64,000 nt of DNA from Bacteroidetes Order II. bacterium (GCA_016788705.1 JAEUSQ010000063.1:1-64000); one strand, 5' to 3'; shown: positions 1 to 64,000, counted from the stretch's first letter. Notes: generated by a model not told the origin, from the sequence alone. Translations and numbers: made by a program.

Positions 1-2
1 GC

Positions 3-251
3 CAAACCCAGATTAATGCATGGGTTCGGCGTTACAAAGAAGGTTACGAAACGGAAGGTCTTCAGGTTTTGCATAACAAGGCGGGTCAGGGCCGGAAGCC
101 CAAATTAGACGTGGTTTTAGACGAAGCGGTGGTCCGCCGCAAGGTTACGGAAAATCGGCAGCGGCTTTCTAAAGCCAAAAAACTTTTGGAGGCGGATTTG
201 AACCGAATATTCAGGCTCAAAACATATTTAGAAAAAGTATTTTTGATATGA
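3..251 (+). pseudogene. IS630-type transposase fragment (N-terminal helix-turn-helix only)
   Basis: The frame is open from the window edge and encodes about 82 residues. They include INAWVRRYKEGYETEGL, then GQGRKPKLD and a segment of the form VTENRQRLSKAKKLLEADL. This is the typical N-terminal winged-helix DNA-binding part of IS630-family transposases. The frame ends after LKTYLEKVFLI, where the family would enter its second helix-turn-helix and the DDE catalytic domain. No catalytic domain follows, because the next gene starts inside the stop codon and encodes an unrelated secreted protein. I read it as a truncated, inactive remnant. A first ORF of a frameshifted element is less likely, since no second ORF is present. 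The true start lies left of the window. Confidence 0.7.
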
Positions 252-742
252 AAAAACATTCTTTAGGCTTAATAGCCATATGCCTTGTCGTTATGTTTCA
301 GACGGCATGGAGTCAATCTAAAATCAGCGCCATCGAGGCACGGTTGTTTTATAACGAAGAAAAGGAGATGGACGCGGCCAAAGTTGCTGGTGGTTTCTCC
401 GAGAACGTGATCGGCAATCCTGACATTTCGCTCTGGAACACCATCATCGGCGAAGGATATGCAGAGGGCTACTCGCACCAAACCGTTGTGGTGGTGACGG
501 TCTCGGCCAAAGGTGCCTCAAACCAAAATCAGGTATTGCAGTTTACCGCCCGTGCAGGTAATAAGGTACTAAAGACCGAGAAACGCACTTTTTCAGTAAT
601 TGGTCAGGATGCTGTATATAAGTTGTTGTTTTTATTGAATGATACGGGGTGCGAAGAAATTAGTATTTCTGCGTCATTGGTCAAAGCAGGGAAAAGTATC
701 TCTTCGATGACCAAAAAAATTCCATTTGCCTGCGGTGAATAA
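248..742 (+). CDS. Secreted protein of unknown function
   Basis: This 164-residue protein starts with MKKHSLGLIAICLVVMF and has a signal peptide with probable cleavage after AWS (about residue 22), so it should be exported. The mature part is rich in beta-strand-like stretches (QTVVVVTVSAKG, VLQFTARAGNKVL) and has two cysteines near the C-terminus that could form a disulfide. That suggests a small beta-sandwich, but I recognise no family. The start ATG overlaps the stop of the transposase fragment by four bases. The gene ends two bases before the next ATG, so the two genes are probably co-transcribed. Confidence 0.75.
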   Translation: MKKHSLGLIAICLVVMFQTAWSQSKISAIEARLFYNEEKEMDAAKVAGGFSENVIGNPDISLWNTIIGEGYAEGYSHQTVVVVTVSAKGASNQNQVLQFTARAGNKVLKTEKRTFSVIGQDAVYKLLFLLNDTGCEEISISASLVKAGKSISSMTKKIPFACGE

Positions 743-743
743 A

Positions 744-1175
744 ATGCCTGACATTAACTACTACCATACGTTTATTAAAGCCGCCCCCGATTGTCCGGTT
801 ACGACAGCGCAAGAACCTGTGACACGTAATGGAAAACCCACCATTGCCAGTATTCAGTTTGAAATGATCGCAACATCCCCTTACGTTTATACCCAAGAAG
901 ACATCTTGTTTGAGACACACCTTCGGCATAAAGGGTCGGCAGAGGGCCTTTCGGAGCAGGAGAAGGCCGAGTTGCGAGAAGTGTTTTTTAGCAAACCGAT
1001 GGCTTGTTTACGGGCCTCCCCATTGCCCAAGCAATTTGGCTGGGGGATTCATTTCGACGAGGCTGGGCGAACAGCCTTGGTAGCTATTGAGGATGAGCAA
1101 TACCAAAAATTCACCGAAAGGCCGCCCGAAGGCCTTGCCTGTCTGAACGCAATGCGCAATAAACGGGGTGGCTAG
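744..1175 (+). CDS. DUF6157 family protein
   Basis: This is a 143-residue cytosolic protein. The pattern is that of DUF6157: an N-terminal NYYHTFIKAAPDCPV, a middle ASIQFEMIATSPYVYTQEDI, then FFSKPMACLRASPL followed by a GWGIHFDEAG motif, and a C-terminal AMRNKR. The family is widespread in Bacteroidota and Firmicutes and has no established function. The length matches a full-length member. ATG 744 is preferred over an in-frame TTG 18 bases upstream, because family members begin right before the NYY motif and the ATG avoids overlap with the preceding gene. Confidence 0.8.
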   Translation: MPDINYYHTFIKAAPDCPVTTAQEPVTRNGKPTIASIQFEMIATSPYVYTQEDILFETHLRHKGSAEGLSEQEKAELREVFFSKPMACLRASPLPKQFGWGIHFDEAGRTALVAIEDEQYQKFTERPPEGLACLNAMRNKRGG

Positions 1176-1246
1176 GCCAACGGTTGTAACCATTTGGCAC
1201 ACGGGCGATCTTGTTACCGTATCGTTCCATTAGAACCCTCAACGTT

Positions 1247-2557
1247 ATGCAAAAGACCCTTTCGATAACCACTTGGTGGTTGGGGATGCTGCTTTGCATC
1301 CAATGTTTGCCTGCGCAATCCGTCGTATCCGATGAAGAAGCCATTCGGATGGTGTGGGAGCAATACCGACTGGCATGGTTGAAAAATGATCCGGCAGGCG
1401 TTATGGCACCTTTCGAGGAAGAGGCGCGCATCTCGCCAGATGGCCTTGTACCCATAAAGGGCTTCGCCGATATTCAGGCATATTGGTTCCCCCAAGACGG
1501 TTCCGAGACCCACATTCATGGTTTTGATCTTGACGTAATCTCGGTTAAGGTAGAGCAAAATATGGCTTTTACCACGCAAAAAACACGCTTAGACTGGACG
1601 TATTTGAAGGATGGAAACACGGTCGCTCGGATACAGTCTGGATGGGCATCTGCGGTTTTACGGCGACAAAGCAATGGAACTTGGAAGATTTGGCGGTTAC
1701 AATGGACGAACTATGCGGTGTTTCTGGGTGCTGTGCCTGAATTACTGGCGCCTGCCATCAATAGCCCCGACCCGGAATTTGCAAGCGCACTCTCTCCAGA
1801 TGGCCGCTGGCTCTTTTTTAACCGAACCTCTCCAGACCGTAGTCGTTTTTATTGGCTAACTTCCGAAAAAAACAATACAGGATGGGGCGAAGCACGTCTT
1901 TTCCCACACAACGACACCACCTTTATGGACATAGATCCCATTTTCTCGCCCGATGGCCGTGCCGTCATTTTTTCGTCTAATCGGCCGATGAAAGGAAACG
2001 AGAAAAAAGACTTTGACCTCTGGCAATCTACATTGCGAAATGGGCAATGGAGTCCTCCTAAACCTGTATCGTCCGTTCTGAATAGCAAAGACGACGAGAT
2101 TTATTCTACCCTGACCCGCGACGGTGTCCTCTATTTTTCGAGGTTTGTGGGCAATAAAGCCCAGATTTACCGATCGGTTTTCCGAAATGGACGTTATCAG
2201 CCGCCAGAGGGAGTCACCATTCCCGGTACGGAAGCCGTCTCTATCATCAATCCTGCCATTTCCCCCGATGGAACGTGGTTGGTCTTTGCTTCGGGTGGCT
2301 TAACAGGAAAAGGCAGTGGAGATCTGTATGCAACCAAGCAAATCGGGCCAAATCGCTGGTCGTCATTTGTCAATCTTTCGCGTATCAACTCCACGTATGC
2401 CGATTTTGCGCCCTCTTTCTCGCCCGATGGAAAAACACTGTTTTTTACGTCCGAAAGGCCGGGTCTGGTGAAAGATTTTCCAAAAGATAAACGACGGCCC
2501 GGAGACTTGTACCAAATTTCCTTTAGTGCATTACTTCCGGACCTTGGCCAAGAGTAA
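1247..2557 (+). CDS. Secreted NTF2-like (SnoaL/DUF4440) plus PD40 beta-propeller protein
   Basis: The protein has 436 residues. A signal peptide (MQKTLSITTWWLGMLLC, cleavage near LPAQS) is followed by an NTF2-like domain at about residues 25-155, with DEEAIRMVWEQYRLAWLKND and a long helix-sheet pattern typical of DUF4440/SnoaL. The rest is a TolB-type propeller with at least five PD40 motifs of the form SPDG..hhFsS, for example FSPDGRAVIFSSNR and FSPDGKTLFFTSERPG. PD40 propellers usually bind protein or glycan partners outside the cytoplasm, so an envelope binding role is inferred. ATG 1247 gives the signal peptide directly; an in-frame TTG 36 bases upstream is not needed. Confidence 0.8.
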   Translation: MQKTLSITTWWLGMLLCIQCLPAQSVVSDEEAIRMVWEQYRLAWLKNDPAGVMAPFEEEARISPDGLVPIKGFADIQAYWFPQDGSETHIHGFDLDVISVKVEQNMAFTTQKTRLDWTYLKDGNTVARIQSGWASAVLRRQSNGTWKIWRLQWTNYAVFLGAVPELLAPAINSPDPEFASALSPDGRWLFFNRTSPDRSRFYWLTSEKNNTGWGEARLFPHNDTTFMDIDPIFSPDGRAVIFSSNRPMKGNEKKDFDLWQSTLRNGQWSPPKPVSSVLNSKDDEIYSTLTRDGVLYFSRFVGNKAQIYRSVFRNGRYQPPEGVTIPGTEAVSIINPAISPDGTWLVFASGGLTGKGSGDLYATKQIGPNRWSSFVNLSRINSTYADFAPSFSPDGKTLFFTSERPGLVKDFPKDKRRPGDLYQISFSALLPDLGQE

Positions 2558-2633
2558 GGGCGCTTACAAAGACTTCGCTGGAGACAGTTCCCTCTGTGCG
2601 CATTGGAAATGCAAATTTTGGACGGCACTTGCA

Positions 2634-2662
2634 TTGTTGCGTGGGGACATGGGCTATATTGC
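2634..2662 (+). promoter_or_regulatory. Possible Bacteroidota-type promoter for the MoxR-type gene
   Basis: TTG at 2634-2636 lies 18 bases upstream of TATATTG at 2655-2661, about 40 bases before the ATG at 2701. This resembles the -33 TTG / -7 TAnnTTTG arrangement of Bacteroidota housekeeping promoters, but the -7 box matches only partly. A similar TATATTA box occurs upstream of the gene at 54779. The call is pattern-based only. Confidence 0.3.
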
Positions 2663-2700
2663 GCCTTTTCGGGTCACCTTGTTCATCCAAACACTTTACC

Positions 2701-3702
2701 ATGACACCCGCAGACCTCCAGCAATTTTTACACAACCTTATTGACCAAGACCTCCATCTGAGTGTCATGATTTGGGGTGCTCCTGGCATCGGAAAGTCTA
2801 GTATTGTAGCACAAGTTGCGGAAGTGCATCAACTTCCCCTAATAGATGTCCGCCTTAGCCAATTGGCTCCGACTGACTTGCGCGGTCTCCCTGTTGCCGA
2901 AAACGGCGTTTCGCGGTGGTACCCACCAGAATTCCTGCCACGCGATGGAGCTGGTATCTTGTTCTTGGACGAATTAAATTTGGCGCCGCCCATTATGCAG
3001 GGTATGGCACAACAATTGATTTTGGATAGGAAAGTAGGGAGCTACGAGGTTCCGGAGGACTGGTTTATTTGGGCTGCCGGCAACCGAAAAGAAGACCGCG
3101 CCGCCATTTTTGATATGCCCACCCCGCTGGCTAATCGGTTTTTGCACATCGAGGTGCGGGTAGATTTTGAATCTTTCAAGCGGTTTGCATTTTCTGGCGG
3201 AATCCATGAGCAGGTTTTGGCCTTTTTAGCCTTCCGTACGGAATTACTTCACAAAATGGATACCGTGCGTCCGGCGTGGCCCTCACCGCGTTCATGGGAG
3301 ATGGCCAGCCGTTTGCACCAAGCCGGATTGTCCGTGATCCCTGCTGTTGGAGAAGCCGCCGGAGCCGAGTTTACCGCTTTTGTACGCCTCTACGAAACCT
3401 TGCCGGATATTGATGCCATTATTCGAGGCAATGGTCAAGAATGGGTGTTTCCGACGGAGGCTTCCGCTCGATATGCGACGGTGATTGGCTTGGTGGTTCG
3501 GGCTAAAAATGCCGAACAGGGCTATCATGCATTTTCCTGGTTGGCAGAACAGGCTGGAGCAGAATGGCTGCAACTCTTTGCTACCGATCTGATCCGGGCA
3601 TTCCGGCAGCGGGAGTTGTTAGGAGAATTGGCTCAATTGGTGCAAAAAGACGTGCGGCTACAACAAGCCATGCGTGCTTATATAGGGCTCGTGGGGCGCT
3701 AA
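2701..3702 (+). CDS. MoxR-type AAA+ ATPase
   Basis: This 333-residue cytosolic ATPase has a Walker A motif GAPGIGKSS at about residues 25-33 and a Walker B ILFLDELN near residue 87. A sensor-1-like WAAGNRKEDR and an arginine-bearing TPLANRF follow. This is the AAA_5/MoxR class, which acts as a chaperone or remodelling ATPase, normally with a von Willebrand factor A (VWA) protein that carries the substrate. No VWA gene lies next to it; the only DUF58/VWA-like gene in the window is 34 kb away. ATG 2701 gives a normal N-terminus right before the ATPase fold, whereas the longer frame adds a cysteine-rich leader unlike the family. Confidence 0.85.
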   Translation: MTPADLQQFLHNLIDQDLHLSVMIWGAPGIGKSSIVAQVAEVHQLPLIDVRLSQLAPTDLRGLPVAENGVSRWYPPEFLPRDGAGILFLDELNLAPPIMQGMAQQLILDRKVGSYEVPEDWFIWAAGNRKEDRAAIFDMPTPLANRFLHIEVRVDFESFKRFAFSGGIHEQVLAFLAFRTELLHKMDTVRPAWPSPRSWEMASRLHQAGLSVIPAVGEAAGAEFTAFVRLYETLPDIDAIIRGNGQEWVFPTEASARYATVIGLVVRAKNAEQGYHAFSWLAEQAGAEWLQLFATDLIRAFRQRELLGELAQLVQKDVRLQQAMRAYIGLVGR

Positions 3703-3835
3703 ACAGCATACGAAAACGGCTCAAAAACGATGTGCCCCAAGATTCTTTAAGGTGTAATGCAATAAAATGGTGAAAGACGAGCACTAAACCATATACGTTC
3801 ATTAGGCAGCCTCGGCGCATGTCCAAACGTTCTTG

Positions 3836-4399
3836 TTAAGACAATCCAAAATGCGTAATGATTTGTGTTGCGACTTCCTCTGGGCTTAGGTGGGTATTAT
3901 TGATTTTAAGATAGTTCGGTCGTGTAAACTCGTTCTCATAAGAGTTAAATCGGTATGTGGCTTCGTGCTCAAGCAGGATTTTTTCGGAGGCTTCTGTATC
4001 TCGCTTCGTTGGTTTGTGTAGGAGTCTTTCTTCGGTCTTATTGCGCCACAGTCTTTCGGAAAGAGTTGCCTCAAGCTCTACGTACATAATGTCGGCATCT
4101 ACGGCTTGAAAAACCTGTACAATTTCATCTACATAGGTCTCTTCAGAATCCAAGCCAAATGCCCAAACAAATGTAAAAATCAAGCCTTTCAGGTCGCTCT
4201 TGGCAACACTTTCAAAAATTGACCAGCGGAACAGACGGACCAAACGGTTATGCGCCTCGGTGCCAAAATCAAAAAAGGGGACCACAAGTTCGATGGTCAT
4301 GTGGTTATGGAACAGTTTGAGTCCCGTTCTTTTCTCCAATGCTTTACCAACGGTCATTTTTCCTACCGCTGGTGGACCAAACAGGATAATGAGTTGCAT
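3836..4399 (-). CDS. P-loop nucleotide kinase-like protein (AAA_33/shikimate-kinase-like)
   Basis: The protein has 187 residues. It opens with MQLIILFGPPAVGKMTVGKA, a Walker A motif in the first beta-strand and helix, then a LFHNHMTIEL motif common in a group of uncharacterised small kinases. An arginine-rich lid-like segment (LSERLWRNKTEERLLH) follows at about residues 109-125. It should transfer phosphate from ATP to a small molecule, but the substrate cannot be told. It is transcribed toward the MoxR gene and follows the S41 protease gene on the same strand, 45 bases from it, so the two may share a transcript. Confidence 0.7.
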   Translation of the reverse strand: MQLIILFGPPAVGKMTVGKALEKRTGLKLFHNHMTIELVVPFFDFGTEAHNRLVRLFRWSIFESVAKSDLKGLIFTFVWAFGLDSEETYVDEIVQVFQAVDADIMYVELEATLSERLWRNKTEERLLHKPTKRDTEASEKILLEHEATYRFNSYENEFTRPNYLKINNTHLSPEEVATQIITHFGLS

Positions 4400-4444
4400 A
4401 ACAACGGGACAAATAAACTTTGTGTGTGATAAAAAGCCAATTTC

Positions 4445-6100
4445 TCAGCTTTTTTGCCCAAGAATCTGCATATAGCGTTTGTTATCACGGATCACCTTTT
4501 CGGCCTCTGATAGGAACGGATCGTTTATCATCTGGGCTTTAATTTGCGCCACAGGGCCGTAGTATCGCGCAAGAATTGCCGACCGGAGCAATAGTTTTAG
4601 GCGCGGCGCATTTCGGGAAAAGTCGTCATTCTTCTCCCGGTTAATTTGGTTGAGCAGAGACTGGGCTTGTGCATTTGAACGTGTGTAACCCGCCTTTGTT
4701 AGCTCGGCTTGAAGTTTTTCGAGAGATTTTTCCGATTTGGTCTTATAGGAGAAGTTTTGGCTGTTTAGCCATTGCCGGAACTCATTTAACAAGCCATCGG
4801 TCACATCAAAATTGGTTGCAATGGTGGGCCGATTGGCTGCAAATTGGTTGGCAAAGAACAAAAAGGCGGATCGCCGTTGTAGTGCCTGCTCCAACTCGGT
4901 GGTGGTTCCCATTTTTACGGCCAAATCAGGGTCTATTCCCTTTCCATCCTTTACTGTTCTTCCAGCTTTGGTTTTAAAAGACTTACGCAAAGAATCTGGT
5001 ACAGCTACAGGTGCGCCATCTTCGTCCACATCCGAGTAATTCAGCGCTTGAATACACCGCCCGCTGGGTGTATAATACTTGGCAGTGGTGAACTTCATCG
5101 AGGTATTATATACCAATGGTTTGACAGCCTGAACCAGCCCTTTTCCAAAGGAAGTTTCTCCGATAATGACGCCACGGTCTAAATCTTGGATCGCACCAGA
5201 AACCACCTCGCTGGCAGAGGCACTGGCCCGATCCAGCAGAATGGTCAGCGGTGTATCCGGCAAAACTGGCTGTACGGCACTCTTCACCAACTGCTCCGAA
5301 GTGGCCAGTCGGCCTTTGGTAGAAACAATAGCAGAACCTTCCGGAACAAAGAGGGAGGTAATCATAATGGCTTGGTCTAACAATCCTCCCGGATTACCGC
5401 GTAGGTCTAATACCAATCCTTTTAATTTATGGGTGTTTTTTAGGCTAAGTACGGCCTCTTTAACTTCGCGGGCGCAGTCGCGACCAAATTGTGCAAGTTT
5501 GATGTATCCAATGCCGCGGGTGGTATCGTCTGCCACAAAACCGGCATGGGTTACGTTCTTTAGTTCCAATTTCTTACGGAGAAGGGAGAAATTAAGCAAT
5601 TCGGTTTCTCCTTGGCGTTCGATTTTAAGGGTGAGTGCCGAGCCTGGTTCGCCATTAAGCAACGAAGCGATTTCTCGGATGGTTTGCCCCGTAGTGGGTT
5701 TTCCATTGATTTGTATAATGGCATCTCCCACTCGAATGCCTTGCTCGGCGGCACTGTATCCTTCCAAGAGTTCCACCACTGTCACTTTTCCTTCTCGCAT
5801 CCCAATGGCTGCACCTACTGTACCAAGGCCGCCCCGCATCTGCATTTCGGCATCTTCGTTGTCGGCCTCATCAAAAAAGACTGTGTATGGGTCCAGCGAA
5901 CGCATCATTTCATTCACCCCTTTGCGCAACAATTTTTCGGGGTCCACTGGATCCACATAACCAGTTGCCAACTCTTCGTAAATCTTTCCGAAGATCGTGA
6001 AATTTTTCTTGAGTTGGAAAAACAAATCGTCATTCCGGAAACCCACAAACAACAACGCACATATGGGAATGAGTACCAACCAGACACGTAGGTATTTCAT
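4445..6100 (-). CDS. C-terminal processing peptidase, S41A family
   Basis: This 551-residue secreted or membrane-anchored serine protease starts with one hydrophobic segment (residues 3-20). An N-terminal helical domain follows, then a PDZ domain at about 90-170 (GGLGTVGAAIGMREGKV, GIRVGDAIIQING), then the S41 core (LVLDLRGNPGGLL). The catalytic serine is S295 in ASASASEV and the lysine is K320 in SFGKGLVQ. The 25-residue spacing is that of Prc/CtpA, so the Ser-Lys dyad looks intact. These enzymes trim C-termini of envelope proteins. ATG 6100 is chosen over a TTG two codons upstream. TatC is encoded 97 bases upstream. Confidence 0.93.
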   Translation of the reverse strand: MKYLRVWLVLIPICALLFVGFRNDDLFFQLKKNFTIFGKIYEELATGYVDPVDPEKLLRKGVNEMMRSLDPYTVFFDEADNEDAEMQMRGGLGTVGAAIGMREGKVTVVELLEGYSAAEQGIRVGDAIIQINGKPTTGQTIREIASLLNGEPGSALTLKIERQGETELLNFSLLRKKLELKNVTHAGFVADDTTRGIGYIKLAQFGRDCAREVKEAVLSLKNTHKLKGLVLDLRGNPGGLLDQAIMITSLFVPEGSAIVSTKGRLATSEQLVKSAVQPVLPDTPLTILLDRASASASEVVSGAIQDLDRGVIIGETSFGKGLVQAVKPLVYNTSMKFTTAKYYTPSGRCIQALNYSDVDEDGAPVAVPDSLRKSFKTKAGRTVKDGKGIDPDLAVKMGTTTELEQALQRRSAFLFFANQFAANRPTIATNFDVTDGLLNEFRQWLNSQNFSYKTKSEKSLEKLQAELTKAGYTRSNAQAQSLLNQINREKNDDFSRNAPRLKLLLRSAILARYYGPVAQIKAQMINDPFLSEAEKVIRDNKRYMQILGQKS

Positions 6101-6197
6101 GAGCAAAACAGGATTAGGTTATGGATGTACAAAAGACGTCATCCGGATCATAAACGTAACAAATACCTTGCCTAAGGTATTGTATTGTCAGAAAAAA

Positions 6198-7067
6198 TTA
6201 GGCAAGGGCTTTTCGAGTAGCCTCTTCTTCTTTTTTGTTTACGTAAGCCGAAATTTGGATAGACAATTCGTAGAGAAGCATCAGCGGAATGGCTACGATG
6301 ATCTGCGAAATCATATCGGTGGAGGGTGTAATCAGTGCTGCCAAGATCAAAATGACCACCAATGCCATCCGTCGTTGTCGTTTTAGCAAATCGGGCGTAA
6401 CAATCCTAAGTTTGGAAAGTGCATATACCACCACTGGTAGCTCAAACAACATCCCCGTTCCCATAATCGAAGCAAAAAGCATGTCGAAATAGGCCGAGAT
6501 GTCAAATTGGTTGGTAATGGTTTCCGAGATAGAAAAACGGGCAAAAAACTGAAGCGACATGGGCATAAGAACCGAATACCCAAAAGCAACACCCAGAATG
6601 AAAAAGAAGGTGACAAACCAAGCCACAAACCGCATTCCCGATTTTTCGTGTGGATATAAACCCGGCTCAATGAACCGCCAGAATTGGTAGATCACGACGG
6701 GCAACCCCAGCGTAAGCCCCGCAATAAAAATGGTCCCCCAATATGCAAAAAATTGCCCTGTGATGGTGCGATTTTGTAAATCTATGGATGGAATCGTTAA
6801 ACCCAGCCATTGATAAACGAAAAAATCTGATCGTGCAGGACCTAATAGCAACTGGTGCATCACAAACTCAGAGAAAATCCCACATACCACCATGCCGGCC
6901 AAAATGCCCAGCCCACCTTTGATGACATGCCAACGTAATTCTTCCAGATGATCCAAAAAGCCCATTTCTGGCCCACCTTCCACATGCGATACGTCAACAG
7001 GTGCTGGCAGACCATCGCCCTGTGTAGGCTTAAGTTGGTTCTTGGAACGAGAGAGAAGCCGGAGCAT
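6198..7067 (-). CDS. tatC: Sec-independent protein translocase TatC
   Basis: TatC is the polytopic core of the twin-arginine translocase and binds signal peptides of folded, often cofactor-bearing, exported proteins. The 290-residue product has an N-terminal cytoplasmic tail, the signature FLDHLEELRW at about residue 38, and six hydrophobic segments. The conserved loop before the third helix includes QFWRFIEPGLYPHEK. The N-terminal extension before FLDHLEELR is about 35 residues, longer than in E. coli. ATG 7067 was chosen; an upstream TTG would add nine unneeded residues. No tatA/tatB gene is adjacent, so those components must be elsewhere. Confidence 0.95.
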   Translation of the reverse strand: MLRLLSRSKNQLKPTQGDGLPAPVDVSHVEGGPEMGFLDHLEELRWHVIKGGLGILAGMVVCGIFSEFVMHQLLLGPARSDFFVYQWLGLTIPSIDLQNRTITGQFFAYWGTIFIAGLTLGLPVVIYQFWRFIEPGLYPHEKSGMRFVAWFVTFFFILGVAFGYSVLMPMSLQFFARFSISETITNQFDISAYFDMLFASIMGTGMLFELPVVVYALSKLRIVTPDLLKRQRRMALVVILILAALITPSTDMISQIIVAIPLMLLYELSIQISAYVNKKEEEATRKALA

Positions 7068-7236
7068 ATTTAAGTCGGTATATGAGCAAAACAAAACGGA
7101 GACCCCAGCAGGTGGTGCTGGAACTTACGTATTCTTGAAGCACAAAAAAACGCCTTCAAAGGGGCTTGGTTCCTTTTCCAGCGATTGTTCACGCGATTAC
7201 TAGGGCAGAGGCAGCCAATCAGGGGGGATGACACAA

Positions 7237-7267
7237 CAAAAAAACCTTACTCTCATCCGATGAAGAG
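7237..7267 (-). terminator. Rho-independent terminator after the SCP2 gene
   Basis: Read on the minus strand, a hairpin CTCT(T)CAT / ATGAGAG with a three-base CGG loop is followed a few bases later by seven T residues. It lies about 32 bases after the stop of the SCP2-domain gene and before tatC, separating the two transcripts. One bulged base lowers the certainty. Confidence 0.55.
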
Positions 7268-7298
7268 GGCGTGGACTGTTGTGGATTGTATAAGGCGT

Positions 7299-7634
7299 CT
7301 ATGCCAAGCCAAACATGCCAGCAAATTTCATCGCCATCGGCATGGAACCCGAAAACTGTAGCTTACGCTGCATAATCATGGCCATCGGATTGGCCTCGCG
7401 GTTCACTAATTTTAGCCAGTCCTCCGAAGAACAGGTCATGGTCAGTTCCGGGGATTCGTGCGTACCCTCGTTGAGAACTACCGTCTGGTTCTTGATGTCT
7501 AACCACCAGTCCCCACCGTCGTCTCCCGTGTAGTGAATCTGAATAACGGACTCAACGCCTTCCGCTTTATCGGGCCGGAAACTTTTGGGCATGGAAGCCA
7601 CTACGTCCCGAATGTTTTCAAATTTACGTGCCAT
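7299..7634 (-). CDS. SCP2 sterol-binding domain protein
   Basis: This 111-residue single-domain protein matches the SCP2 fold. It has a beta-hairpin ESVIQIHYTGDDGGDWWLDI, then a strand QTVVLNEG, the core DWLKLVNREANPMAMIMQRKL, and a C-terminal hydrophobic helix ending MKFAGMFGLA. SCP2 domains bind lipids, fatty acyl-CoAs or sterols in a hydrophobic tunnel. In bacteria they are often stand-alone proteins of uncertain role near lipid or cofactor genes. ATG 7634 gives the family start MARKFENIRDV; the longer frame would add an odd hydrophobic leader. Confidence 0.8.
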   Translation of the reverse strand: MARKFENIRDVVASMPKSFRPDKAEGVESVIQIHYTGDDGGDWWLDIKNQTVVLNEGTHESPELTMTCSSEDWLKLVNREANPMAMIMQRKLQFSGSMPMAMKFAGMFGLA

Positions 7635-7932
7635 GTGATTTATAAAGTTAATTAACAGTGTTAAGATGTAAAATACTAAATCCATTCCGTAAAGAAAAGG
7701 CTTTCTGACGCTTTGCGTTAAAAAAAATCTCTCAAAAGACCTTCATCCATTTATAGAAATGGTATTCTTTTAAGAAACCCCATAGATTGTGCATAAGATA
7801 GAGCGTAGTTTAGGACATCTGGCGCCTGCCGCAACTTTCGGAGGGACTTATTCGTTCATCAAAGCATTGAGAGCGCCTTCGTTTTTTGCATCCGAGCGTT
7901 TTTATTTTGCACAACGTATCGCGTTTTATTAA

Positions 7933-9933
7933 ATGTCGTCTGTTATGGATAAACAGCAAATTTTTCAAGAACCTGCTGCCCGCTATCCGGCTGCATTGCC
8001 GCTTAAAACCCTGCTGAACGGCAAATATACCGTGGGTTTGGTCTTGGGGGTTGGTGGTTTTAGTATCACCTATTTGGCTTGGGACGAGGTTTTGCACATC
8101 CCTGTGGCCATTAAAGAGTTTCTACCAGCGGGCATGACCGTTCGCGATGCGGATCAACTAACCCTTCATCCAAACCGACCGGAAGAATTCCAGTTTGGCT
8201 TAGACCGCTTCCTCAACGAAGCCCGAACCTTGGCACAATTAACGCATTATAATATTGTTCGGGTTCGCGATTTTTTTGAATCAAACGGTACGGCTTATTT
8301 CATCATGGACTACTATGAAGGGCAAACCCTTGAAGAGTTTATGGTGGCGCGTGGCGGGCGGCTGCCCGAAGAATTGGTAGCCAATCTATTTATTCCACTT
8401 TTGGATGGCCTTCGCGAGGCACATCGGAAAGGCATCCTACATCGAGACATTAAACCGGCCAATATTTATCTGGCCAAATTGGATACGGGCAACGTTAGGC
8501 CCATCCTCTTAGACTTCGGGGCGGCCCGATTTGCCATTGGGGAGCGGAGCAAGAATATTTCGATGATTGTTACGCCCGGTTATGCCCCCTACGAGCAATA
8601 CCAAAGCAAAGGAAATTTGGGACCATGGACAGATGTGTATGGGGCTGCCGCAACCATGTATCATGCCACAACAGGCATACAGCCTCCGCCAGCCACCGAT
8701 CGGATGTTGCGCGACGAGTTGCAACTACCCGAACGTATGGGACTTACGGCCCGTTTTTCTAACATTCTATCAAAAGGTCTGTCCATCCATCCACAAGAGC
8801 GTTTTCCGGATGCAGCCGTGTTTCAGGATGCGTTATTGGGAGAGCCTATCATGCTCACAGGGCAGGCCAGTCTTGTTGGGATGCAGAATCCCCCACAACC
8901 CATTACCCCTGCTGCTTTTCCGGGCATGGATGATCCTAACGCCACAAGAAGGGTTTCCACTCCCGCTACACAGTCCATTGGTGCTACCCGTCCGGTGGCA
9001 GCGGCTCCAGTGGGTGCTACCCGCCCCGTACGTCCGGCAGAGTCAGCCACAGTACCCAATCGAGTGTTGCAGGCGGAGCCAGAGCCAAAAGGATTCCGGT
9101 GGTGGATTCCTGTCCTCATGTTTTTGGTTTTTGGTGGCATGGCCTATGTTGCTTATGAATACGTTCTCCCCAACATTGTGGCTACCCCCGAAAAACTTTA
9201 TGAGGAATACAAAAAAGACGGTGATACCTTTTTGGCGAACAAGGACTATACCAATGCACTCAGAAGTTTTGAAGCAGCACTGGAAAAACAAGATACACCC
9301 TATGTTCGCGATCGCATCAAGATGCTAAGTACCTATCAAACAGCCTTGAGTGAGGGGGATGCGCAAAGCGGTGAATCTTGGTTCGCCAAAGCCATCGAGT
9401 CCTATGAAAAAGCACAGCAAACCATTCCCGACTCGCCCGAGGTGGCCCAACGGCTACAAAAGGCCCGTCAAGGGCTTAATGTCATGACACAACGAGCCCG
9501 CACCTTTGCCGAGCAATACCTGAATGTGCTGAATGGCGGAGATTCGTCTGAAATCTATAATTTATACGATGATACCGTGGATTATTTGGGGCGTGGAACT
9601 CTTAAACGCGAAGACATCAAAACCGCTTTGGCTGAAGATATGAACCAATATACCAATGCGTCTTATGAAATTGTCTCTCCCATAGAGGTAGAAGCCTCCA
9701 CCGGACTCAACCGCTACAAAGTCTTGTTTGATCTGGCCTTTTCGGGGGATAATGTAACCGATGGGGTCCGTCGTAGTTTTCGGCAAAAGAAACGTTTTAC
9801 CCTCAACTGGCGTGGAGATCGCTTTGTTGTAACCTACGAACGTGGAAGTATGTTGGAGCAACAAGAAGATTCATTGTCAGATGAGGAAACTCCTCCAGAA
9901 AACAACGCACCCGGTAAAATTTTCGATTTCTAA
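7933..9933 (+). CDS. Membrane Ser/Thr protein kinase with C-terminal TPR and NTF2-like domains
   Basis: The 666-residue protein has a Hanks-type kinase domain at about residues 30-300: glycine-rich loop LGVGGFSITYLAW, lysine K61 in VAIKEF, HRDIKPAN with D172, DFGAARF with D194, and GYAPYEQY. A proline/threonine-rich linker carries two GATRPV repeats. One transmembrane helix (about 389-410) precedes a TPR-like helical region (420-515) and an NTF2/SnoaL-like domain (about 520-640) ending in acidic residues. The kinase should be cytosolic and the C-terminal part extracytoplasmic, acting as a possible sensor. All catalytic residues look present. The ATG follows a 298-base upstream gap and no other start competes. 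Confidence 0.9.
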   Translation: MSSVMDKQQIFQEPAARYPAALPLKTLLNGKYTVGLVLGVGGFSITYLAWDEVLHIPVAIKEFLPAGMTVRDADQLTLHPNRPEEFQFGLDRFLNEARTLAQLTHYNIVRVRDFFESNGTAYFIMDYYEGQTLEEFMVARGGRLPEELVANLFIPLLDGLREAHRKGILHRDIKPANIYLAKLDTGNVRPILLDFGAARFAIGERSKNISMIVTPGYAPYEQYQSKGNLGPWTDVYGAAATMYHATTGIQPPPATDRMLRDELQLPERMGLTARFSNILSKGLSIHPQERFPDAAVFQDALLGEPIMLTGQASLVGMQNPPQPITPAAFPGMDDPNATRRVSTPATQSIGATRPVAAAPVGATRPVRPAESATVPNRVLQAEPEPKGFRWWIPVLMFLVFGGMAYVAYEYVLPNIVATPEKLYEEYKKDGDTFLANKDYTNALRSFEAALEKQDTPYVRDRIKMLSTYQTALSEGDAQSGESWFAKAIESYEKAQQTIPDSPEVAQRLQKARQGLNVMTQRARTFAEQYLNVLNGGDSSEIYNLYDDTVDYLGRGTLKREDIKTALAEDMNQYTNASYEIVSPIEVEASTGLNRYKVLFDLAFSGDNVTDGVRRSFRQKKRFTLNWRGDRFVVTYERGSMLEQQEDSLSDEETPPENNAPGKIFDF

Positions 9934-10304
9934 AATTAGGCGCCCAAAGGCTAAGCCAGATTTTCTGTTACAGAGTGGAACCAATGCCGGGCTTGTATGG
10001 TAAAAAACGTCCCCTAAAGGGATAACCAATTTTTCCAACTCATTGCTTGCACGGCTTCCCTCGTCATCCCAATGGCGGGGGAAAGTCGTTTATAGAGCAG
10101 GGCACTTCAACCTTTCGTGATCTTTGATCCTCAAAAATGCCCATCCATCTACACAAAATCCCCATTCATCTAAAACGATTTTGGTACGAAATTGGAAATG
10201 TAGTATTTTCGTGACACCTCATCTGCTCACAAACCTGATAATACTCATTGGTATGCAGCACAAAGGAGATACTGGGCGATTTATCGCCTGTTTAAGACCG
10301 TAGA
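9934..10304. other. Intergenic region without a recognised gene
   Basis: These 371 bases follow the kinase gene and precede the small ORF at 10305. I see no good ORF, no tRNA-like fold and no strong terminator for the kinase gene. It may hold the promoter of the small ORF. Confidence 0.5.
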
Positions 10305-10493
10305 ATGATCATGACAGCCCTTGAAAAATACCCCTGTTTGCAGGAAAGCGAATTTTTAATATCCCTGATCAGCCAGTCAGTTTACACCAACATGGCCTTG
10401 GAAACGCAAGACGTCCCCCGTTCTCAAATCATCCCTATGGTCTCCTCTTTGGTAGAATCCGCACTCAAGGAGATAGAGGTCTTCGCGGATTAA
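10305..10493 (+). CDS. Possible small protein overlapping the Fic gene tail-to-tail
   Basis: This is a 62-residue ORF with an ATG start and two long amphipathic helix-like stretches (SEFLISLISQSVYTNMAL, SQIIPMVSSLVESALKEIEV). Its last 117 bases are antisense to the 3' end of the fic gene, so either this ORF or the last 38 fic codons may be non-coding. The Fic core domain would already be complete before the overlap. The segment SSLVES is close to, but not the same as, the inhibitory motif (S/T)xxxE(G/N) of Fic antitoxins, so an antitoxin role is only speculation. It has no recognised family and could be a chance ORF. Confidence 0.35.
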   Translation: MIMTALEKYPCLQESEFLISLISQSVYTNMALETQDVPRSQIIPMVSSLVESALKEIEVFAD

Positions 10494-11048
10494 GTGCTTA
10501 AGTGGCTCCGTATCCCCTTCATCGGCTGCACGCATGGCCGCAATATACAATGGTCGGTTAGTGCCTCGGCGATGACCCAATAAAACAGGTGCATACCCTT
10601 TTTTGAGGGCCACTAAATTGGTGATAAGCCGCGACATTCTTCCATTACCATTCATAAAGGGATGGATATAGATAAATTGATAATGGGCATAGGCGAGTGT
10701 TTCCACCAAATCGGCCTCCGTTCGGATGATGCCAATCTTAAAGTTCAGATTGTCTAAAAACTGATACAAAAGATGAAGGACATTTTTGGAGGCGGGAGGC
10801 GTAATATTCCCGAAAACCACTTGCACTTTTCGCCACTGACCAGCCCACTCGTAGAGGTGACCAAAGGCCATCTTGTGCAGTTTTAAGAGCAGCGAGATAT
10901 TGATTTGTTCGTCCAGATCGTGTGCGGTAAACAGATAAACTTCTGCTTTTGCAATCCCCTTCGCTTCTTCAGCATTGATAGCCGTTAGATCTGTAATGCC
11001 CAACAGGTTGTGATCTGGCCCTGATCGGTAGATTGTTTCATCTTCCAT
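10377..11048 (-). CDS. Fic/DOC family protein
   Basis: The 223-residue protein has a Fic domain with the active-site loop HPFMNGNGRMSR at residues 129-140, preceded by YEWAGQWRKVQVVFGN and followed by a helix typical of the fold. Fic enzymes usually transfer AMP or another phosphate-containing group to a target protein hydroxyl through the loop histidine (H129). The metal-binding acidic residue of the consensus HxFx(D/E)GNGR is asparagine (N133) here. That variant is seen in other Fic groups but may alter activity. No clear inhibitory motif was found within the protein. The C-terminal 35 residues are atypical and overlap an opposing ORF. The start ATG is clear. Confidence 0.85.
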   Translation of the reverse strand: MEDETIYRSGPDHNLLGITDLTAINAEEAKGIAKAEVYLFTAHDLDEQINISLLLKLHKMAFGHLYEWAGQWRKVQVVFGNITPPASKNVLHLLYQFLDNLNFKIGIIRTEADLVETLAYAHYQFIYIHPFMNGNGRMSRLITNLVALKKGYAPVLLGHRRGTNRPLYIAAMRAADEGDTEPLKHLIREDLYLLECGFYQRGDHRDDLRTGDVLRFQGHVGVN

Positions 11049-11236
11049 AGGCGGTTGCGTTTGGGTGAACCATAATATACGATTCCATTTTTCAGAAAAA
11101 CCCTTTCAAGTATAAAAAAAGATACAAGGAACGGTTTTTTTAACCATTTTTGGGATGGATCTTTTGTATGTTATATCGCACTCAGGTACACCTGTTCTAA
11201 ATATCTTATTTACTCGATTCCCGAAACACCAACTTC

Positions 11237-12253
11237 ATGCGCTACGGAAAAATTATAGGCTGGGGCAAATATGTGCCGGAAAAAGTAATGAACAATGCAG
11301 ATTTTGCTACATTTATAGACACCAGCGACGAGTGGATTGTCCAACGGACGGGGATTCGTAGGCGCCATGTGGCTGCAGAAACCGACCAGTGCTCTACGAT
11401 GGCCACCGAAGCCGGAAAGCGTGCATTGGCGCAAGCAGGACTGGCCCCTAGCGATTTAGACCTGATTATTGTGGCGACTTCTTCGCCGGATTACCTGACG
11501 CCGCCCGTTTCCAGCCAGGTTCAGGCCCAACTCGGAGCACATCATGTGGGGGCCTTTACCATGTCGGTTGCGTGTCCGGGCTTTGTGTATTCGCTCATCA
11601 CTGCAAATCAGTTTATTGCTTCTGGCGCCCTGCGCAATATCTTGGTAATTGGCGTGGAACTGATCACCCGAATGTTGGACTGGGAAGACCGGAATACAGC
11701 GGTTTTGTTTGGCGATGGAGCCGGTGCAGTGGTTCTGCAAGCTACCGACGAGGTATGTGGTGTGCGTTCTTTTGTGATGGGATCTGATGGTGAAGGGTAT
11801 GAACACATTATCCACCCTTCAGGCGGAACCGCTTGTCCGCCTACGGCTGAACGGTTGGCCAACCGTGAGGGGTATATCAAAATGAATGGTAGAGAGGTGT
11901 TCAAGTTTGCCAGTCGGAAAATGCCCGAAGCCGTTACAGAAGCGGTTCATAAAGCAGGACTAAACTTAAACGATTTGGACCTTTTAATTCCACATCAAGC
12001 AAATGCACGTATCATTGAGGCCGCCGCTCATATGGCAAATCTGCCTCCGGAAAAGGTATTCATGAATGTACACGAATACGGCAACACTTCTGCTGCCTCT
12101 GTTCCCATTGCTTTTTGCGAAGCCATCGAGGCCGGAAGAGTACACCGAGGGGATGTCTTATGTATGGTGGCTTTCGGTGCAGGACTCACATGGGCTTCGG
12201 CAGTGGTACAAATGGGGAAAGACGTGCCCGGACTTCCAGAACGCGACGCCTGA
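11237..12253 (+). CDS. fabH: Beta-ketoacyl-ACP synthase III
   Basis: FabH condenses acetyl-CoA (or branched acyl-CoA) with malonyl-ACP to start fatty acid synthesis in the cytosol. The 338-residue length is normal and the catalytic triad is visible: C113 in SVACPGF, H253 in IPHQAN and N283 in YGNTSAASVP. The N-terminal signature TSDEWIVQRTGIRRR is present, and a glycine-rich FGDGAGAVVL lies at about 158-167. The gene stands alone, about 190 bases from the divergent fic gene. fabD lies 21 kb away, so the fatty acid genes are dispersed. Confidence 0.93.
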   Translation: MRYGKIIGWGKYVPEKVMNNADFATFIDTSDEWIVQRTGIRRRHVAAETDQCSTMATEAGKRALAQAGLAPSDLDLIIVATSSPDYLTPPVSSQVQAQLGAHHVGAFTMSVACPGFVYSLITANQFIASGALRNILVIGVELITRMLDWEDRNTAVLFGDGAGAVVLQATDEVCGVRSFVMGSDGEGYEHIIHPSGGTACPPTAERLANREGYIKMNGREVFKFASRKMPEAVTEAVHKAGLNLNDLDLLIPHQANARIIEAAAHMANLPPEKVFMNVHEYGNTSAASVPIAFCEAIEAGRVHRGDVLCMVAFGAGLTWASAVVQMGKDVPGLPERDA

Positions 12254-12430
12254 AACCCACAGGAGATACCATAAAGTTGCTCTAAAAGGGCAGGTTGAGT
12301 GGGATAAAATCATCGCTAAGGTGCCAAACTACACCACAAAGCTTTATTCGCTTACATCTATACTTTTTGTCTTATGATCTGCTTTGAAGATCCGAATGCG
12401 TTATCTTGGCTATACAGCAATCTGCTACTC

Positions 12431-12447
12431 CCGACAATTGTTGTCGG
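12431..12447 (+). promoter_or_regulatory. Palindromic site upstream of the RelE-like gene
   Basis: CCGACAA-TTG-TTGTCGG is a perfect seven-base inverted repeat with a three-base spacer, 48 bases before the ATG of the small gene at 12495. An operator bound by a dimeric regulator, or autoregulation, is one reading. A small hairpin ending the fabH transcript is another, since A-rich rather than T-rich sequence follows. Confidence 0.4.
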
Positions 12448-12494
12448 AGAATAAAAAAATCACCTTCACGCGCATCACTTAATTACCAATCATC

Positions 12495-12755
12495 ATGAAC
12501 TGGAGCCTCGACAAAACAGGCGCAAGATTCGATGTTGTCTTGCATGCCACTGAACAAATGAAGTTCGACAATTTTCAAAACGCCGTAAACTGGGGAAGCC
12601 ATCCTAAAGATGCCGCTACCGGATTTGATTACGACTTTAAATGTCTTTACGACGATGTGTATCAAATTCGTCTGAGCCAGAAAAACCGCGCCACTTTCCG
12701 AGTGGACGAAAAACGGAAGCTATGCGTTATCCTACAAGTGGGTGGCCATACCTAA
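12495..12755 (+). CDS. Small protein, possibly RelE/ParE-like
   Basis: This 86-residue ORF has a clear ATG, a palindrome upstream and a strong terminator just downstream, which supports a real monocistronic gene. The C-terminal third reads VYQIRLSQKNRATFRV, then LCVILQVGGHT. The same order of strands (YQIRL, RATFRV, VILQVGGH) appears in RelE/ParE-fold ribonuclease toxins. The N-terminal half (WSLDKTGARFDVVLHATEQ) does not show the usual helices, so the fold assignment is weak. No antitoxin gene lies next to it. Confidence 0.55.
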   Translation: MNWSLDKTGARFDVVLHATEQMKFDNFQNAVNWGSHPKDAATGFDYDFKCLYDDVYQIRLSQKNRATFRVDEKRKLCVILQVGGHT

Positions 12756-12772
12756 GGATTGAAATGCGTTTT

Positions 12773-12809
12773 ACTCCCACCTCACACGTTGTAGGGTGGG
12801 AGTTTTTTC
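12773..12809 (+). terminator. Strong rho-independent terminator
   Basis: ACTCCCACC at 12773-12781 pairs perfectly with GGTGGGAGT at 12795-12803, a GC-rich nine-base stem with a 13-base loop, followed by TTTTTT counting the stem's last T. It ends the transcript of the small gene at 12495, 17 bases after its stop. Confidence 0.9.
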
Positions 12810-12979
12810 TGGCCAAAAATACCCGTTGCTTGCGCCTAATCAATAGAGTTGGGCCAAGAAAGGCGTGCCGAACCTCCTTTTGTCCTTTTGGATACGCATC
12901 TGAATGCCTTATTTTCTTATTCACACCAGTGTAAGATGTGCCGTTGCTGGCGTTGCCAGAAAATCAATCCAAATAAACC

Positions 12980-13999
12980 ATGATTTCCTTTCAATACGAG
13001 CCATTAGTGCTCCAATTCCGTCATCCCTTCGGTATTTCGCGTTGGACACGTACCGAGACCACCAGTATCATTGTACGCATCCTACACGACGGTATCGAGG
13101 GCATCGGCGAAGGATCGCCCAATGCACGCTATAGCGAAACATACAACTCGGCCAGTCACTTCCTTAGTCGCTTAGACCTTTCTGGCTTTGCTTCCCCTGC
13201 CGAGATTCCTGCCATCATGGCCTATGTAGATGCCTTGGCGCCGGGAGAATGGTCGGCAAAAGCAGCGTTAGACGCCGCTTTACATGACTGGTGGGCCAAA
13301 TCAATGGGCCTTCCGCTCTATAAAGCATGGGGTATTGCCGAACAAAACCGATTGATAACCTCGTTTACCATTGGAATAGACACGACCGAGGTAATGGTCC
13401 GTAAAACGCAGGAGGCCGCTCCATATGGCATTCTTAAAGTGAAGGTAGGAACCGATCGGGACCAAGAAACCATTGCCGCAATCCGTAGTGTGACGGATAA
13501 ACCCATACGTGTAGATGCGAACGAGGGTTGGAAAACCAAAGAGGAAGCCTTGGAACGAATCGAATGGCTGGCTTCGGAAGGGGTTGAATTTGTTGAACAA
13601 CCCATGCCAGCAGCCCAATTGGCGGAGATGTCTTGGTTGAAGGCACGGTCGCCATTGCCTCTGATTGCCGATGAAAATTGTGGTCGATTGCACGATGTGG
13701 ATGCCCTGCAAGATGCTTTTCATGGGATGAATATCAAAATAGATAAATCCGGCGGATTGCTTGAGGGGCGAAAAATGGCCTTGCGTGCACGAGAATTGGG
13801 ACTTTCGGTGATGATCGGTTGTATGTCTTCGGCATCGGTGGCCATCTCTGCTGCGGCACATTTAGCACTCATGGCCGATTATGCCGACTTAGACGGACAT
13901 CTTTTGGTAGGCAACGATCCCTACGAAGGCATTCAGGTGGAAGAAGGGCGTTTGGTGCTGCCAGATTGGCCCGGTCTTGGGGTGCGGCTTCGTGTCTGA
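12980..13999 (+). CDS. Dipeptide epimerase (enolase superfamily, L-Ala-D/L-Glu epimerase type)
   Basis: This 339-residue enzyme belongs to the muconate-lactonizing subgroup of the enolase superfamily. The acid/base lysine motif is LKVKVG, and the metal ligands are in VDANEGW, FVEQPM and ADENCG. The second catalytic lysine is in IKIDKSGGLLEG. The C-terminal IGCMSSASVAI and GHLLVGND patterns fit dipeptide epimerases, which act on L-Ala-D/L-Glu from peptidoglycan recycling. The exact substrate is not certain because related members act on other dipeptides. It converges on the glycosyltransferase gene, 22 bases away. Confidence 0.85.
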   Translation: MISFQYEPLVLQFRHPFGISRWTRTETTSIIVRILHDGIEGIGEGSPNARYSETYNSASHFLSRLDLSGFASPAEIPAIMAYVDALAPGEWSAKAALDAALHDWWAKSMGLPLYKAWGIAEQNRLITSFTIGIDTTEVMVRKTQEAAPYGILKVKVGTDRDQETIAAIRSVTDKPIRVDANEGWKTKEEALERIEWLASEGVEFVEQPMPAAQLAEMSWLKARSPLPLIADENCGRLHDVDALQDAFHGMNIKIDKSGGLLEGRKMALRARELGLSVMIGCMSSASVAISAAAHLALMADYADLDGHLLVGNDPYEGIQVEEGRLVLPDWPGLGVRLRV

Positions 14000-14021
14000 A
14001 TATTGGTGTTGCCACGCTCAA

Positions 14022-14759
14022 TCAGAGCTTACCAATCATGGCCCTGATGCGCAATTCCCAAACCTTCAGGGCGGCTTCACGCATGATGGCCTTGCTCATT
14101 TTTGAAAGACCCTCGCTCCGTTCCGTGAATATAACGGGAACCTCTTTGATGCGGTATCCAGCCTTCCACGTACGGTAGTGCATCTCGATTTGGAACGAGT
14201 AACCATTAGACTTTACCCGTTCCAAGTTAATATTTTCCAAAACTTTACGTGAAAAACACTTAAAACCAGCCGTGGCATCTTTGATGGGCATACGTGTGAT
14301 GATGCGCGTGTAAATACTGGCTCCATACGATATAATGAGACGAATCAGGGGCCAGTTGATAATCCGAATACCACCAATGTACCGCGAGCCTATGGCAAGA
14401 TCACATTGATCCGTCCAGACAGCCTCCACCAAACGCGACAAATCTGATGGATTGTGGGAAAAATCGGCATCCATCTCACAGATACAATCGAATTGGCGTT
14501 CCAAAGCAAACTGGAACCCCGCACGATATGCCGTTCCGAGACCTTGTTTTCCTGTGCGTTCTAACAAAAAAATACGTTCCGAATACTCTTTTTGGAGCGC
14601 CTTAACCAGATCAGCCGTCCCGTCGGGGGATCCATCATCTACCACCAAAACGAAAAAGCCCTCAGGTAGGTGCAAAACCTGAAGCAAAAGGGCCTCTATA
14701 TTGCGGGCTTCATTATAGGTTGGAATGATTACTAAAGGCTGCAAGGCGGAAGCAGGCAT
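14022..14759 (-). CDS. Polyprenol-phosphate glycosyltransferase, GT2 (DPM1-like)
   Basis: This 245-residue GT-A fold enzyme resembles dolichol/polyprenol monophosphomannose synthases. It has VIIPTYNEARNIE, VVDDGSPDGTADLV, QGLGTAYRAGF, the metal-binding EMDADFSH (DxD), and IGSRYIGG near the middle. SNGYSFQIEMHYR is in the C-terminal half. The single-domain length lacks the extra transmembrane region of larger versions. It should transfer a sugar (mannose or similar) from a nucleotide donor to a lipid carrier at the inner membrane face. The start ATG is unambiguous. Confidence 0.88.
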   Translation of the reverse strand: MPASALQPLVIIPTYNEARNIEALLLQVLHLPEGFFVLVVDDGSPDGTADLVKALQKEYSERIFLLERTGKQGLGTAYRAGFQFALERQFDCICEMDADFSHNPSDLSRLVEAVWTDQCDLAIGSRYIGGIRIINWPLIRLIISYGASIYTRIITRMPIKDATAGFKCFSRKVLENINLERVKSNGYSFQIEMHYRTWKAGYRIKEVPVIFTERSEGLSKMSKAIMREAALKVWELRIRAMIGKL

Positions 14760-15009
14760 GAATTAACAGGGCCAATAAAAATACGTTCAAAAATATATTT
14801 TTTCAAAATAATTCAGTGTTCAAAGATGAATTCGGTTTATCATGCTGGAACTGCGGTCCGTTAGCCAAGGACAGAATAAGGCCTTACAGCATTAGCTTGC
14901 CTAATCTTATAATAAATATCTAAAAATGTTCAATAATATTATACCAATATATATAATATTGTGTTTTAGCACCCGTCAAAAGGTATGTTGGTGGCTTTGG
15001 TCACCATTA
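14760..15009. other. AT-rich intergenic region
   Basis: About 250 AT-rich bases lie upstream of the glycosyltransferase gene (read leftward), between it and the terminator at 15010. They contain an imperfect AT dyad near 14930-14962 (CAATAATATTATA ... TATATAATATTG). No ORF is convincing. The region probably holds the glycosyltransferase promoter. Confidence 0.45.
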
Positions 15010-15044
15010 AAAAAAGCCAATGTCTTAAAAACATTGGCTTTTTT
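15010..15044 (-). terminator. Terminator of the sigma-factor operon
   Basis: AAAAAAGCCAATGT at 15010-15023 pairs perfectly with ACATTGGCTTTTTT at 15031-15044, with loop CTTAAAA. Read leftward it follows the stop of the gene at 15071 by 26 bases and ends in a run of seven T. It should terminate the minus-strand operon that starts at the sigma factor. Confidence 0.9.
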
Positions 15045-15070
15045 CCTTTTTATCCCATTATAGGCAAGAA

Positions 15071-16213
15071 TCACCACGAAAGTGGATCGTTGCCGCGCAG
15101 TAATTCCTGCTTACGGCGTTCAATCATTTCCCGTTTGGCGCGTTCGCGGGTACGGAGTTGATCCCGTTGTGCATTTAATTCTTCTTCGAGGCGAGCCACT
15201 TTTTTGCGACGTGCTTCGATTTTTTTGTCGAAGATTTCGTTCAGTTTGGCCTCCAGTTCACGCTCTAAGCCAGCCTTTTCGCTGTTTTTTGCATTTTTGA
15301 TTTGACGCGACAAATCGCGGGCTTCACGCTCCATACGGGCTAGTTCGGCAAATTCGCTTCCTCTCAACTCCTCGATGTTTACCCGTACATCTTCCATCAC
15401 ATCGCCAAGTGGACTTTCGCGTAGGAAAAGTTCGCTTTTGGGCATGGCCATTCTGAATTGACGGAAGGGTTCACTACTGTCCCAACGGAACGTCCGGAAA
15501 CGTGGCATTTCCTCTATTTCTTCTTCCTTGCCGTCGGCAGATTTACGTTTCCAACGATATACATGGTTACCAGCTTCATCTTCTTCTGGCATTACAAAAA
15601 CCCTACCTTGTCCATCGGCATCAATGGTCACTTCCACCTCATTTTCTTCCGTTGTCTTGGCACCTTCTTTGGGGCGCGCTGTAACGGTTACGCGACGCTC
15701 CGTTAACCCATCGGTGGTTGTGTCTTCCACTTTAAACTGGCTGTAGAGTTCTTTGTCTTCGGCGCTTGCTTCTTCAATGGGTTTACCATTCAACATGATT
15801 TGGCCGTCCTTATCAATAATCTCGATAACGCGCTCTTCACCATTTTGCATGGTTCGGATAACGCTTCGCGACTCCCTCCGTTCTTTTGGCAAGGCGCTGT
15901 TTTTAGGATGTGCTGTTACGGTAACACGACGTTCGGTTGTGTCATCTCCGGTTGCATCCTGAACCTTATACTCGTTGTACAATTCTTTGTCCTCGGCACT
16001 GGCTTCCTCAAGGGGCTTGCCATTGAGCCAAACCTTGCCCTCTTTTACCACAACCTCAACTTTTCGCTCTTCACCATTTTCCACAATGCGGATAACACTT
16101 TTGGATTCTTTACGTTCTTTGGGTGCAGGTTTTTGCGCAGTAACGGGTAAGGCCAAGAAGCCGCTGGCAATCAGCGCAACGCCTAAGAAACGTTTAAGGA
16201 ATGGGTTAGACAT
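15071..16213 (-). CDS. Secreted repeat and coiled-coil protein of the sigma-factor operon
   Basis: The protein has 380 residues. A signal peptide (MSNPFLKRFLGVALIASGF, cleavage after VTAQ) is followed by two tandem repeats of about 75 residues (31-105 and 109-183). Both contain KER.ES.SVIR, NGEER, a G...LNGKP.EEASAEDKELY core and end in TERRVTVTA. An acidic segment follows, then a C-terminal charged coiled coil (about 270-370) rich in Glu, Arg and Lys. No family is recognised. It should be periplasmic or surface-associated. The repeats differ at many positions, so the duplication is not recent. It is last in the operon with the sigma and anti-sigma genes. Confidence 0.85.
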   Translation of the reverse strand: MSNPFLKRFLGVALIASGFLALPVTAQKPAPKERKESKSVIRIVENGEERKVEVVVKEGKVWLNGKPLEEASAEDKELYNEYKVQDATGDDTTERRVTVTAHPKNSALPKERRESRSVIRTMQNGEERVIEIIDKDGQIMLNGKPIEEASAEDKELYSQFKVEDTTTDGLTERRVTVTARPKEGAKTTEENEVEVTIDADGQGRVFVMPEEDEAGNHVYRWKRKSADGKEEEIEEMPRFRTFRWDSSEPFRQFRMAMPKSELFLRESPLGDVMEDVRVNIEELRGSEFAELARMEREARDLSRQIKNAKNSEKAGLERELEAKLNEIFDKKIEARRKKVARLEEELNAQRDQLRTRERAKREMIERRKQELLRGNDPLSW

Positions 16214-16336
16214 GGGGTTTATACCTCCTGTTTTTTTGGTGTAAAATTGGGTGGATATAACGGGTGTAACACATTCTCCGTGGCCATAAAGTACCTCGGT
16301 GAACGCGGAAAAGGGTGGTAAAACGTGAATTAGGGC

Positions 16337-17086
16337 CTATTGGCCTTGTAATAATTCTTCTAGTCGTTGCTGAATGATGCGCTCACGGGCCATTTCTTTG
16401 TCGCGCAGCCGCGAGCGAAGCAAGATCAATTGGTTGTTTAGCTGCTGAATTTCGTCGCGTTGGTTTTCTAATCGTAGATCAAAGATATTGCCCAGTGTTT
16501 TGCGCAATTCATTCATCATCTGCGACCGTTGTTCACTTTCGGCAGAAAGCCGAATTTTGACTGCCAATCGTTGGGATTGTAGTTCCAGCCATTGCTCCCG
16601 TTGAAAGCGCTGATACAAATCTGGTGATTCATTCCGCAGGAAATATAATTGTTTCGTACTCTCCAACGGGGTCATCATAGAGTGTAATTGTCCAAACTGT
16701 TCGGTTTGCTGATCCAAAAAAGAACCGAATTCTGCTTCGTTTTTGAACTGACGTGTCATGGCCAGCAAACTCCCGCCTTCCACGGTAAACATTTTATTGT
16801 TGATTTGAATAACCGGTGCAACACCCACCGAGAACATATACTCCACATCCAATCCACGTAAATCCAACTCGGTAGGCAATTGCGAACCCGTAAGTTGTTT
16901 CCCATTCAGATACGCTTTTCCTTCGCGAATCACAAATGTTTGCATTTGAACGGGGCTTACCTGCGAAGCAGGCTGTCGGGTTGTCCGCGAGGAGGCAGGT
17001 TGTGGGTTTTGGGCCAGTACAAGTACGGGAAACCACATCAACAAACAAACTGGTACGAGACGGTGAGACTTTAGAAAACGTTTCAT
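16337..17086 (-). CDS. Secreted coiled-coil protein of the sigma-factor operon
   Basis: This 249-residue protein has a signal peptide (MKRFLKSHRLVPVCLLMWFP, cleavage near VLAQN). A short unit FVIREGKAYLNGKQL resembles the repeat core of the next gene, and a helical region (about 115-245) is rich in Gln, Leu and Arg. The C-terminal helix (FDLRLENQRDEIQQLNNQ and beyond) is a likely coiled coil that resembles periplasmic CpxP/Spy-like or heavy-metal sensor proteins in shape only. It sits between the anti-sigma candidate and the repeat protein and probably works with them in the envelope. No family is recognised. Confidence 0.8.
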   Translation of the reverse strand: MKRFLKSHRLVPVCLLMWFPVLVLAQNPQPASSRTTRQPASQVSPVQMQTFVIREGKAYLNGKQLTGSQLPTELDLRGLDVEYMFSVGVAPVIQINNKMFTVEGGSLLAMTRQFKNEAEFGSFLDQQTEQFGQLHSMMTPLESTKQLYFLRNESPDLYQRFQREQWLELQSQRLAVKIRLSAESEQRSQMMNELRKTLGNIFDLRLENQRDEIQQLNNQLILLRSRLRDKEMARERIIQQRLEELLQGQ

Positions 17087-17133
17087 AGGGTTTAGAACCG
17101 TATAAAAGGAGGTTTATGCAATAGTGTTTAAAA

Positions 17134-17904
17134 TTAACGCGGATTTATATTCCGATTTTGTGTGGCATTGTTTCGGGTCAACTCTATTGGCACGGGCGAA
17201 TTACCCCACTCATCTTCCACCCGTGCTTCCAAGTGTTCCACCCGTTGCGAGATGGTGCTAAAAACGGGGCGTTCGTCCCAAGAAAATACACGTTCCGATG
17301 CAGGCGGTTCGTAAATCTCCAATTGTTGCCCATCCAAACCAGCCATTGTGTTCTCCGACGACCAGAAAGTACGGAGGGAGAAAAAGCCTCCAATGGCCAC
17401 CAATACCACACTCGCTGCCACTACCCAGCGGGCCACAGGTTTTTGTAGGAGATGTCTTCCTATATATAAAAGCCGTGGGCGGGGTTGGCTGGCGTTTGCG
17501 GCCTTCAGAATGGCTTGGATCACCTCCGGATTGGGTTGTGGTCGTGTACGGGGTTGTTCCAAAAATGCTTTGGCCGTCAAGAGCATGTCATATTCTTTAC
17601 GGTGGGCCTCGTCCTTTAGAATTTCGTCTGCTGGACGATGGCTCTGATTGTAAAGCAAGGCTATGACAGGTAGGGCTGACTCCTCAGAAAGGCCAGACGT
17701 ATTTTGCGTAGCGGTCTTGGCGTGCGTCATTAGATTTACCAGAACCGTCTGATCTGGGCCAGACTGGGGCGGTAAACGGTCTAATACTGATTTGACCATT
17801 AACAAGGTATCTAACTCCGGGCGCAAGGCAGGGTCTTCTGTCAACGGTTCAGCAGGATCCGTTTCGCCGTAAAGGCGCTGTATCAATTGTAACCGTTTGT
17901 CCAT
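17134..17904 (-). CDS. Candidate membrane anti-sigma factor
   Basis: This 256-residue protein has a long cytosolic N-terminal part containing two related segments (LTEDPALRPELDTLLMVKSV and LKDEAHRKEYDMLLTAKAF, each preceded by a leucine-rich helix). One transmembrane helix follows (about 185-202, ARWVVAASVVLVAIGGFF), then a short extracytoplasmic tail with a predicted coiled coil (VFSTISQRVEHLEARVEDEW). Position directly after an ECF sigma gene and this topology suggest a regulator of that sigma factor, but no classical zinc-binding anti-sigma motif is present. ATG 17904 begins MDKRLQLIQRLYGE; an ATG at 17940 would add 12 residues and cannot be excluded. Confidence 0.72.
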   Translation of the reverse strand: MDKRLQLIQRLYGETDPAEPLTEDPALRPELDTLLMVKSVLDRLPPQSGPDQTVLVNLMTHAKTATQNTSGLSEESALPVIALLYNQSHRPADEILKDEAHRKEYDMLLTAKAFLEQPRTRPQPNPEVIQAILKAANASQPRPRLLYIGRHLLQKPVARWVVAASVVLVAIGGFFSLRTFWSSENTMAGLDGQQLEIYEPPASERVFSWDERPVFSTISQRVEHLEARVEDEWGNSPVPIELTRNNATQNRNINPR

Positions 17905-17963
17905 AGTGGTTGTGGTGAGATTTGGGTGCGTGGTGTCCATCTGGAGGATTATGATTGCCACAT

Positions 17964-18566
17964 TTATTCGTGTAGGTCCACCAATTCTGGTTTACCCATT
18001 CGTTTCATGATTTTTTGTAGGTTCAACAATGCGTACCGCATCCGTCCTAATGCCGTATTGATGGAGCAATCGGTTAAGGCCGCAATTTCCTTAAAGCTCA
18101 GTCCGGTTTCATGACGCATAAGCAAGACCTCGCGCTGTTCGGGCGGCAGCTGGGCAATGCAGGCTTCTAACCATTCGCGTTGTTCCTGATTGAGCATGAG
18201 TTCCACTGCATTGGGCGCGTCGTCCGAAAGGCGGTCCCAAAAATTGTTCTCATCATCATCGGGGTCTGCTACGTCTTTCCACTTTTTGCGGGTACGCAGA
18301 TAATCAAGGGTGGTGTTACGGGCAATCCGAATAACCCAATAGATAAAGCGGCCTTGTTGTTGATACGACCCACGACGCTCCTGCAACGCGGAAATGACGC
18401 GCAGGAAGGTGTCTTGGAATAAGTCGTTGGCGATGTTTACATCCTTTACCATGCCCATCAGATAGCTAAAAACGCGTTCCTGATGACGACTGAGGAGTAA
18501 ACCGAAGGCCCGCTCGTCTCCTTTTTCAAGGTATGCGGCTACCAATTCTTCATCCGACCAAGTCAT
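17964..18566 (-). CDS. ECF RNA polymerase sigma factor
   Basis: This 200-residue sigma-70 family protein has region 2 at about 10-80, including ANDLFQDTFLRVISAL and GRFIYWVIRIARNTTLDYLR. Region 4 at about 135-190 contains LPPEQREVLLMRHETGLSFK and an HTH segment (DCSINTALGRMRYAL). It should recruit RNA polymerase to a small regulon, probably including its own operon. The three genes downstream encode a membrane protein and two secreted proteins, so an envelope signal is a natural inference. The acidic linker (DPDDDENNFWDRLSDD) is typical of ECF factors. Confidence 0.92.
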   Translation of the reverse strand: MTWSDEELVAAYLEKGDERAFGLLLSRHQERVFSYLMGMVKDVNIANDLFQDTFLRVISALQERRGSYQQQGRFIYWVIRIARNTTLDYLRTRKKWKDVADPDDDENNFWDRLSDDAPNAVELMLNQEQREWLEACIAQLPPEQREVLLMRHETGLSFKEIAALTDCSINTALGRMRYALLNLQKIMKRMGKPELVDLHE

Positions 18567-18846
18567 GTGCTACGATGTTCTTAGGGGTTGGTCGTGGATG
18601 CAGTTTCCTGCATTTTATGATGGAACGCAGGATCATGTGGGCTTATTGTGTGGGTATAGAAATTTTATTTAGCGAATTCACGTTTTATAAATCCATCAAA
18701 GGTTTGGGTTGTAGGAAGAGCGACAAGGCACAGTACATTGGGATTTGGGATAGCCAACACGAGGACAGACAAGGTGTATGAGACCTCATGATAATTTTCA
18801 GCAAGGGTTTGTCATGTTTTTTTATCGTCAAAGCAACCGCCTTGCT

Positions 18847-19554
18847 CTAACGAAAAATGAGGTAGAAGACTCCGAAATGCAAAAACATGACCACCGCAAA
18901 GGCGATAAGGTACCACGGCCATTGTCCGATGATAAATGGATTTTTGGCTGTTGGTGGACGACAAAGGAACATATAATTGCACTGGTGCCGCCAATTGATC
19001 AGCCCGACCACAATGCCACAAATAAAAAGCCATCCTCCTGCTTCTAACCACGACCACGGGCGGAGTTCCATTCCTCGTGCATAGGTAAGGAACATTGGGC
19101 CCAGTATAAGTCCTGTATGCGAGACATAAAACTCTATCAAGAAAAAAAACTGAGTGCCTTGTGTAAATTGTGGCGTCAGTAGTGCATGTAAGGCTCCGGT
19201 CATGCCCCAGTACAAAGCAATTTCGTGTATCAACTGGTTTTCCGAAACCAAGGCCCATCCTGTAAAAAAGGCTGTGATGTCGCACAATTGGAGCGGTAGT
19301 CCGTAGCGCCAATCCCACTGTTTCTTAAGCGCATGTACGATCGGCGGTAAGACGGCCCAAACCAAAATCCACCATCCCAATAACTGTCCGGCAAACCGCG
19401 TTTGTTCGGGCGGAACCTGCATCAGCATGAGTAAACTGATGCCCGTAATCGCGAGGGTGAGTCCAGACGTGCGCCACCAAAATCCACTAAATATTTTGGC
19501 TGTGGCTTCTTGCATCTCGTCGTCTCCCTGACGGAGGGTAATGTCTTCGTTCAT
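18847..19554 (-). CDS. YwaF/TMEM164-like integral membrane protein (TIGR02206 type)
   Basis: This 235-residue protein has six to seven hydrophobic segments and matches the YwaF/TMEM164 pattern. It has WRYGLPLQLCDITAFFTGWA around residues 102-121, YWGMTGALHALLTPQF, then FFFLIEFYVSHTGLILGPMF and INWRHQCNYMFLCRPP toward the C-terminus. The human relative TMEM164 acts on lipid acyl chains and uses a cysteine in the LPLQLCD region; whether this bacterial protein is an acyltransferase is unknown. It stands alone on the minus strand, with 280 bases before the sigma gene in which I see no gene. Confidence 0.8.
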   Translation of the reverse strand: MNEDITLRQGDDEMQEATAKIFSGFWWRTSGLTLAITGISLLMLMQVPPEQTRFAGQLLGWWILVWAVLPPIVHALKKQWDWRYGLPLQLCDITAFFTGWALVSENQLIHEIALYWGMTGALHALLTPQFTQGTQFFFLIEFYVSHTGLILGPMFLTYARGMELRPWSWLEAGGWLFICGIVVGLINWRHQCNYMFLCRPPTAKNPFIIGQWPWYLIAFAVVMFLHFGVFYLIFR

Positions 19555-19763
19555 ATTTTTCGGGGATACAGCATCAAGTAGGAACCGAAATTTACGATCA
19601 AATCATACAAAAATTATCGGATTAAACGGGAGGGAAAAGATTTGTTTTCCCTGTTCAAGGGATTCTTGGGAGAATACAATAGAAAAATGAATGTGGTAAT
19701 AAATTTTGGCACTGTATTTTCTCACAAAATATGGGAAACCTTTTCCTTACAGCTACCTCGACC

Positions 19764-22715
19764 ATGAGACGAACTTTCTTTTTACTTTTGGTATTTTGGG
19801 GAGTATTTATCGCGCTCCCGCTTGCCATACAAGCACAAGGATTGCGCATAGTTGGTGCGGTATATGATGCCTCTACGGGTCTTCCGCTCAAGGCGCGTGT
19901 TTTTTTACAACCCGGTGGGCAAAGTATCTATACGGATGAACGTGGAAACTATACTTTTTCGCGGATACGTGCCGGAAACTATACCCTCAGTGTCAACCTC
20001 CCGAGCTACGATCCGGCGAGTAAGACGGTCACGGTCAAAACTGCAGACATTCTGGTGGATATTGGCCTTCGCCCCATTGGAAAGGTCAGTCTGTCCGATG
20101 TACCCATGAAGCCACGGGAGACAGCCAATCCGGATATTCGTCTGGTACCAAGACCGTCAATGCCTCCTCCCTCGCCGCCTATGCAACCCACAACACCAGA
20201 TGCTGATCCGGTCTATGCCATACCCTCCCCCTCATTTGTCTATTTTAGCGTAGCCCAGCGGTTACAAGCGTCTTGCCCCGATTTGTGGGTGATGCCCTCG
20301 TCTGGTAGCCAGAGCAGTGGACTTTTTATGGCGTTCCGGAATGGTGGTGGCCTGACGGCGACGGCGCCACCACTTGTTTTTATTGATGGCATACGGTTGG
20401 AAAACGAAGAGTATCGCTTTCTGGAACTGGGTGGAGAACGGGTCTCGGCACTTACTGACTTAAAGACTGAAGACATCGAAGAAGTTACTTGTCTTGCTGG
20501 CCCGGCTGCATCTGCCCGTTTGGGTGTGTCTGCGGGTGCAGGGGCCATTCTCTTAACAACACGATCCGGTAAATCAGGTGAAACCCGTGCCAGCTATCAC
20601 ACCGATTTAGGGCAACATCGTTTGGCTTCACCTTTTGACTTCTCCACCGCATCGAACCCGGATGTTGCGAATACAGGACTAAGAAATGGGTCTATTGTAC
20701 GCCACAATCTGCGTTTTGAAGGGGGGCGTGACGAAACACAATATTTTGCAAGCGGCTATGTGGGCCGCTCGGATGGTGCTATGCTTAACGATGGCTTGCG
20801 CGAACGCGGCGCTCGTTTACATCTGGTTACCCAGCCTTTTCCTACCTTACGCCTTACTGCCATGCTTGCCCATGGTCAGGCCGAGACCGGATCTCCGCAA
20901 GGCGGTGCCAGTGTCTATGGCTATTTGCTTAATACCACTGGAACCAATGCGCCCTATGGTCTTGCGGACAGCAGCCTTATACGACGGTTCACGACATTGC
21001 ATGAACAACGACGCACCTTGGCACATATAAATGTTCAATTAGAGCCTATTCCCCATGTATTCATTCGTGGTAAAATGGGTTATGAAGGTACCGATTTGCA
21101 AGGCGAGCAAAACCGTCCACCCAATGCAAGAGTAGGCATTGGTCTGGTGCGAAGAGCTGTCATCAGCCGAAAATCGGCGGCCTTTACCTATGAAGCCTCC
21201 TTACGCCATGTTTACGACAAACCAGGGGTCTTTTCTCTTTCAACAGAAGCTGGAATTCGTGCATTTGATGTTAATGCCTATCATTTATTGATCACCAAAG
21301 ATGGGTTCACAGAGGGTGATCCCACCAATGTAGGGACAGGTCGTGATGTGATTGCAAACGAGGAAGCACGTACTGGACAACGTGAAATGGGTATTTTTAT
21401 ACAAGAAGACGTGACGTGGCGAAGTGGAATGCGGCTCCGGCTGGGGCTTGCCTACGATGATGCCGACCGAATTGGGAAAGAGGTGAAATGGGTCGTGTTT
21501 CCCTATGCCCGTTTGACTTATCCACTAAACCTTTCTTTCTTACCCAAAAGCCAAAGTTCTATTTATCTGTCCTATGGCGAAGCAGGAAATCTGCCCAATG
21601 CCTTAGATGCCAGAGGAACTTTTTGGGTGAGTGTGCCAGGTGGGTTCGGTAACGGGTGGGTGGTTTCTTCTGTCGGAAATGATGTTCTTAAACCGGAGCG
21701 TATGCGAGAGCTGGAACTCGGATTTATAAACAAATGGCTGGATAAATTGGATTTTTATGCCTTGATCTATCGCCAGCACATAACCGACGGGGTGGTCTAT
21801 GCCTTGCCTGTACCCTCTTCTGGATTGGGAAATGTTTTATTGCCTCAGAATGGGGGTGCCTCGGTGGGGTATGGTGTTGTTGCACGAGTGACCAGTGCCT
21901 TATTCCGGTCTTCTGAAGCCGGAATAAGGCTTACCATGGGCCTTCATGGGCAACGAAACCGCGTAGAAACCCTCGGCAACACGCCGGATATATATGATGC
22001 CAACAAGCTCAATGTTATCAAGCCCGGATTGGCACGGCTGTCATTTTATGCACCAGTTGTGGTGGCCGCAGCATTTGACCCACTCACCCAAAAGTATCTT
22101 CATCCGGTTACTACTGCACCAGGCACGACCTATAATGGGAAAACGGTGGATGCAAACGGGAATGCTTTTCTGGGAAATGCACAACCTGCATGGACAAGCG
22201 TGCTCGAACTAAACGCGCAATGGCGAAATTGGCAGATGGGAGCCACGGTCGAAGGAGCACAGGGCGTCTCGGTTTATAATGGCTCCCGACACTTCCGAAT
22301 CAGTGAAAACGGTGACCAAGCCATAAATATAGCACGGGCGCAAATCGGATTGGCGGTGCGTAATGATGTTACACCGCTGCTGCCCGGTACAGAAACCTAT
22401 AACCAAGCAGCACTCCGTGTTGCCCAAGCGGACCCCAACTTTGCCGGAAACTTCGTAGAACGGGCCGATTATATACGGCTTTCGGCAGTGCAATTACGTT
22501 ATAACCACACCCGCCTTCACGCCAAACGTGGTGAAGGACACCTGAAACGTCTCACGCTGGGCTTACAGGTCACCCATTTAGGGCTGTTCTCTCGCTATAG
22601 TGGCGCTGATCCAACGGTTCGCACCTTTGGTGCCCGAACCTATTCCTGGGGACAAGAACGCTTTACCATCCCACAAAACCGTCGTATTTTATTCTCGGTT
22701 GGTTTGGGACTTTAG
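19764..22715 (+). CDS. SusC/RagA-type TonB-dependent outer membrane receptor
   Basis: The protein has 983 residues. A signal peptide (MRRTFFLLLVFWGVFIALP, cleavage after AIQAQ) precedes a carboxypeptidase-regulatory-like domain (IVGAVYDASTGLPLKARVF, ending near residue 105). A Pro-rich linker and a plug domain with PLVFIDGIRLENEE and IEEVTCLAGPAASARLG follow, then a 22-strand-type beta-barrel ending in RILFSVGLGL with a terminal aromatic-like pattern. Such receptors import oligosaccharides, peptides or metal chelates with energy from TonB. Most SusC-type receptors have a SusD partner gene downstream; here nhaA follows, so the receptor appears orphan. ATG 19764 is chosen because it starts the signal peptide. 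Confidence 0.88.
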   Translation: MRRTFFLLLVFWGVFIALPLAIQAQGLRIVGAVYDASTGLPLKARVFLQPGGQSIYTDERGNYTFSRIRAGNYTLSVNLPSYDPASKTVTVKTADILVDIGLRPIGKVSLSDVPMKPRETANPDIRLVPRPSMPPPSPPMQPTTPDADPVYAIPSPSFVYFSVAQRLQASCPDLWVMPSSGSQSSGLFMAFRNGGGLTATAPPLVFIDGIRLENEEYRFLELGGERVSALTDLKTEDIEEVTCLAGPAASARLGVSAGAGAILLTTRSGKSGETRASYHTDLGQHRLASPFDFSTASNPDVANTGLRNGSIVRHNLRFEGGRDETQYFASGYVGRSDGAMLNDGLRERGARLHLVTQPFPTLRLTAMLAHGQAETGSPQGGASVYGYLLNTTGTNAPYGLADSSLIRRFTTLHEQRRTLAHINVQLEPIPHVFIRGKMGYEGTDLQGEQNRPPNARVGIGLVRRAVISRKSAAFTYEASLRHVYDKPGVFSLSTEAGIRAFDVNAYHLLITKDGFTEGDPTNVGTGRDVIANEEARTGQREMGIFIQEDVTWRSGMRLRLGLAYDDADRIGKEVKWVVFPYARLTYPLNLSFLPKSQSSIYLSYGEAGNLPNALDARGTFWVSVPGGFGNGWVVSSVGNDVLKPERMRELELGFINKWLDKLDFYALIYRQHITDGVVYALPVPSSGLGNVLLPQNGGASVGYGVVARVTSALFRSSEAGIRLTMGLHGQRNRVETLGNTPDIYDANKLNVIKPGLARLSFYAPVVVAAAFDPLTQKYLHPVTTAPGTTYNGKTVDANGNAFLGNAQPAWTSVLELNAQWRNWQMGATVEGAQGVSVYNGSRHFRISENGDQAINIARAQIGLAVRNDVTPLLPGTETYNQAALRVAQADPNFAGNFVERADYIRLSAVQLRYNHTRLHAKRGEGHLKRLTLGLQVTHLGLFSRYSGADPTVRTFGARTYSWGQERFTIPQNRRILFSVGLGL

Positions 22716-22861
22716 CCATATTCCCGTTTCCTTCATCAAGAATCGTACAACCAGTTGGAACGTTCTGCCTCTTTGATACGTAGGGGTTAGAAATCGCTTG
22801 CTTCTTGTATGCAAGATATTCGTTGTGTTTCCTTGTCCTAAACCTTTAAAATACAACGCCT

Positions 22862-24043
22862 ATGGTTAAGAAATTAATGCACCCTTTTATTCATCCCATC
22901 AAAGAATGGTCAGAAGATGGGAAACTATCTGGGATTTTACTGGTGCTGGCTACGTTGGTATCTATTACCCTGACCAATGGCGCTCTCGGAGCGGCCTATC
23001 AACAATTTTGGCAGATTCAGGTGGGAGCGGGCATACTCGAAAAATCTCTGGGTCATTGGATTAATGATGGCCTAATGGTCTTGTTTTTCTTTTTGGTAGG
23101 ACTGGAAATCAAAAGGGAGTTGCTCCAAGGCGAATTGTCGGATACCCAAAAAGCCTTATTGCCTGCAATGGCGGCAGTGGGGGGGTTGGTGGTGCCGGCG
23201 CTCATTTTTACAAGTTTTAATTGGGGTTCTCCGTATATGGCTGGCTGGGCCATCCCAACCGCCACCGATATTGCCTTTTCCTTGGGTGTCTTATCCTTGC
23301 TTGGGAAACGGGTACCGCTGGCATTAAAAGTTTTTCTAACGGCACTCGCGATTATAGACGATCTTGCGGCCATTCTTATTATTGCAGTGTTCTATTCTTC
23401 AGGTATCCAATTTGGGATGTTGGGGCTTGCCGTTTTGGTGATGGGGGGGCTATTTCTCTTGAACAAAGGGGGCGTCAAGCAGATGACTCCCTACGCCATT
23501 CTGGGGATAATCCTTTGGTTTCTCATCCTGAAGTCTGGCATTCACGCTACCATAGCGGGGGTTCTATTGGCCCTGACTATCCCGCTTGGAAAGGTAGAAG
23601 ACTTAGAACATGCGTTACACAAACCCGTACATTATGGAATTCTCCCTGTTTTTGCCTTGGCGAATACGGCGATTTTAATTCCGTTTGATGAATTGGGCAT
23701 GGTGTTTAGTAGCCTCAGCTATGGCATCGTCCTTGGACTGATGATTGGGAAGCCAGTTGGTATTTTAGGAATGACCTATCTTTCGGTAAAGTTAGGACTT
23801 ACGAAGCAACCGCAAAATGCTTCTTGGTACCAAATTGCTGGGTTAGGTTTTACAGCTGGTATTGGGTTTACGATGTCGCTCTTTATTGCTTCGCTTTCTT
23901 TTTCGGAAGGCGCTATGCTCAATGTGGCAAAACTCGCCATCCTCATTGGCTCGGTATTGTCTGCCCTTCTCGGATTGTTGATTTTATCGTTGGCTGCAAA
24001 TCCTGCATTCGAAGACGACGACAAAGATACGTTCGTGCATTGA
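22862..24043 (+). CDS. nhaA: Na+/H+ antiporter NhaA
   Basis: This 393-residue inner membrane protein has about 12 hydrophobic segments. The core aspartate pair is in ALAIIDDLAAILII, matching Asp163/Asp164 of the E. coli enzyme. GHWINDGLMVLFFFLVGLEIKREL and AIPTATDIAFSLGVL are also family signatures. It exchanges protons for sodium to control internal pH and salt. The N-terminal MVKKLMHPFIHPIKEW is typical. The gene is 146 bases after the TonB receptor and ends before a hairpin at 24068. Confidence 0.95.
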   Translation: MVKKLMHPFIHPIKEWSEDGKLSGILLVLATLVSITLTNGALGAAYQQFWQIQVGAGILEKSLGHWINDGLMVLFFFLVGLEIKRELLQGELSDTQKALLPAMAAVGGLVVPALIFTSFNWGSPYMAGWAIPTATDIAFSLGVLSLLGKRVPLALKVFLTALAIIDDLAAILIIAVFYSSGIQFGMLGLAVLVMGGLFLLNKGGVKQMTPYAILGIILWFLILKSGIHATIAGVLLALTIPLGKVEDLEHALHKPVHYGILPVFALANTAILIPFDELGMVFSSLSYGIVLGLMIGKPVGILGMTYLSVKLGLTKQPQNASWYQIAGLGFTAGIGFTMSLFIASLSFSEGAMLNVAKLAILIGSVLSALLGLLILSLAANPAFEDDDKDTFVH

Positions 24044-24067
24044 TGATAAAAGGGCGGTTTGATTTCC

Positions 24068-24101
24068 AATAGCCTCGTTGTTGATACGACAAGGCTATTT
24101 T
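24068..24101 (+). terminator. Terminator of nhaA
   Basis: AATAGCCTCGTTGT (24068-24081) pairs with ACGACAAGGCTATT (24086-24099) with two mismatches and a TGAT loop, followed by a short T run. It lies 25 bases after the nhaA stop, between nhaA and the converging ribBA gene. Confidence 0.65.
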
Positions 24102-24173
24102 GTAGCCAGATGGATCTACTACGTGCCCAACTTATACCAGATTCTGTTTTGCATGATCTAAACGAGTGCTACG

Positions 24174-25439
24174 CTACCCCAATAAGTCTTGCAAAATCTG
24201 GTTATGGTGTATGCCTGAGTCGGATTCGTTCATTATCTCGTGTCCCATCCGGTCGCGCTTAGTGCGCAGGTATTGTTCATTGACCTCATTAGGGGGAATC
24301 TCGATGGGTACACGCTCTATAATTTCCAATCCATAACCCGAAAGTGCAATGCGTTTAGTGGGGTTATTGGTGATCAGCCGAAGTTTGCTTACCCCAAGGT
24401 TGCGCAAAATCTGGCAGCCAATGCCATAGTCTCGTTGATCCATTTTGAACCCAAGTGCCAAATTGGCCTCCACCGTATCCATTCCTTGTTCTTGTAGCTG
24501 ATATGCCCGAAGTTTGTTGATCAATCCGATTCCACGCCCTTCCTGCTTCATGTAGAGCACCACGCCTTTTCCTTCGGCCTCAATCATCCGCAATGCTGTG
24601 GCAAGTTGGTCTCCGCAATCGCAACGCATAGAGCCAAAAATGTCTCCGGTTACACATTGGGAATGGACCCGCACCAAAACGGGCTCGCCTTCGTCCCATG
24701 TGCCTTTTACAATGGCAAGGTGATTATCACCCGTAAGCCGTTCTTCGTAGGCAACCATGGTGAAGTGTCCAAAGCGCGTAGGCATATCCACCTCAATGAT
24801 TCGGCTCACCAACTTCTCTTGTTTCATCCGGTAGGCAATTAGGTCTTTGATGGTGATGATTTTCATCCCAAACTGCGACGCTAAATCCATCAGTTGTGGG
24901 ACACGGGCCATTGTGCCATCTTCATTTAGAATTTCCACAATAACCCCCGCCGGATACAAACCCGCCATACGGACCAAATCCACGGCGGCTTCGGTATGTC
25001 CGGCGCGGCGTAATACACCGCCCTCTACTGCCCGCAATGGAAAAATATGACCTGGCCGACCAAAGTCCGAAGGCCGTGCTTTCACATCGGTTAGGGCCTT
25101 AACGGTTGCATATCGGTCATATGCCGAGATGCCCGTGGTGGTACCTGCAAGTTTATAATCTATTGAAATGGTAAAGGGCGTTTCGTGAATGGCTGTATTC
25201 TCTGTCACCATGAGGTCCAGTTCCAATTCCGTCGCTCGTTGACGGGTAATGGGTGCACAAATAAGACCCCGACCATATGTGGCCATAAAATTAATTAATT
25301 CTGGGGTCATCTTTTCAGCCGCCCCCAAGAAATCGCCTTCATTTTCGCGGTCTTCATCATCCACTACAATCACCAATCGCCCGGCGCGAATATCTTCGAT
25401 AGCTTCCGAAATAGTATGGAACCGATAGTTGGTCTGCAT
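24174..25439 (-). CDS. ribBA: Bifunctional RibBA: DHBP synthase / GTP cyclohydrolase II
   Basis: This 421-residue cytosolic enzyme carries out both entry steps of riboflavin synthesis. The N-terminal domain (about 1-205) makes 3,4-dihydroxy-2-butanone 4-phosphate from ribulose 5-phosphate and shows [11 protein letters not shown] and GHTEAAVDL. The C-terminal domain (about 210-405) converts GTP to the pyrimidine precursor. It has the zinc cysteines in [15 protein letters not shown] and the EGRGIGL motif. Both active sites look complete. ATG 25439 starts MQTNYRF; a GTG two codons upstream is possible. It follows yajC, but a terminator sits between them. Confidence 0.95.
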
Positions 25440-25445
25440 ATGCAC

Positions 25446-25482
25446 TCAAAAAAACAACAGGGCAATCCTCAAAGATTGCCCT
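25446..25482 (-). terminator. Terminator between yajC and ribBA
   Basis: AGGGCAATC (25459-25467) pairs perfectly with GATTGCCCT (25474-25482) around the loop ctcaaa. On the minus strand the hairpin is followed by GTTGTTTTTTT, so it terminates yajC transcription. It lies only six bases from the ribBA start, so ribBA should be read mostly by leakage or from a promoter overlapping the yajC end. Confidence 0.85.
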
Positions 25483-25494
25483 GCTTGGGTGAGA

Positions 25495-25773
25495 TCAATT
25501 TTTTGATTTACCGACGACGTCTTGAACGGCATTTTTGGCAATTCGTACTTTTACATTGGTATCTATCTGAACCATCACGTGGCCTTCAGCTACTTCAGTT
25601 ACTTTGCCGAAGATGCCCCCTACCGTGAGTACCTCGTCCCCTTTTTGAAGGGCATTGATTTGCTCTTTCCGCTCTTTTTCTTTCTTTTGCTGTGGTCGCA
25701 AAATTAGAAAATAAAAGACCAGCATGATGAGTACCAGCGGTAGAAACGACATAAAAGGGTTGTTCGGATCCAT
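25495..25773 (-). CDS. yajC: Preprotein translocase accessory subunit YajC
   Basis: This 92-residue single-span membrane protein has an N-terminal hydrophobic segment FLPLVLIMLVFYFLIL, then RPQQKKEKERKEQINALQKG, GDEVLTVGGIFGKV and a C-terminal beta-rich part. This is the YajC signature. It associates with SecDF and SecYEG and aids protein export. The start ATG (MDPNNPFMSF) is the only good one. It is preceded by a 151-base gap after the flavoprotein gene, in which I see no gene. Confidence 0.92.
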   Translation of the reverse strand: MDPNNPFMSFLPLVLIMLVFYFLILRPQQKKEKERKEQINALQKGDEVLTVGGIFGKVTEVAEGHVMVQIDTNVKVRIAKNAVQDVVGKSKN

Positions 25774-25924
25774 ATTGTGTAGGGGAGTAAGTGGAAAAGG
25801 GTTAAGTAAAAACAGCGCTTAAACGCTTCGCGTTCAATATGTGTTCGGATGAAGCCATGAAGTTACGGTTTGTTTTGGCAATAATGCGTGAGGGGATTTT
25901 GAAAACCGTTCCAAAGTTTCAGGC

Positions 25925-27151
25925 TTAAGCCATGAGCAACCGGAGGTAAAACATTGGGGAAATAAGTTGTTTCCGTTGGTCATGGTCGTCAAACATACAG
26001 GAAATGGTATCGGCAATTTTGGGATCCCGCGAGGCTTTGGCAATAACTGTATTGAGCAGCCACTTCCAATTGGTCAGGCGCTGCATCCAATGACTCAAGC
26101 GTAACTCATCGGTGAGGATGCGGAGAACTTCGGTTTCGTAACCAGACAAAAAAGCGGCATCGTACCGTTGGGTATCCATTGCTTTTTTTGCCCAAATAGC
26201 GGCTTGTTCGCCGCTTACCATCGCATTTCCGATACCCTCGCCGGTGAAGGGGTCTATTAAACTGGCGGCATCTCCCAGCAGCAACCAACCGTCTCCGGCC
26301 ATTGTACGCGGACGCGATCCCAGTGGCAAGCCCCACCCTTTTACAGGGCCGATCGCCTCGGCATGGGTAAACCGATCCCGAAAGCGTGGATGGGCAATCA
26401 GTTTATCTAATAAGGATTTTAACTTCACTTTTCGGCTTTTAATTTCCGAACTCAGCATCCCCACGCCCACATTGGCCTCGCCATTGGGCATTGGGAAAAT
26501 CCAGAAATAACCAGGAACGGCCTCGTCCACAAAGTGCAATTCAACATGGTTTTGCGGATGAAAGCCTGTTACCCCTTTATAATACGCCCGCAGTCCACCA
26601 CAATAATGGGTCTCGTCTAACTGATTCATCCCCAGCGACTTTGCCACTGCCGAGTAGGCCCCATCGGCACCGATCACCAAAGGCGCAAATGCCTGTTTCT
26701 CCGTTCCATCAGCGGCTTTGGTCGTAATACCTCTTATAGTACCGTTTTCCTGTAACAAGCCTGTAAAGGTCGTTTGTAACCAGATGGTAGCCCCCGCCTC
26801 TTGTGCTTGTTCAAAGACCAAGGCATCAAAAAATTCGCGCCGACAAATATAGCCCGGTGCCACAGGTTTGTTAAGCTCTTTGGTAAATGGAATAGACACC
26901 TGGTCGCCGTAAGGTCCGCTGAATGTTACCCCCCAAGAAGGTAAACTGGTGCTATTTTGTAGGGCCTCTGTCATGCCCAACCGTTTGATGACAGACATGC
27001 TTTTTCCGGAAATCGCATCGCCACATATTTTGTCGCGGGGGAAGAGGTCTTTGTCTATGAGTAAAACGCTCAAGCCCGCACGGGCAGCACATGCCGCCGC
27101 CGTACTGCCCCCCGGCCCGGCACCAACGATAATACAGTCGAAAGAATTCAT
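25925..27151 (-). CDS. Geranylgeranyl reductase family FAD-dependent oxidoreductase
   Basis: This 408-residue flavoprotein has an N-terminal Rossmann motif CIIVGAGPGGSTAAACAARA, then FPRDKICGDAISG with the PxxKxCG pattern of the family. A DG motif is in LVIGADGAYSAVAKSLG, and the FAD-pyrophosphate motif LLLGDAASLIDPFTGEGIG lies near residue 290. These enzymes reduce isoprenoid double bonds, as in menaquinone or archaeal-type lipid side chains, or act as other FAD monooxygenases. The substrate is unknown. ATG 27151 starts MNSFDCIIVGAG; the longer frame from 27187 overlaps the tlpA-like gene. Confidence 0.88.
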   Translation of the reverse strand: MNSFDCIIVGAGPGGSTAAACAARAGLSVLLIDKDLFPRDKICGDAISGKSMSVIKRLGMTEALQNSTSLPSWGVTFSGPYGDQVSIPFTKELNKPVAPGYICRREFFDALVFEQAQEAGATIWLQTTFTGLLQENGTIRGITTKAADGTEKQAFAPLVIGADGAYSAVAKSLGMNQLDETHYCGGLRAYYKGVTGFHPQNHVELHFVDEAVPGYFWIFPMPNGEANVGVGMLSSEIKSRKVKLKSLLDKLIAHPRFRDRFTHAEAIGPVKGWGLPLGSRPRTMAGDGWLLLGDAASLIDPFTGEGIGNAMVSGEQAAIWAKKAMDTQRYDAAFLSGYETEVLRILTDELRLSHWMQRLTNWKWLLNTVIAKASRDPKIADTISCMFDDHDQRKQLISPMFYLRLLMA

Positions 27152-27183
27152 AAAAGGGATATGGGATAATGATTGAATAGAAG

Positions 27184-27681
27184 TCAAGGAACCAGAAGCG
27201 CCTCAACTTCTCGCGAGAGCAAGGCTGCCACATCGTCATGCGGATTAAAACCACGGTGAATAAATGCAATCTCGCCTTTGGGTGACAGCATAATGGTGGT
27301 TGGGAGACCTACAACCCGAAAATACGCCGAGGTTTTCCGGTCTATATCGTAATAGTTGGGATACCGAATACCAAGTCGTTGTAAAAAAGCCTCGGCTTCT
27401 TGCGGGGTTTCCGAATGATTGATAGCCACAAAAGCTACTTTCGGATGTTGTTCATAGCGTTCGTAGAGGCGTTGCAATTGTGGCATAATCCGCACACATG
27501 GGCCGCACCAAGAGGCCCAAAAATCCAAGACCACCACTTTTCCACGAAGGTTTGGAATATTTATGGATTCGCCTGAAGAATACCTAAGTTGGAGGTGCGG
27601 CAATGCGCCAGGCGACGTACACGACGAGGAACTGCCCAAGATCAGAACCATCCAACACCAACGAAGCCGTCGCTCAAACAT
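27184..27681 (-). CDS. TlpA-like extracytoplasmic thioredoxin
   Basis: This 165-residue protein has an N-terminal hydrophobic leader ([16 protein letters not shown]) with a possible lipobox ending at Cys in SSSSC. A redoxin domain follows with the active site [25 protein letters not shown] and the thioredoxin cis-proline. It should be a membrane-tethered periplasmic disulfide reductase, for example serving cytochrome maturation, though no ccs/ccm gene is near. ATG 27681 overlaps the lipA stop by eight bases, and an in-frame ATG at 27693 is also inside lipA. Overlap suggests translational coupling to lipA. Confidence 0.85.
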
Positions 27682-28615
27682 GGCGCTCTGCATGATACGA
27701 CGACCGCACCAGCGGGCCGCTTTCTACGTGACCAAGCCCCAATGCTTCGCCTATTTCCTTATACCACCGGAATTTTTCTGGGTGAACGAAGGCTTCTACG
27801 GGCAGGTGCATTTTGGTGGGTTGCAGGTATTGCCCAATCGTCATCACATCCAACCCGACAGCTACCAAGTCTTTCATCAGCGCCACCACTTCCTCGTCCG
27901 TTTCGCCAAGACCCACCATAATGCCGCTCTTTGTTCGGAGTCCCGCTTCCTTGGAGCGCCTTAACACCTCTAAAGAGCGCTGATAATTGGCCTGTGGGCG
28001 TACTCGGCGGTATAAACGCGGCACGGTTTCCATGTTATGGTTCATCAATTCGGGCCGAGCATCAATCACCAGTTGCAGGGCATCCCACAATCCGCGAAAA
28101 TCAGGGATTAATACTTCTACGGTACAACCAGGTTGGTATTCGCGAATCAGCCGGATCGTTTCGGCGAAAATGGGTGCGCCCCCGTCTTTCCGGTCGTCGC
28201 GGTTGATGCTGGTGACCACCGTATGCCTCAACCCCATGAGTTTAGCCGCTTCGGCTACCCGCCGAGGTTCGTCATAATCCAATTCGTATTGCAACGCCCG
28301 ACCTGTTTTTACGGCACAGAAACCGCAACTTCGGGTACAAATATCTCCCAAGATCATAAACGTAGCGGTCCCGGCACTCCAACATTCCCCCATATTGGGG
28401 CAACGGGCACTCTTGCAGACTGTGTGCAGGCTATGGTCTTCGATGATCTGATTGACATGGTTAAACGTTTGGCCGTAAGGCAACCGTACCCGCAGCCAAT
28501 CCGGTCGTTTGCCTTGCACATTTTCCACCAACGGCTTTTGAATCACCGGTAGTTCAATCATATCCAGTCCGTCTCCTATGGACGGAGGGGGGGCTTGGGG
28601 AAACGTTTTTGGCAT
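27674..28615 (-). CDS. lipA: Lipoyl synthase LipA
   Basis: This radical SAM enzyme inserts two sulfurs into octanoyl groups on lipoyl domains. The auxiliary cluster is [12 protein letters not shown] and the SAM cluster is CTRSCGFC, both in the N-terminal half. The terminal [10 protein letters not shown] carries the conserved Arg-Ser-Ser that binds the auxiliary iron-sulfur cluster. At 313 residues the length is normal, with an extra N-terminal 40 residues usual for the family. The gene overlaps the thioredoxin gene and precedes the flavoprotein gene; lipB is not in the window. Confidence 0.95.
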
Positions 28616-28944
28616 TTTAGTGCAATTGGGTCAAAAAAAAACAATCCACTTTTACGATCAATATAAGAAATGATCCGACGGGGGTGTTTCTTTATGTACG
28701 AAGTTCGTATCTTATCTACGATCCAATTATCATTTTTTTCTTCAAATGGTTTGCGAAGCTTTTTGGGTGTTCACCCAGTGACGACCTTGCCTCTCACCGC
28801 TTCCATGATCGCCATGGGCGCAATCATGCCGCAGACCTATTTTCTGAACGTCCCCTTTAACGTTGGCTTCCGGCTGGTTGTGTCCGGGCTGTTTTTTTGA
28901 ACAGTCCAATATTTTTCCCTTATACCTTAATCCGGAGCACACCC
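28616..28944. other. Divergent intergenic region between lipA and lysine 6-transaminase
   Basis: These 329 bases lie between divergent genes and should hold both promoters. A 76-codon frame at 28670-28900 has low-complexity hydrophobic content and no family signal, so I do not call it. No terminator or RNA gene is apparent. Confidence 0.5.
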
Positions 28945-30288
28945 ATGGTTCATTCTGTATCCCCCATCTTTCCCGCAGAAGACGTACACCGCACGCTACA
29001 TCGCCATATGCTGGCAGATGGTATGCCGATGGTCTTGGACATGTCGCGCAGTCAGGGTTTGTACATCTATGATAAACTCACCCAAAAACGGTACATAGAT
29101 TATTTTACCTTCTTCGCCTCGGTACCACTTGGGCTTAATCCACCGGAATTTCGTGAAGACCAAGACTTTTTAGACCGCTTGATGGATGCTGCGTTGAACA
29201 AAGTCTCAAACTCGGACCTCTATACAGAACATATGGCCCGCTTTGTAGATACGTTCTCACGGGTGGGTATCCCAGACTATCTCCCCAATCTGTTTATGAT
29301 TTCGGGAGGGGCACTCGCCGTGGAAAATGCCCTAAAAGCAGCTTTCGACTGGAAGGTGCGGAAAAATTTTGCCAAAGGATACCGCTCAGAGCGAGGGCAC
29401 AAAGTCATCTACTTTGAACAGGCATTCCATGGGCGTAGTGGTTATACGATGACGCTCACGAATACAGATCCGAACAAAGTGGCCCTTTTTCCGAAGTTCG
29501 ACTGGTGCCGCGTGGTTTCTCCACATGCCAACGAACTGCCTACAAAAGGGAACTTGGATGAAGTTATTGCTCGTGAAACAATAGCCATTGCCCAAATCAA
29601 GCGTCACTTTGCGGATAATCCTGATGATATTGCCGCCATCATCATTGAGCCTATTCAGGCAGAAGGGGGAGACAATCACTTCCGACAGGAATTCTTGAAA
29701 GCCTTACGCGATTTGGCAGATGAAAACGAGGCGCTTCTCATCTTTGATGAAGTGCAGACGGGTGTAGGCCTTACAGGCACGTTTTGGATGCACGAACAAA
29801 CGGGTGTTAAGCCAGATATTCTGGTATTTGGTAAAAAAATGCAGGTTTGTGGTATTTTGGCCGGAGATCGGATACGGGAAGTGCGGGAAAATGTATTCGA
29901 GAAACATAGCCGCATCAACTCCACTTGGGGTGGCAGTTTAGTAGATATGGTACGCTCCGAAAAAGCACTTGAAGTGATTGAACAAAAAAAACTATTACAA
30001 AATGTCCGGCATATGGGCAGCCTGCTCATGAAGGAAATTCGGGCGTTGGCAGATACCTTTGAGGAAGTGGAAAATCCGCGTGGTTTGGGACTGATGTGTG
30101 CTTTTGATTTACCTTCAACTGATATTCGTGAAAAATTCAGACATCTTTGCTATGATAATGGCCTCATTATTTTGGGATGTGGTACGCGTACGGTGCGTTT
30201 CAGAACAGCCTTGACAATAGATGAAAACGGTATTGCAGAAGGGATGGGCCTCATTCAGTCCACGCTTTTGCAATTGTTTGGCAGATAA
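28945..30288 (+). CDS. lat: L-lysine 6-transaminase
   Basis: This 447-residue class III PLP aminotransferase moves the epsilon-amino group of lysine to 2-oxoglutarate, giving an alpha-aminoadipate semialdehyde that cyclises. Features are LFMISGGALAVENALKAAFD, the AEGGDNHF stretch that sits where the family binds substrate, LLIFDEVQTGVGLTG, and the PLP lysine in VFGKKMQVCG at about residue 297. The pattern follows lysine-epsilon aminotransferases rather than ornithine enzymes. A separate lysine-degradation or osmolyte operon is not seen around it. ATG 28945 starts MVHSVSPIFPAEDVHRTL; a TTG 48 bases upstream would add an unlike N-terminus. Confidence 0.88.
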   Translation: MVHSVSPIFPAEDVHRTLHRHMLADGMPMVLDMSRSQGLYIYDKLTQKRYIDYFTFFASVPLGLNPPEFREDQDFLDRLMDAALNKVSNSDLYTEHMARFVDTFSRVGIPDYLPNLFMISGGALAVENALKAAFDWKVRKNFAKGYRSERGHKVIYFEQAFHGRSGYTMTLTNTDPNKVALFPKFDWCRVVSPHANELPTKGNLDEVIARETIAIAQIKRHFADNPDDIAAIIIEPIQAEGGDNHFRQEFLKALRDLADENEALLIFDEVQTGVGLTGTFWMHEQTGVKPDILVFGKKMQVCGILAGDRIREVRENVFEKHSRINSTWGGSLVDMVRSEKALEVIEQKKLLQNVRHMGSLLMKEIRALADTFEEVENPRGLGLMCAFDLPSTDIREKFRHLCYDNGLIILGCGTRTVRFRTALTIDENGIAEGMGLIQSTLLQLFGR

Positions 30289-30363
30289 CAGGGTCTGAAA
30301 CCTTTTTTGCGTTTGGAGGTTGTGGGTGTCTATTATTTGCTCGGATCGGATTTACATTGTATA

Positions 30364-30378
30364 AACCCGATTCGGGTT
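30364..30378. promoter_or_regulatory. Short inverted repeat upstream of a small gene
   Basis: AACCCGA-T-TCGGGTT is a perfect seven-base inverted repeat, 86 bases before the ATG at 30464 and 76 bases after the stop at 30288. It may be an operator or a weak hairpin ending the transaminase transcript. Neighbouring TATTTTGG resembles a Bacteroidota -7 box. Confidence 0.3.
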
Positions 30379-30463
30379 GTATTTTGGTTGTAATTTACTA
30401 TCATTGTACTTCAAGCTCTTCAGTGAGATTGGATTATACCACACCCGCCCACTATTTGTTGAA

Positions 30464-30865
30464 ATGAGCAGTCACCGTGCTTACCACCTTAGGACTGGTA
30501 AATGGAAAACCATTGCCGTTAACTTCGGACTTTTCCCCCGCCGGATCACCATAGAAATTAATGCCACCCGCCCTGTAAAGTGGCGAAGGCTTGCGCTTAT
30601 TCCCGGATTAGGGTCTTTCAACGCACAGAAAAAAACCTTCCTTTTTTGGGGTGTGTTGCAGCTAAAATGCTACGAGAACCGCACTGCAACGGTTTATACC
30701 ACGGGTGAACGTAAGACTTACGAAAATTATGATGCGGATAATACGCCTAGTTTAAATAATCCTGATACTCCTTCTCGCCGATCTAAGAAGCGTTCATCAC
30801 ATAACAATCGGAATCATTATAGTGCCTTTTTTGCGGCCACAAGCTTCTTGGAATGGCTAATTTGA
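30464..30865 (+). CDS. Hypothetical basic protein
   Basis: This 133-residue ORF starts MSSHRAYHLRTGKWKTIAVN, is strongly basic (many Lys, Arg, His) and ends in a low-complexity Asn/Ser/Arg-rich tail followed by AFFAATSFLEWLI. I recognise no domain. The ATG gives a reasonable start; the longer frame upstream would begin in an AT-rich spacer. A bidirectional terminator directly follows, supporting a real transcript end, but coding potential is moderate at best. Confidence 0.5.
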   Translation: MSSHRAYHLRTGKWKTIAVNFGLFPRRITIEINATRPVKWRRLALIPGLGSFNAQKKTFLFWGVLQLKCYENRTATVYTTGERKTYENYDADNTPSLNNPDTPSRRSKKRSSHNNRNHYSAFFAATSFLEWLI

Positions 30866-30889
30866 ACTGCTATGTGTATTGGTTGGCAT

Positions 30890-30928
30890 AAAAAACGGCT
30901 CCTTCATAAACAGAAGGAGCCGTTTTTT
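30890..30928. terminator. Bidirectional terminator
   Basis: AAAAAACGGCTCCTT (30890-30904) pairs perfectly with AAGGAGCCGTTTTTT (30914-30928). It separates the small plus-strand gene at 30464 from the converging minus-strand M28 peptidase and should stop both. Confidence 0.92.
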
Positions 30929-30961
30929 AATTGCATAGCTGGGCACAGTGTACGTTGTTTA

Positions 30962-31891
30962 TTACTTTGCTACCGCTTCTTTCCGATGAATCATCACCGT
31001 ATCCAAATGCTGATCCATCGAAATGGCCACCTGAAGGATCGTCTGAACGGCTTGGAAATAAAAGGAAGGCATGATGCGCTCAAAGTCATCAGTGGGGCGG
31101 TGGTAGTCGGGGTGGTCTTCCACACCAAAGTATAAAAAAGGAACTCCGGCCTGATGAAACACACCATGATCTGAGGCCGAAACCCAGTTTTGTGCGCCAT
31201 GATCTTCTGGCCGGTCATGTCCATAGCGAATCTGAATCTTGCTTTGCCGTGTTCCTTCCTCGGCGATGGATTTTAGAAAAGGATAGGGATGGGTGCCCGT
31301 GATATACATCTCTTTCTGCTCGTTTCGAGAAATCATGTCCATGTTCAGGTTGAGGGCAATTTGATCTACCGGAACCGCTGGTTCTTGCATAAATGCCCGC
31401 GCTCCCTGCAAACCCATCTCCTCGGCATCCCATGCGGCAAAGAGAATTGAGTGTTTGGGTTTGTTCTTGCTAAAATAGGCAGCTATTTGCAGTAGCCCCG
31501 CAGTTCCGCTTGCATTGTCGTCGGCGCCATTATAAACCTGATTGTTCATCGTTCCGACATGGTCGTAGTGCGCGGAGATGACCATCCAGATTTGGGGTTG
31601 TTCTGCCCCCTCGATGTAGCCAATGACATTTTTCCCACTTAAGGACGCATTCCCACGGCTGACCGTAAATGGATGGAAATATTCGTCTTTAAAGAACTTT
31701 AGGTTATGAGAGGCAAAAAAAGCCGATATATACTGGGCCGCTGCTCGTCCACCAGGCGAGTCCGGACGACGGCCACCAAGAATGTCGGATGAGAGCCAGC
31801 GGAGATCTTGAAGCAGCTGAGTAGAATCTGACAAGGCCTGTGAAAAGGCGCTCATTGGCAAAAGAAGAAGGCAGAGGATTGTTTTTTTCAT
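30962..31891 (-). CDS. Secreted M28-family zinc peptidase
   Basis: This 309-residue exported aminopeptidase-like enzyme has a signal peptide (MKKTILCLLLLPMSAFSQ) and the M28 core. Zinc ligands and catalytic residues are in VISAHYDHVG, YNGADDNASGTA, AAWDAEEMGL and LNMDMISR, and the last His is in DHPDYHRPTDDF. All five metal-binding positions are present, so it should be active on peptides or amino-acid derivatives outside the cytoplasm. It stands alone between a terminator and a 359-base gap. Confidence 0.92.
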   Translation of the reverse strand: MKKTILCLLLLPMSAFSQALSDSTQLLQDLRWLSSDILGGRRPDSPGGRAAAQYISAFFASHNLKFFKDEYFHPFTVSRGNASLSGKNVIGYIEGAEQPQIWMVISAHYDHVGTMNNQVYNGADDNASGTAGLLQIAAYFSKNKPKHSILFAAWDAEEMGLQGARAFMQEPAVPVDQIALNLNMDMISRNEQKEMYITGTHPYPFLKSIAEEGTRQSKIQIRYGHDRPEDHGAQNWVSASDHGVFHQAGVPFLYFGVEDHPDYHRPTDDFERIMPSFYFQAVQTILQVAISMDQHLDTVMIHRKEAVAK

Positions 31892-32250
31892 GTCGGATAG
31901 GATAATAAGAAGTATGGAAGAGTAATGCCTTTAAACCAGTATAATATAAAATTGGTTGCGTACAAGAAAAAAATGTTATTAATCGTTCCTTTTCGATCGC
32001 TTTAGGTTTTTTTAGGTTGTATTTTATGAATGTACTTTATGTGTCTTACATATTGTCACTTATCTGCACAAAACTTTCTTCTGCTGTATTCCAGCATCCT
32101 CCGCCTCTATATAATTGAGCTACAAAAGCCATGCAAAGCGTATTATGTTAAACGCCTTTGCTAGTCCCTGCATCTTACGTAGGCCCAATCTGTAATGGGA
32201 GTAATACCGATCGGGTCTGTATTCTTACATCATACATCACCACCACAACT
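31892..32250. other. Divergent AT-rich intergenic region
   Basis: These 359 bases lie between the minus-strand M28 peptidase and the small plus-strand gene at 32251. They are T-rich and probably hold both promoters. No gene or RNA fold is recognised. Confidence 0.5.
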
Positions 32251-32430
32251 ATGTTATTGGTAACCTCTTATAAGGCAAAACTCTCCAGCAGCAAGGACAA
32301 AACCAAGGTCTTGTATCAAATCTTGGGCGATGATCGGCTTTCGGAGAAGCAAAAGCGTGAGCTTGCGGATTATATGCAACTAATCTCGCGAGACCGGATG
32401 ACTTCGGTTTATAAAAAGTTCAAACGTTAG
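32251..32430 (+). CDS. Small hypothetical protein
   Basis: This 59-residue ORF starts MLLVTSYKAKLSSSKDKTKV and is lysine-rich, with a long helical pattern (LSEKQKRELADYMQLISRDR). A good terminator directly follows it, which supports a real short gene. No family is recognised; it could be a nucleic-acid-binding or regulatory small protein. The frame extends upstream to 32158, but that start would lie in AT-rich sequence without coding character. Confidence 0.55.
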   Translation: MLLVTSYKAKLSSSKDKTKVLYQILGDDRLSEKQKRELADYMQLISRDRMTSVYKKFKR

Positions 32431-32436
32431 GTATCG

Positions 32437-32457
32437 GCCCCGCAAGGGGCTTTTTTT
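32437..32457 (+). terminator. Rho-independent terminator
   Basis: GCCCC (32437-32441), GCAA tetraloop and GGGGC (32446-32450) are followed by seven T. A GNRA tetraloop hairpin six bases after the stop at 32430 terminates the small gene. Confidence 0.85.
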
Positions 32458-32507
32458 GTATGTTATAATAGCCCAAGCGCCTTGTATTAAGATGGTTGAC
32501 CCCAAAC

Positions 32508-32954
32508 ATGAAGATGCCTGCTAAATTTACGTCCCTACTCCCTTATACCTCTTTGTCTGTTACCGAAACCCTTGATATCGGGAGGTTGCTTGCACCCTTG
32601 TTGTTGCCGGGTAGTGTATTGGCTTTGTATGGGGAAATGGGGGCAGGAAAAACACATTTGGTCAAAGGTCTTTGTATGGGATGGGGGATTCCGCATGACA
32701 TGGTAAACAGTCCCACGTTTACGGTGGTGAATGAATATCAGGGCAATAATTTTCCTGTTTACCATTTTGATGCGTATCGCATAGAGCACCCTACAGCTTT
32801 TCTGGAGTTGGGTTTTGAGGAATATTTTTACGGAAAGGGGGTTTGCATCATCGAATGGCCGGAGCGTGTTGTAAAATGGTTGCCTGCCGATGCGGTTTGT
32901 CTGCAATTAACCCATTTGGACGAAGGCAAGCGCCTTATTTCATTACGCTCATAA
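32508..32954 (+). CDS. tsaE: tRNA threonylcarbamoyladenosine biosynthesis ATPase TsaE
   Basis: This 148-residue P-loop protein is required with TsaB/TsaD for the t6A37 modification of ANN-decoding tRNAs. The Walker A motif is GEMGAGKTHLVKG, followed by PTFTVVNEYQG, VYHFDAYRI and EYFYGKGVCIIEWPERV, which is the usual TsaE order. The start may be ATG 32508 or 32514; both give a normal length. It is followed 31 bases later by an exported protein gene. Confidence 0.92.
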   Translation: MKMPAKFTSLLPYTSLSVTETLDIGRLLAPLLLPGSVLALYGEMGAGKTHLVKGLCMGWGIPHDMVNSPTFTVVNEYQGNNFPVYHFDAYRIEHPTAFLELGFEEYFYGKGVCIIEWPERVVKWLPADAVCLQLTHLDEGKRLISLRS

Positions 32955-32985
32955 GTTCCTCAATCCTCACTAAATTTACACCGCC

Positions 32986-33699
32986 ATGTTCGTTCGTTTT
33001 TTCAAAACGGCCCCTTTGTTGTTTGTCTTTGTTCCTGTTTTCTTGTTTGCCCAAGCAGATCGTCCTCTTTACCGAATTACCTTTACCAAAGGTGGTTTCT
33101 TGCTTGGAACTGTCCTTGAGGAAACCTCTCATTTCCTTACCATCCGCAGCCACTCCGGGAAAGTTTGGGAGCTTAGGCGCTCCGATGTTGCATCTATGGC
33201 GCCCGTAGAACTTACGGGGGAAGTCATTGAACAATCTGCGTTTACCGATAGAACCCTTCGTAAAGCAAAATCTACCCTTGATGCTTATGGCTGGATGGCT
33301 TCTTCGACGGCGATCTCTTTGGCAGGTGGTGCAGGGATATTAAAATTAGACCAAGGTGCTGGCTCCATGCCGGGTGCGATGCTTTTGGCTGGTGGTTTGG
33401 CGTTTGGGCCGGCCGTTGGAAATCTATATGCGGGTGATTGGAAACGCGGAATACTAGGAAGTGTCCTCCGTGTGGGTGGCTTGGTCCTGATAGCGCGTCC
33501 GGACGCACGACGCGAGACGAATCCTCTTTCGGCAGGACAAGAGCTGCGCCATAAATCGGTGGGAATGGCACTTGTTTTTGGCGGAACATTATACAATATG
33601 GTGACCATTCCGCGCTCCCTACAGAAGTACCATTCCCGCTTACAATCCTTTTCGGTTGCTCCCAATGGCGTGGGTGTGCGTGCTGTCCTGGCTTTTTAA
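32986..33699 (+). CDS. Secreted or membrane protein of unknown function
   Basis: The protein has 237 residues. An N-terminal signal (MFVRFFKTAPLLFVFVPVF, cleavage near LFAQAD) precedes a beta-strand segment and two glycine-rich hydrophobic stretches (about 105-120 and 130-165) that could be membrane segments. A basic C-terminal domain follows. No recognised family. Directly downstream of tsaE and converging on fabD with a seven-base gap, so no room for a terminator is seen between them. Confidence 0.7.
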   Translation: MFVRFFKTAPLLFVFVPVFLFAQADRPLYRITFTKGGFLLGTVLEETSHFLTIRSHSGKVWELRRSDVASMAPVELTGEVIEQSAFTDRTLRKAKSTLDAYGWMASSTAISLAGGAGILKLDQGAGSMPGAMLLAGGLAFGPAVGNLYAGDWKRGILGSVLRVGGLVLIARPDARRETNPLSAGQELRHKSVGMALVFGGTLYNMVTIPRSLQKYHSRLQSFSVAPNGVGVRAVLAF

Positions 33700-33706
33700 G
33701 GCGGCG

Positions 33707-34651
33707 TTAGCCAAGGAATTTGGCCAGTTGGTCCAGTGTACCCACTTGTACGGTGGGAGTGTTACGACCTAATGTACGTTTCACCAAGCCGGATAACACA
33801 TTGCCTGCGCCAACTTCCACAAATCGTTCAAAGCCATCGGTCTTCATTTGCTCTAAAGTCTGCGCCCACCGGACAGGCGCTGTCAGTTGGGCCAGGAGCA
33901 TCTCTCGGATGACCACAGGTTGCGTTTCTGGTTTTGCCGTTACATTCAGATAGACGGGTACTTGTGGTGATCGTATATCCATTTTTTGAAGTCCTATACC
34001 AAGCCCAGGAACTGCAAAGGCCATCAAAGGGGAGTGAAAGGCACCAGATACCGAGAGAGGGACCACTTTGGTTGCTCCTTTTTCGGTGGCAAGCGCCATT
34101 GCTTGCACTACTGCCGATACATCTCCGGAAATCACGATTTGCCCTGGTGAATTGAAGTTTGCTGGTTGTACCACGCCCGCGCCCAAGTCGGTTACTTCCG
34201 AACATAGGGCTTCTATGGTGTGGTTGGCCATGCCAAGAATGGCTGCCATGGTGCCCGGTCTTTTTGTTCCTGCCTGCGCCATCAGTTCACCGCGAAGGCG
34301 TACAGCCCGTAATCCATCTGCAAAGGTGCAAGCTCCCACCGCTGCCAATGCCGAGTATTCGCCCAAACTATGTCCGGCGGCAGCCTCAAAAACCGCAACC
34401 TCCTTCATTGCAGCCAGCGCCGCCATAGCATGTACATAGAGCGCTGGCTGTGTGTTTTGGGTTTTGCGCAGTTCATCTGCTTCTGCATCAGAATTGCCCC
34501 CTTTGCCAAACATGAGGTCGGTAAGAGAGAAGCCTAATACGGTGTTTGCTTCTTCAAAAATGGCACGTGCAGCCGTATTGTGTTCGTATAGGTCGCGGCC
34601 CATCCCCACAAACTGGGAACCTTGGCCGGGAAATAAGAAAGCGGTTTTCAT
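33707..34651 (-). CDS. fabD: Malonyl-CoA:ACP transacylase FabD
   Basis: This 314-residue enzyme loads malonyl groups onto acyl carrier protein. MKTAFLFPGQGSQFVGMG opens the fold, and the catalytic serine is S95 in AGHSLGEYSAL. The active-site histidine is in SGAFHSPLM, and QNTQPALYVHAMAAL is also typical. The active site appears complete. The upstream gene on the other strand is the ArsR regulator, 215 bases away, with a palindrome in the spacer. Confidence 0.95.
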   Translation of the reverse strand: MKTAFLFPGQGSQFVGMGRDLYEHNTAARAIFEEANTVLGFSLTDLMFGKGGNSDAEADELRKTQNTQPALYVHAMAALAAMKEVAVFEAAAGHSLGEYSALAAVGACTFADGLRAVRLRGELMAQAGTKRPGTMAAILGMANHTIEALCSEVTDLGAGVVQPANFNSPGQIVISGDVSAVVQAMALATEKGATKVVPLSVSGAFHSPLMAFAVPGLGIGLQKMDIRSPQVPVYLNVTAKPETQPVVIREMLLAQLTAPVRWAQTLEQMKTDGFERFVEVGAGNVLSGLVKRTLGRNTPTVQVGTLDQLAKFLG

Positions 34652-34804
34652 GAATTAACTGTTTGGAAAAAGGGTTTAAATCCAGTTATCGGATGAAAGG
34701 ACGGATAAATATACGGCTCTCTTGCTACCAGCGTCACAACCTACATCCATTTATCAAAGCGGGGTGCTCGGTATATTTTATGGCACCTATTTGCAATGAT
34801 CCTG

Positions 34805-34854
34805 TTGTGCAACCCAATAATTGCATGTATATTAGCAATTGTATGGTTGCATAA
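34805..34854. promoter_or_regulatory. Nested palindrome: probable ArsR operator
   Basis: GCAACC (34809-34814), AATTGC (34819-34824), GCAATT (34835-34840) and GGTTGC (34845-34850) form two inverted repeats that share one exact centre. The outer arms extend to TTxTGCAACC and GGTTGCAxAA. The dyad ends 12 bases before the ATG of the regulator gene, a typical place for autoregulation by a winged-helix dimer. It may also affect fabD, which reads the other way from 34651. Confidence 0.6.
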
Positions 34855-34866
34855 AATATATCCGTG

Positions 34867-35187
34867 ATGCAAAGAGACGTTTTTCAGGCGATCGCTGATC
34901 CAACAAGACGTGCTATTTTGGGTTTGGTTGCCTGCCAAGCAATGACGCCCAATACATTGGCGACCCATTTTGAGATGAGTCGTCAGGCGGTGTCTAAACA
35001 TATACACCTTCTTTCTGAGGCGGAATTGGTATATGCAAAGCCGAATGGGCGAGAAGTGTATTATCACTTAAATCCCATTAGGATGAAAGAAGTGGCCGAT
35101 TGGCTTGCACCTTTCCAGCAACTTTGGGAATCGCGCTTTATACAGTTAGACAACGTATTACAAACTTTAACAGAAGAGAAAAAATGA
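34867..35187 (+). CDS. ArsR-family winged-helix repressor
   Basis: This 106-residue protein has the ArsR fold: MQRDVFQAIADPTRRAILGL, then the recognition helix around SRQAVSKHIHLL, a beta-hairpin wing, and the effector-side helices with LNPIRMKEVADWLAPF. No cysteine or histidine metal-site set is obvious, so it is more like the repressors paired with SRPBCC proteins than metal sensors. A nested palindrome lies directly upstream. The gene overlaps the next start by four bases. ATG 34867 is preferred to the GTG one codon upstream. Confidence 0.9.
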   Translation: MQRDVFQAIADPTRRAILGLVACQAMTPNTLATHFEMSRQAVSKHIHLLSEAELVYAKPNGREVYYHLNPIRMKEVADWLAPFQQLWESRFIQLDNVLQTLTEEKK

Positions 35188-35690
35188 ATCAATCTGCTAC
35201 AGGAACCCTTTTTATGATAGATATACAAAAGGGTTCCTTGGAAATTAGTCGCATATTTGCTGCAAACCGTACATTGGTCTGGCGTGCTTGGACGGAAGCC
35301 GATTTATTGGATCAATGGTGGGCCCCGAAGCCTTGGAGGTGTGAAACAAAGCATATGGACTTTAGGGAAGGAGGCCGCTGGATCTATGCAATGGTGGGGC
35401 CAAATGGTGAGCGGCATGGCGCTGTTCAGCGCTATTCCGAGATTTTGAAAGAAGTCTTCTTTAGAGGCGAAGATGCTTTTGCAGACGAAGAGGGCAACAT
35501 CAATGGGCTACTTCCGGTAGCCACTTGGGAAAATGTCTTTACCGATGTAGTGGAAGGAACCTTGGTAAAAACCTTTGTGCAATATCCTAATCCGGAAGCA
35601 TTACAAGAAGTACTGAATATGGGCATGGAAGAAGGTTTGAAAATGGCACATGGAAATTTAGACGAGGTGCTCGGCGATCTGGTCGCATGA
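35184..35690 (+). CDS. SRPBCC/AHSA1-domain protein
   Basis: This 168-residue protein has the AHSA1 (activator of Hsp90 homologue) START-like fold: LEISRIFAANRTLVWRAWTE, WWAPKPWRCE, EGGRWIYAMVGPNG and a C-terminal helix. Such domains bind hydrophobic ligands. ATG overlaps the stop of the ArsR gene (ATGA), so the two are translationally coupled and the protein is probably controlled by that regulator. Ligand and role cannot be told. Confidence 0.88.
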   Translation: MNQSATGTLFMIDIQKGSLEISRIFAANRTLVWRAWTEADLLDQWWAPKPWRCETKHMDFREGGRWIYAMVGPNGERHGAVQRYSEILKEVFFRGEDAFADEEGNINGLLPVATWENVFTDVVEGTLVKTFVQYPNPEALQEVLNMGMEEGLKMAHGNLDEVLGDLVA

Positions 35691-35694
35691 CATT

Positions 35695-35730
35695 AAAAAA
35701 GGGCTGCCTCGTCTCTATGGAAGCAGCCCT
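35695..35730. terminator. Terminator, mainly for the minus-strand lipoprotein pair
   Basis: AGGGCTGC (35700-35707) pairs with GCAGCCCT (35723-35730). On the minus strand it is followed by six T. It ends the minus-strand lipoprotein transcript and may also act, less strongly, on the plus-strand SRPBCC gene. Confidence 0.7.
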
Positions 35731-35752
35731 ATCTTGTATTTAATTGTTTGTT

Positions 35753-36652
35753 TTAGAACAGGCCGGGTGGCAAAGGTTCGTTTACCTTGGCATCCAACAA
35801 CTTGAGGCCCTGCTCTACACGGTTTGCCGAAGTTTTTGCCAGTTGTTTCTCATTCCGTTCGATCATTTTTTTGGCTTGTTCTTGTTGCTCTTTGGTGGGC
35901 AATTGAGCGATCATTTGCTTATTGGCTTCTAATTCTTTGGTAATCTGGGCTTTATCAGCGTCAGAAAGTCCAATACCTTCGCCTTCCATTAATAAAACGG
36001 TTTCAAACGGAATCATCAAGCCTTTGATATCGCGGTAATCTCTCCAGATGGAAGTGACCGTAGCGGTCTTATCTTTATTTTTAATTTTCTCGGTGATATT
36101 GGAACGAATCTGCCGGATGAAGCCGTGTTTTTGGTCCACAAATACCCGCACCATCTCAATTTTAGCCGTTTTGGGCATCCCAGCAAAAGCCATACTGCCC
36201 ATTGTTCCGACGCTGGACTGCGTCATGGCGAGTACATAGGTGTCTGCACCATCCACCTTTTCTGGCTTGTCGAGCGTGGTATTTTTTGCAATACGTGTTA
36301 GTGCGCTATCAGCCAAAGCAGCACATGCGGCCCGATCCCACATTTCATAGATATTCTGGTCACCCACAGGGGTTTCTTTTCCATCTTGTTTCCGTGCAAC
36401 GCGGGTTTCTACACGGGCTTTGGCACTTCCAGCCACCAAGACTTTTTGGTTATAGATAGTGGCATCGTCCTCCAGCACCAAGGCGTAGTGATTAAACTTG
36501 CCCAAGTCCTCGGCACAGCGCCCCCGTACCTGTTTCAGGACATCCGTTACGCTTACTTCTTTTACGTTCGTCCCACCGTTTCCAGAGGAACTGGGATTAC
36601 AGCCTGTCCACAACAGCAGCATACTTAGTATGGCAAAAAAAGATAACTTCAT
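35753..36652 (-). CDS. Lipoprotein of unknown function, paralog of the next gene
   Basis: This 299-residue lipoprotein has a signal MKLSFFAILSMLLLWTGC with the lipobox cysteine at about residue 18. A long region follows, then a charged coiled-coil-like segment (ANKQMIAQLPTKEQQEQAKK) and a C-terminal PLPPGLF. It shares layout with the upstream gene: N-terminal lipobox, a beta-rich middle, a Gln/Glu-rich helix and a final motif near GxP..LF. It may be an outer-membrane or periplasm-facing lipoprotein. No family is recognised. Confidence 0.78.
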   Translation of the reverse strand: MKLSFFAILSMLLLWTGCNPSSSGNGGTNVKEVSVTDVLKQVRGRCAEDLGKFNHYALVLEDDATIYNQKVLVAGSAKARVETRVARKQDGKETPVGDQNIYEMWDRAACAALADSALTRIAKNTTLDKPEKVDGADTYVLAMTQSSVGTMGSMAFAGMPKTAKIEMVRVFVDQKHGFIRQIRSNITEKIKNKDKTATVTSIWRDYRDIKGLMIPFETVLLMEGEGIGLSDADKAQITKELEANKQMIAQLPTKEQQEQAKKMIERNEKQLAKTSANRVEQGLKLLDAKVNEPLPPGLF

Positions 36653-36681
36653 GATTAACATTTATTGTAGGATGATAAAAA

Positions 36682-37692
36682 TCAGTTAGATAAGCCTTGC
36701 ATATTCGGCGGTTTTGGTGGAGGAACAGGCGCGTTAGGATTAAACAATGCTTCTGGCACTCCTTTATTTACTTGAATGTTTTTCAGATAAACCTGTTCTG
36801 TCATTTTGCCTTGTTGCAGGGCACGCATTTGGTCTTCTGTGCGAACAATATCGGTCTGTAAGGCTTCTATTGCTTGTGTTTTGTCTTGTTCAGAGAGTTG
36901 GATTTCTCCCGACTCTACTTGCCGGAGTTGTTGGCGCATTTCGGCAAGCATCTGCTCTACCTGTTTGCGGTCTTCAGTAGAGAGGAGAACCCCTTCTCCG
37001 GTGATCACGGTTTCGCGTCGTTGCCAAAAATGCACCCCCCCAAAGCGAACAGGTTCTTTCCATGTTACCATGACCGTTATGGGTTTTCCTTTGGCTTCGG
37101 ATTGTCCTTCAAAGCGACGAATTAACCAGTTGTTTGGGTCCACAAACATAATCAATGGACCGTTTCCAGTGGTTTGGGTATCATAGAACAACGAACGACC
37201 TTCCTCGGTGGTGAATAACTGCTTTCTGTCCACACTCAGTTTATAACACAAGACTCCATCCACAAACCCAGTTCCTTGTGCGGTAAAAAATCCTGCAATC
37301 TTTTCGGGTTTTTTTAGGTTGGCAAACCCCCCACGATTCCAGATTTCAAATTGATTGCCTCGCCAGGTTAACCGTTGGCGTCCGGGTGTGACACGGTTGG
37401 TGGTAAGGGCGTGCAAGACTGAATCTGCTCCTTGTTTTTCTTTGCGTACATAGACACTTAGGTCTTCATCTGTAGCATAAGAAAAATTTTTGATAGGCAA
37501 TAGTTCTTTGTGCTGGTATGCTTGCATGTTCCGCAGTAGTTCTATGGGCTGAAGCGGCGGCAAAGAAGTGGCTTGGGCGCTACTGAGTATGGGTTTGGTA
37601 TTTTCTGGTGTCTCGGTGGGTTGGGTACAAGCCGAGAAGGCGAAGTAACCCAAGAGCAAAATTCGAGGCAACAATCCAAACGAAGCGTTCAT
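36682..37692 (-). CDS. Lipoprotein of unknown function, paralog of the downstream gene
   Basis: This 336-residue lipoprotein has a signal (MNASFGLLPRILLLGYFAF) with lipobox SAC. A beta-rich region (about 55-230) includes IWNRGGFANLKKP and PLIMFVDPNNWLIRRFEG, which recalls LolA/LolB-like outer-membrane lipid-sorting folds. A Glu/Gln-rich coiled coil (STEDRKQVEQMLAEMRQQ) follows, then a tail NKGVPEALFNPNAP. It lies 30 bases upstream of the smaller paralog and should share its transcript. ATG 37692 gives the lipoprotein signal; upstream residues would be an odd extension. Confidence 0.78.
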   Translation of the reverse strand: MNASFGLLPRILLLGYFAFSACTQPTETPENTKPILSSAQATSLPPLQPIELLRNMQAYQHKELLPIKNFSYATDEDLSVYVRKEKQGADSVLHALTTNRVTPGRQRLTWRGNQFEIWNRGGFANLKKPEKIAGFFTAQGTGFVDGVLCYKLSVDRKQLFTTEEGRSLFYDTQTTGNGPLIMFVDPNNWLIRRFEGQSEAKGKPITVMVTWKEPVRFGGVHFWQRRETVITGEGVLLSTEDRKQVEQMLAEMRQQLRQVESGEIQLSEQDKTQAIEALQTDIVRTEDQMRALQQGKMTEQVYLKNIQVNKGVPEALFNPNAPVPPPKPPNMQGLSN

Positions 37693-37886
37693 AACGGTTT
37701 TTCGATTTACGGTTAGCAGATCAATATAGGCCATTCTTCACATCGTTAAAAACTAAAAAACCGGATAGAAATCATTTCGATTGCTTTTTGAATTTTATTG
37801 GGCATGAACCTTGTTTTGCGGTATAAAAAACGGATGCCACAATTAGGGTTTCCTATATGATATCCGCGAAGGGGGACAGATGCCGT

Positions 37887-38819
37887 TTACATGAGCATTC
37901 GGCGTTTGTTCAGATAGTGCAGCATGGCTTTGTCGTAGGCGGTGGCCGTATCCAATTCCACAAAATCTATATTAAATTCTCTGCAACGTCGGCGGAATGA
38001 TTCCGAAAAGGCCGATACGGCCTCGGTATAGGCGTCTCGGATTTGGGCTGGCTGCAGGGTAAGGGTTTCGCCCGTTTCCATATCGCGGAAGACCATCGGC
38101 AAGTCGGGGAAGCGGAAGTGCCGCTCGGTTCCGGATTCCAAGATATGGAACACCAAAACCTCGTGTTTACGGTGGCGTAGGTGTTTTAGGGCACGAAGTA
38201 GTTCTTCGTGTTCACCCACATTCTCAAACAAATCGGTCATCACCACAACCAAAGCACGTCTTGTAATGCGTTCAGCCACCTCGTGAAGCGCCGCTGCTGC
38301 CCCGGTTTTTCGGGCATCGGGTTTTTGTACAAATTGTTCTAATTGCGACAACAACCCGCGCACATGTTGACTGGTCGCCTTTGGAGGAATATAGGTATGG
38401 ACCCTTTCATCAAACCCAATCAAACCCGTCGCATCTCGTTGCAGGGTCATCAAATAGTGAAAAGCCGCAGCCAGATACGAGGCATATTCCAGTTTCGTAA
38501 CGCCATTCTGGTGTTTGTATTGCATCGAGGAAGAGGTATCTAAGACGACATATTGCCGCAGGTTGGTTTCTTCCTCGTATTGTTTGACGTGATAGCGACC
38601 CGTTTTGGCGAAAACTTTCCAGTCTATGTGGCGTAATTCGTCGCCGGGGTTATATGGGCGGTGCTCGGCAAACTCCACCGAGAAGCCATGATAGGGGCTT
38701 TTGTGCAAGCCCGTGATAAAGCCCTCGACAATCATGCGGGCACGAAGCTCCATGTTTTTGAGTTGCGAGATGGTCGCTGGCTCTAAAAAGCGGCGTGAAC
38801 TTGCAGGTGTTTCGATCAC
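37887..38819 (-). CDS. DUF58 domain protein
   Basis: This 310-residue cytosolic DUF58 protein is also related to von Willebrand factor A domains. It has LRARMIVEGFITGLHKSPYH, the signature HRPYNPGDELRHIDWKVFAKTGRY and VVLDTSSSM (a MIDAS-like DxSxS), and a DLFENVG motif further on. DUF58 proteins usually act with MoxR ATPases in membrane-protein maturation; no moxR is adjacent here, but one lies at 2701. The start is a GTG; internal ATG codons would remove conserved residues. Confidence 0.88.
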   Translation of the reverse strand: MIETPASSRRFLEPATISQLKNMELRARMIVEGFITGLHKSPYHGFSVEFAEHRPYNPGDELRHIDWKVFAKTGRYHVKQYEEETNLRQYVVLDTSSSMQYKHQNGVTKLEYASYLAAAFHYLMTLQRDATGLIGFDERVHTYIPPKATSQHVRGLLSQLEQFVQKPDARKTGAAAALHEVAERITRRALVVVMTDLFENVGEHEELLRALKHLRHRKHEVLVFHILESGTERHFRFPDLPMVFRDMETGETLTLQPAQIRDAYTEAVSAFSESFRRRCREFNIDFVELDTATAYDKAMLHYLNKRRMLM

Positions 38820-38980
38820 AGGGTTGGGGTTTTAGACGGCTTGGCGCGGTTACTGAACGCCATGAATAGGGCTTCGTTCCGTAGAATGCAAGAATTGTGC
38901 CTGCTGTAGTGCTTGTTTGCGGGTCGGAAAAGGTTGTACTTTAAGCCATATGCTGTTTCTGCAACCCTATTCAATCCGAA

Positions 38981-39670
38981 ATGACTCTCGATATACCACC
39001 TTTTACAGGATTTAGCCCCGTTGCCTTTCAATTTTTGCACGACCTCTCGGAGAACAACAACCGCGAATGGTTTGCGATCCATAAGCCAATATATGAGGCC
39101 GAATTGTTGGCGCCAATGCGTTCTTTGTTGAACGATGCCGGGCAGCAATGCCAAATGGAGGGGATCCCATTATTAGGCGATCCTAAAAAAGGACTCTTCC
39201 GAATTTATCGTGATACCCGTTTTTCTTCCGACAAATCGCCTTATAAAAACCACCTGGGCGCGGTTTTATCGCGGGATGGCGGCACAAAAGGCATCGGAGA
39301 TTTATACATCCACATCCAGCCGGGCGAAATGTTCATTGGCGGTGGTTATTGGCATCCTGAACCGGATCTCCTGAAGAAATTTCGGGAGCGTATTTCGGAT
39401 GATCCTCATGGATTTGTACACATGGCGCAAGCCTTAGAAGGTGCCAAGATGCCGCTTATGACAGACGGCGCCTTGAAGCGTTTGCCCAAAGGGTATGAAC
39501 AGGAAAGTGAGAGTCCTGCTGCCGATTTTCTGAAGTGGAAGTCCTTCTTCTGCATGAAAAAACTTCCCAACGAAGTGGCGCAGACCTCTCACTTTGTGCA
39601 TGAAGTCACCGGCGCCGCCCGTGCCATGTTACCTCTCTTGCGGTACGGCTGGGAAATAATGGGTGGTTAA
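38981..39670 (+). CDS. DUF2461 family protein
   Basis: This 229-residue protein has the DUF2461 signature: FLHDLSENNNREWFAIHK, then LFRIYRDTRFSSDKSPYKNHLGAV and YIHIQPGEMFIGGGYWHPEP. FDK-like helices run to the C-terminus. The family is widespread in Bacteroidota and of unknown function. It converges on the thioredoxin gene with a four-base gap, so no terminator fits between them. It shares the 161-base spacer with the divergent DUF58 gene. Confidence 0.88.
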   Translation: MTLDIPPFTGFSPVAFQFLHDLSENNNREWFAIHKPIYEAELLAPMRSLLNDAGQQCQMEGIPLLGDPKKGLFRIYRDTRFSSDKSPYKNHLGAVLSRDGGTKGIGDLYIHIQPGEMFIGGGYWHPEPDLLKKFRERISDDPHGFVHMAQALEGAKMPLMTDGALKRLPKGYEQESESPAADFLKWKSFFCMKKLPNEVAQTSHFVHEVTGAARAMLPLLRYGWEIMGG

Positions 39671-39674
39671 GCGG

Positions 39675-40511
39675 TTATGCATAGAGCCACATATCAAACG
39701 AACGTCGGTATTGCTTGGCAACCGGATGTGCAAAACCAAGATACGAGAAAAAAGCAACACCCAGCGTTTTGGCCGCATCGTTGAAATACGTCCGATCTTT
39801 TTGGAGTAACTCAATAAGGCCCGCTGCGACCGTTGCAAAATCTTGTTGCCGCATGGCCACCAAAACCGCTTCTAATATAGACTTCCCTGGCCCTTCCGGA
39901 AGGGTATCTGGCGGGGTGGTGAGCCAAGTAAGCAAACTGGTCAGGCCGGAAATACGCGACCACTCCGACGAGAGTTTGGCGTTTTGGTGTGGGACCAATA
40001 ATTCTGAAGCGCGATCGGGATTGCTAAAGAGCAAAACCTCGGCCAGCGATAGGGCATATTCCAATTGTTGCGGCTTTTCGGCGAGGAGTTCCTCTAAAAG
40101 GGCTACCCCTGCGCCCGTTTCTCCCTCGGCAAGGTGGCGCTTGGCTTCTTCAAATAGTTTTTTTTCCTGAGACGGAATGTTTTCGGAAAGCCACTTCCGG
40201 AGTGCATGCTCCGGTAACGCACCCGTGAATTCAGCCACCACATTTCCACCAGCAAATAACTTTACCGCCGGAATTCCGCGAATCTGATAACGCGCCGAGA
40301 TGTCCGGATTTTCGTCGGTATTCAGTTTCACCAAAGACCACACCTCCGATTGTTCGGCGGCTAATTTTTCCAATATCGGGCCAATCATTCGGCATGGGCC
40401 ACACCACGGTGCCCAGAAATCTACTAATACGGGTTTTTCAAAGCTGGTCCGAATGACCGCTTCCTCGAACTGAGTTGCGGTAACATTAAGGACGGTTGGA
40501 TCATTTGTCAT
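39675..40511 (-). CDS. Thioredoxin-TPR protein (CnoX/YbbN-like)
   Basis: The 278-residue protein has an N-terminal thioredoxin domain (1-110) with VDFWAPWCGPCRMIGP and the cis-proline GIPAVKLF. A helical TPR-like domain follows (about 115-275) with RHLAEGETGAGVALLEELL. This is the CnoX/YbbN layout, in which the thioredoxin part protects substrates and delivers them to GroEL or DnaK. Unlike E. coli CnoX, which has SxxC, the redox motif here is a full CGPC, as in many other bacteria, so it can be an active oxidoreductase. Confidence 0.88.
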   Translation of the reverse strand: MTNDPTVLNVTATQFEEAVIRTSFEKPVLVDFWAPWCGPCRMIGPILEKLAAEQSEVWSLVKLNTDENPDISARYQIRGIPAVKLFAGGNVVAEFTGALPEHALRKWLSENIPSQEKKLFEEAKRHLAEGETGAGVALLEELLAEKPQQLEYALSLAEVLLFSNPDRASELLVPHQNAKLSSEWSRISGLTSLLTWLTTPPDTLPEGPGKSILEAVLVAMRQQDFATVAAGLIELLQKDRTYFNDAAKTLGVAFFSYLGFAHPVAKQYRRSFDMWLYA

Positions 40512-40711
40512 ATAGCATTATTTAAATGAAAGAGGGCATTGGTTTGTGTAATAATTTGTCGCCATCTTGTATATTATTGTGTTATTATATATTTTAATCT
40601 TTTAAGTATATAATTAGGCAGAAAAAAATTATTGTGCCATTCATCATACTATTTCGCTAAACTTCGTATCGTAGTGGCTTATTTTGTTTCACCATTACAT
40701 TATAATCAACC

Positions 40712-41881
40712 ATGCGATTTTACGTTTTGTTTGTGATTTTTCTAAGTATTGCGGCTTGCTCTGCGCCGAAAGAACGGCCAAATAAGGTGACTTCTGGGGG
40801 ATACAATCCTGCGACAGACTCCCTCCGCTTTACGGGCGAGGTACACCTCCGGAACATCAAACAGCTCACTTTTGGTGGCAACAATGCAGAAGCCTATTGG
40901 AGCTTCGATGATAAACAGTTGATTTTTCAGAGTGATTGGGGGCTGATTAACGGGCAAGGTTGTGATCAGATTTATCGGATGAATGCCGATGGCTCAAAAC
41001 TGCCGAATGGAAAAGCCTATGAAGAGATCTCTACAGGAAAAGGCCGTACCACATGTTCTTATTTCTTGCCGGATGGCCGGATGGTCTTTGGTTCTACTCA
41101 TGGCGCAGCCAAAGAATGCCCACCTCCAGCAATGTTTTCGCAAGGGCGATATGTATGGAGTATCTATGATTCCTATGATATTTATGTAACCGATAAAGAG
41201 GGCAAAAATCCCAAAGTGCTGATTGGCGGTTCCGGTTACGATGCCGAAGCAACCGTTTCGCCAGATGGTAAGTGGATTATTTATACCTCTACCCGTAGTG
41301 GCGATCTTGAATTGTGGCGCTATAACCTACAAACCGGCGAGCATAAGCAACTTACTACCGAACTTGGTTACGACGGCGGCGCCTTTTTTTCTCGTGACTC
41401 CAAACATATCGTATGGCGTGCCAGTCGGCCTAAAGTTGGAGAAGAAGCGGAAACGTATAAAGCGCTTCTTAAACAAAACCAAGTGGAACCGAAAGCTTTA
41501 GACCTTTATGTGGCTGATATTGAGGGCAAGAATGTGCGACGTGTCACCCAGTTGCCCGGGGCCAATTGGGCACCCTTCTTTACGCCGGATGGTAAGCGCG
41601 TACTGTTTGCCTCCAACCACCACAGTATGAACCGCCCCGGACGCGAGGCCGGACGCGAATTTGCGATCTTTATGGTAAATGTAGATGGTACGGGTTTGCA
41701 ACAGGTAACCAAATCGGGCACATTTGAGGCTTTTCCGATGTTTTCGTTTAGCGGAAAAAAAATTGTTTTTGCCTCCAATCGTAATGTTGGCCGTACACCA
41801 ACCCGCGACACGAATGTGTTTGTGGCCGACTGGGTGGACAATCCCGAACCAGTTGATGTGAATTTCAAAAGTTGGAGATAA
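40712..41881 (+). CDS. PD40 (TolB-like) propeller lipoprotein
   Basis: This 389-residue lipoprotein has a signal MRFYVLFVIFLSIAAC with lipobox IAAC. The mature part is a beta-propeller with repeated PD40-type motifs: SFDDKQLIFQSDWG, SPDGKWIIYTSTRSG, SRDSKHIVWRAS, TPDGKRVLFASNHH and SGKKIVFASNRN. It should be a surface or periplasmic protein binding a protein or carbohydrate partner. It is transcribed alone and ends before a terminator. Confidence 0.85.
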   Translation: MRFYVLFVIFLSIAACSAPKERPNKVTSGGYNPATDSLRFTGEVHLRNIKQLTFGGNNAEAYWSFDDKQLIFQSDWGLINGQGCDQIYRMNADGSKLPNGKAYEEISTGKGRTTCSYFLPDGRMVFGSTHGAAKECPPPAMFSQGRYVWSIYDSYDIYVTDKEGKNPKVLIGGSGYDAEATVSPDGKWIIYTSTRSGDLELWRYNLQTGEHKQLTTELGYDGGAFFSRDSKHIVWRASRPKVGEEAETYKALLKQNQVEPKALDLYVADIEGKNVRRVTQLPGANWAPFFTPDGKRVLFASNHHSMNRPGREAGREFAIFMVNVDGTGLQQVTKSGTFEAFPMFSFSGKKIVFASNRNVGRTPTRDTNVFVADWVDNPEPVDVNFKSWR

Positions 41882-41898
41882 GCGTTTGTTATCATGCG

Positions 41899-41936
41899 AA
41901 AACGGCCTCTACTTGTTAAGGGAGGCCGTTTGTTTT
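41899..41936 (+). terminator. Terminator after the PD40 lipoprotein gene
   Basis: AACGGCCTC (41901-41909) pairs perfectly with GAGGCCGTT (41922-41930), followed by TGTTTT, 20 bases after the stop of the PD40 gene. Confidence 0.85.
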
Positions 41937-41973
41937 GGATAGAACCTATATTTGGTGGCGTACAGCAGCACCT

Positions 41974-42720
41974 TTACCCACGTAATTTGGCCGTAGAGAA
42001 GCAATCAAGGTCTAAAGATTCTTTGGCGTGCCAGCACCAAAACGCCTGACATGGAAAGCGGTTCTCATATAGGGCACGGTTGATCATGACAGCATCTATC
42101 CGCTTGTCTAAGGAGCGTGCGATGGTCAGTTTGGCATAATCCGAAATACCTCCCGATATGACTAATTTCATTCTCCGGACCTCCGAAGCAAGTGCTTGGA
42201 AGACCGATGGGGCAAAAACCGCCTGTTGCTGTGCATTGCGCACCGTACAAACCACACGATAACATCGGGCTTGCTCCAATGCTTTTAGGTAGGATACAGC
42301 ATCGTAGGACTCGGAACCACAGACAACCTGGTTTTCGGTAACATTTACGTGTACGCCGATCCGGTGGGAGGGAAAGTAGCGGAACAGGGTTTGCATTTGT
42401 TCGGGCGAACGGGCCGTCACAATGACTTTGTGAACCTGAAGCGAGAGCAAGGCTTCAACCTCGTCGGGGGTGCGTACACCACCTGAAGCCATTACCGGAA
42501 TGTCTAATTCTCGGCAGATGGTCTCGATAAAGGCAAAATTATTTTTGTCACTATAGGCGGCGTCATAATCAAAAACCAGCAATGTACGGGCATTTTGTAA
42601 CCGCCATAATTTGGCCATTTTGACCGGATCGTCAAAGAACGTGCGGTTGGCCCCTACCTGGTATTCGGTACGGAACAGACACATCCCGTTTTGTAGGACT
42701 ATGGTGGGAATGATGAGCAC
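41974..42720 (-). CDS. HisA-like TIM-barrel protein lacking both catalytic aspartates
   Basis: This 248-residue protein has the HisA/HisF (beta/alpha)8 barrel layout. It opens LIIPTIVLQNG, has phosphate-binding SGGVRTPDEVEALL at about 79-92 and ISGGISDYAKL at 188-198. In HisA, D8 in IIPALDL and an Asp in SLDV near residue 127 are catalytic. Here position 8 is Val and the second is Asn (N126 in VHVNVTENQ). The fold and phosphate sites look kept but the isomerase should be inactive, so the role is unknown. The start is GTG at 42720. It follows proC by 13 bases and probably shares its transcript. Confidence 0.82.
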   Translation of the reverse strand: MLIIPTIVLQNGMCLFRTEYQVGANRTFFDDPVKMAKLWRLQNARTLLVFDYDAAYSDKNNFAFIETICRELDIPVMASGGVRTPDEVEALLSLQVHKVIVTARSPEQMQTLFRYFPSHRIGVHVNVTENQVVCGSESYDAVSYLKALEQARCYRVVCTVRNAQQQAVFAPSVFQALASEVRRMKLVISGGISDYAKLTIARSLDKRIDAVMINRALYENRFPCQAFWCWHAKESLDLDCFSTAKLRG

Positions 42721-42733
42721 GTTTTTAGGGAGA

Positions 42734-43555
42734 TTATTTTTTCTTGCTTAAGGCGTGGGCGCGTTCGGTGGCAGCACCGACGGCATTGATGAACATGGTT
42801 CGCAAGCCGTTCCGCTCCAAGTCCGCGATAGCAGCCATGGTCGTTCCACCAGGTGTGGTCACTTCGTCGCGTAGAATCGCCGGATGTTTTTCTGTTTCTA
42901 TCATCATCTTTGCTGCGCCATAAACGGTTTGTACGGCCAATTTTGAAGCCACGCTCCGGGGAATCCCTTGGTTTACCCCTCCATCCGTTAGTGCTTCGAT
43001 GACCATATAAATATACGCAGGACCACTTCCCGACAACCCGGTAACGGCATCCATCAGGTATTCCGGCACTTTCTCCACCAGTCCTACTGCTTTAAAAATC
43101 TCTGAGGCTACGTCCCAATGTTCCTTTTGGGCATAGGTTCCAGCGGCAATAGCGGTGGCAGCCGCATCCACCAACGCAGGCGTATTGGGCATTGCCCGCA
43201 CGACGGGTAAGGTCTGGGCCAATATTTCGCAGATAGAATTGGTGGTAATCCCTGCAAGAATCGAAACAATTTGTGTTTGTGGCGTCATAACCTGACGAAT
43301 GTCTTCCAGTACTTCAGCAATACTTTGTGGTTTCACCGAAAGTACCACAATATCGGCCACGCTTGCGGCCTCGGCATTGGCCGTAGTGGTATGAAGACCG
43401 GGGAACATACGCGCTAATTCTTCAAGGGCATAGGGGTTCCTTCGGGTAGCCCAGATTTGATCTGGCCGGACGTTCCCGCCTCTGATGAGGCCACCGATCA
43501 GGGCACGGGCAATGTTCCCTGCACCCAAAAAAGCAATGGTTTTATTGGTTAGCAA
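42734..43555 (-). CDS. proC: Pyrroline-5-carboxylate reductase ProC
   Basis: This 273-residue enzyme makes proline from pyrroline-5-carboxylate using NAD(P)H. It has a Rossmann loop IAFLGAGNIARALIGGLI, VLSVKPQSIAEVL, RAMPNTPALVDAAAT and the C-terminal signature VTGLSGSGPAYIYMVIEALTD. Length is normal. The start is TTG at 43555: the frame has a stop a few codons upstream and no ATG precedes the Rossmann strand. It leads a small minus-strand unit with the HisA-like gene. Confidence 0.93.
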   Translation of the reverse strand: MLTNKTIAFLGAGNIARALIGGLIRGGNVRPDQIWATRRNPYALEELARMFPGLHTTTANAEAASVADIVVLSVKPQSIAEVLEDIRQVMTPQTQIVSILAGITTNSICEILAQTLPVVRAMPNTPALVDAAATAIAAGTYAQKEHWDVASEIFKAVGLVEKVPEYLMDAVTGLSGSGPAYIYMVIEALTDGGVNQGIPRSVASKLAVQTVYGAAKMMIETEKHPAILRDEVTTPGGTTMAAIADLERNGLRTMFINAVGAATERAHALSKKK

Positions 43556-43722
43556 AGTAAAAAAGGTTTAATTTCTGAAAGGACTGGAGATTGCCATCCG
43601 AATTAAGATAAATAAAACGAATTCAGGTTGGTAAAATTACTACTTTTCAAAAAGTGAATCCGCATTCCGTTCCATGAAGTACGATAAAAATAAACGAATT
43701 ATTTGCTAATCATCCTCAATCT

Positions 43723-45303
43723 ATGTCATCTATTCTTTTTGTTAATGGCCCCATTCTGACCATGGATCCGAAGATGCCCGAAGCAGAAGCGGTTTGGGTA
43801 GAGAATGACCGCATACGAGCGGTTGGTACGTTTAAAGAGTTGACCTACCTTGCACCTGATGCCGAACACTACTCCTTGAATGGTCAATGCCTTCTTCCCG
43901 GATTTGTGGAGGCGCACATCCATGTCTGGAAAGTGGGAAATCTCCAAACCCATACACTCGATTTGCGTGGCACCACCAGTATCCTCGATCTACAAGAGCA
44001 ACTCCGGGCATTTGCAGCGGAGCGTCCAGAGGCGGCCTGGATTCAGGCCCGTGGGTTTAATGAAGCAGCCATGTTAGAGCGTAGAATGCCTACGCGCGAA
44101 GATTTGGATGCCGTTGTACCAGATCGCCCCGTTTTGGTTCAACGAACGTGTGCCCATATCTTGGTTTTGAACAGTTTAGCGCTTGCATATGCCGACATCA
44201 CCGCAGAGACGTCTCCACCCATTGGTGGTGAAATTCATTTGGGGCCAGATGGCTACCCCAATGGGATCCTTACAGAAACGGCGCAAGGTTTGGGGTTTGG
44301 TGCGGCTCCAGCCTTTACCGAAGCCGACTACGTTACCATGATCTCGGCGGCAACCGAAACACTCCTCGCACATGGCTTCACTACCGCCACAGATCCTGGG
44401 GTAATGCCGGATCTCTTGACGGTTTACCGAAAGATGGAGGCAGAAAAACGCCTTAGAATGCGTTTTAATGTGATGCCTATTCGGTTGCCAGATGGTGGGA
44501 AGACCGCATTGCCCCTGCCCGAACGCTCTTCCTCCGATTTTTTGACCATCAATACAGTCAAGTTCTTTGCCGATGGCGGCCTTAGTGGAAAGACCTCGGC
44601 GGTAAGCCGTCCGTATCGTGGGACTGCAAACGAGTTCGGCGTTTTGCGTTTACCACCAGACTTTTTTTATGAATTGGCGCATGAACCCCACGAGAAAGGG
44701 TGGAAAATTGCCACACATGCCATTGGCGATGTTGCGATAGAAGGTATTTTGTCCACCTACGAGCGCTTATATCGGGAGACGCCCTCGCCTGCCCGACACC
44801 GTATAGAACATTTGGGGTTGCCGAATTCGGATCATCTGAAACGGGTGTCGGCTGCTGGCATTGCGGTAGCACCACAGCCGATGTTTTTGCGGGAATTGGG
44901 TGGAAACTTCCGACAATATTTAGATGATGCCTTTTTGGCACAGTGCTACCCCATACGATCTATGCTGGAGGCTGGCATAACGGTGGCATTTTCTTCGGAT
45001 GCACCTGTCGTAAAGCGAATTCATCCATTGGAAAACCTACATGCGGCCTACTTCCGGCGCGACCTCACGGGTGGCGTCATCACACCCGAAGAATCGGTCT
45101 CGGTGATGGAAGGTTTGTACGCATGCACGATGGGTGGAGCGATTGCCAACAGTATGGAAGACCAGATCGGATCGCTTACGCCGGGCAAATTCGCAGATTT
45201 TGTAATTTTAGAGACCTCGCCGCTTGCAGTTGATCCGGAACGACTTCCGGAAGTTAAGATTAAAGAGACGTGGGTGGGCGGAAAACGGGTATTTGCCGCC
45301 TAA
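43723..45303 (+). CDS. Amidohydrolase family protein (YtcJ-like)
   Basis: This 526-residue metal-dependent hydrolase belongs to the amidohydrolase_3 subfamily. The metal-site histidines are in EAHIHVWK, IATHAIGDVAIEG and HRIEHLGLP, and SSDAPV carries the catalytic aspartate. The C-terminal beta-sandwich closes with GSLTPGKFADFVIL. The substrate, probably an amide or cyclic ureide, cannot be told. The gene starts an apparent three-gene plus-strand unit with an Lrp regulator and the epimerase fusion, spaced 103 and 35 bases. Confidence 0.88.
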   Translation: MSSILFVNGPILTMDPKMPEAEAVWVENDRIRAVGTFKELTYLAPDAEHYSLNGQCLLPGFVEAHIHVWKVGNLQTHTLDLRGTTSILDLQEQLRAFAAERPEAAWIQARGFNEAAMLERRMPTREDLDAVVPDRPVLVQRTCAHILVLNSLALAYADITAETSPPIGGEIHLGPDGYPNGILTETAQGLGFGAAPAFTEADYVTMISAATETLLAHGFTTATDPGVMPDLLTVYRKMEAEKRLRMRFNVMPIRLPDGGKTALPLPERSSSDFLTINTVKFFADGGLSGKTSAVSRPYRGTANEFGVLRLPPDFFYELAHEPHEKGWKIATHAIGDVAIEGILSTYERLYRETPSPARHRIEHLGLPNSDHLKRVSAAGIAVAPQPMFLRELGGNFRQYLDDAFLAQCYPIRSMLEAGITVAFSSDAPVVKRIHPLENLHAAYFRRDLTGGVITPEESVSVMEGLYACTMGGAIANSMEDQIGSLTPGKFADFVILETSPLAVDPERLPEVKIKETWVGGKRVFAA

Positions 45304-45406
45304 ACCACAAATCGTTTTATGGTTGGCACACCCATTGCGAACTCTAATAAAAATTACTATCCTTGACTTACGCAACAATCCTCCGCCACCTAATCCCACA
45401 ATCCCA

Positions 45407-45901
45407 ATGGCAGTGATACAATTAGACGAACTGGACTTTGCCATCCTTCGCGCCCTTCAAAAAGATGGACGAATGTCTTTCACTGATTTGGCAAAAGAGC
45501 TTAATGCCTCGGTAGGGACTATTCGTAACCGCTATCATCGTCTAGCAGAGGAAAAAACCCTCACGGTATTTGGACGTGTAAACCCAGAACATATCGGCTT
45601 AAATGTGTATGCACATGTGCAAATTGCCGTTCGTCCCGCCTCGCGAATAGACGAAGTGGCTGCCGAAATTGCTGCCATTACCGAAGTCTCGTTCCTTGCC
45701 ATGATATCGGGAGATTATGAGTTGGAGGTTAATGTGATGTGCCGCAACAACCAGCACCTCATCGAAATCATGAACCGCGTCCACAAAATTGACGGGATTT
45801 TCAGTACAAAAACCACTATGTATTTGCGGGTTTATAAAATAGCCCAGCCAGACCTACATTTAGTACGCCCATTGGAGACCAGAAATTGGTCTGAGAACTA
45901 A
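45407..45901 (+). CDS. Lrp/AsnC-family regulator
   Basis: This 164-residue regulator has an N-terminal HTH (ELDFAILRALQKDGRMSFTD, LNASVGTIRNRYHRL). A C-terminal ligand-binding ACT-like (RAM) domain follows, with VYAHVQIAVRPASRIDEVA and FLAMISGDYELEVNV. Such regulators respond to amino acids or related metabolites and often control a neighbouring gene; here the amidohydrolase and epimerase fusion are candidates. ATG 45407 is supported by family length; the long upstream frame overlaps the amidohydrolase and is not coding. Confidence 0.9.
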   Translation: MAVIQLDELDFAILRALQKDGRMSFTDLAKELNASVGTIRNRYHRLAEEKTLTVFGRVNPEHIGLNVYAHVQIAVRPASRIDEVAAEIAAITEVSFLAMISGDYELEVNVMCRNNQHLIEIMNRVHKIDGIFSTKTTMYLRVYKIAQPDLHLVRPLETRNWSEN

Positions 45902-45936
45902 TCCATTGGTGCGTTTATCCACTTATCCTGTAACAC

Positions 45937-46899
45937 ATGAAACTCGAGCATATTGGGATAGCGGTGCAAGACGTAAAAACCGTTGAAGCCCTCTATAACA
46001 CGATTTTGGGGATTGTCCGCTACAAAACCGAAACCGTAGAACGCGAAGGGGTCCGTACCCATTTTCTGGCTGCCGGAAACGTTAAACTTGAATTATTGGA
46101 AGCCCTACACGAGTCTTCTCCTGTTGCCAAGTACCTTGCTTCGAAAGGGCAGGGCTTACATCATTTGGCATTTGAGGTGGACGATGCCGACGAAGCCATG
46201 CGTCGGTTGGTGGATGCTGGCTTCAAGCCGCTTGCCGAAGCGCCCAAAGCAGGAGCAGACGGAAAGCGCATTTTTTTTCTACATCCCAAACAAACACAGG
46301 GCGTTTTGGTGGAATTGTGCCAATCCACACCCGTATTCTTTGATTATACGGATTACGAAACAACTGGCGGAACCGTCCGAATGTGTGAACGCGGTGCTGT
46401 TTCCAATCCTGTACTATTGCTTCTCCCCAACTTAGATACGCCGTCCACGGATTGGGCGGGGCTTGTATTAACGCTGGAGCAACAATTTCGGGTGTTGGTC
46501 TTCGACCCGCAAGCGCTAACGGTTGGAAAGATAGAAAACACCCTCCGACAACTCCAGTTGGCAGATGCTTATGTGGTTGCAGACTCCGAAACCAGTGTTT
46601 TGGCGCTGGAGGTGGCCCGAAACCAGCCCAAAGCCATCCAGAAAATGGTGCTCTACAATTTTCCACTATCCAAAGTCGGTACGGCATTTTTAGGCCAGAT
46701 CCAGCATCCGATTTTGTTGGCCTGCGACGATACGCACCCAGAAGCCCCCCACCTTTTTTCGATAAAAAACCTTGTTCCATCGGTCGAAATCGCTGTATTG
46801 CCTGCTTCAAAGACCTGTTCGTCGAATTCAACCACATCCCATTCAACCCTCTCGGTATTATCCGATTCAGGTTTCATAAAGTGGTGGTGCAATTCGTGA
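45937..46899 (+). CDS. mce: Methylmalonyl-CoA epimerase fused to an alpha/beta-hydrolase-like domain
   Basis: Residues 1-132 are a complete methylmalonyl-CoA epimerase: LEHIGIAVQDV, GQGLHHLAFEVDDADEAM and GVLVELCQ supply the metal ligands H, H and E. This domain interconverts (R)- and (S)-methylmalonyl-CoA in propionate metabolism. Residues about 155-290 add a second domain resembling an alpha/beta-hydrolase: NPVLLLLPNLDTP, FRVLVFDPQ, then ADSETSVLALEVARNQP where a nucleophile elbow GxSxG would stand, and IQHPILLACDD. The elbow lacks its glycines, so hydrolase activity is doubtful. The last 30 residues look irregular and may reflect a 3' frameshift. Confidence 0.82.
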   Translation: MKLEHIGIAVQDVKTVEALYNTILGIVRYKTETVEREGVRTHFLAAGNVKLELLEALHESSPVAKYLASKGQGLHHLAFEVDDADEAMRRLVDAGFKPLAEAPKAGADGKRIFFLHPKQTQGVLVELCQSTPVFFDYTDYETTGGTVRMCERGAVSNPVLLLLPNLDTPSTDWAGLVLTLEQQFRVLVFDPQALTVGKIENTLRQLQLADAYVVADSETSVLALEVARNQPKAIQKMVLYNFPLSKVGTAFLGQIQHPILLACDDTHPEAPHLFSIKNLVPSVEIAVLPASKTCSSNSTTSHSTLSVLSDSGFIKWWCNS

Positions 46900-46938
46900 A
46901 ACCTGTGGGTTTGGCCTCCCAGCCAGCCCACTTTATGG

Positions 46939-46974
46939 GGGATGTCCGACCGTTGTGTGGACATCCCTTTTTTT
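46939..46974 (+). terminator. Terminator of the epimerase unit
   Basis: GGGATGTCC (46939-46947) pairs perfectly with GGACATCCC (46959-46967), followed by seven T. It lies 39 bases after the mce stop and insulates glpK. Confidence 0.92.
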
Positions 46975-47053
46975 ATGGGCATGGGTGGAAAACTGAATCG
47001 CTTCGTCCAATGCAGACGTATCTTTCCCTCAACAATAACCTATTAGAAACCCC

Positions 47054-48532
47054 ATGTCGCGATTTATCCTCGCCTTAGACCAAGGAACCACCAGTAGCCG
47101 TGCCATTCTTTTTGACCGCAGCGGCCAAATTCACGGCGTAGCCCAACGCGAATTTAAACAGTTTTTCCCGCAGCCGGGCTGGGTGGAACACAATCCGATG
47201 GATATTTGGGAATCGCAAAAACGGGTGATGGAGGCCGTTACCTCCGGTATTGCCCCCGAAGAAATTGCGGCCATAGGCATTACCAACCAACGGGAAACCA
47301 CTTTGCTATGGGACCGCAAAACCGGAAAACCCCTCGGTCCTGCCATTGTTTGGCAAGACCGTCGTACAGCATTCATCTGCGATGAATTACGGGACTACGG
47401 CCTCTTGTCGCTCTTTCGAGAAAAAACGGGCTTGTTGCTGGATCCCTATTTCTCCGGAACCAAGCTCCGCTGGATGTTGGATACGTGGCCAGACATAAGA
47501 CCACGCGCCGAGGCGGGCGAATTAGCCTTCGGAACAGTGGATACATGGTTGCTTTGGAACCTTACAGATGGGAAAGTTCATGCGACCGATGCCACCAATG
47601 CGAGCCGAACGTTGCTCTATAATTTACATACGGGTCAATGGGACGATGAATTACTGGATCTATTGAAAATTCCGCACGCCCTCTTGCCTGAAATTCGCAC
47701 CAATGGCGAGGTTTTTGGGCATACGGGTCTTTTGGGTGGCTTCACACCCATTGCGGGAATTGCCGGAGACCAGCAAGCCGCCCTCTTCGGACAAGCCTGC
47801 CACCGAAAAGGCATGGCTAAAAATACCTATGGAACGGGCTGTTTTATGTTAATGAATACAGGAGAAACCCCTGTTGTTTCCGAAAACAACCTAATTACAA
47901 CAGTAGCTTGGGAAATGAATGGCTGCCGGACTTATGCCCTCGAAGGGAGCGTATTTATTGCCGGAGCCGTTGTACAATGGCTTCGTGACGGACTCGGTAT
48001 CATCCAAACTTCGGGCGAGGTGGAACAATTGGCCGCCGAAGTGTCCGATACCGAGGGCGTGTACCTGGTTCCGGCCTTTGCGGGCTTGGGTGCGCCCTAT
48101 TGGGACCCCTATGCACGCGGAACCATTACCGGACTTACACGCGGAACCAAAGCCGCTCATTTGGCACGGGCGGCACTCGAAAGCATGGCACACCAAACCT
48201 GCGACCTACTGGAGGCCATGCAAGCCGATGCCGGATTTGCACTCGAAGAATTGCGTGTGGATGGCGGTGCGACCGCCAATAACTTGCTTTTGCAGATTCA
48301 GGCAGACTTACTCCAAAAGCCCGTCATTCGTCCCATTGTCACCGAGACCACGGCCCTCGGAGCTGCTTTCTTGGCGGGTCTTACGGTTCGATTCTGGCGC
48401 AATACCGACGAAATTGCCGAACTATGGGCCACCGATAGACGGTTTATTCCCATTGCGTCGCCACAAAAAGTGGCTGAGAGCCGTGTAGGTTGGGCCAAGG
48501 CCATCGGACGGTCGCAAAACTGGACAAATTAA
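47054..48532 (+). CDS. glpK: Glycerol kinase
   Basis: This 492-residue FGGY-family sugar kinase phosphorylates glycerol with ATP. It has [13 protein letters not shown] at the N-terminus, [36 protein letters not shown] and [25 protein letters not shown] is the family nucleotide-sugar region, and [20 protein letters not shown] carries the C-terminal ATP side. Length is normal and no key residue is missing. glpF and glpD are not in the window. Confidence 0.95.
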
Positions 48533-48580
48533 AATATTCACACATAAATATTAAGGCCCTATTAATCCATTGTTATCCAT

Positions 48581-50797
48581 ATGAAACGCTTTGTTTTTCT
48601 ACTTTGGTTATGCCTTCCCTTTGCGACCTTTGGACAAAATACCTTACAACAAGGTCAGGTCATTAGCCGCTCCGTTTCTTTTTCCGGTGGGGTTTATGAT
48701 TTTTCCGGGGCAAAAAACCTCGACTCGCCCGTACTCACCATTACCGGAGAGAACCTCACCATAGACTTTGGCGGGGCCATACTGAGGGGAAGCCCCAACG
48801 TAAACCGTCCGGATTCATTTGGAGGATTGGGGATTCTGATTAAGAATGGCAAAAATATCCACCTAAAAAACCTCGCCATCCGTGGCTATAAAGTGGCCCT
48901 CATGGCAGAGAATGTGGAAGGGCTGGTACTGGAAGACCTGAGCCTGAGCTATAATTATCGGCCCAAACTCAAAAGCCAGCGTACCCGCGAAAACATAGAT
49001 GATTGGTTGTCTTTTCACCAAAACGAAAAGGATGAATGGCTGAACTATGGCATGGCGCTTTACCTAAAAGACTGCCAAAAACCCACCATCCGACGGGTGG
49101 AGGCCCAAAATGGCTTTAATGGCCTGATGCTGATGCGGGTGAACGATGGTTTAATCTATAACAATAACTTTTCCTTCAATTCTGGTTTGGGGATTGGGAT
49201 GTATCGTAGCAGTCGGAACCGCATCCTACACAACCGCTTAGACTGGAATGTGCGGGGATATAGTCACGGGTTTTATCAACGTGGCCAAGACTCGGCAGGG
49301 ATTCTCATTTATGAACAATCCAACGAAAATATTTTTGCCTACAACTCGGCCACACACTCCGGCGATGGGTTTTTCCTCTGGGCCGGACAAAGCACCATGG
49401 ATACCGGACAAGGCGGATGTAACGACAACTTGCTATATCGGAACGACTTTTCTCATGCGCCCACCAATGGCATAGAAGTGACCTTTAGCCGGAGCATCAT
49501 CCTCCAAAATCGCATCCACGAGTGCGATCACGGCATTTGGGGAGGATACAGTTTTGAAAGCCTCGTCCAAGGAAATGATTTTGCGGATAACCGCATTGCC
49601 ATTGCGATTGAACACGGGCAATTCAATAATATTCTAAACAATTCCTTTCAAAGAGATCAAACCGCAATCCGGCTATGGCAAAGAGAAAAAGAGCCAGAAG
49701 ATTGGATTTATGCCCAAAAACGCGACACTAGAAACCGCCACTACCACATGACAAGCAATCGTTTTACTGGACACAAAACCGTATTGGAGGTGGAGCGTGG
49801 ACAACATTTGCGGTTCTACAACAATAAGGTAACGGCATCCGAGCGCTTCGTTTCTGTGAAAAACGCAACTTCTGCAGACATTCTGGTTTATGGGAATGGC
49901 TTAAGCGAGGTGGCCCAATGGGGTACAGGTTTAGAAGACTGGCAATCCGAAAATAAAATCAGTATCGCGGATTTTTCCGCTGATTTGGGTCTAAAAGGAC
50001 TGCGCTTGCCCAATCCCCTATCCGACGGTATGGATGCCATGCTCCCTGCCAATCATCCAAGAGGCAGAAAATTTATCCTGATGACGGCCTATGGCCCGTA
50101 TAATTTTGGGTATCCACATATCCGCTTAGACTCGCTTTCAGGGGATGTGTATCGGTTCTCTGTCTTGGGGAAAGCGGGACAATGGCGGGTACAATCCATC
50201 AGAGGACTCAAGAATTTATCGGCACAAACAGGTCGTTTTCCGGCTGAAATCACGGCTGAGCGGGCATCTGGTAACGAAGTAGCCATCACACTGGCTTATA
50301 CTGGGCCAGCGTTCGAGACGGCTTTTGGAGAAGTTGTTTCAGCCAACCAAATCCATTTGTTTGAAACGCGCTGGATCGAGCCGGCGTGGCGTTGGGACGT
50401 ACATTTCTTTGCCTACGATGAGGCTTCCCATCCGCTTAAACATCCCGAAGCTTTCCGGCAAATTTTGGATAGAAAACCCATTCGGAGCATCCAAACCCGC
50501 GACTTAGGCTACAATTGGTGGCGTTCTCCCGAAAATGATGCGGCCATTCCACCCGATCGCTTTGCAACCCGTGCAGAAACCACTTTCGATGCAAAAGGGT
50601 CGTTTAATTTGCAAATTACCTCGGATGATGGTGTGCGGGTTTGGCTGGACGATAAGCTAATTCTGGAACGCTGGGACATCCATGTGCCTACCACCGATGT
50701 TGTGCCAGTCATTTTGAAGGGTAAACACAAGCTACGTGTGGAGCATTTTGAAGGCGGTGGGTTTGCTTGCCTCGATGTTCAGTTGGTGGAGCGGTGA
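48581..50797 (+). CDS. Secreted beta-helix and PA14 protein
   Basis: This 738-residue secreted protein has a signal MKRFVFLLWLCLPFATFGQ and a right-handed beta-helix at about residues 70-460, as in NosD or pectate-lyase-like folds. N/G-rich turns such as LIYNNNFSFNSGLGIGMYRS and NILNNSFQRDQTAIRLW recur. A sandwich region follows, and a C-terminal PA14-like domain (about 632-738) carries FNLQITSDDGVRVWLDDKLI and GKHKLRVEHFEGG. Such proteins bind or cleave polysaccharides at the surface. Catalytic residues cannot be identified. Spaced 48 bases after glpK, so possibly co-transcribed. Confidence 0.8.
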   Translation: MKRFVFLLWLCLPFATFGQNTLQQGQVISRSVSFSGGVYDFSGAKNLDSPVLTITGENLTIDFGGAILRGSPNVNRPDSFGGLGILIKNGKNIHLKNLAIRGYKVALMAENVEGLVLEDLSLSYNYRPKLKSQRTRENIDDWLSFHQNEKDEWLNYGMALYLKDCQKPTIRRVEAQNGFNGLMLMRVNDGLIYNNNFSFNSGLGIGMYRSSRNRILHNRLDWNVRGYSHGFYQRGQDSAGILIYEQSNENIFAYNSATHSGDGFFLWAGQSTMDTGQGGCNDNLLYRNDFSHAPTNGIEVTFSRSIILQNRIHECDHGIWGGYSFESLVQGNDFADNRIAIAIEHGQFNNILNNSFQRDQTAIRLWQREKEPEDWIYAQKRDTRNRHYHMTSNRFTGHKTVLEVERGQHLRFYNNKVTASERFVSVKNATSADILVYGNGLSEVAQWGTGLEDWQSENKISIADFSADLGLKGLRLPNPLSDGMDAMLPANHPRGRKFILMTAYGPYNFGYPHIRLDSLSGDVYRFSVLGKAGQWRVQSIRGLKNLSAQTGRFPAEITAERASGNEVAITLAYTGPAFETAFGEVVSANQIHLFETRWIEPAWRWDVHFFAYDEASHPLKHPEAFRQILDRKPIRSIQTRDLGYNWWRSPENDAAIPPDRFATRAETTFDAKGSFNLQITSDDGVRVWLDDKLILERWDIHVPTTDVVPVILKGKHKLRVEHFEGGGFACLDVQLVER

Positions 50798-50901
50798 TAG
50801 AGAAAAGGCAGTCGGAACAAATGCGTCATCTTTGGTTTTCTTTTTTGCCTTGAATGTTGTCCTGCCGCGCCCTATTAGGAGTGACATAAAAATATGATTG
50901 A

Positions 50902-51187
50902 ATGTACTTACCTGCATGTTTTGAAGAAAACCATATAGAAGACCTTCATCGGGTCATAACCGAGTTTCCACTTTGGGCACTGGTACTCCATGGGCCAAAT
51001 GGCTTAGACGTCAATCATCTCCCATTTGAGTCGAGGTTCCATACGGGTGAACAATGGGCACTTACTGGCGCATATTGCCCGTGCAAATCCTATTATTCAG
51101 GGGACAAAAGGTGACATGCAAGAAGAGGCTCGGATGAAGTACTTGTTGGGCATGGGCGACAAAGGATTGTTAGGTGCCGTTGTCTAA
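50902..51187 (+). pseudogene. Decayed PaiB-type FMN-binding protein
   Basis: The first 60 codons match PaiB, the FMN-binding flavin-reductase-like family: MYLPACFEENHIEDLHRVI, PLWALVLHGPNGLDVNHLPF and a segment with HTGEQWALTGA. The frame then breaks: in the +1 frame the next codons read AHIARANPI, the conserved HxARANP of the family, followed by about 30 residues ending GAVV at the stop at 51187. Full-length PaiB is about 200 residues, so the C-terminal two thirds are missing. The gene should not produce a functional protein. The exact deletion boundaries are unclear. Confidence 0.75.
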
Positions 51188-51323
51188 AGATGCAAAAGGG
51201 ATAAGGAGTTTGAGGCCGTTTAACAAAGGTTTCTTTTTACACCGTGCCTTGGCGCTCAGGTTATGAAACGCCCTGATCCGGTGTCTAACCGAAAATTTGA
51301 CCAGACATCCAATCCCCAATCCC

Positions 51324-52865
51324 ATGCTTTCCCACGTTTGGAGCAGTGCCGTACAGGGCATCTCTGCCTTTCCCATTGAGATTGAGACCAATATTGCCAA
51401 CGGACTTCCTCGATACACGGTTGTCGGGCTACCAGACGGAGCCGTCCGTGAAAGCCGCGACCGCATCTGGGCTGCTTTAAAAAATGCAGGACTCGAAACA
51501 CCGCATGGCGCTATTACCATCAATTTAGCACCAGCAGACGTCCGAAAAGAAGGTGCGGCCTATGATCTCCCCATTGCTTTGGGTCTGCTTGCAGCACACG
51601 ATGCCCAAATTCCACAAGCGCAATTAGACACCTGTTGCATTTTGGGCGAATTGGCACTGGATGGTGCGCTCCGGCCTGTAAAAGGCGTTCTGCCTATTGC
51701 CCTTCAAGCCCGTAAGGAAGGCCGGACGAATCTGCTATTACCGGCTGAAAATGCCGCAGAAGCGTCTGTGGTAGAGGGGATCAGGGTTTTTCCGGTTCAA
51801 CACATCCGTCAGGCATTTCAACACCTCACTGGACGGGAGGAAATTCCGGTTTTTGAACGAGATTTGGGCGCACTTTTCGAGGAAGCCCAAGTCTATGCGG
51901 TAGATATGTCCGACGTTCGAGGACAGGAAAATGTAAAACGTGCCCTCGAAGTAGCGGCTGCCGGAGGACATAATGCGCTGATGGTTGGCCCTCCGGGGGC
52001 AGGAAAAACCATGCTTGCCCAACGCATCCCAACCATTTTACCGCCCCTGACCTCCGATGAAGCGCTGGAAACCACCAAAATTCACTCTGTAGGCGGGAAA
52101 CTCCGCGCCAAGCACGGATTAATTGCCACCCGACCCTTCCGCGCACCCCATCATACCATCTCCGATGCTGGGCTTTGTGGCGGGGGCTCCAATCCTTTGC
52201 CCGGTGAGATTTCGCTGGCCCACAATGGTCTTCTGTTTTTGGACGAACTTCCAGAATTTAACCGACAAGCGCTAGAGGTCTTGCGGCAACCACTGGAAGA
52301 CGGACACATTACAATCAGCCGGGCACGCTATACCGTAGATTATCCCGCACGGTTTATGCTCATTGCCAGTATGAATCCTTGTCCGTGTGGCCACCTGAAC
52401 AACCCTAAACGGGAGTGTACTTGCTCGCCGCATCAAGTACAACGTTATCTCGCCAAGATTTCTGGCCCCCTGATGGACCGTATAGACCTGCATATTGAAG
52501 TGTCTCCGGTTCCGTTCGACGAGTTGCATAGCCGCACCGTCTCCGAAAGTAGCGCCGCCATTCGGGAAAGGGTGGAAGCTGCGCGTGCAATCCAACAAGA
52601 ACGATTTCGGGGAGAGATGGGGGTTTATTGCAATGCCCAAATGGGCGCTCGCCTTGTCCGCAAACACGCCGAGTTAGACACCACAGGAACGCAACTTATT
52701 AAAATGGCCATTCAGCGACTGGGACTTTCCGCACGAGGCTATGATCGGGTGCTGAAAGTGGCCCGTACCCTCGCCGATCTCTCTGCAAGCCCGCGTATTC
52801 AGGCAGAACACGTGGCTGAGGCCATCCAATACCGATCCTTAGACCGTAGTCGTTGGCAAGGTTAA
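51324..52865 (+). CDS. YifB/ComM-type Mg-chelatase-like AAA+ ATPase
   Basis: This 513-residue protein has the YifB layout: an N-terminal Lon-like domain (GLPRYTVVGLPDGAVRESRD, RKEGAAYDLPIALGLL), an AAA+ Mg-chelatase domain with GPPGAGKTMLAQRI and ISLAHNGLLFLDELPEF, and a C-terminal C-rich part with CPCGHLNNPKRECTC. In other bacteria this protein (ComM) aids branch migration during natural transformation. No competence genes are adjacent. ATG 51324 is the family start; an upstream TTG would add nine residues. Confidence 0.93.
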   Translation: MLSHVWSSAVQGISAFPIEIETNIANGLPRYTVVGLPDGAVRESRDRIWAALKNAGLETPHGAITINLAPADVRKEGAAYDLPIALGLLAAHDAQIPQAQLDTCCILGELALDGALRPVKGVLPIALQARKEGRTNLLLPAENAAEASVVEGIRVFPVQHIRQAFQHLTGREEIPVFERDLGALFEEAQVYAVDMSDVRGQENVKRALEVAAAGGHNALMVGPPGAGKTMLAQRIPTILPPLTSDEALETTKIHSVGGKLRAKHGLIATRPFRAPHHTISDAGLCGGGSNPLPGEISLAHNGLLFLDELPEFNRQALEVLRQPLEDGHITISRARYTVDYPARFMLIASMNPCPCGHLNNPKRECTCSPHQVQRYLAKISGPLMDRIDLHIEVSPVPFDELHSRTVSESSAAIRERVEAARAIQQERFRGEMGVYCNAQMGARLVRKHAELDTTGTQLIKMAIQRLGLSARGYDRVLKVARTLADLSASPRIQAEHVAEAIQYRSLDRSRWQG

Positions 52866-53014
52866 TGTTATGAGATGCTTATTCTGCCAAGACATGAGCG
52901 TGCGAGCCAAGAGCGAGAAACACTTCCTCCAACGCATGTCTGAACAAGGGGGCACAAGCAATCTCTTAGGCTTTCTGGATACCTTTCAGCACCAAAAACC
53001 AACCCATGAAGTGG

Positions 53015-54586
53015 TCAAAACTGGCTCTCGGCAACGGCTACCCCGAAATGTAAAAACAATACTTTAAACCATTGTTTTGCAGACCTAAGCCGCTCGCGGG
53101 CATCGGCACCATTCATATTCATCGGTCGGGATTGGGCCAAGCGTTCGTAGAGATGCCTGCTTACATGTTGTGCAAAAATGGGATTATTATGGACAATAAT
53201 CGCCATTTCGGCATTTAAACGACGGATTGAACGCGGGTCGAAATTCATCGTCCCAATCCAGGTATCGCGGTTATCTACCAAAATGGTTTTGGCATGGGTG
53301 GTCCAAACGGCATGTTGCGAAAATGTGGAGTCCGGCAATTGGTTCGTCGGGATATTACCATAATAGAGCCATACACCCATTCCATCACGACCCAACTCTT
53401 TGGCCCGCCACTGGGTAAAGGTGTTGGGGGCAAACTCGTTGGTAGAAGCCCGGCTATTGGTCAATAACCGGACTTTCACCCCGCGCCTCATCCATTCTCG
53501 GATCATGCGTTTTTCTGCTTTTTGCGGAATGAAGTACCCATTTTCCAGCCAAACACTATCGCGTGCGGTACGCATAAAAGGATATGCCGCCAAGCCCGTG
53601 ACATTGGCATTCGGATGATGAAAGTCTGGATGGTCAGAAATAAAGGAAAGTGTATCTACAACAAAAACAGGTTCTTGTGCATTTTGTGCGATAGCAATTT
53701 CGAGAACACGGCTACGCAAATACCGATCGCGCTCATTGGGTGTAATGAAGTGATGTGCATACTTTTTCTTCTCGGCATACACTGCCTGCAACGCCAGAAA
53801 ACGGCTCTTGTCGGTCATTCCAGCATCCGTAGGGGGCCAGAAAAGCCCGGTTTCGTCGGTTGAGTCCGGAATCAATGGTTCGCGACTCAGCGTATGTGGA
53901 TTAGGAGGAAGTGGCCATCTGGGTATTTTGACCCGATTACTCTGCCAATACATCTCGAAAACTTCGGCCAGCGCACGTAAGCCGGGGCCTCTGATCCATA
54001 GTTCGCGGTCGTCAAAATTAAACGCATCGCTCATATCAAAATAGTGGTTCCCGATATTGCGCCCGCCCGTAATCGCTTCTTGCTCGGTCATAAACAATTT
54101 ACGATGATTCCGATGGGTGATGTTCCGGAGGTTCCAGCCTGGATTATAATGCCGGACTTCTATCCCATTTTTGATCAGCTCAGAGACGTGGTAATCATCC
54201 AGCATAACCCATACTGGCGGCGGGGAATCTAACAACAAACGGATGCGCACATGGGGGTCTTTTCGCTTTTTCGCAATTAAGGCTTGTGCCACCATTCGCC
54301 CAGCCTCATCGGTATAATAAATAATGTATTCCAGCAAAATAAAACACTGCGCTCGTTCGATCATGTCTAAGCGTAGTTGCATGGCCAATGCCCCTTCATC
54401 CACCAACCGGATGTGGTGCGGCCCCGCCACAATCTGGTATAAAGCCGAGTCGTCTCTGCGAACAAGGGATTCGGCAGGGCAATTGGGGGAACCCTGGCCC
54501 ATGCCGGGCATGGTACAAATCAGCCCCAAAATCAGTCCTACAAGGGTTTTCTGCATGTGCATCGGTGATAGGTGGTTAAACTTCAT
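53015..54586 (-). CDS. Secreted phospholipase D-superfamily (cardiolipin-synthase-like) protein
   Basis: This 523-residue protein has an N-terminal signal (HMQKTLVGLILGLICTMPGM, cleavage near GQGSP) and two HKD-type half-sites. The N-terminal one is NITHRNHRKLFMTEQ, where HxK is intact but the usual Asp is Glu. The C-terminal one is VWTTHAKTILVDNRD, fully canonical. LLEYIIYYTDEAGRMVAQ and the GGRNIGNHYFD pattern fit cardiolipin-synthase-like members. Unlike typical cardiolipin synthases with two N-terminal membrane helices, it is exported. The substrate is uncertain; it may act on envelope phospholipid. ATG 54586 or 54562 could be the start. Confidence 0.85.
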   Translation of the reverse strand: MKFNHLSPMHMQKTLVGLILGLICTMPGMGQGSPNCPAESLVRRDDSALYQIVAGPHHIRLVDEGALAMQLRLDMIERAQCFILLEYIIYYTDEAGRMVAQALIAKKRKDPHVRIRLLLDSPPPVWVMLDDYHVSELIKNGIEVRHYNPGWNLRNITHRNHRKLFMTEQEAITGGRNIGNHYFDMSDAFNFDDRELWIRGPGLRALAEVFEMYWQSNRVKIPRWPLPPNPHTLSREPLIPDSTDETGLFWPPTDAGMTDKSRFLALQAVYAEKKKYAHHFITPNERDRYLRSRVLEIAIAQNAQEPVFVVDTLSFISDHPDFHHPNANVTGLAAYPFMRTARDSVWLENGYFIPQKAEKRMIREWMRRGVKVRLLTNSRASTNEFAPNTFTQWRAKELGRDGMGVWLYYGNIPTNQLPDSTFSQHAVWTTHAKTILVDNRDTWIGTMNFDPRSIRRLNAEMAIIVHNNPIFAQHVSRHLYERLAQSRPMNMNGADARERLRSAKQWFKVLFLHFGVAVAESQF

Positions 54587-54720
54587 AAGATACTCTAATA
54601 AAGAACGATATTGTATGCCGTTCTTGTATCAAAACATCCGATTGGTTTCGTAGGGCGTTTGATACAGCGCCTAATGATTGGCTTGAAGTGCGGAATTTTT
54701 TGCCAGACACTCCGAAAAAA

Positions 54721-54752
54721 TTTGTATCTGTTTTTGCAATAAGCTATATTAC
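54721..54752 (+). promoter_or_regulatory. Possible promoter of the membrane protein gene at 54779
   Basis: TTTG at 54721-54724 is 20 bases upstream of TATATTAC at 54745-54752, some 26 bases before the ATG. It resembles the Bacteroidota -33/-7 arrangement and the box seen upstream of 2701. Confidence 0.3.
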
Positions 54753-54778
54753 ACACTTCTTTAACATATGTAAATGAT

Positions 54779-55363
54779 ATGACTCAGGAATGGATTCCCA
54801 ATCTTCTGACCCTTGCTACGGGTGTTTCTATTGGCCTGCACATGGCCGACTGGGACCACAAGTTGCCTTTATTGGACCATCGTTCTTTCTGGACTCATGG
54901 CATGATTGTGCCGATAACCGTTTGGTGGTTATTGGTTTCGGGGTATAGCATTGCTGATCCGTATTTTGAAGATGCTAAACTAAATGCCGAAGACTGGTCG
55001 CGGTTATTGCGTTTTTTTGGATTGGGCTTTTTTCCTGGATATGCCATCCATATGTGTTTCGATCTGTTTCCGAAAAAATGGCAGGGAGGGGCGCTCATTA
55101 AGTCGCCTTTTGGGGTTTTTCCAATGGCAGGTTCGTTTATTTGGTTGCTTTGTGGGCAAATTGTGGCCAATTATCTGGTATTACGGCTTGTACGGACACC
55201 CGCCGAAGCCTTGCTCCTGGTGGTGGCCAGTGCCTTCTTGTTCCGGTTCTATCGCAAAAAAGAAGACACCCGTTGGCGACCTGTGGCCATGATGGTGGGT
55301 GTACTTGTGTTTTTAATTTGGGTTGAACCGCCTTTTTGGTGGGATCCAATGTGGCTTAGGTAG
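54779..55363 (+). CDS. Predicted membrane-bound metal-dependent hydrolase (DUF457/YdjM-like)
   Basis: This 194-residue protein has about four hydrophobic segments. Near its N-terminus GLHMADWDHKLPLLDHRSFWTHG carries an H..DxDH..HR..TH array, typical of the YdjM/DUF457 family of predicted membrane hydrolases. The C-terminus ends in charged and aromatic residues. The metal ligands appear present. Function unknown. It stands alone, divergent from the phospholipase-like gene. Confidence 0.6.
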   Translation: MTQEWIPNLLTLATGVSIGLHMADWDHKLPLLDHRSFWTHGMIVPITVWWLLVSGYSIADPYFEDAKLNAEDWSRLLRFFGLGFFPGYAIHMCFDLFPKKWQGGALIKSPFGVFPMAGSFIWLLCGQIVANYLVLRLVRTPAEALLLVVASAFLFRFYRKKEDTRWRPVAMMVGVLVFLIWVEPPFWWDPMWLR

Positions 55364-55457
55364 CATCATTCATTTAGGACTCAATCCTTCGATTACTAAT
55401 TGCTTTTCATACGTACATTGCTATGACTGTAATGACGAGCCTTTTCTCAGAATCTGA

Positions 55458-56096
55458 TCAGCGTTCTTGATCTTGGATGCTAGCCCACAGGTTGAAAAAT
55501 GCATCTACCTTATCGAAATCCTTGATTCCGGGCTTTTCTTCGAGGCGGGAAGAAAGGTCTAAGCCAAAGGGCCGGACGGTTTCTGCGGCGTTTTGTGCGT
55601 TTTCGTAGGAAAGCCCACCCGCCAAGAAAAGTGGGAAGTTTTTTGCCAGTTCGCGGGCAATTTCCCAATTAAATACCGCACCAGTACCACCAAACTCCCC
55701 TGCACGGTGTGTATCCAACAAGAAAAAAGCCACTTGCCCTCTATAGGACTCCATTTTTCTTCCAAGGCTTTGTGCTGTATCGTCATCTGATACGCGAAAG
55801 CCCTTGATAACGGGTCGCTGGATTTGGCCGCAGTCTTCTGGCGTTTCGTCGCCGCTAAGTTGGACATAGGTAAAACCTGTTTTTGCTACTTCCCGATTGA
55901 TGGTTTCGGGATCGGTATTGACATAAACCCCCACCGTTTCGGAGCCGCCTATCCAATCCACGATTTCTTTGGCATCGTTCTCCGAGATGAACCGTGGACT
56001 TTTGGGGTAGCGAATAAAGCCGAGGAAATCTGCGCCAGCGGCAGCACAATAGCGGGCGTCGGGCAAATTGGTAAGACCGCAGATTTTGAGTTTCAT
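55458..56096 (-). CDS. trpF: Phosphoribosylanthranilate isomerase TrpF
   Basis: This 212-residue TIM-barrel enzyme performs the Amadori rearrangement in tryptophan synthesis. It starts MKLKICGLTNLPDARYCAAA with the catalytic cysteine in KICG. It has FLGFIRYPKSPRFI, a VQLSGDE motif, LLDTHRAGEFGGTGAVFNWE with the catalytic aspartate in LLDT, and a C-terminal GLDLSSRLEEKPGIKD. Last gene of the trp operon, five bases after trpC. Confidence 0.93.
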   Translation of the reverse strand: MKLKICGLTNLPDARYCAAAGADFLGFIRYPKSPRFISENDAKEIVDWIGGSETVGVYVNTDPETINREVAKTGFTYVQLSGDETPEDCGQIQRPVIKGFRVSDDDTAQSLGRKMESYRGQVAFFLLDTHRAGEFGGTGAVFNWEIARELAKNFPLFLAGGLSYENAQNAAETVRPFGLDLSSRLEEKPGIKDFDKVDAFFNLWASIQDQER

Positions 56097-56101
56097 GGTT
56101 T

Positions 56102-56911
56102 TTAGGCAAGGATTGTGGATTCGAGCAGGGTTTGGGTGTCTTGCAAGAGCTTTCGGAGGGCATCTCCCGGTTGGGTTGCCCTCATAAAGGTTTCGCCAAT
56201 TAGTACCGCATCTATTCCATTTTGGCGCAAATAAGCCAAGTCTTGTGGGGTACGGAGGCCGCTTTCCGCAACACGAACAATTGGTGCGGGTACTTGGGCA
56301 AAAACCCGCAGGCTTTGGTCTAAGTCCACTGAAAAATCGTGTAGATTTCGGTTGTTTACGCCCACCACCTTCACTTGATCTAAATCCAATTTATCCAATT
56401 CGGAAGGATCATGTACTTCTACTAGGCAAGAAAGGCCCAATTCGTCCGCCAATTGGTGTAAGTCGAAAAGCAAAGCTTTGTCTAACACGGCAGCAATCAA
56501 TAAAATGGCATCCGCCCCCCAAGCTCGTGCTTCATAGACCTGATACGGATCTACCATAAAGTCTTTACGGAGGAGGGGTAAATCTACCGTCCGGCGGACA
56601 TGCTTCAGGTATTCCGGCGAACCAAGAAAATATTTAGGCTCCGTCAGTACCGATAGGGCGTGTGCGCCCCCATGTTTGTAGGACAATGCCAATTCTTGAA
56701 CCGGAAACTCGGCGCGGATCAATCCTTTGGAAGGCGAGGCTTTTTTAATTTCCGCAATCACGGTGAGGTCAGGCTTTCGTAAGGCATATGCCAAAGAAAG
56801 GGTAGGCGCCCTAAAGTGCGAACTTCGTTCTAAATCATCCACTGGAATCCGCTGCTTCCGTTCGCCCACCAACAGACGGGTATCTTCAATAATACGGTTT
56901 AGGATGCTCAT
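56102..56911 (-). CDS. trpC: Indole-3-glycerol-phosphate synthase TrpC
   Basis: This 269-residue TIM-barrel enzyme closes the indole ring in tryptophan synthesis. Catalytic and binding signatures are VIAEIKKASPSKGLI, LSVLTEPKYFLGS, LPLLRKDFMVDPYQVYEARA, VGVNNRNLHDFSVDL and VRVAESGLRTPQDL. The start is ATG 56911, four bases after the trpD stop; an upstream frame overlapping trpD is not needed. In many bacteria trpC and trpF are fused; here they are separate genes. Confidence 0.93.
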   Translation of the reverse strand: MSILNRIIEDTRLLVGERKQRIPVDDLERSSHFRAPTLSLAYALRKPDLTVIAEIKKASPSKGLIRAEFPVQELALSYKHGGAHALSVLTEPKYFLGSPEYLKHVRRTVDLPLLRKDFMVDPYQVYEARAWGADAILLIAAVLDKALLFDLHQLADELGLSCLVEVHDPSELDKLDLDQVKVVGVNNRNLHDFSVDLDQSLRVFAQVPAPIVRVAESGLRTPQDLAYLRQNGIDAVLIGETFMRATQPGDALRKLLQDTQTLLESTILA

Positions 56912-56915
56912 GAAA

Positions 56916-57938
56916 TCAGTCAGGGTTAACGAGGTGGGAGGCACGGATGAGGGCGCTCAACTTCGCTTGTGCAGCCCCACTGTCTATGCTGGTTTTGGCC
57001 GCGACAAAGGCCTGTTCCAGATCGCCCACTTGTCCAGAGACGAAGAGAGCATATGCCGCATTCAATAGTACAATTTCGCGATGTGGTCCTTTTTCGCCAG
57101 ATAAGATCGCTTTCAGAATCCGGGCATTTTCGGTTGCATTGCCGCCTTTGAGTTGTACAGGATCTACCCGTCGAAGGCCAAACTGCTCTGGGATAACGGT
57201 TTTGTGCCATAGGTTTTGCTTGGTCGTGTACCCAAAAACATCTGTTGCCGTAGAAGTCGAAAATTCGTCTAAGCCATCGTGTGCATGAACGGCTATAACG
57301 TTTTCACTTCCCAATCTCGCCAAAATTTCGGTCATGGTATGGGCTACTTCTTTGCTGAATGCCCCCACCAATTGCCGCTTTACCCGTGCTGGATTACAAA
57401 GCGGACCTAAAATATTGAAAAATGTCCGAACGCCCAGTGCCCTCCGCACAGGCATGACGTGCCTTAGAGCGGGATGGAACAACGGGGCAAAGATGAACGC
57501 AATTCCCACTTCGTCTAAACAAACCTCCACGGCTTCTTTGCCCAACTCGGACTTCACGCCTAATGCCTCCAATACATCTGCCGAACCAGACTGGGAGGAA
57601 ACCGACCGATTGCCGTGTTTGGCTACGGTCACACCAGCCCCTGCGCAAACAAATGCAACCGTGGTCGAGACATTAAACGTGCCACTTCGGTCGCCGCCCG
57701 TACCGCAAACGTCTATCGTATTCGGATCGTTTACCTGTACGGGTATCGCATATTCACGCATCACATGGGTAAAGCCTGTCAATTCCTCGATGGTTTCGCC
57801 CCGGCTTCGGAGCCCCAATAAAAAGGCGGCTGTTTCGATTTCGGTGGTTTCGCCCCGCATCAACAAGTGCATGGCATCCTCGGCCTCGTGTCGGCTTAGG
57901 GCTTGGCCCTCGGAAATGGCCGTGAGAAATGGTCTCAT
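56916..57938 (-). CDS. trpD: Anthranilate phosphoribosyltransferase TrpD
   Basis: This 340-residue enzyme joins anthranilate to PRPP. CGTGGDRSGTFNVSTTVAFV and VTVAKHGNRSVSSQSGSADVLEALGV are the PRPP and anthranilate-binding signatures. RTFFNILGPLCNPARVKRQL and HAHDGLDEFS follow as expected. Length and motif order are normal. It lies between two small lipoprotein genes (upstream) and trpC (downstream), all on one transcript by spacing. Confidence 0.95.
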   Translation of the reverse strand: MRPFLTAISEGQALSRHEAEDAMHLLMRGETTEIETAAFLLGLRSRGETIEELTGFTHVMREYAIPVQVNDPNTIDVCGTGGDRSGTFNVSTTVAFVCAGAGVTVAKHGNRSVSSQSGSADVLEALGVKSELGKEAVEVCLDEVGIAFIFAPLFHPALRHVMPVRRALGVRTFFNILGPLCNPARVKRQLVGAFSKEVAHTMTEILARLGSENVIAVHAHDGLDEFSTSTATDVFGYTTKQNLWHKTVIPEQFGLRRVDPVQLKGGNATENARILKAILSGEKGPHREIVLLNAAYALFVSGQVGDLEQAFVAAKTSIDSGAAQAKLSALIRASHLVNPD

Positions 57939-57957
57939 ATAAAAGTAGGTCTTAAGG

Positions 57958-58368
57958 TTATTTTTCCGGATTCCGATGGGCTGGCCGGACCATTCTTACG
58001 TCCTCTAAATCCAATTGGAATGGGCAATCAACATGTTTACAAAATTGTCCTTTTGAGGATATTTTACCACGAACAATTACCTCCATCCACATCCCAGAAG
58101 CCTCTAGGATGTCTTCGCGGTTGGTTCCATATAGGTGCTTCAACGAGTCTTTGGAGGCAGTAAACACGCGAATGCGTGCCATTGTAAACCCCCCATCTCC
58201 GGCTAAAGACCAACGTTCTTCTGGAAATGGTGCAGGGATGAAGTAGCTGAACATTTTGCTGTTATACCAACCGCGTACCGTAATCGTTTGACCGGGGCGC
58301 GGATGAAACGAGCAAGACACCTCCCAAAGGGCAAGCAGTAAGAGAGGTAATTGTCGGGCTATGGCCAT
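57958..58368 (-). CDS. Lipoprotein embedded in the trp operon (second)
   Basis: This 136-residue protein has a hydrophobic leader MAIARQLPLLLLALWEVSC with a possible lipobox cysteine at 19. A beta-rich part with ITVRGWYNSKMFSYFIPAPF and ASGMWMEVIVRGKISSKG follows, then CKHVDCPFQLDLEDVRMVRP, reminiscent of a small OB-fold-type envelope protein. It overlaps the preceding lipoprotein by ten bases and precedes trpD by 19 bases. Both lipoproteins share the unit SYFIP..FP.ERW. No family is recognised, and a role in tryptophan synthesis is unlikely. Confidence 0.8.
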   Translation of the reverse strand: MAIARQLPLLLLALWEVSCSFHPRPGQTITVRGWYNSKMFSYFIPAPFPEERWSLAGDGGFTMARIRVFTASKDSLKHLYGTNREDILEASGMWMEVIVRGKISSKGQFCKHVDCPFQLDLEDVRMVRPAHRNPEK

Positions 58369-58802
58369 TTTTCGTGCTTTTTAGGGAAAACAAGGCGAGT
58401 CATTTTAAAAGGCTTTCCTGTAAATACCCGATCGAACGTGTTTTGCGGACCAAACCCGCCCTCTTGTTTGTGGCCCGGCATACCCCGATACGTTATTTCT
58501 AAAAACCCGCCGGAAAATCCGAGCATCATTAGGTCTTCAGCTGCCCGTTGGGGGTTCTCTTCTCGCATGGCCTGTACCTCTGGCAGGATACTGGTCTCCA
58601 CCAATTGGCGATACCGTTGTTTAAAGGTGTCAGATGTTGGTGCTTCAGTCATCCAACGCTCATCAGGAAAGTCCTTGGGGATAAAATAAGACGGATACCC
58701 GCCGCCATAATATCCCTCATAGGCTCCATAACGTCCTGACGGATCGCCACCGCATCCAAAAAAGCTGGTGAATCCGAAAATGGTAACCCAAATCAATCTC
58801 AT
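58359..58802 (-). CDS. Lipoprotein embedded in the trp operon (first)
   Basis: This 147-residue protein starts MRLIWVTIFGFTSFFGC with a lipobox cysteine at 17. A glycine/tyrosine-rich stretch (YGAYEGYYGGGYPSYFIPKD) and a helical region (DTFKQRYRQLVETS) follow, then a C-terminal beta part ending in basic residues. Its ATG overlaps the trpG stop by four bases (ATGA), so translation is coupled to trpG. It shares SYFIPKDFPDERW with the next gene, suggesting a common origin. Function unknown. Confidence 0.8.
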   Translation of the reverse strand: MRLIWVTIFGFTSFFGCGGDPSGRYGAYEGYYGGGYPSYFIPKDFPDERWMTEAPTSDTFKQRYRQLVETSILPEVQAMREENPQRAAEDLMMLGFSGGFLEITYRGMPGHKQEGGFGPQNTFDRVFTGKPFKMTRLVFPKKHEKWP

Positions 58803-59383
58803 ACGGTTCTCAGTATGCGTTCTACCCAATTTTTAATAATTTTACCGCCGCCCGATTGCAGCGTGAGGATGCTTTCAGGATGAAACTGAACGCCTTCTAC
58901 CGGGTGCATTTTGTGACGCAGGCCCATAATGGTGCCGTCTTCCACCCATGCGGTTACTTCCAAAGCGTTCGGTAATGATCCTCTATCTACCGCCAACGAG
59001 TGATAACGGGTGGCTGTAAGTGGATTTGGAACGTCCTGGAAAACGCCCGCATTTTGGTGAAAAACCGGACTTGTTTTGCCGTGCATGAGAGTTTTCGCGT
59101 ATGTCACCGTTCCGCCATACGCCTGCCCAATTGCCTGGTGGCCCAAACAAATACCCAACATCGGAATTTCTGCACCCAAAGAGTGGATCAATTCTGGCAT
59201 AACCCCCGCCTCTTCCGGGCGTCCTGGTCCGGGCGAGAGCAGTATTCCCGCAGGTCGAAAGGCCCGAATCTCTGCCAATGTCCATTCATCGTTTCGGATT
59301 ACTTCTACGTCTGGAGTAATGGCGCCTACTAGATGCACCAAGTTATAGGTAAAACTATCGTAGTTGTCAATAAACAAAATCAT
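58799..59383 (-). CDS. trpG: Anthranilate synthase glutamine amidotransferase subunit TrpG
   Basis: This 194-residue class I glutamine amidotransferase releases ammonia for anthranilate or aminodeoxychorismate synthase. It has ILFIDNYDSFTYNLVHLVG, ILLSPGPGRPEEAG, the nucleophile cysteine in MLGICLGHQAIGQAYGG, and the His-Glu pair in VEGVQFHPESILTLQ. It may serve both TrpE and PabB. trpE is not in the window. ATG 59383 is the family start, preferred over the longer upstream frame. First gene of the trp operon. Confidence 0.93.
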   Translation of the reverse strand: MILFIDNYDSFTYNLVHLVGAITPDVEVIRNDEWTLAEIRAFRPAGILLSPGPGRPEEAGVMPELIHSLGAEIPMLGICLGHQAIGQAYGGTVTYAKTLMHGKTSPVFHQNAGVFQDVPNPLTATRYHSLAVDRGSLPNALEVTAWVEDGTIMGLRHKMHPVEGVQFHPESILTLQSGGGKIIKNWVERILRTV

Positions 59384-59604
59384 ACATATAGGTCGGTTTA
59401 AGATGCGATAACCCAATGCCAAACTACAACACAGAACCGCTTCCGTTTTATAATTCGGTATGGACTTTGGGAGGAATAAACGCCCTGGTATTCTTGTATG
59501 CGTGTTTTTAGTTTAATAGGTCTTATGAGGTGCGGAGGATGGTTTTGGGCATCCTGTATTTACGATGTCCCAAGCCCTATAAGCTAATCTCTTTAAAATC
59601 GTGT

Positions 59605-60231
59605 TTAGTCCATTATCCCCTTACCTTCGAGAATTTTATGAATGTATTTATCAATTCTTGCTTCGCGGGTTTTGGTTTGTTTGGGAGCCGAAAAATGAAT
59701 GAGATAGCCCCGTTGTCGCCCTGGCGTTAGGGCACGGAAAGCTACCTCCAAGTCCGGAAATGCCTGAAATCGGTTGATTAATTCTTCCGGGAGGTCATAT
59801 GCCTCAATGGATTTTAATGGTACACTTAGATTTGCTTTTTCTACCCCGATGGCCTCATAAAGATAGGCTTTTAGTATGTTCTCTTGTGCCAAAATTTGTT
59901 GTGTATGCGTGAACCGGATAATGCGGGCTGCCTGTGATTGATCGCCAGGCTTTTGTAAAAGCCCGGCTTCGTCGCGCAAGAGCGCCCCTTTAAAAAAACT
60001 CAACACGCAGCACTCTTTGAGGGCACTGATGAGGACAATGTTTTTCCCTTCATGGGTATAACAAGGGACGCCCCACTTACGCGTTTCGGCTAAACCACAA
60101 TGGCGCACGATGGTACGTAATAGGGCCAACTCGTGCGGCCACTTATGGACTTTGCATTCGGGCGTAGCCGCCAGAGGGCATCGGCCGCACCCTTCTTCAA
60201 AGTAGAGGTCAACTTGGGGGTTGCTGTACAT
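59605..60231 (-). CDS. YdeI/DUF1801 family protein
   Basis: This 208-residue protein opens with a Cys-rich YFEEGCGRCPLAATPECKVHKW segment, then LLRTIVRHCGLAETRKWGVPCY, FFKGALLRDEAGLLQKPG and QAARIIRFTH. A C-terminal helix-rich part with FRALTPGRQRGYLIHFSAPKQ follows, as in YdeI/OmpD-associated proteins. The family has DUF1801 as core; its biochemical role is not established. Stand-alone gene upstream of the redox cassette, with a 305-base gap between them. Confidence 0.85.
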   Translation of the reverse strand: MYSNPQVDLYFEEGCGRCPLAATPECKVHKWPHELALLRTIVRHCGLAETRKWGVPCYTHEGKNIVLISALKECCVLSFFKGALLRDEAGLLQKPGDQSQAARIIRFTHTQQILAQENILKAYLYEAIGVEKANLSVPLKSIEAYDLPEELINRFQAFPDLEVAFRALTPGRQRGYLIHFSAPKQTKTREARIDKYIHKILEGKGIMD

Positions 60232-60536
60232 GGGTGACTTTAATTAAAGTGGGCAAAGGTGGTGAATCCGAAGAATTTATAGATTAACGTTTGTCATCCC
60301 AACAACAGGCGGAGAAAAGGTTGTCGTAATGGGGTGGCTATTTCATCGTCTAATTATGAACGTTCTACAAAGTGGTGACAGTGGTTATCAAGAATGGTTC
60401 CTGAAAGCCGAAAATAAGCCTTATTACCAGACGGAAGAAATGGTTTGTAGGCTTTTCTGAAAAAAAAAAGATACACAAAATAACCTAAAAGTGCTATGTT
60501 ATGACCTAAAATATGATAGCTATTAAGTATGGTTAT
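60232..60536. other. Intergenic region between YdeI gene and redox cassette
   Basis: These 305 bases contain no convincing ORF. ACCTAAAA occurs twice in direct orientation near 60480-60515, and a poly-A run is nearby. I see no RNA gene or clear terminator. Confidence 0.4.
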
Positions 60537-61499
60537 TTAGTGTCCAATTTTGGTCAGTACCCACGTTTTTTGGACTGGGTCGTATCGAAAGGTATAAGGC
60601 GTTTCTTGGCGTTCGGAGGGGGCAATGAGGTTAAAGTAAAACTCCACGCCGCTAATTGTAATATCCCCGTTTTCGGCGATGCGAATTTTCCGTGCGCGGT
60701 CATCTCCTCGTGTGCCAATGCCCTCCAAGGAGAGTACAAACTCCGGCTTCCCGACAAACTTCCCATCCGATGCCAACTCCACCATATAAATTTCTGGCGT
60801 TCGGGCTTCACCATAGATCATCCGTTTTTTGCCTTCAAAGGTGAATACCCCGACGCCAAAGGCGTCCACATCCGGTATTACATCTAGAATAGTGGGTTTT
60901 TCTCCTGTCTGTATGGCATATATCCTTCCGCGCTCGTTTGTGCGATCCGAGCCTTGTACCGAACTGGCATAGATGATACCGATTTCGCAATCATAACCCA
61001 TGCCGAGTACGCCATATGGATTTTGTTCATTGGGTTTATAAATAGTCGGAAGGGTGAAGTACGGCTTTAATTCTGCCGAGTTGGGATCCACCCGATATAG
61101 CATATTTTGCTTGGATGGCTTATTGCGGTAGAGGTTGACAAATGGCAAAGGTGCAAGAAAAATATTCCCGCGTGGGTCTATAACCATCGGGCCAAAATAT
61201 CCGGCGGTCTTCCAAGAAGGATGCTGATAGATGTTAGGTTTCTGTTTTGGATTGGGAGGCGTCGGTGCGTTTGGCAGGTTCACTTCGGTATAAATCAATC
61301 CTACGTACTGCATATTGGAGGTACTGAAGGCCGAACGTAGTGGATCTATGCTGGTACTTCGGGTGAAAGCAGGCGAGCGCCGACAATCCGGTTGCCCTTT
61401 TGCCAGAGAAGCGGTTGGTTGTGTTCCTTGTGCAAGCAAGGGTGTTATGGTGGCAATCATCCCCACAATTCCGAGTAGGCTATTCAGCAGATGCTTCAT
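60537..61499 (-). CDS. Secreted propeller-like protein of the redox cassette
   Basis: This 320-residue protein has a signal MKHLLNSLLGIVGMIATITP (cleavage near LLAQGT) and repeats of strand-turn units such as MVIDPRGNIFLAPLPFVN, GMGYDCEIGIIYASSVQG, RGRIYAIQTGEKPTIL and VGVFTFEGKKRMIYG. This resembles an extracytoplasmic beta-propeller. No recognised family, no metal-ligand pattern obvious. It is 73 bases downstream of the amine-oxidase-like gene and should be co-transcribed with it and with the di-heme gene. Confidence 0.7.
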   Translation of the reverse strand: MKHLLNSLLGIVGMIATITPLLAQGTQPTASLAKGQPDCRRSPAFTRSTSIDPLRSAFSTSNMQYVGLIYTEVNLPNAPTPPNPKQKPNIYQHPSWKTAGYFGPMVIDPRGNIFLAPLPFVNLYRNKPSKQNMLYRVDPNSAELKPYFTLPTIYKPNEQNPYGVLGMGYDCEIGIIYASSVQGSDRTNERGRIYAIQTGEKPTILDVIPDVDAFGVGVFTFEGKKRMIYGEARTPEIYMVELASDGKFVGKPEFVLSLEGIGTRGDDRARKIRIAENGDITISGVEFYFNLIAPSERQETPYTFRYDPVQKTWVLTKIGH

Positions 61500-61572
61500 G
61501 GTGTAAGGGTATATATTTATTGCAGATGGATTACTTTTTTGTATGGTTTGGGACGTAAGTCGTTTTTTATGG

Positions 61573-63291
61573 TCATGGCTTCAGGCCGAGTGGTACAAAG
61601 AGCGGTCCGGAAAGGCACGGATAGGTGCGTGTGGCATACACGCCTTGTTCGTTGATGTAGCTGTCTGCCCAACAAAATTCACGCCCCGGTGTGTCATCGT
61701 TCCGAATTTGAGGCACATACCACATCACCAACGGAGCTTTACTGATGGCCTCTGGCGGTGACATAAACTTCTCTGGCCCCTGTTGATGGTCGCTATTGCA
61801 ACAAGGCCCGATGGTGATCAGGTCCGAGTCACCTTCGTCTTTTGCCGGATTGCGTTTGGTTACAAAGACATAAGCGTTATCACTTCTTTTGTGCTCGTAG
61901 AGTTGCCCGCTGTTTGCCGCCATGTAGAATCCGTTTCCGGTGGCATCCTGAATTTTATACTGATACCCTTCCTTTGTATAGGTGGTGGAAGGTTTTTGGA
62001 GTTGCCATTTTTCGGTTTTCCAAGTCATCCACTTGCCATTCCGCCACTCGGAGAAGGTAAACGGTTTGGCAGGGAATGCAATGCGTGTTACCGGGCGGTA
62101 AGTTCCATTGTTGCCACATCCACGGCCATGATTGGCCGCAGAGACACGGAAGCGGCCATCGTTATAGAACTCGAAGCGTTGTTGATATTTGTAGTTGCAG
62201 GCTTGCGGCCACAATTCACTAAAGAAATCCTGTACAATGGTAAATCCGACAGATTGGTTGTTTTCTATTAGGTCACTTACCAATGGCGGATCTATGGCTA
62301 TGACGGCGGCTGTGCTGAAATAGGGGCAACCTATGGCGTCGCTGTATCCAAAGCCCTCTGGCTCAGAATAACTCACATGCCAGTCCACCAATTTGGCACT
62401 GTCTATAACAGGCTTACCCTTGAATACGGCATTCGAAACCTGAAGTCCGTCGGAACTGGTGATGATATAGTTCATTTTCCAGCCATTGCGTTCGATGGAA
62501 AGTGGCAGGGTGCAGTATTTTTCGGTGATTTCTTCGTTTTGGAATTTGCGCTCGGTCATTTGTGGCGTGGGGCCAGGTGTTCCCACATTCGTCCATCGCA
62601 CACCCACCAATTTCATCTCGGTCAGGTTTACAATAGCCCAGAGGGCACGATCCCCTTTTATGAACGTAGGAGCCACACAGAGGTGTTTCGAGCGTTCACA
62701 ACGGGTTTGGTTGAGGGCCGTTTTGGTGTCGGACATCAACGCTTGGTCGGTGCTTGGTTTAAATCCCAGCGCCGCCGCTACTTCTGGCGCATTGACCGCA
62801 ATTTCTAAGGCCACGTCTTTTAGAAACGTCGGAATATTGGGCTGCGCCTGATTCATTATATAACCGTCCAACATGGCATTACTGGCCGTATGTACCAAAC
62901 CAACCGTCGTAATATTGAGTGGATAGTTATACATTTCTACCCTAAAGCAGGTGCCAGAGGCACAAGCAGTTGTAATTTGTTCCGAGCGAAAATCGGTGGG
63001 TCGTGCCTGATAAATCCCGAAGATTTCGTTACGAAGCGGTTTGTTGGTGTCTTTTTCGAACAAGTTTTGCTTAAAAAACGGATGCTGGAGGGCCACATCT
63101 TGGGCGAATTGTTGCTGCGCCGTTAGGTTTTCGAGTTTAATGACCGGAACGGAACTTTGGAGGGCGGTGGCAATTTTTGCTTGGGCTTTGCGCAGCAAGG
63201 TGGTTTGCGTAGTATCTGATTGGGCTAAGCCTGCCTGGGATACCAAGAAGCATCCCAAAACGGTGGCGATAAGCAGTCGAATCGGTTTCAT
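61573..63291 (-). CDS. Secreted copper-amine-oxidase-like protein with altered active site
   Basis: The 572-residue secreted protein has a signal MKPIRLLIATVLGCFLVSQAG, then a layout like copper amine oxidases. Segments NYPLNITTV, APEVAAALGF and ALWAIVNLTEMKLVGVRW match the N2/N3 type, then AIGCPYFSTAAV and a catalytic-core-like stretch ACNYKYQQRFEFYNDGRFRV (365-383). That stretch resembles the NY(D/E)Y site where a Tyr becomes topaquinone, here NYKY. HxH and the third copper His in LWY..HIPR.ED are not visible (VMWYVPQIRNDDTPGRE instead). So it is probably an amine-oxidase fold with lost or changed chemistry. Assignment is from memory of family motifs. Confidence 0.55.
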   Translation of the reverse strand: MKPIRLLIATVLGCFLVSQAGLAQSDTTQTTLLRKAQAKIATALQSSVPVIKLENLTAQQQFAQDVALQHPFFKQNLFEKDTNKPLRNEIFGIYQARPTDFRSEQITTACASGTCFRVEMYNYPLNITTVGLVHTASNAMLDGYIMNQAQPNIPTFLKDVALEIAVNAPEVAAALGFKPSTDQALMSDTKTALNQTRCERSKHLCVAPTFIKGDRALWAIVNLTEMKLVGVRWTNVGTPGPTPQMTERKFQNEEITEKYCTLPLSIERNGWKMNYIITSSDGLQVSNAVFKGKPVIDSAKLVDWHVSYSEPEGFGYSDAIGCPYFSTAAVIAIDPPLVSDLIENNQSVGFTIVQDFFSELWPQACNYKYQQRFEFYNDGRFRVSAANHGRGCGNNGTYRPVTRIAFPAKPFTFSEWRNGKWMTWKTEKWQLQKPSTTYTKEGYQYKIQDATGNGFYMAANSGQLYEHKRSDNAYVFVTKRNPAKDEGDSDLITIGPCCNSDHQQGPEKFMSPPEAISKAPLVMWYVPQIRNDDTPGREFCWADSYINEQGVYATRTYPCLSGPLFVPLGLKP

Positions 63292-63336
63292 GTATGTTGA
63301 GATTGAACAAATGATAGATTGAACAATTGATAGAGA

Positions 63337-64000
63337 TCAATATTTTCCGACGGTGGGTGGGTGTTCCCAGATGTCTGGAGGGCGCAAAAAGTCGGGATTG
63401 CGCAAAACGGTCGAGTCTGTAAGGGCACGCAGGAAGGCCAATAGGTCTTCGCGCTCGCGTTTGGTTAGGGCGAAGGGCTTCATCTTATCGCTTTTGTGCG
63501 GATTGTTTCGTCCATCGCCCGCATAAGGGCCGGCAGTGACATTCCGTCCGGCCTTTTCAAAGAAGGTTAGTACTTCTTCCAACGTTTCGATGCTGCCGTC
63601 GTGCATATAAGGCGGGGTGAGTTCCACATTTCGCAAGGATGGGGTCTTAAAGCGTCCGCGGTCTTCTGGCTTTTTGGTAAACGTATAAAGCCCTTGGTCA
63701 TAATCGGGGTAGTCTCCTTTTCCACCCACATTATACAGCCCGATATTGTGGTAGCCCTCGGTCTCGGCGTCGTGGCGGTTATCGGTGAAATACGGTGTTG
63801 GGTGGCAAGTTGCGCATTGAAGCCTTTGGGAGTTAAAGAGCCGTTCACCACGTCGTGCGGCGGTAGTCATTGCCCGTTTCTCGCCACGTTTAAAACGGTC
63901 ATAAGGGCTGTTAAACGAATTGAGTGTGCGGACGTAAACACCCATTGCAAGCAACGCATTGTCCCAGCGCATTGGATCTGAATCCTTAGGAAAGGCGCGG
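63337..64000 (-). CDS. Di-heme cytochrome c peroxidase/MauG-family protein (partial)
   Basis: The frame is open through the right edge and encodes at least the C-terminal 221 residues, starting before the window. It has one CxxCH heme motif, QCATCHPTPYFTDN, then HNIGLYNVGG, FKTPSLRNVELTPPYMHDGS and LTKREREDLLAFLRALTD, the pattern of CcpA/MauG-family peroxidases. The second heme motif is outside the window. These periplasmic enzymes use peroxide, or in MauG mature a protein-derived quinone cofactor. It lies 45 bases upstream of the amine-oxidase-like gene, so the two are probably one operon. Confidence 0.88.
   Translation of the reverse strand, partial: RAFPKDSDPMRWDNALLAMGVYVRTLNSFNSPYDRFKRGEKRAMTTAARRGERLFNSQRLQCATCHPTPYFTDNRHDAETEGYHNIGLYNVGGKGDYPDYDQGLYTFTKKPEDRGRFKTPSLRNVELTPPYMHDGSIETLEEVLTFFEKAGRNVTAGPYAGDGRNNPHKSDKMKPFALTKREREDLLAFLRALTDSTVLRNPDFLRPPDIWEHPPTVGKY

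Follow-up and report, generated by a model that had tools for sequence, protein, structure and literature searches.

Organization of the locus

The window, by which we mean the whole 64,000-nucleotide stretch of DNA that was analyzed, ends within a run of three adjacent minus-strand genes (60537-64000).

60537..61499, minus strand: gene for an exported beta-propeller protein of 320 aa with a predicted lactonase/SMP30-type fold (VIA, Foldseek, adjacency to the CuAO-like gene in two phyla)
61573..63291, minus strand: gene for an exported, copper-less protein of 572 aa resembling copper amine oxidases (CuAO-like; predicted fold, profile-profile match, weak match to PF01179)
63337..64000 in the window, minus strand: gene for an MbnH-family di-heme c-type protein (TIGR04039, 6e1c, two CxxCH motifs)

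The gaps are 73 bases between the propeller and CuAO-like genes and 45 bases between the CuAO-like and di-heme genes, and these coordinates agree with those of an earlier note made on this DNA. The same note took all three proteins to be secreted, and N-terminal signal or anchor sequences are recognizable by eye on each. Contig C63 runs on past the window edge to 71,008 bases, giving the full di-heme gene of 379 aa, which spans C63:63337-64476 and has its start codon at 64476. Methyltransferase-like and WYL-type regulator genes, named from sequence reading only, lie upstream of the di-heme gene on that strand. No relative was found among plasmid records. A literature search, which covered the MbnH literature only in part, returned no report of a CuAO-like protein paired with MauG or MbnH.

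Predicted folds of the CuAO-like and propeller proteins

The CuAO-like protein scored 23.2 bits against PF01179, below the cut-off of 27, and 8/8 family members tested matched that family weakly. Its structure was predicted from six aligned relatives with a mean pLDDT of 65 (below 50 at residues 305-319 and 490-511), a modest confidence at which active-site geometry is not readable. In a Foldseek search of the PDB the top rows were all copper amine oxidases (E 5e-17), as were those of VIA (Z about 21, rmsd about 3.4 A over 258 catalytic-domain residues), some of whose alignments start at residue 56. Profile-profile comparison gave a match to CuAO at 96% with 14 family sequences and 98.5% with a larger set. 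Neither the single protein nor an 8-row profile matched any solved-structure sequence, despite the clear CuAO fold of the model. Modeling thus shows a predicted CuAO fold for the 572-aa protein, and the amine-oxidase-like identity proposed in the earlier note is upheld at this level.

The third protein, described previously as propeller-like, is a beta-propeller by predicted fold. The best VIA rows for its model (pLDDT 67) were lactonase/SMP30-type propellers (Z 15.6, rmsd 3.2 A over 209 residues) and the Foldseek E value was 1.8e-6. No Pfam family matches the propeller protein, and NCBIfam has no family for it or for the CuAO-like protein.

Active-site tyrosines are retained without copper ligands

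Residue counts were taken from an alignment of 32 members of the CuAO-like family. The positions discussed below are as follows.

62368..62370, minus strand: Tyr308, counterpart of the CuAO tyrosine that hydrogen-bonds O4 of topaquinone (TPQ), Tyr305 in HPAO-1; invariant (32/32)
62338..62340, minus strand: Asp318; invariant (32/32) and present in three bridging homologues, alignment ambiguous
62185..62196, minus strand: NYKY, residues 366-369, the topaquinone-precursor site; Tyr367 and Tyr369 invariant (32/32)
62098..62106, minus strand: Gly396-Thr397-Tyr398, at the position of the CuAO copper pair His-x-His; Tyr at 398 in 32/32
61795..61809, minus strand: GPCCN, with the conserved adjacent cysteine pair C497/C498; absent from aligned CuAO sequences
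61699..61701, minus strand: Asn531, at the third CuAO copper histidine; Asn in 28, Thr in 3 and not sequenced in 1 of the 32

The NYKY motif, previously assigned to a topaquinone-type site, was confirmed at residues 366-369. N366, before the precursor tyrosine, is present in 29 of the 32 sequences. The residue after Tyr367, Asp or Glu in CuAO, is Lys in the window protein and other non-acidic residues in relatives. Tyr308 corresponds to the tyrosine that in HPAO-1 (Tyr305) hydrogen-bonds TPQ O4 (PMC3382800). The register of D318 relative to the CuAO catalytic-base aspartate differs between alignments; because a Y-x-D comes after the partner tyrosine in the CuAO-like protein, past a shortened loop, Asp318 could be that catalytic base. 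C365 and C392, both invariant, lie on either side of the site.

None of the 32 sequences has His at 396, 398 or 531, so that the absence of copper histidines reported for the window protein extends to the family. Position 396, that of the first copper histidine, is Gly in 28/32, the residues found there being Gly, Ala, Pro and Ser. Nor did the 32 sequences contain an alternative set of three conserved histidines: the only mostly-His columns are 203 and 305, neither at a copper position. The register of the His pair was fixed by the homologue L043, which carries the full set of copper histidines and shows no gap across the pair when aligned, and that of the third histidine rests on a common W-x6-(H/N) spacing. 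PF01179 matches were found in four order-level relatives, and L040, L042 and the long protein L043 served as bridging homologues; a match in L041 looked like a chance frame and was set aside. By eye, L043 (L043:6923-11044) is a 1373-aa exported protein with an N-terminal part that resembles a short copper amine oxidase and has the three copper histidines, followed by repeated extracellular-type domains.

The alignment therefore shows that the CuAO-like protein keeps the TPQ-precursor tyrosine and its partner tyrosine and lacks all three copper histidines. Because the copper ligands, a defining feature, were looked for and are missing, we do not class the protein as a copper amine oxidase. Another metal might instead sit in the old copper pocket, held by residues such as Cys, Tyr, Asn or His305, with the neighboring proteins giving electrons. 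The near-invariant H305, the invariant Y398 and the ten invariant cysteines of an eight-sequence alignment would suit such a site. However, disulfides are the simpler explanation for an even cysteine count in an exported protein, and no known motif was recognized; we consider an unrelated metal enzyme quite improbable.

The di-heme protein belongs with MbnH

The claim that the neighboring gene encodes a di-heme protein of the CCP/MauG family holds as to the hemes, but the protein is better named a member of the MbnH family than of MauG. It scored 372.3 bits against TIGR04039 (MbnH), above the cut-off of 362.85, and 168 bits against TIGR03791 (MauG), far below the cut-off of 443.85. The closest solved relative is 6e1c, "Di-heme enzyme" (E 4.6e-76). 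Two positions within the window are of interest.

63802..63816, minus strand: CATCH, the second heme-binding motif, C221-H225
63559..63561, minus strand: Phe306, at the position of the MauG axial ligand Tyr294 (alignments to relatives and to 6e1c)

The first heme motif (C68-H72) falls outside the window. Both CxxCH motifs and the acid-base Glu are invariant in 32 aligned di-heme sequences. The MauG-type axial position is Tyr in 27 of the 32 relatives aligned and Phe in all three genomes of the window's genus; in L030 and L033 the bridging Trp is Ala. The Tyr ligand is required for the bis-Fe(IV) state in MauG and BthA, and Tyr-to-His mutants of both lose the bis-Fe(IV) signature, although the peroxidase activity of BthA persists (PMC6405878). 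The cassette di-heme protein at L010:1177-2157 has lost about 50 residues in the region of the second heme pocket and looks to be decaying.

In a tree of the 32 di-heme proteins the cassette members did not form one clade, three changes being needed, so they need not be one dedicated subfamily. No MbnP gene (TIGR04052) was found near the cassette, the only match in the genome being below cut-off on contig C7. Two more MauG-superfamily genes are present in this genome (G000), at C7:108861-110620 (L127) and C50:163804-165553 (L122). The former adjoins the MbnP-like match and the latter a small lipoprotein that resembles MbnP by eye.

The gene neighborhood is conserved in two phyla

Conserved gene order, for which the earlier note proposed a search, was found. 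Among 13 Bacteroidota genomes, three of them from one genus and some others near relatives, the di-heme gene lies directly upstream of the CuAO-like gene in 12; the exception, G576, has a different gene in that place and is represented by a short contig. In 12/12 genomes that could be judged, the propeller gene is an immediate neighbor. Two gene orders occur, the propeller gene either preceding the di-heme gene or following the CuAO-like gene, and survival of the linkage through this rearrangement argues for selection. The CuAO-like family is patchy in Bacteroidota, occurring in 7/149 genomes of one taxonomic family and 4/394 in a sample of the phylum.

CuAO-like matches were present in 21/301 Chloroflexota genomes, and in 11 genomes the CuAO-like gene is paired with the propeller gene. 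A di-heme gene adjoins the CuAO-like gene in G850 and is about 3.4 kb away in G770; in G802, G698 and G834 it is adjacent and divergent, with an in-frame stop codon in two of the three. Five other genomes carry the CuAO-like gene alone. These data show joint inheritance of the CuAO-like protein and the propeller in two phyla; an MbnH/MauG-type di-heme protein accompanies them in most but not all cases. The earlier observation stands and reaches further than was claimed: the whole family lacks the copper ligands, the TPQ tyrosine never varies, and the gene set is shared between phyla.

The conservation of the family bears on whether the CuAO-like protein is a catalytically dead scaffold that binds a ligand or a surface protein, next to an ordinary di-heme peroxidase. 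Loss of all three copper ligands, a PF01179 score under the cut-off and the recurrence of a giant SdrD_B surface protein beside the cluster are consistent with decay of function. On the other hand, 140 positions are invariant among 14 sequences, in a core that takes in the old active site, and identity between the phyla is about 50%, compared to about 37% for the less conserved partner proteins. We regard a dead scaffold as unlikely.

Genomes without the di-heme gene and fusions to cytochrome c

Six Chloroflexota genomes (G682, G647, G714, G706, G638 and G885) keep the CuAO-like and propeller pair, and no CCP/MauG-family gene was found in them by either search, in which positive controls matched. 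The five CuAO-like proteins aligned from these genomes keep the active-site residues and are 90-96% identical, so the six count as a single lineage and probably a single event. In the genomes lacking the di-heme gene no substitute cytochrome was identified, and no W, Y or C in the alignment was confined to lineages with a di-heme gene, as a modified residue might be.

Two other Chloroflexota proteins (L119:3774-5930 and L129:4730-6952) consist of a copper-less CuAO-like domain followed by a C-terminal mono-heme cytochrome c (CxxCH) domain. The active-site tyrosines are kept and hydrophobic stretches are present at both ends. The two are 56% identical to each other and distant from the window protein (25% identity). 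The fusions show that the CuAO-like domain goes with c-type heme even without the di-heme partner.

Maturation or electron transfer

Topaquinone is taken to arise through copper-driven self-processing, and MauG is tied to the formation of TTQ in methylamine dehydrogenase. From the MauG precedent the earlier note proposed that the di-heme enzyme might modify its amine-oxidase-like neighbor and so open a cofactor route without copper. In such a scheme, copper-driven self-processing would give way to an MbnH-like enzyme that uses peroxide to form a protein-derived cofactor at Tyr367, or at a Trp or Cys close by. The premises stand (fold, tyrosine, lost ligands, di-heme neighbor and synteny), and the three outcomes that the note named as refuting, a missing fold match, a lack of synteny and intact copper ligands, did not arise. 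Several points favor the scheme: characterized relatives are linked to modification of a co-encoded partner, the di-heme protein passes the MbnH cut-off, no MbnP-family gene lies near the cassette, and the TPQ tyrosine is retained although the copper that CuAO needs for self-processing (PMC3382800) is lost. Among the relatives, CorB/SACCP has been tied to kynurenine formation in CorA/MopE, as a suggestion only (PMC3912023). Yet as a general route the scheme is weakened by the six genomes of one lineage that keep the active-site residues without CCP/MauG, and by Phe306 in the window's genus. The deleted region in L010, the bridging Trp replaced by Ala in L030/L033, and the failure to find a W, Y or C confined to di-heme-bearing lineages count against it as well. 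Overall we consider maturation by the di-heme protein somewhat unlikely.

The reading we favor, with a probability of about 0.42, is that the CuAO-like protein is a copper-free redox protein of CuAO fold that gives electrons to c-type heme. Without copper, topaquinone would be neither made nor re-oxidized by the standard CuAO route, and with that route closed the protein would work as a copper-free oxidoreductase, a dehydrogenase and not an oxidase, within an exported redox unit. Its tyrosine-based site, modified or not, would pass electrons to c-type heme. In most lineages the acceptor may be the separate di-heme protein; the two Chloroflexota fusions would use their own mono-heme cytochrome c, and lineages that lack a di-heme gene a different acceptor. 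The propeller would serve as a subunit for docking or for binding substrate. The di-heme protein might act a single time, in maturing the site, or at each turnover, or in both ways; that the heme partner is replaceable favors a role in electron transfer, and it is mainly the CuAO-like/cytochrome c fusions that lead us to prefer electron transfer over one-time maturation. The combination of the two, a cytochrome-coupled, copper-free dehydrogenase of CuAO fold in which a peroxide-using di-heme enzyme builds a quinone or other cofactor from Tyr367, is in our estimate improbable.

Comparison with known systems

The cassette shares features with several systems. Copper amine oxidases (PF01179; TynA, AGAO, HPAO) have the same fold and domain order, the Asn-Tyr-x-Tyr site and the TPQ-partner tyrosine (Y308). 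In contrast to these enzymes, the CuAO-like protein lacks the copper histidines and the Asp/Glu after the precursor Tyr, has extra conserved cysteines, is about 16% identical, and sits with propeller and di-heme genes. The MbnH/MbnP and CorB/CorA (SACCP/MopE) pairs likewise place the di-heme gene beside that of a dedicated exported partner, and MbnH is of the same di-heme family (TIGR04039); here, however, the partner is a CuAO-fold protein and not MbnP or CorA, a propeller is added, and in the window's genus Phe occupies the axial-ligand position.

Methylamine dehydrogenase with MauG also combines a MauG-superfamily protein, a propeller and a candidate protein-derived quinone. The parallel drawn earlier between its propeller and that of the cassette holds for the propeller fold, but the likeness is weak: the best matches are lactonase/SMP30-type, the MauG equivalog score is far under the cut-off, and no small TTQ (tryptophylquinone) subunit is encoded nearby. 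Quinohemoprotein amine dehydrogenase, also exported, is a single enzyme made up of a quinone subunit, a di-heme subunit and a propeller, although its subunit folds are unrelated to the cassette proteins. The enzyme that matures it is a flavoprotein (PMC7876137). The methanethiol oxidase operon (mtoX, SCO1/SenC, mauG) likewise has a conserved set of genes, among them a MauG-like one, and a cofactor proposed to be protein-derived (PMC5739008), but it has no CuAO-fold protein, and no SCO1 gene was recognized beside the cassette.

The family spans two phyla, has given up the copper site but not the precursor tyrosine or what surrounds it, and is co-inherited with a di-heme enzyme from a family of modifying enzymes. 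It thereby opens to direct test the question of whether a CuAO-type site can be built or used without copper. MbnH-family enzymes gain a candidate partner other than MbnP. If the di-heme protein did build a cofactor from Tyr367, active CuAO-type sites would arise by two routes, the second of them free of copper.

Other genes near the cassette

In both phyla the surroundings of the cassette repeatedly include a very large SdrD_B surface protein whose N-terminal half is conserved (L007:1303-5487, L018:13021-17175, L027:540-4643, L030:10158-13166, L138:2-1459, L160 and others). It is a single match within about 10 kb of the cassette in several Chloroflexota and is multicopy in the window's genus. 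We did not count it as part of the cassette, as it is multicopy in several Bacteroidota.

Elsewhere in the window, two small exported proteins sharing a YFIP-x-FP-ERW motif are encoded on the minus strand (57958-58368 and 58359-58829) within a run of trp genes (trpG-like, 58799-59422; trpD-like, 56916-57938). The two look like paralogues.
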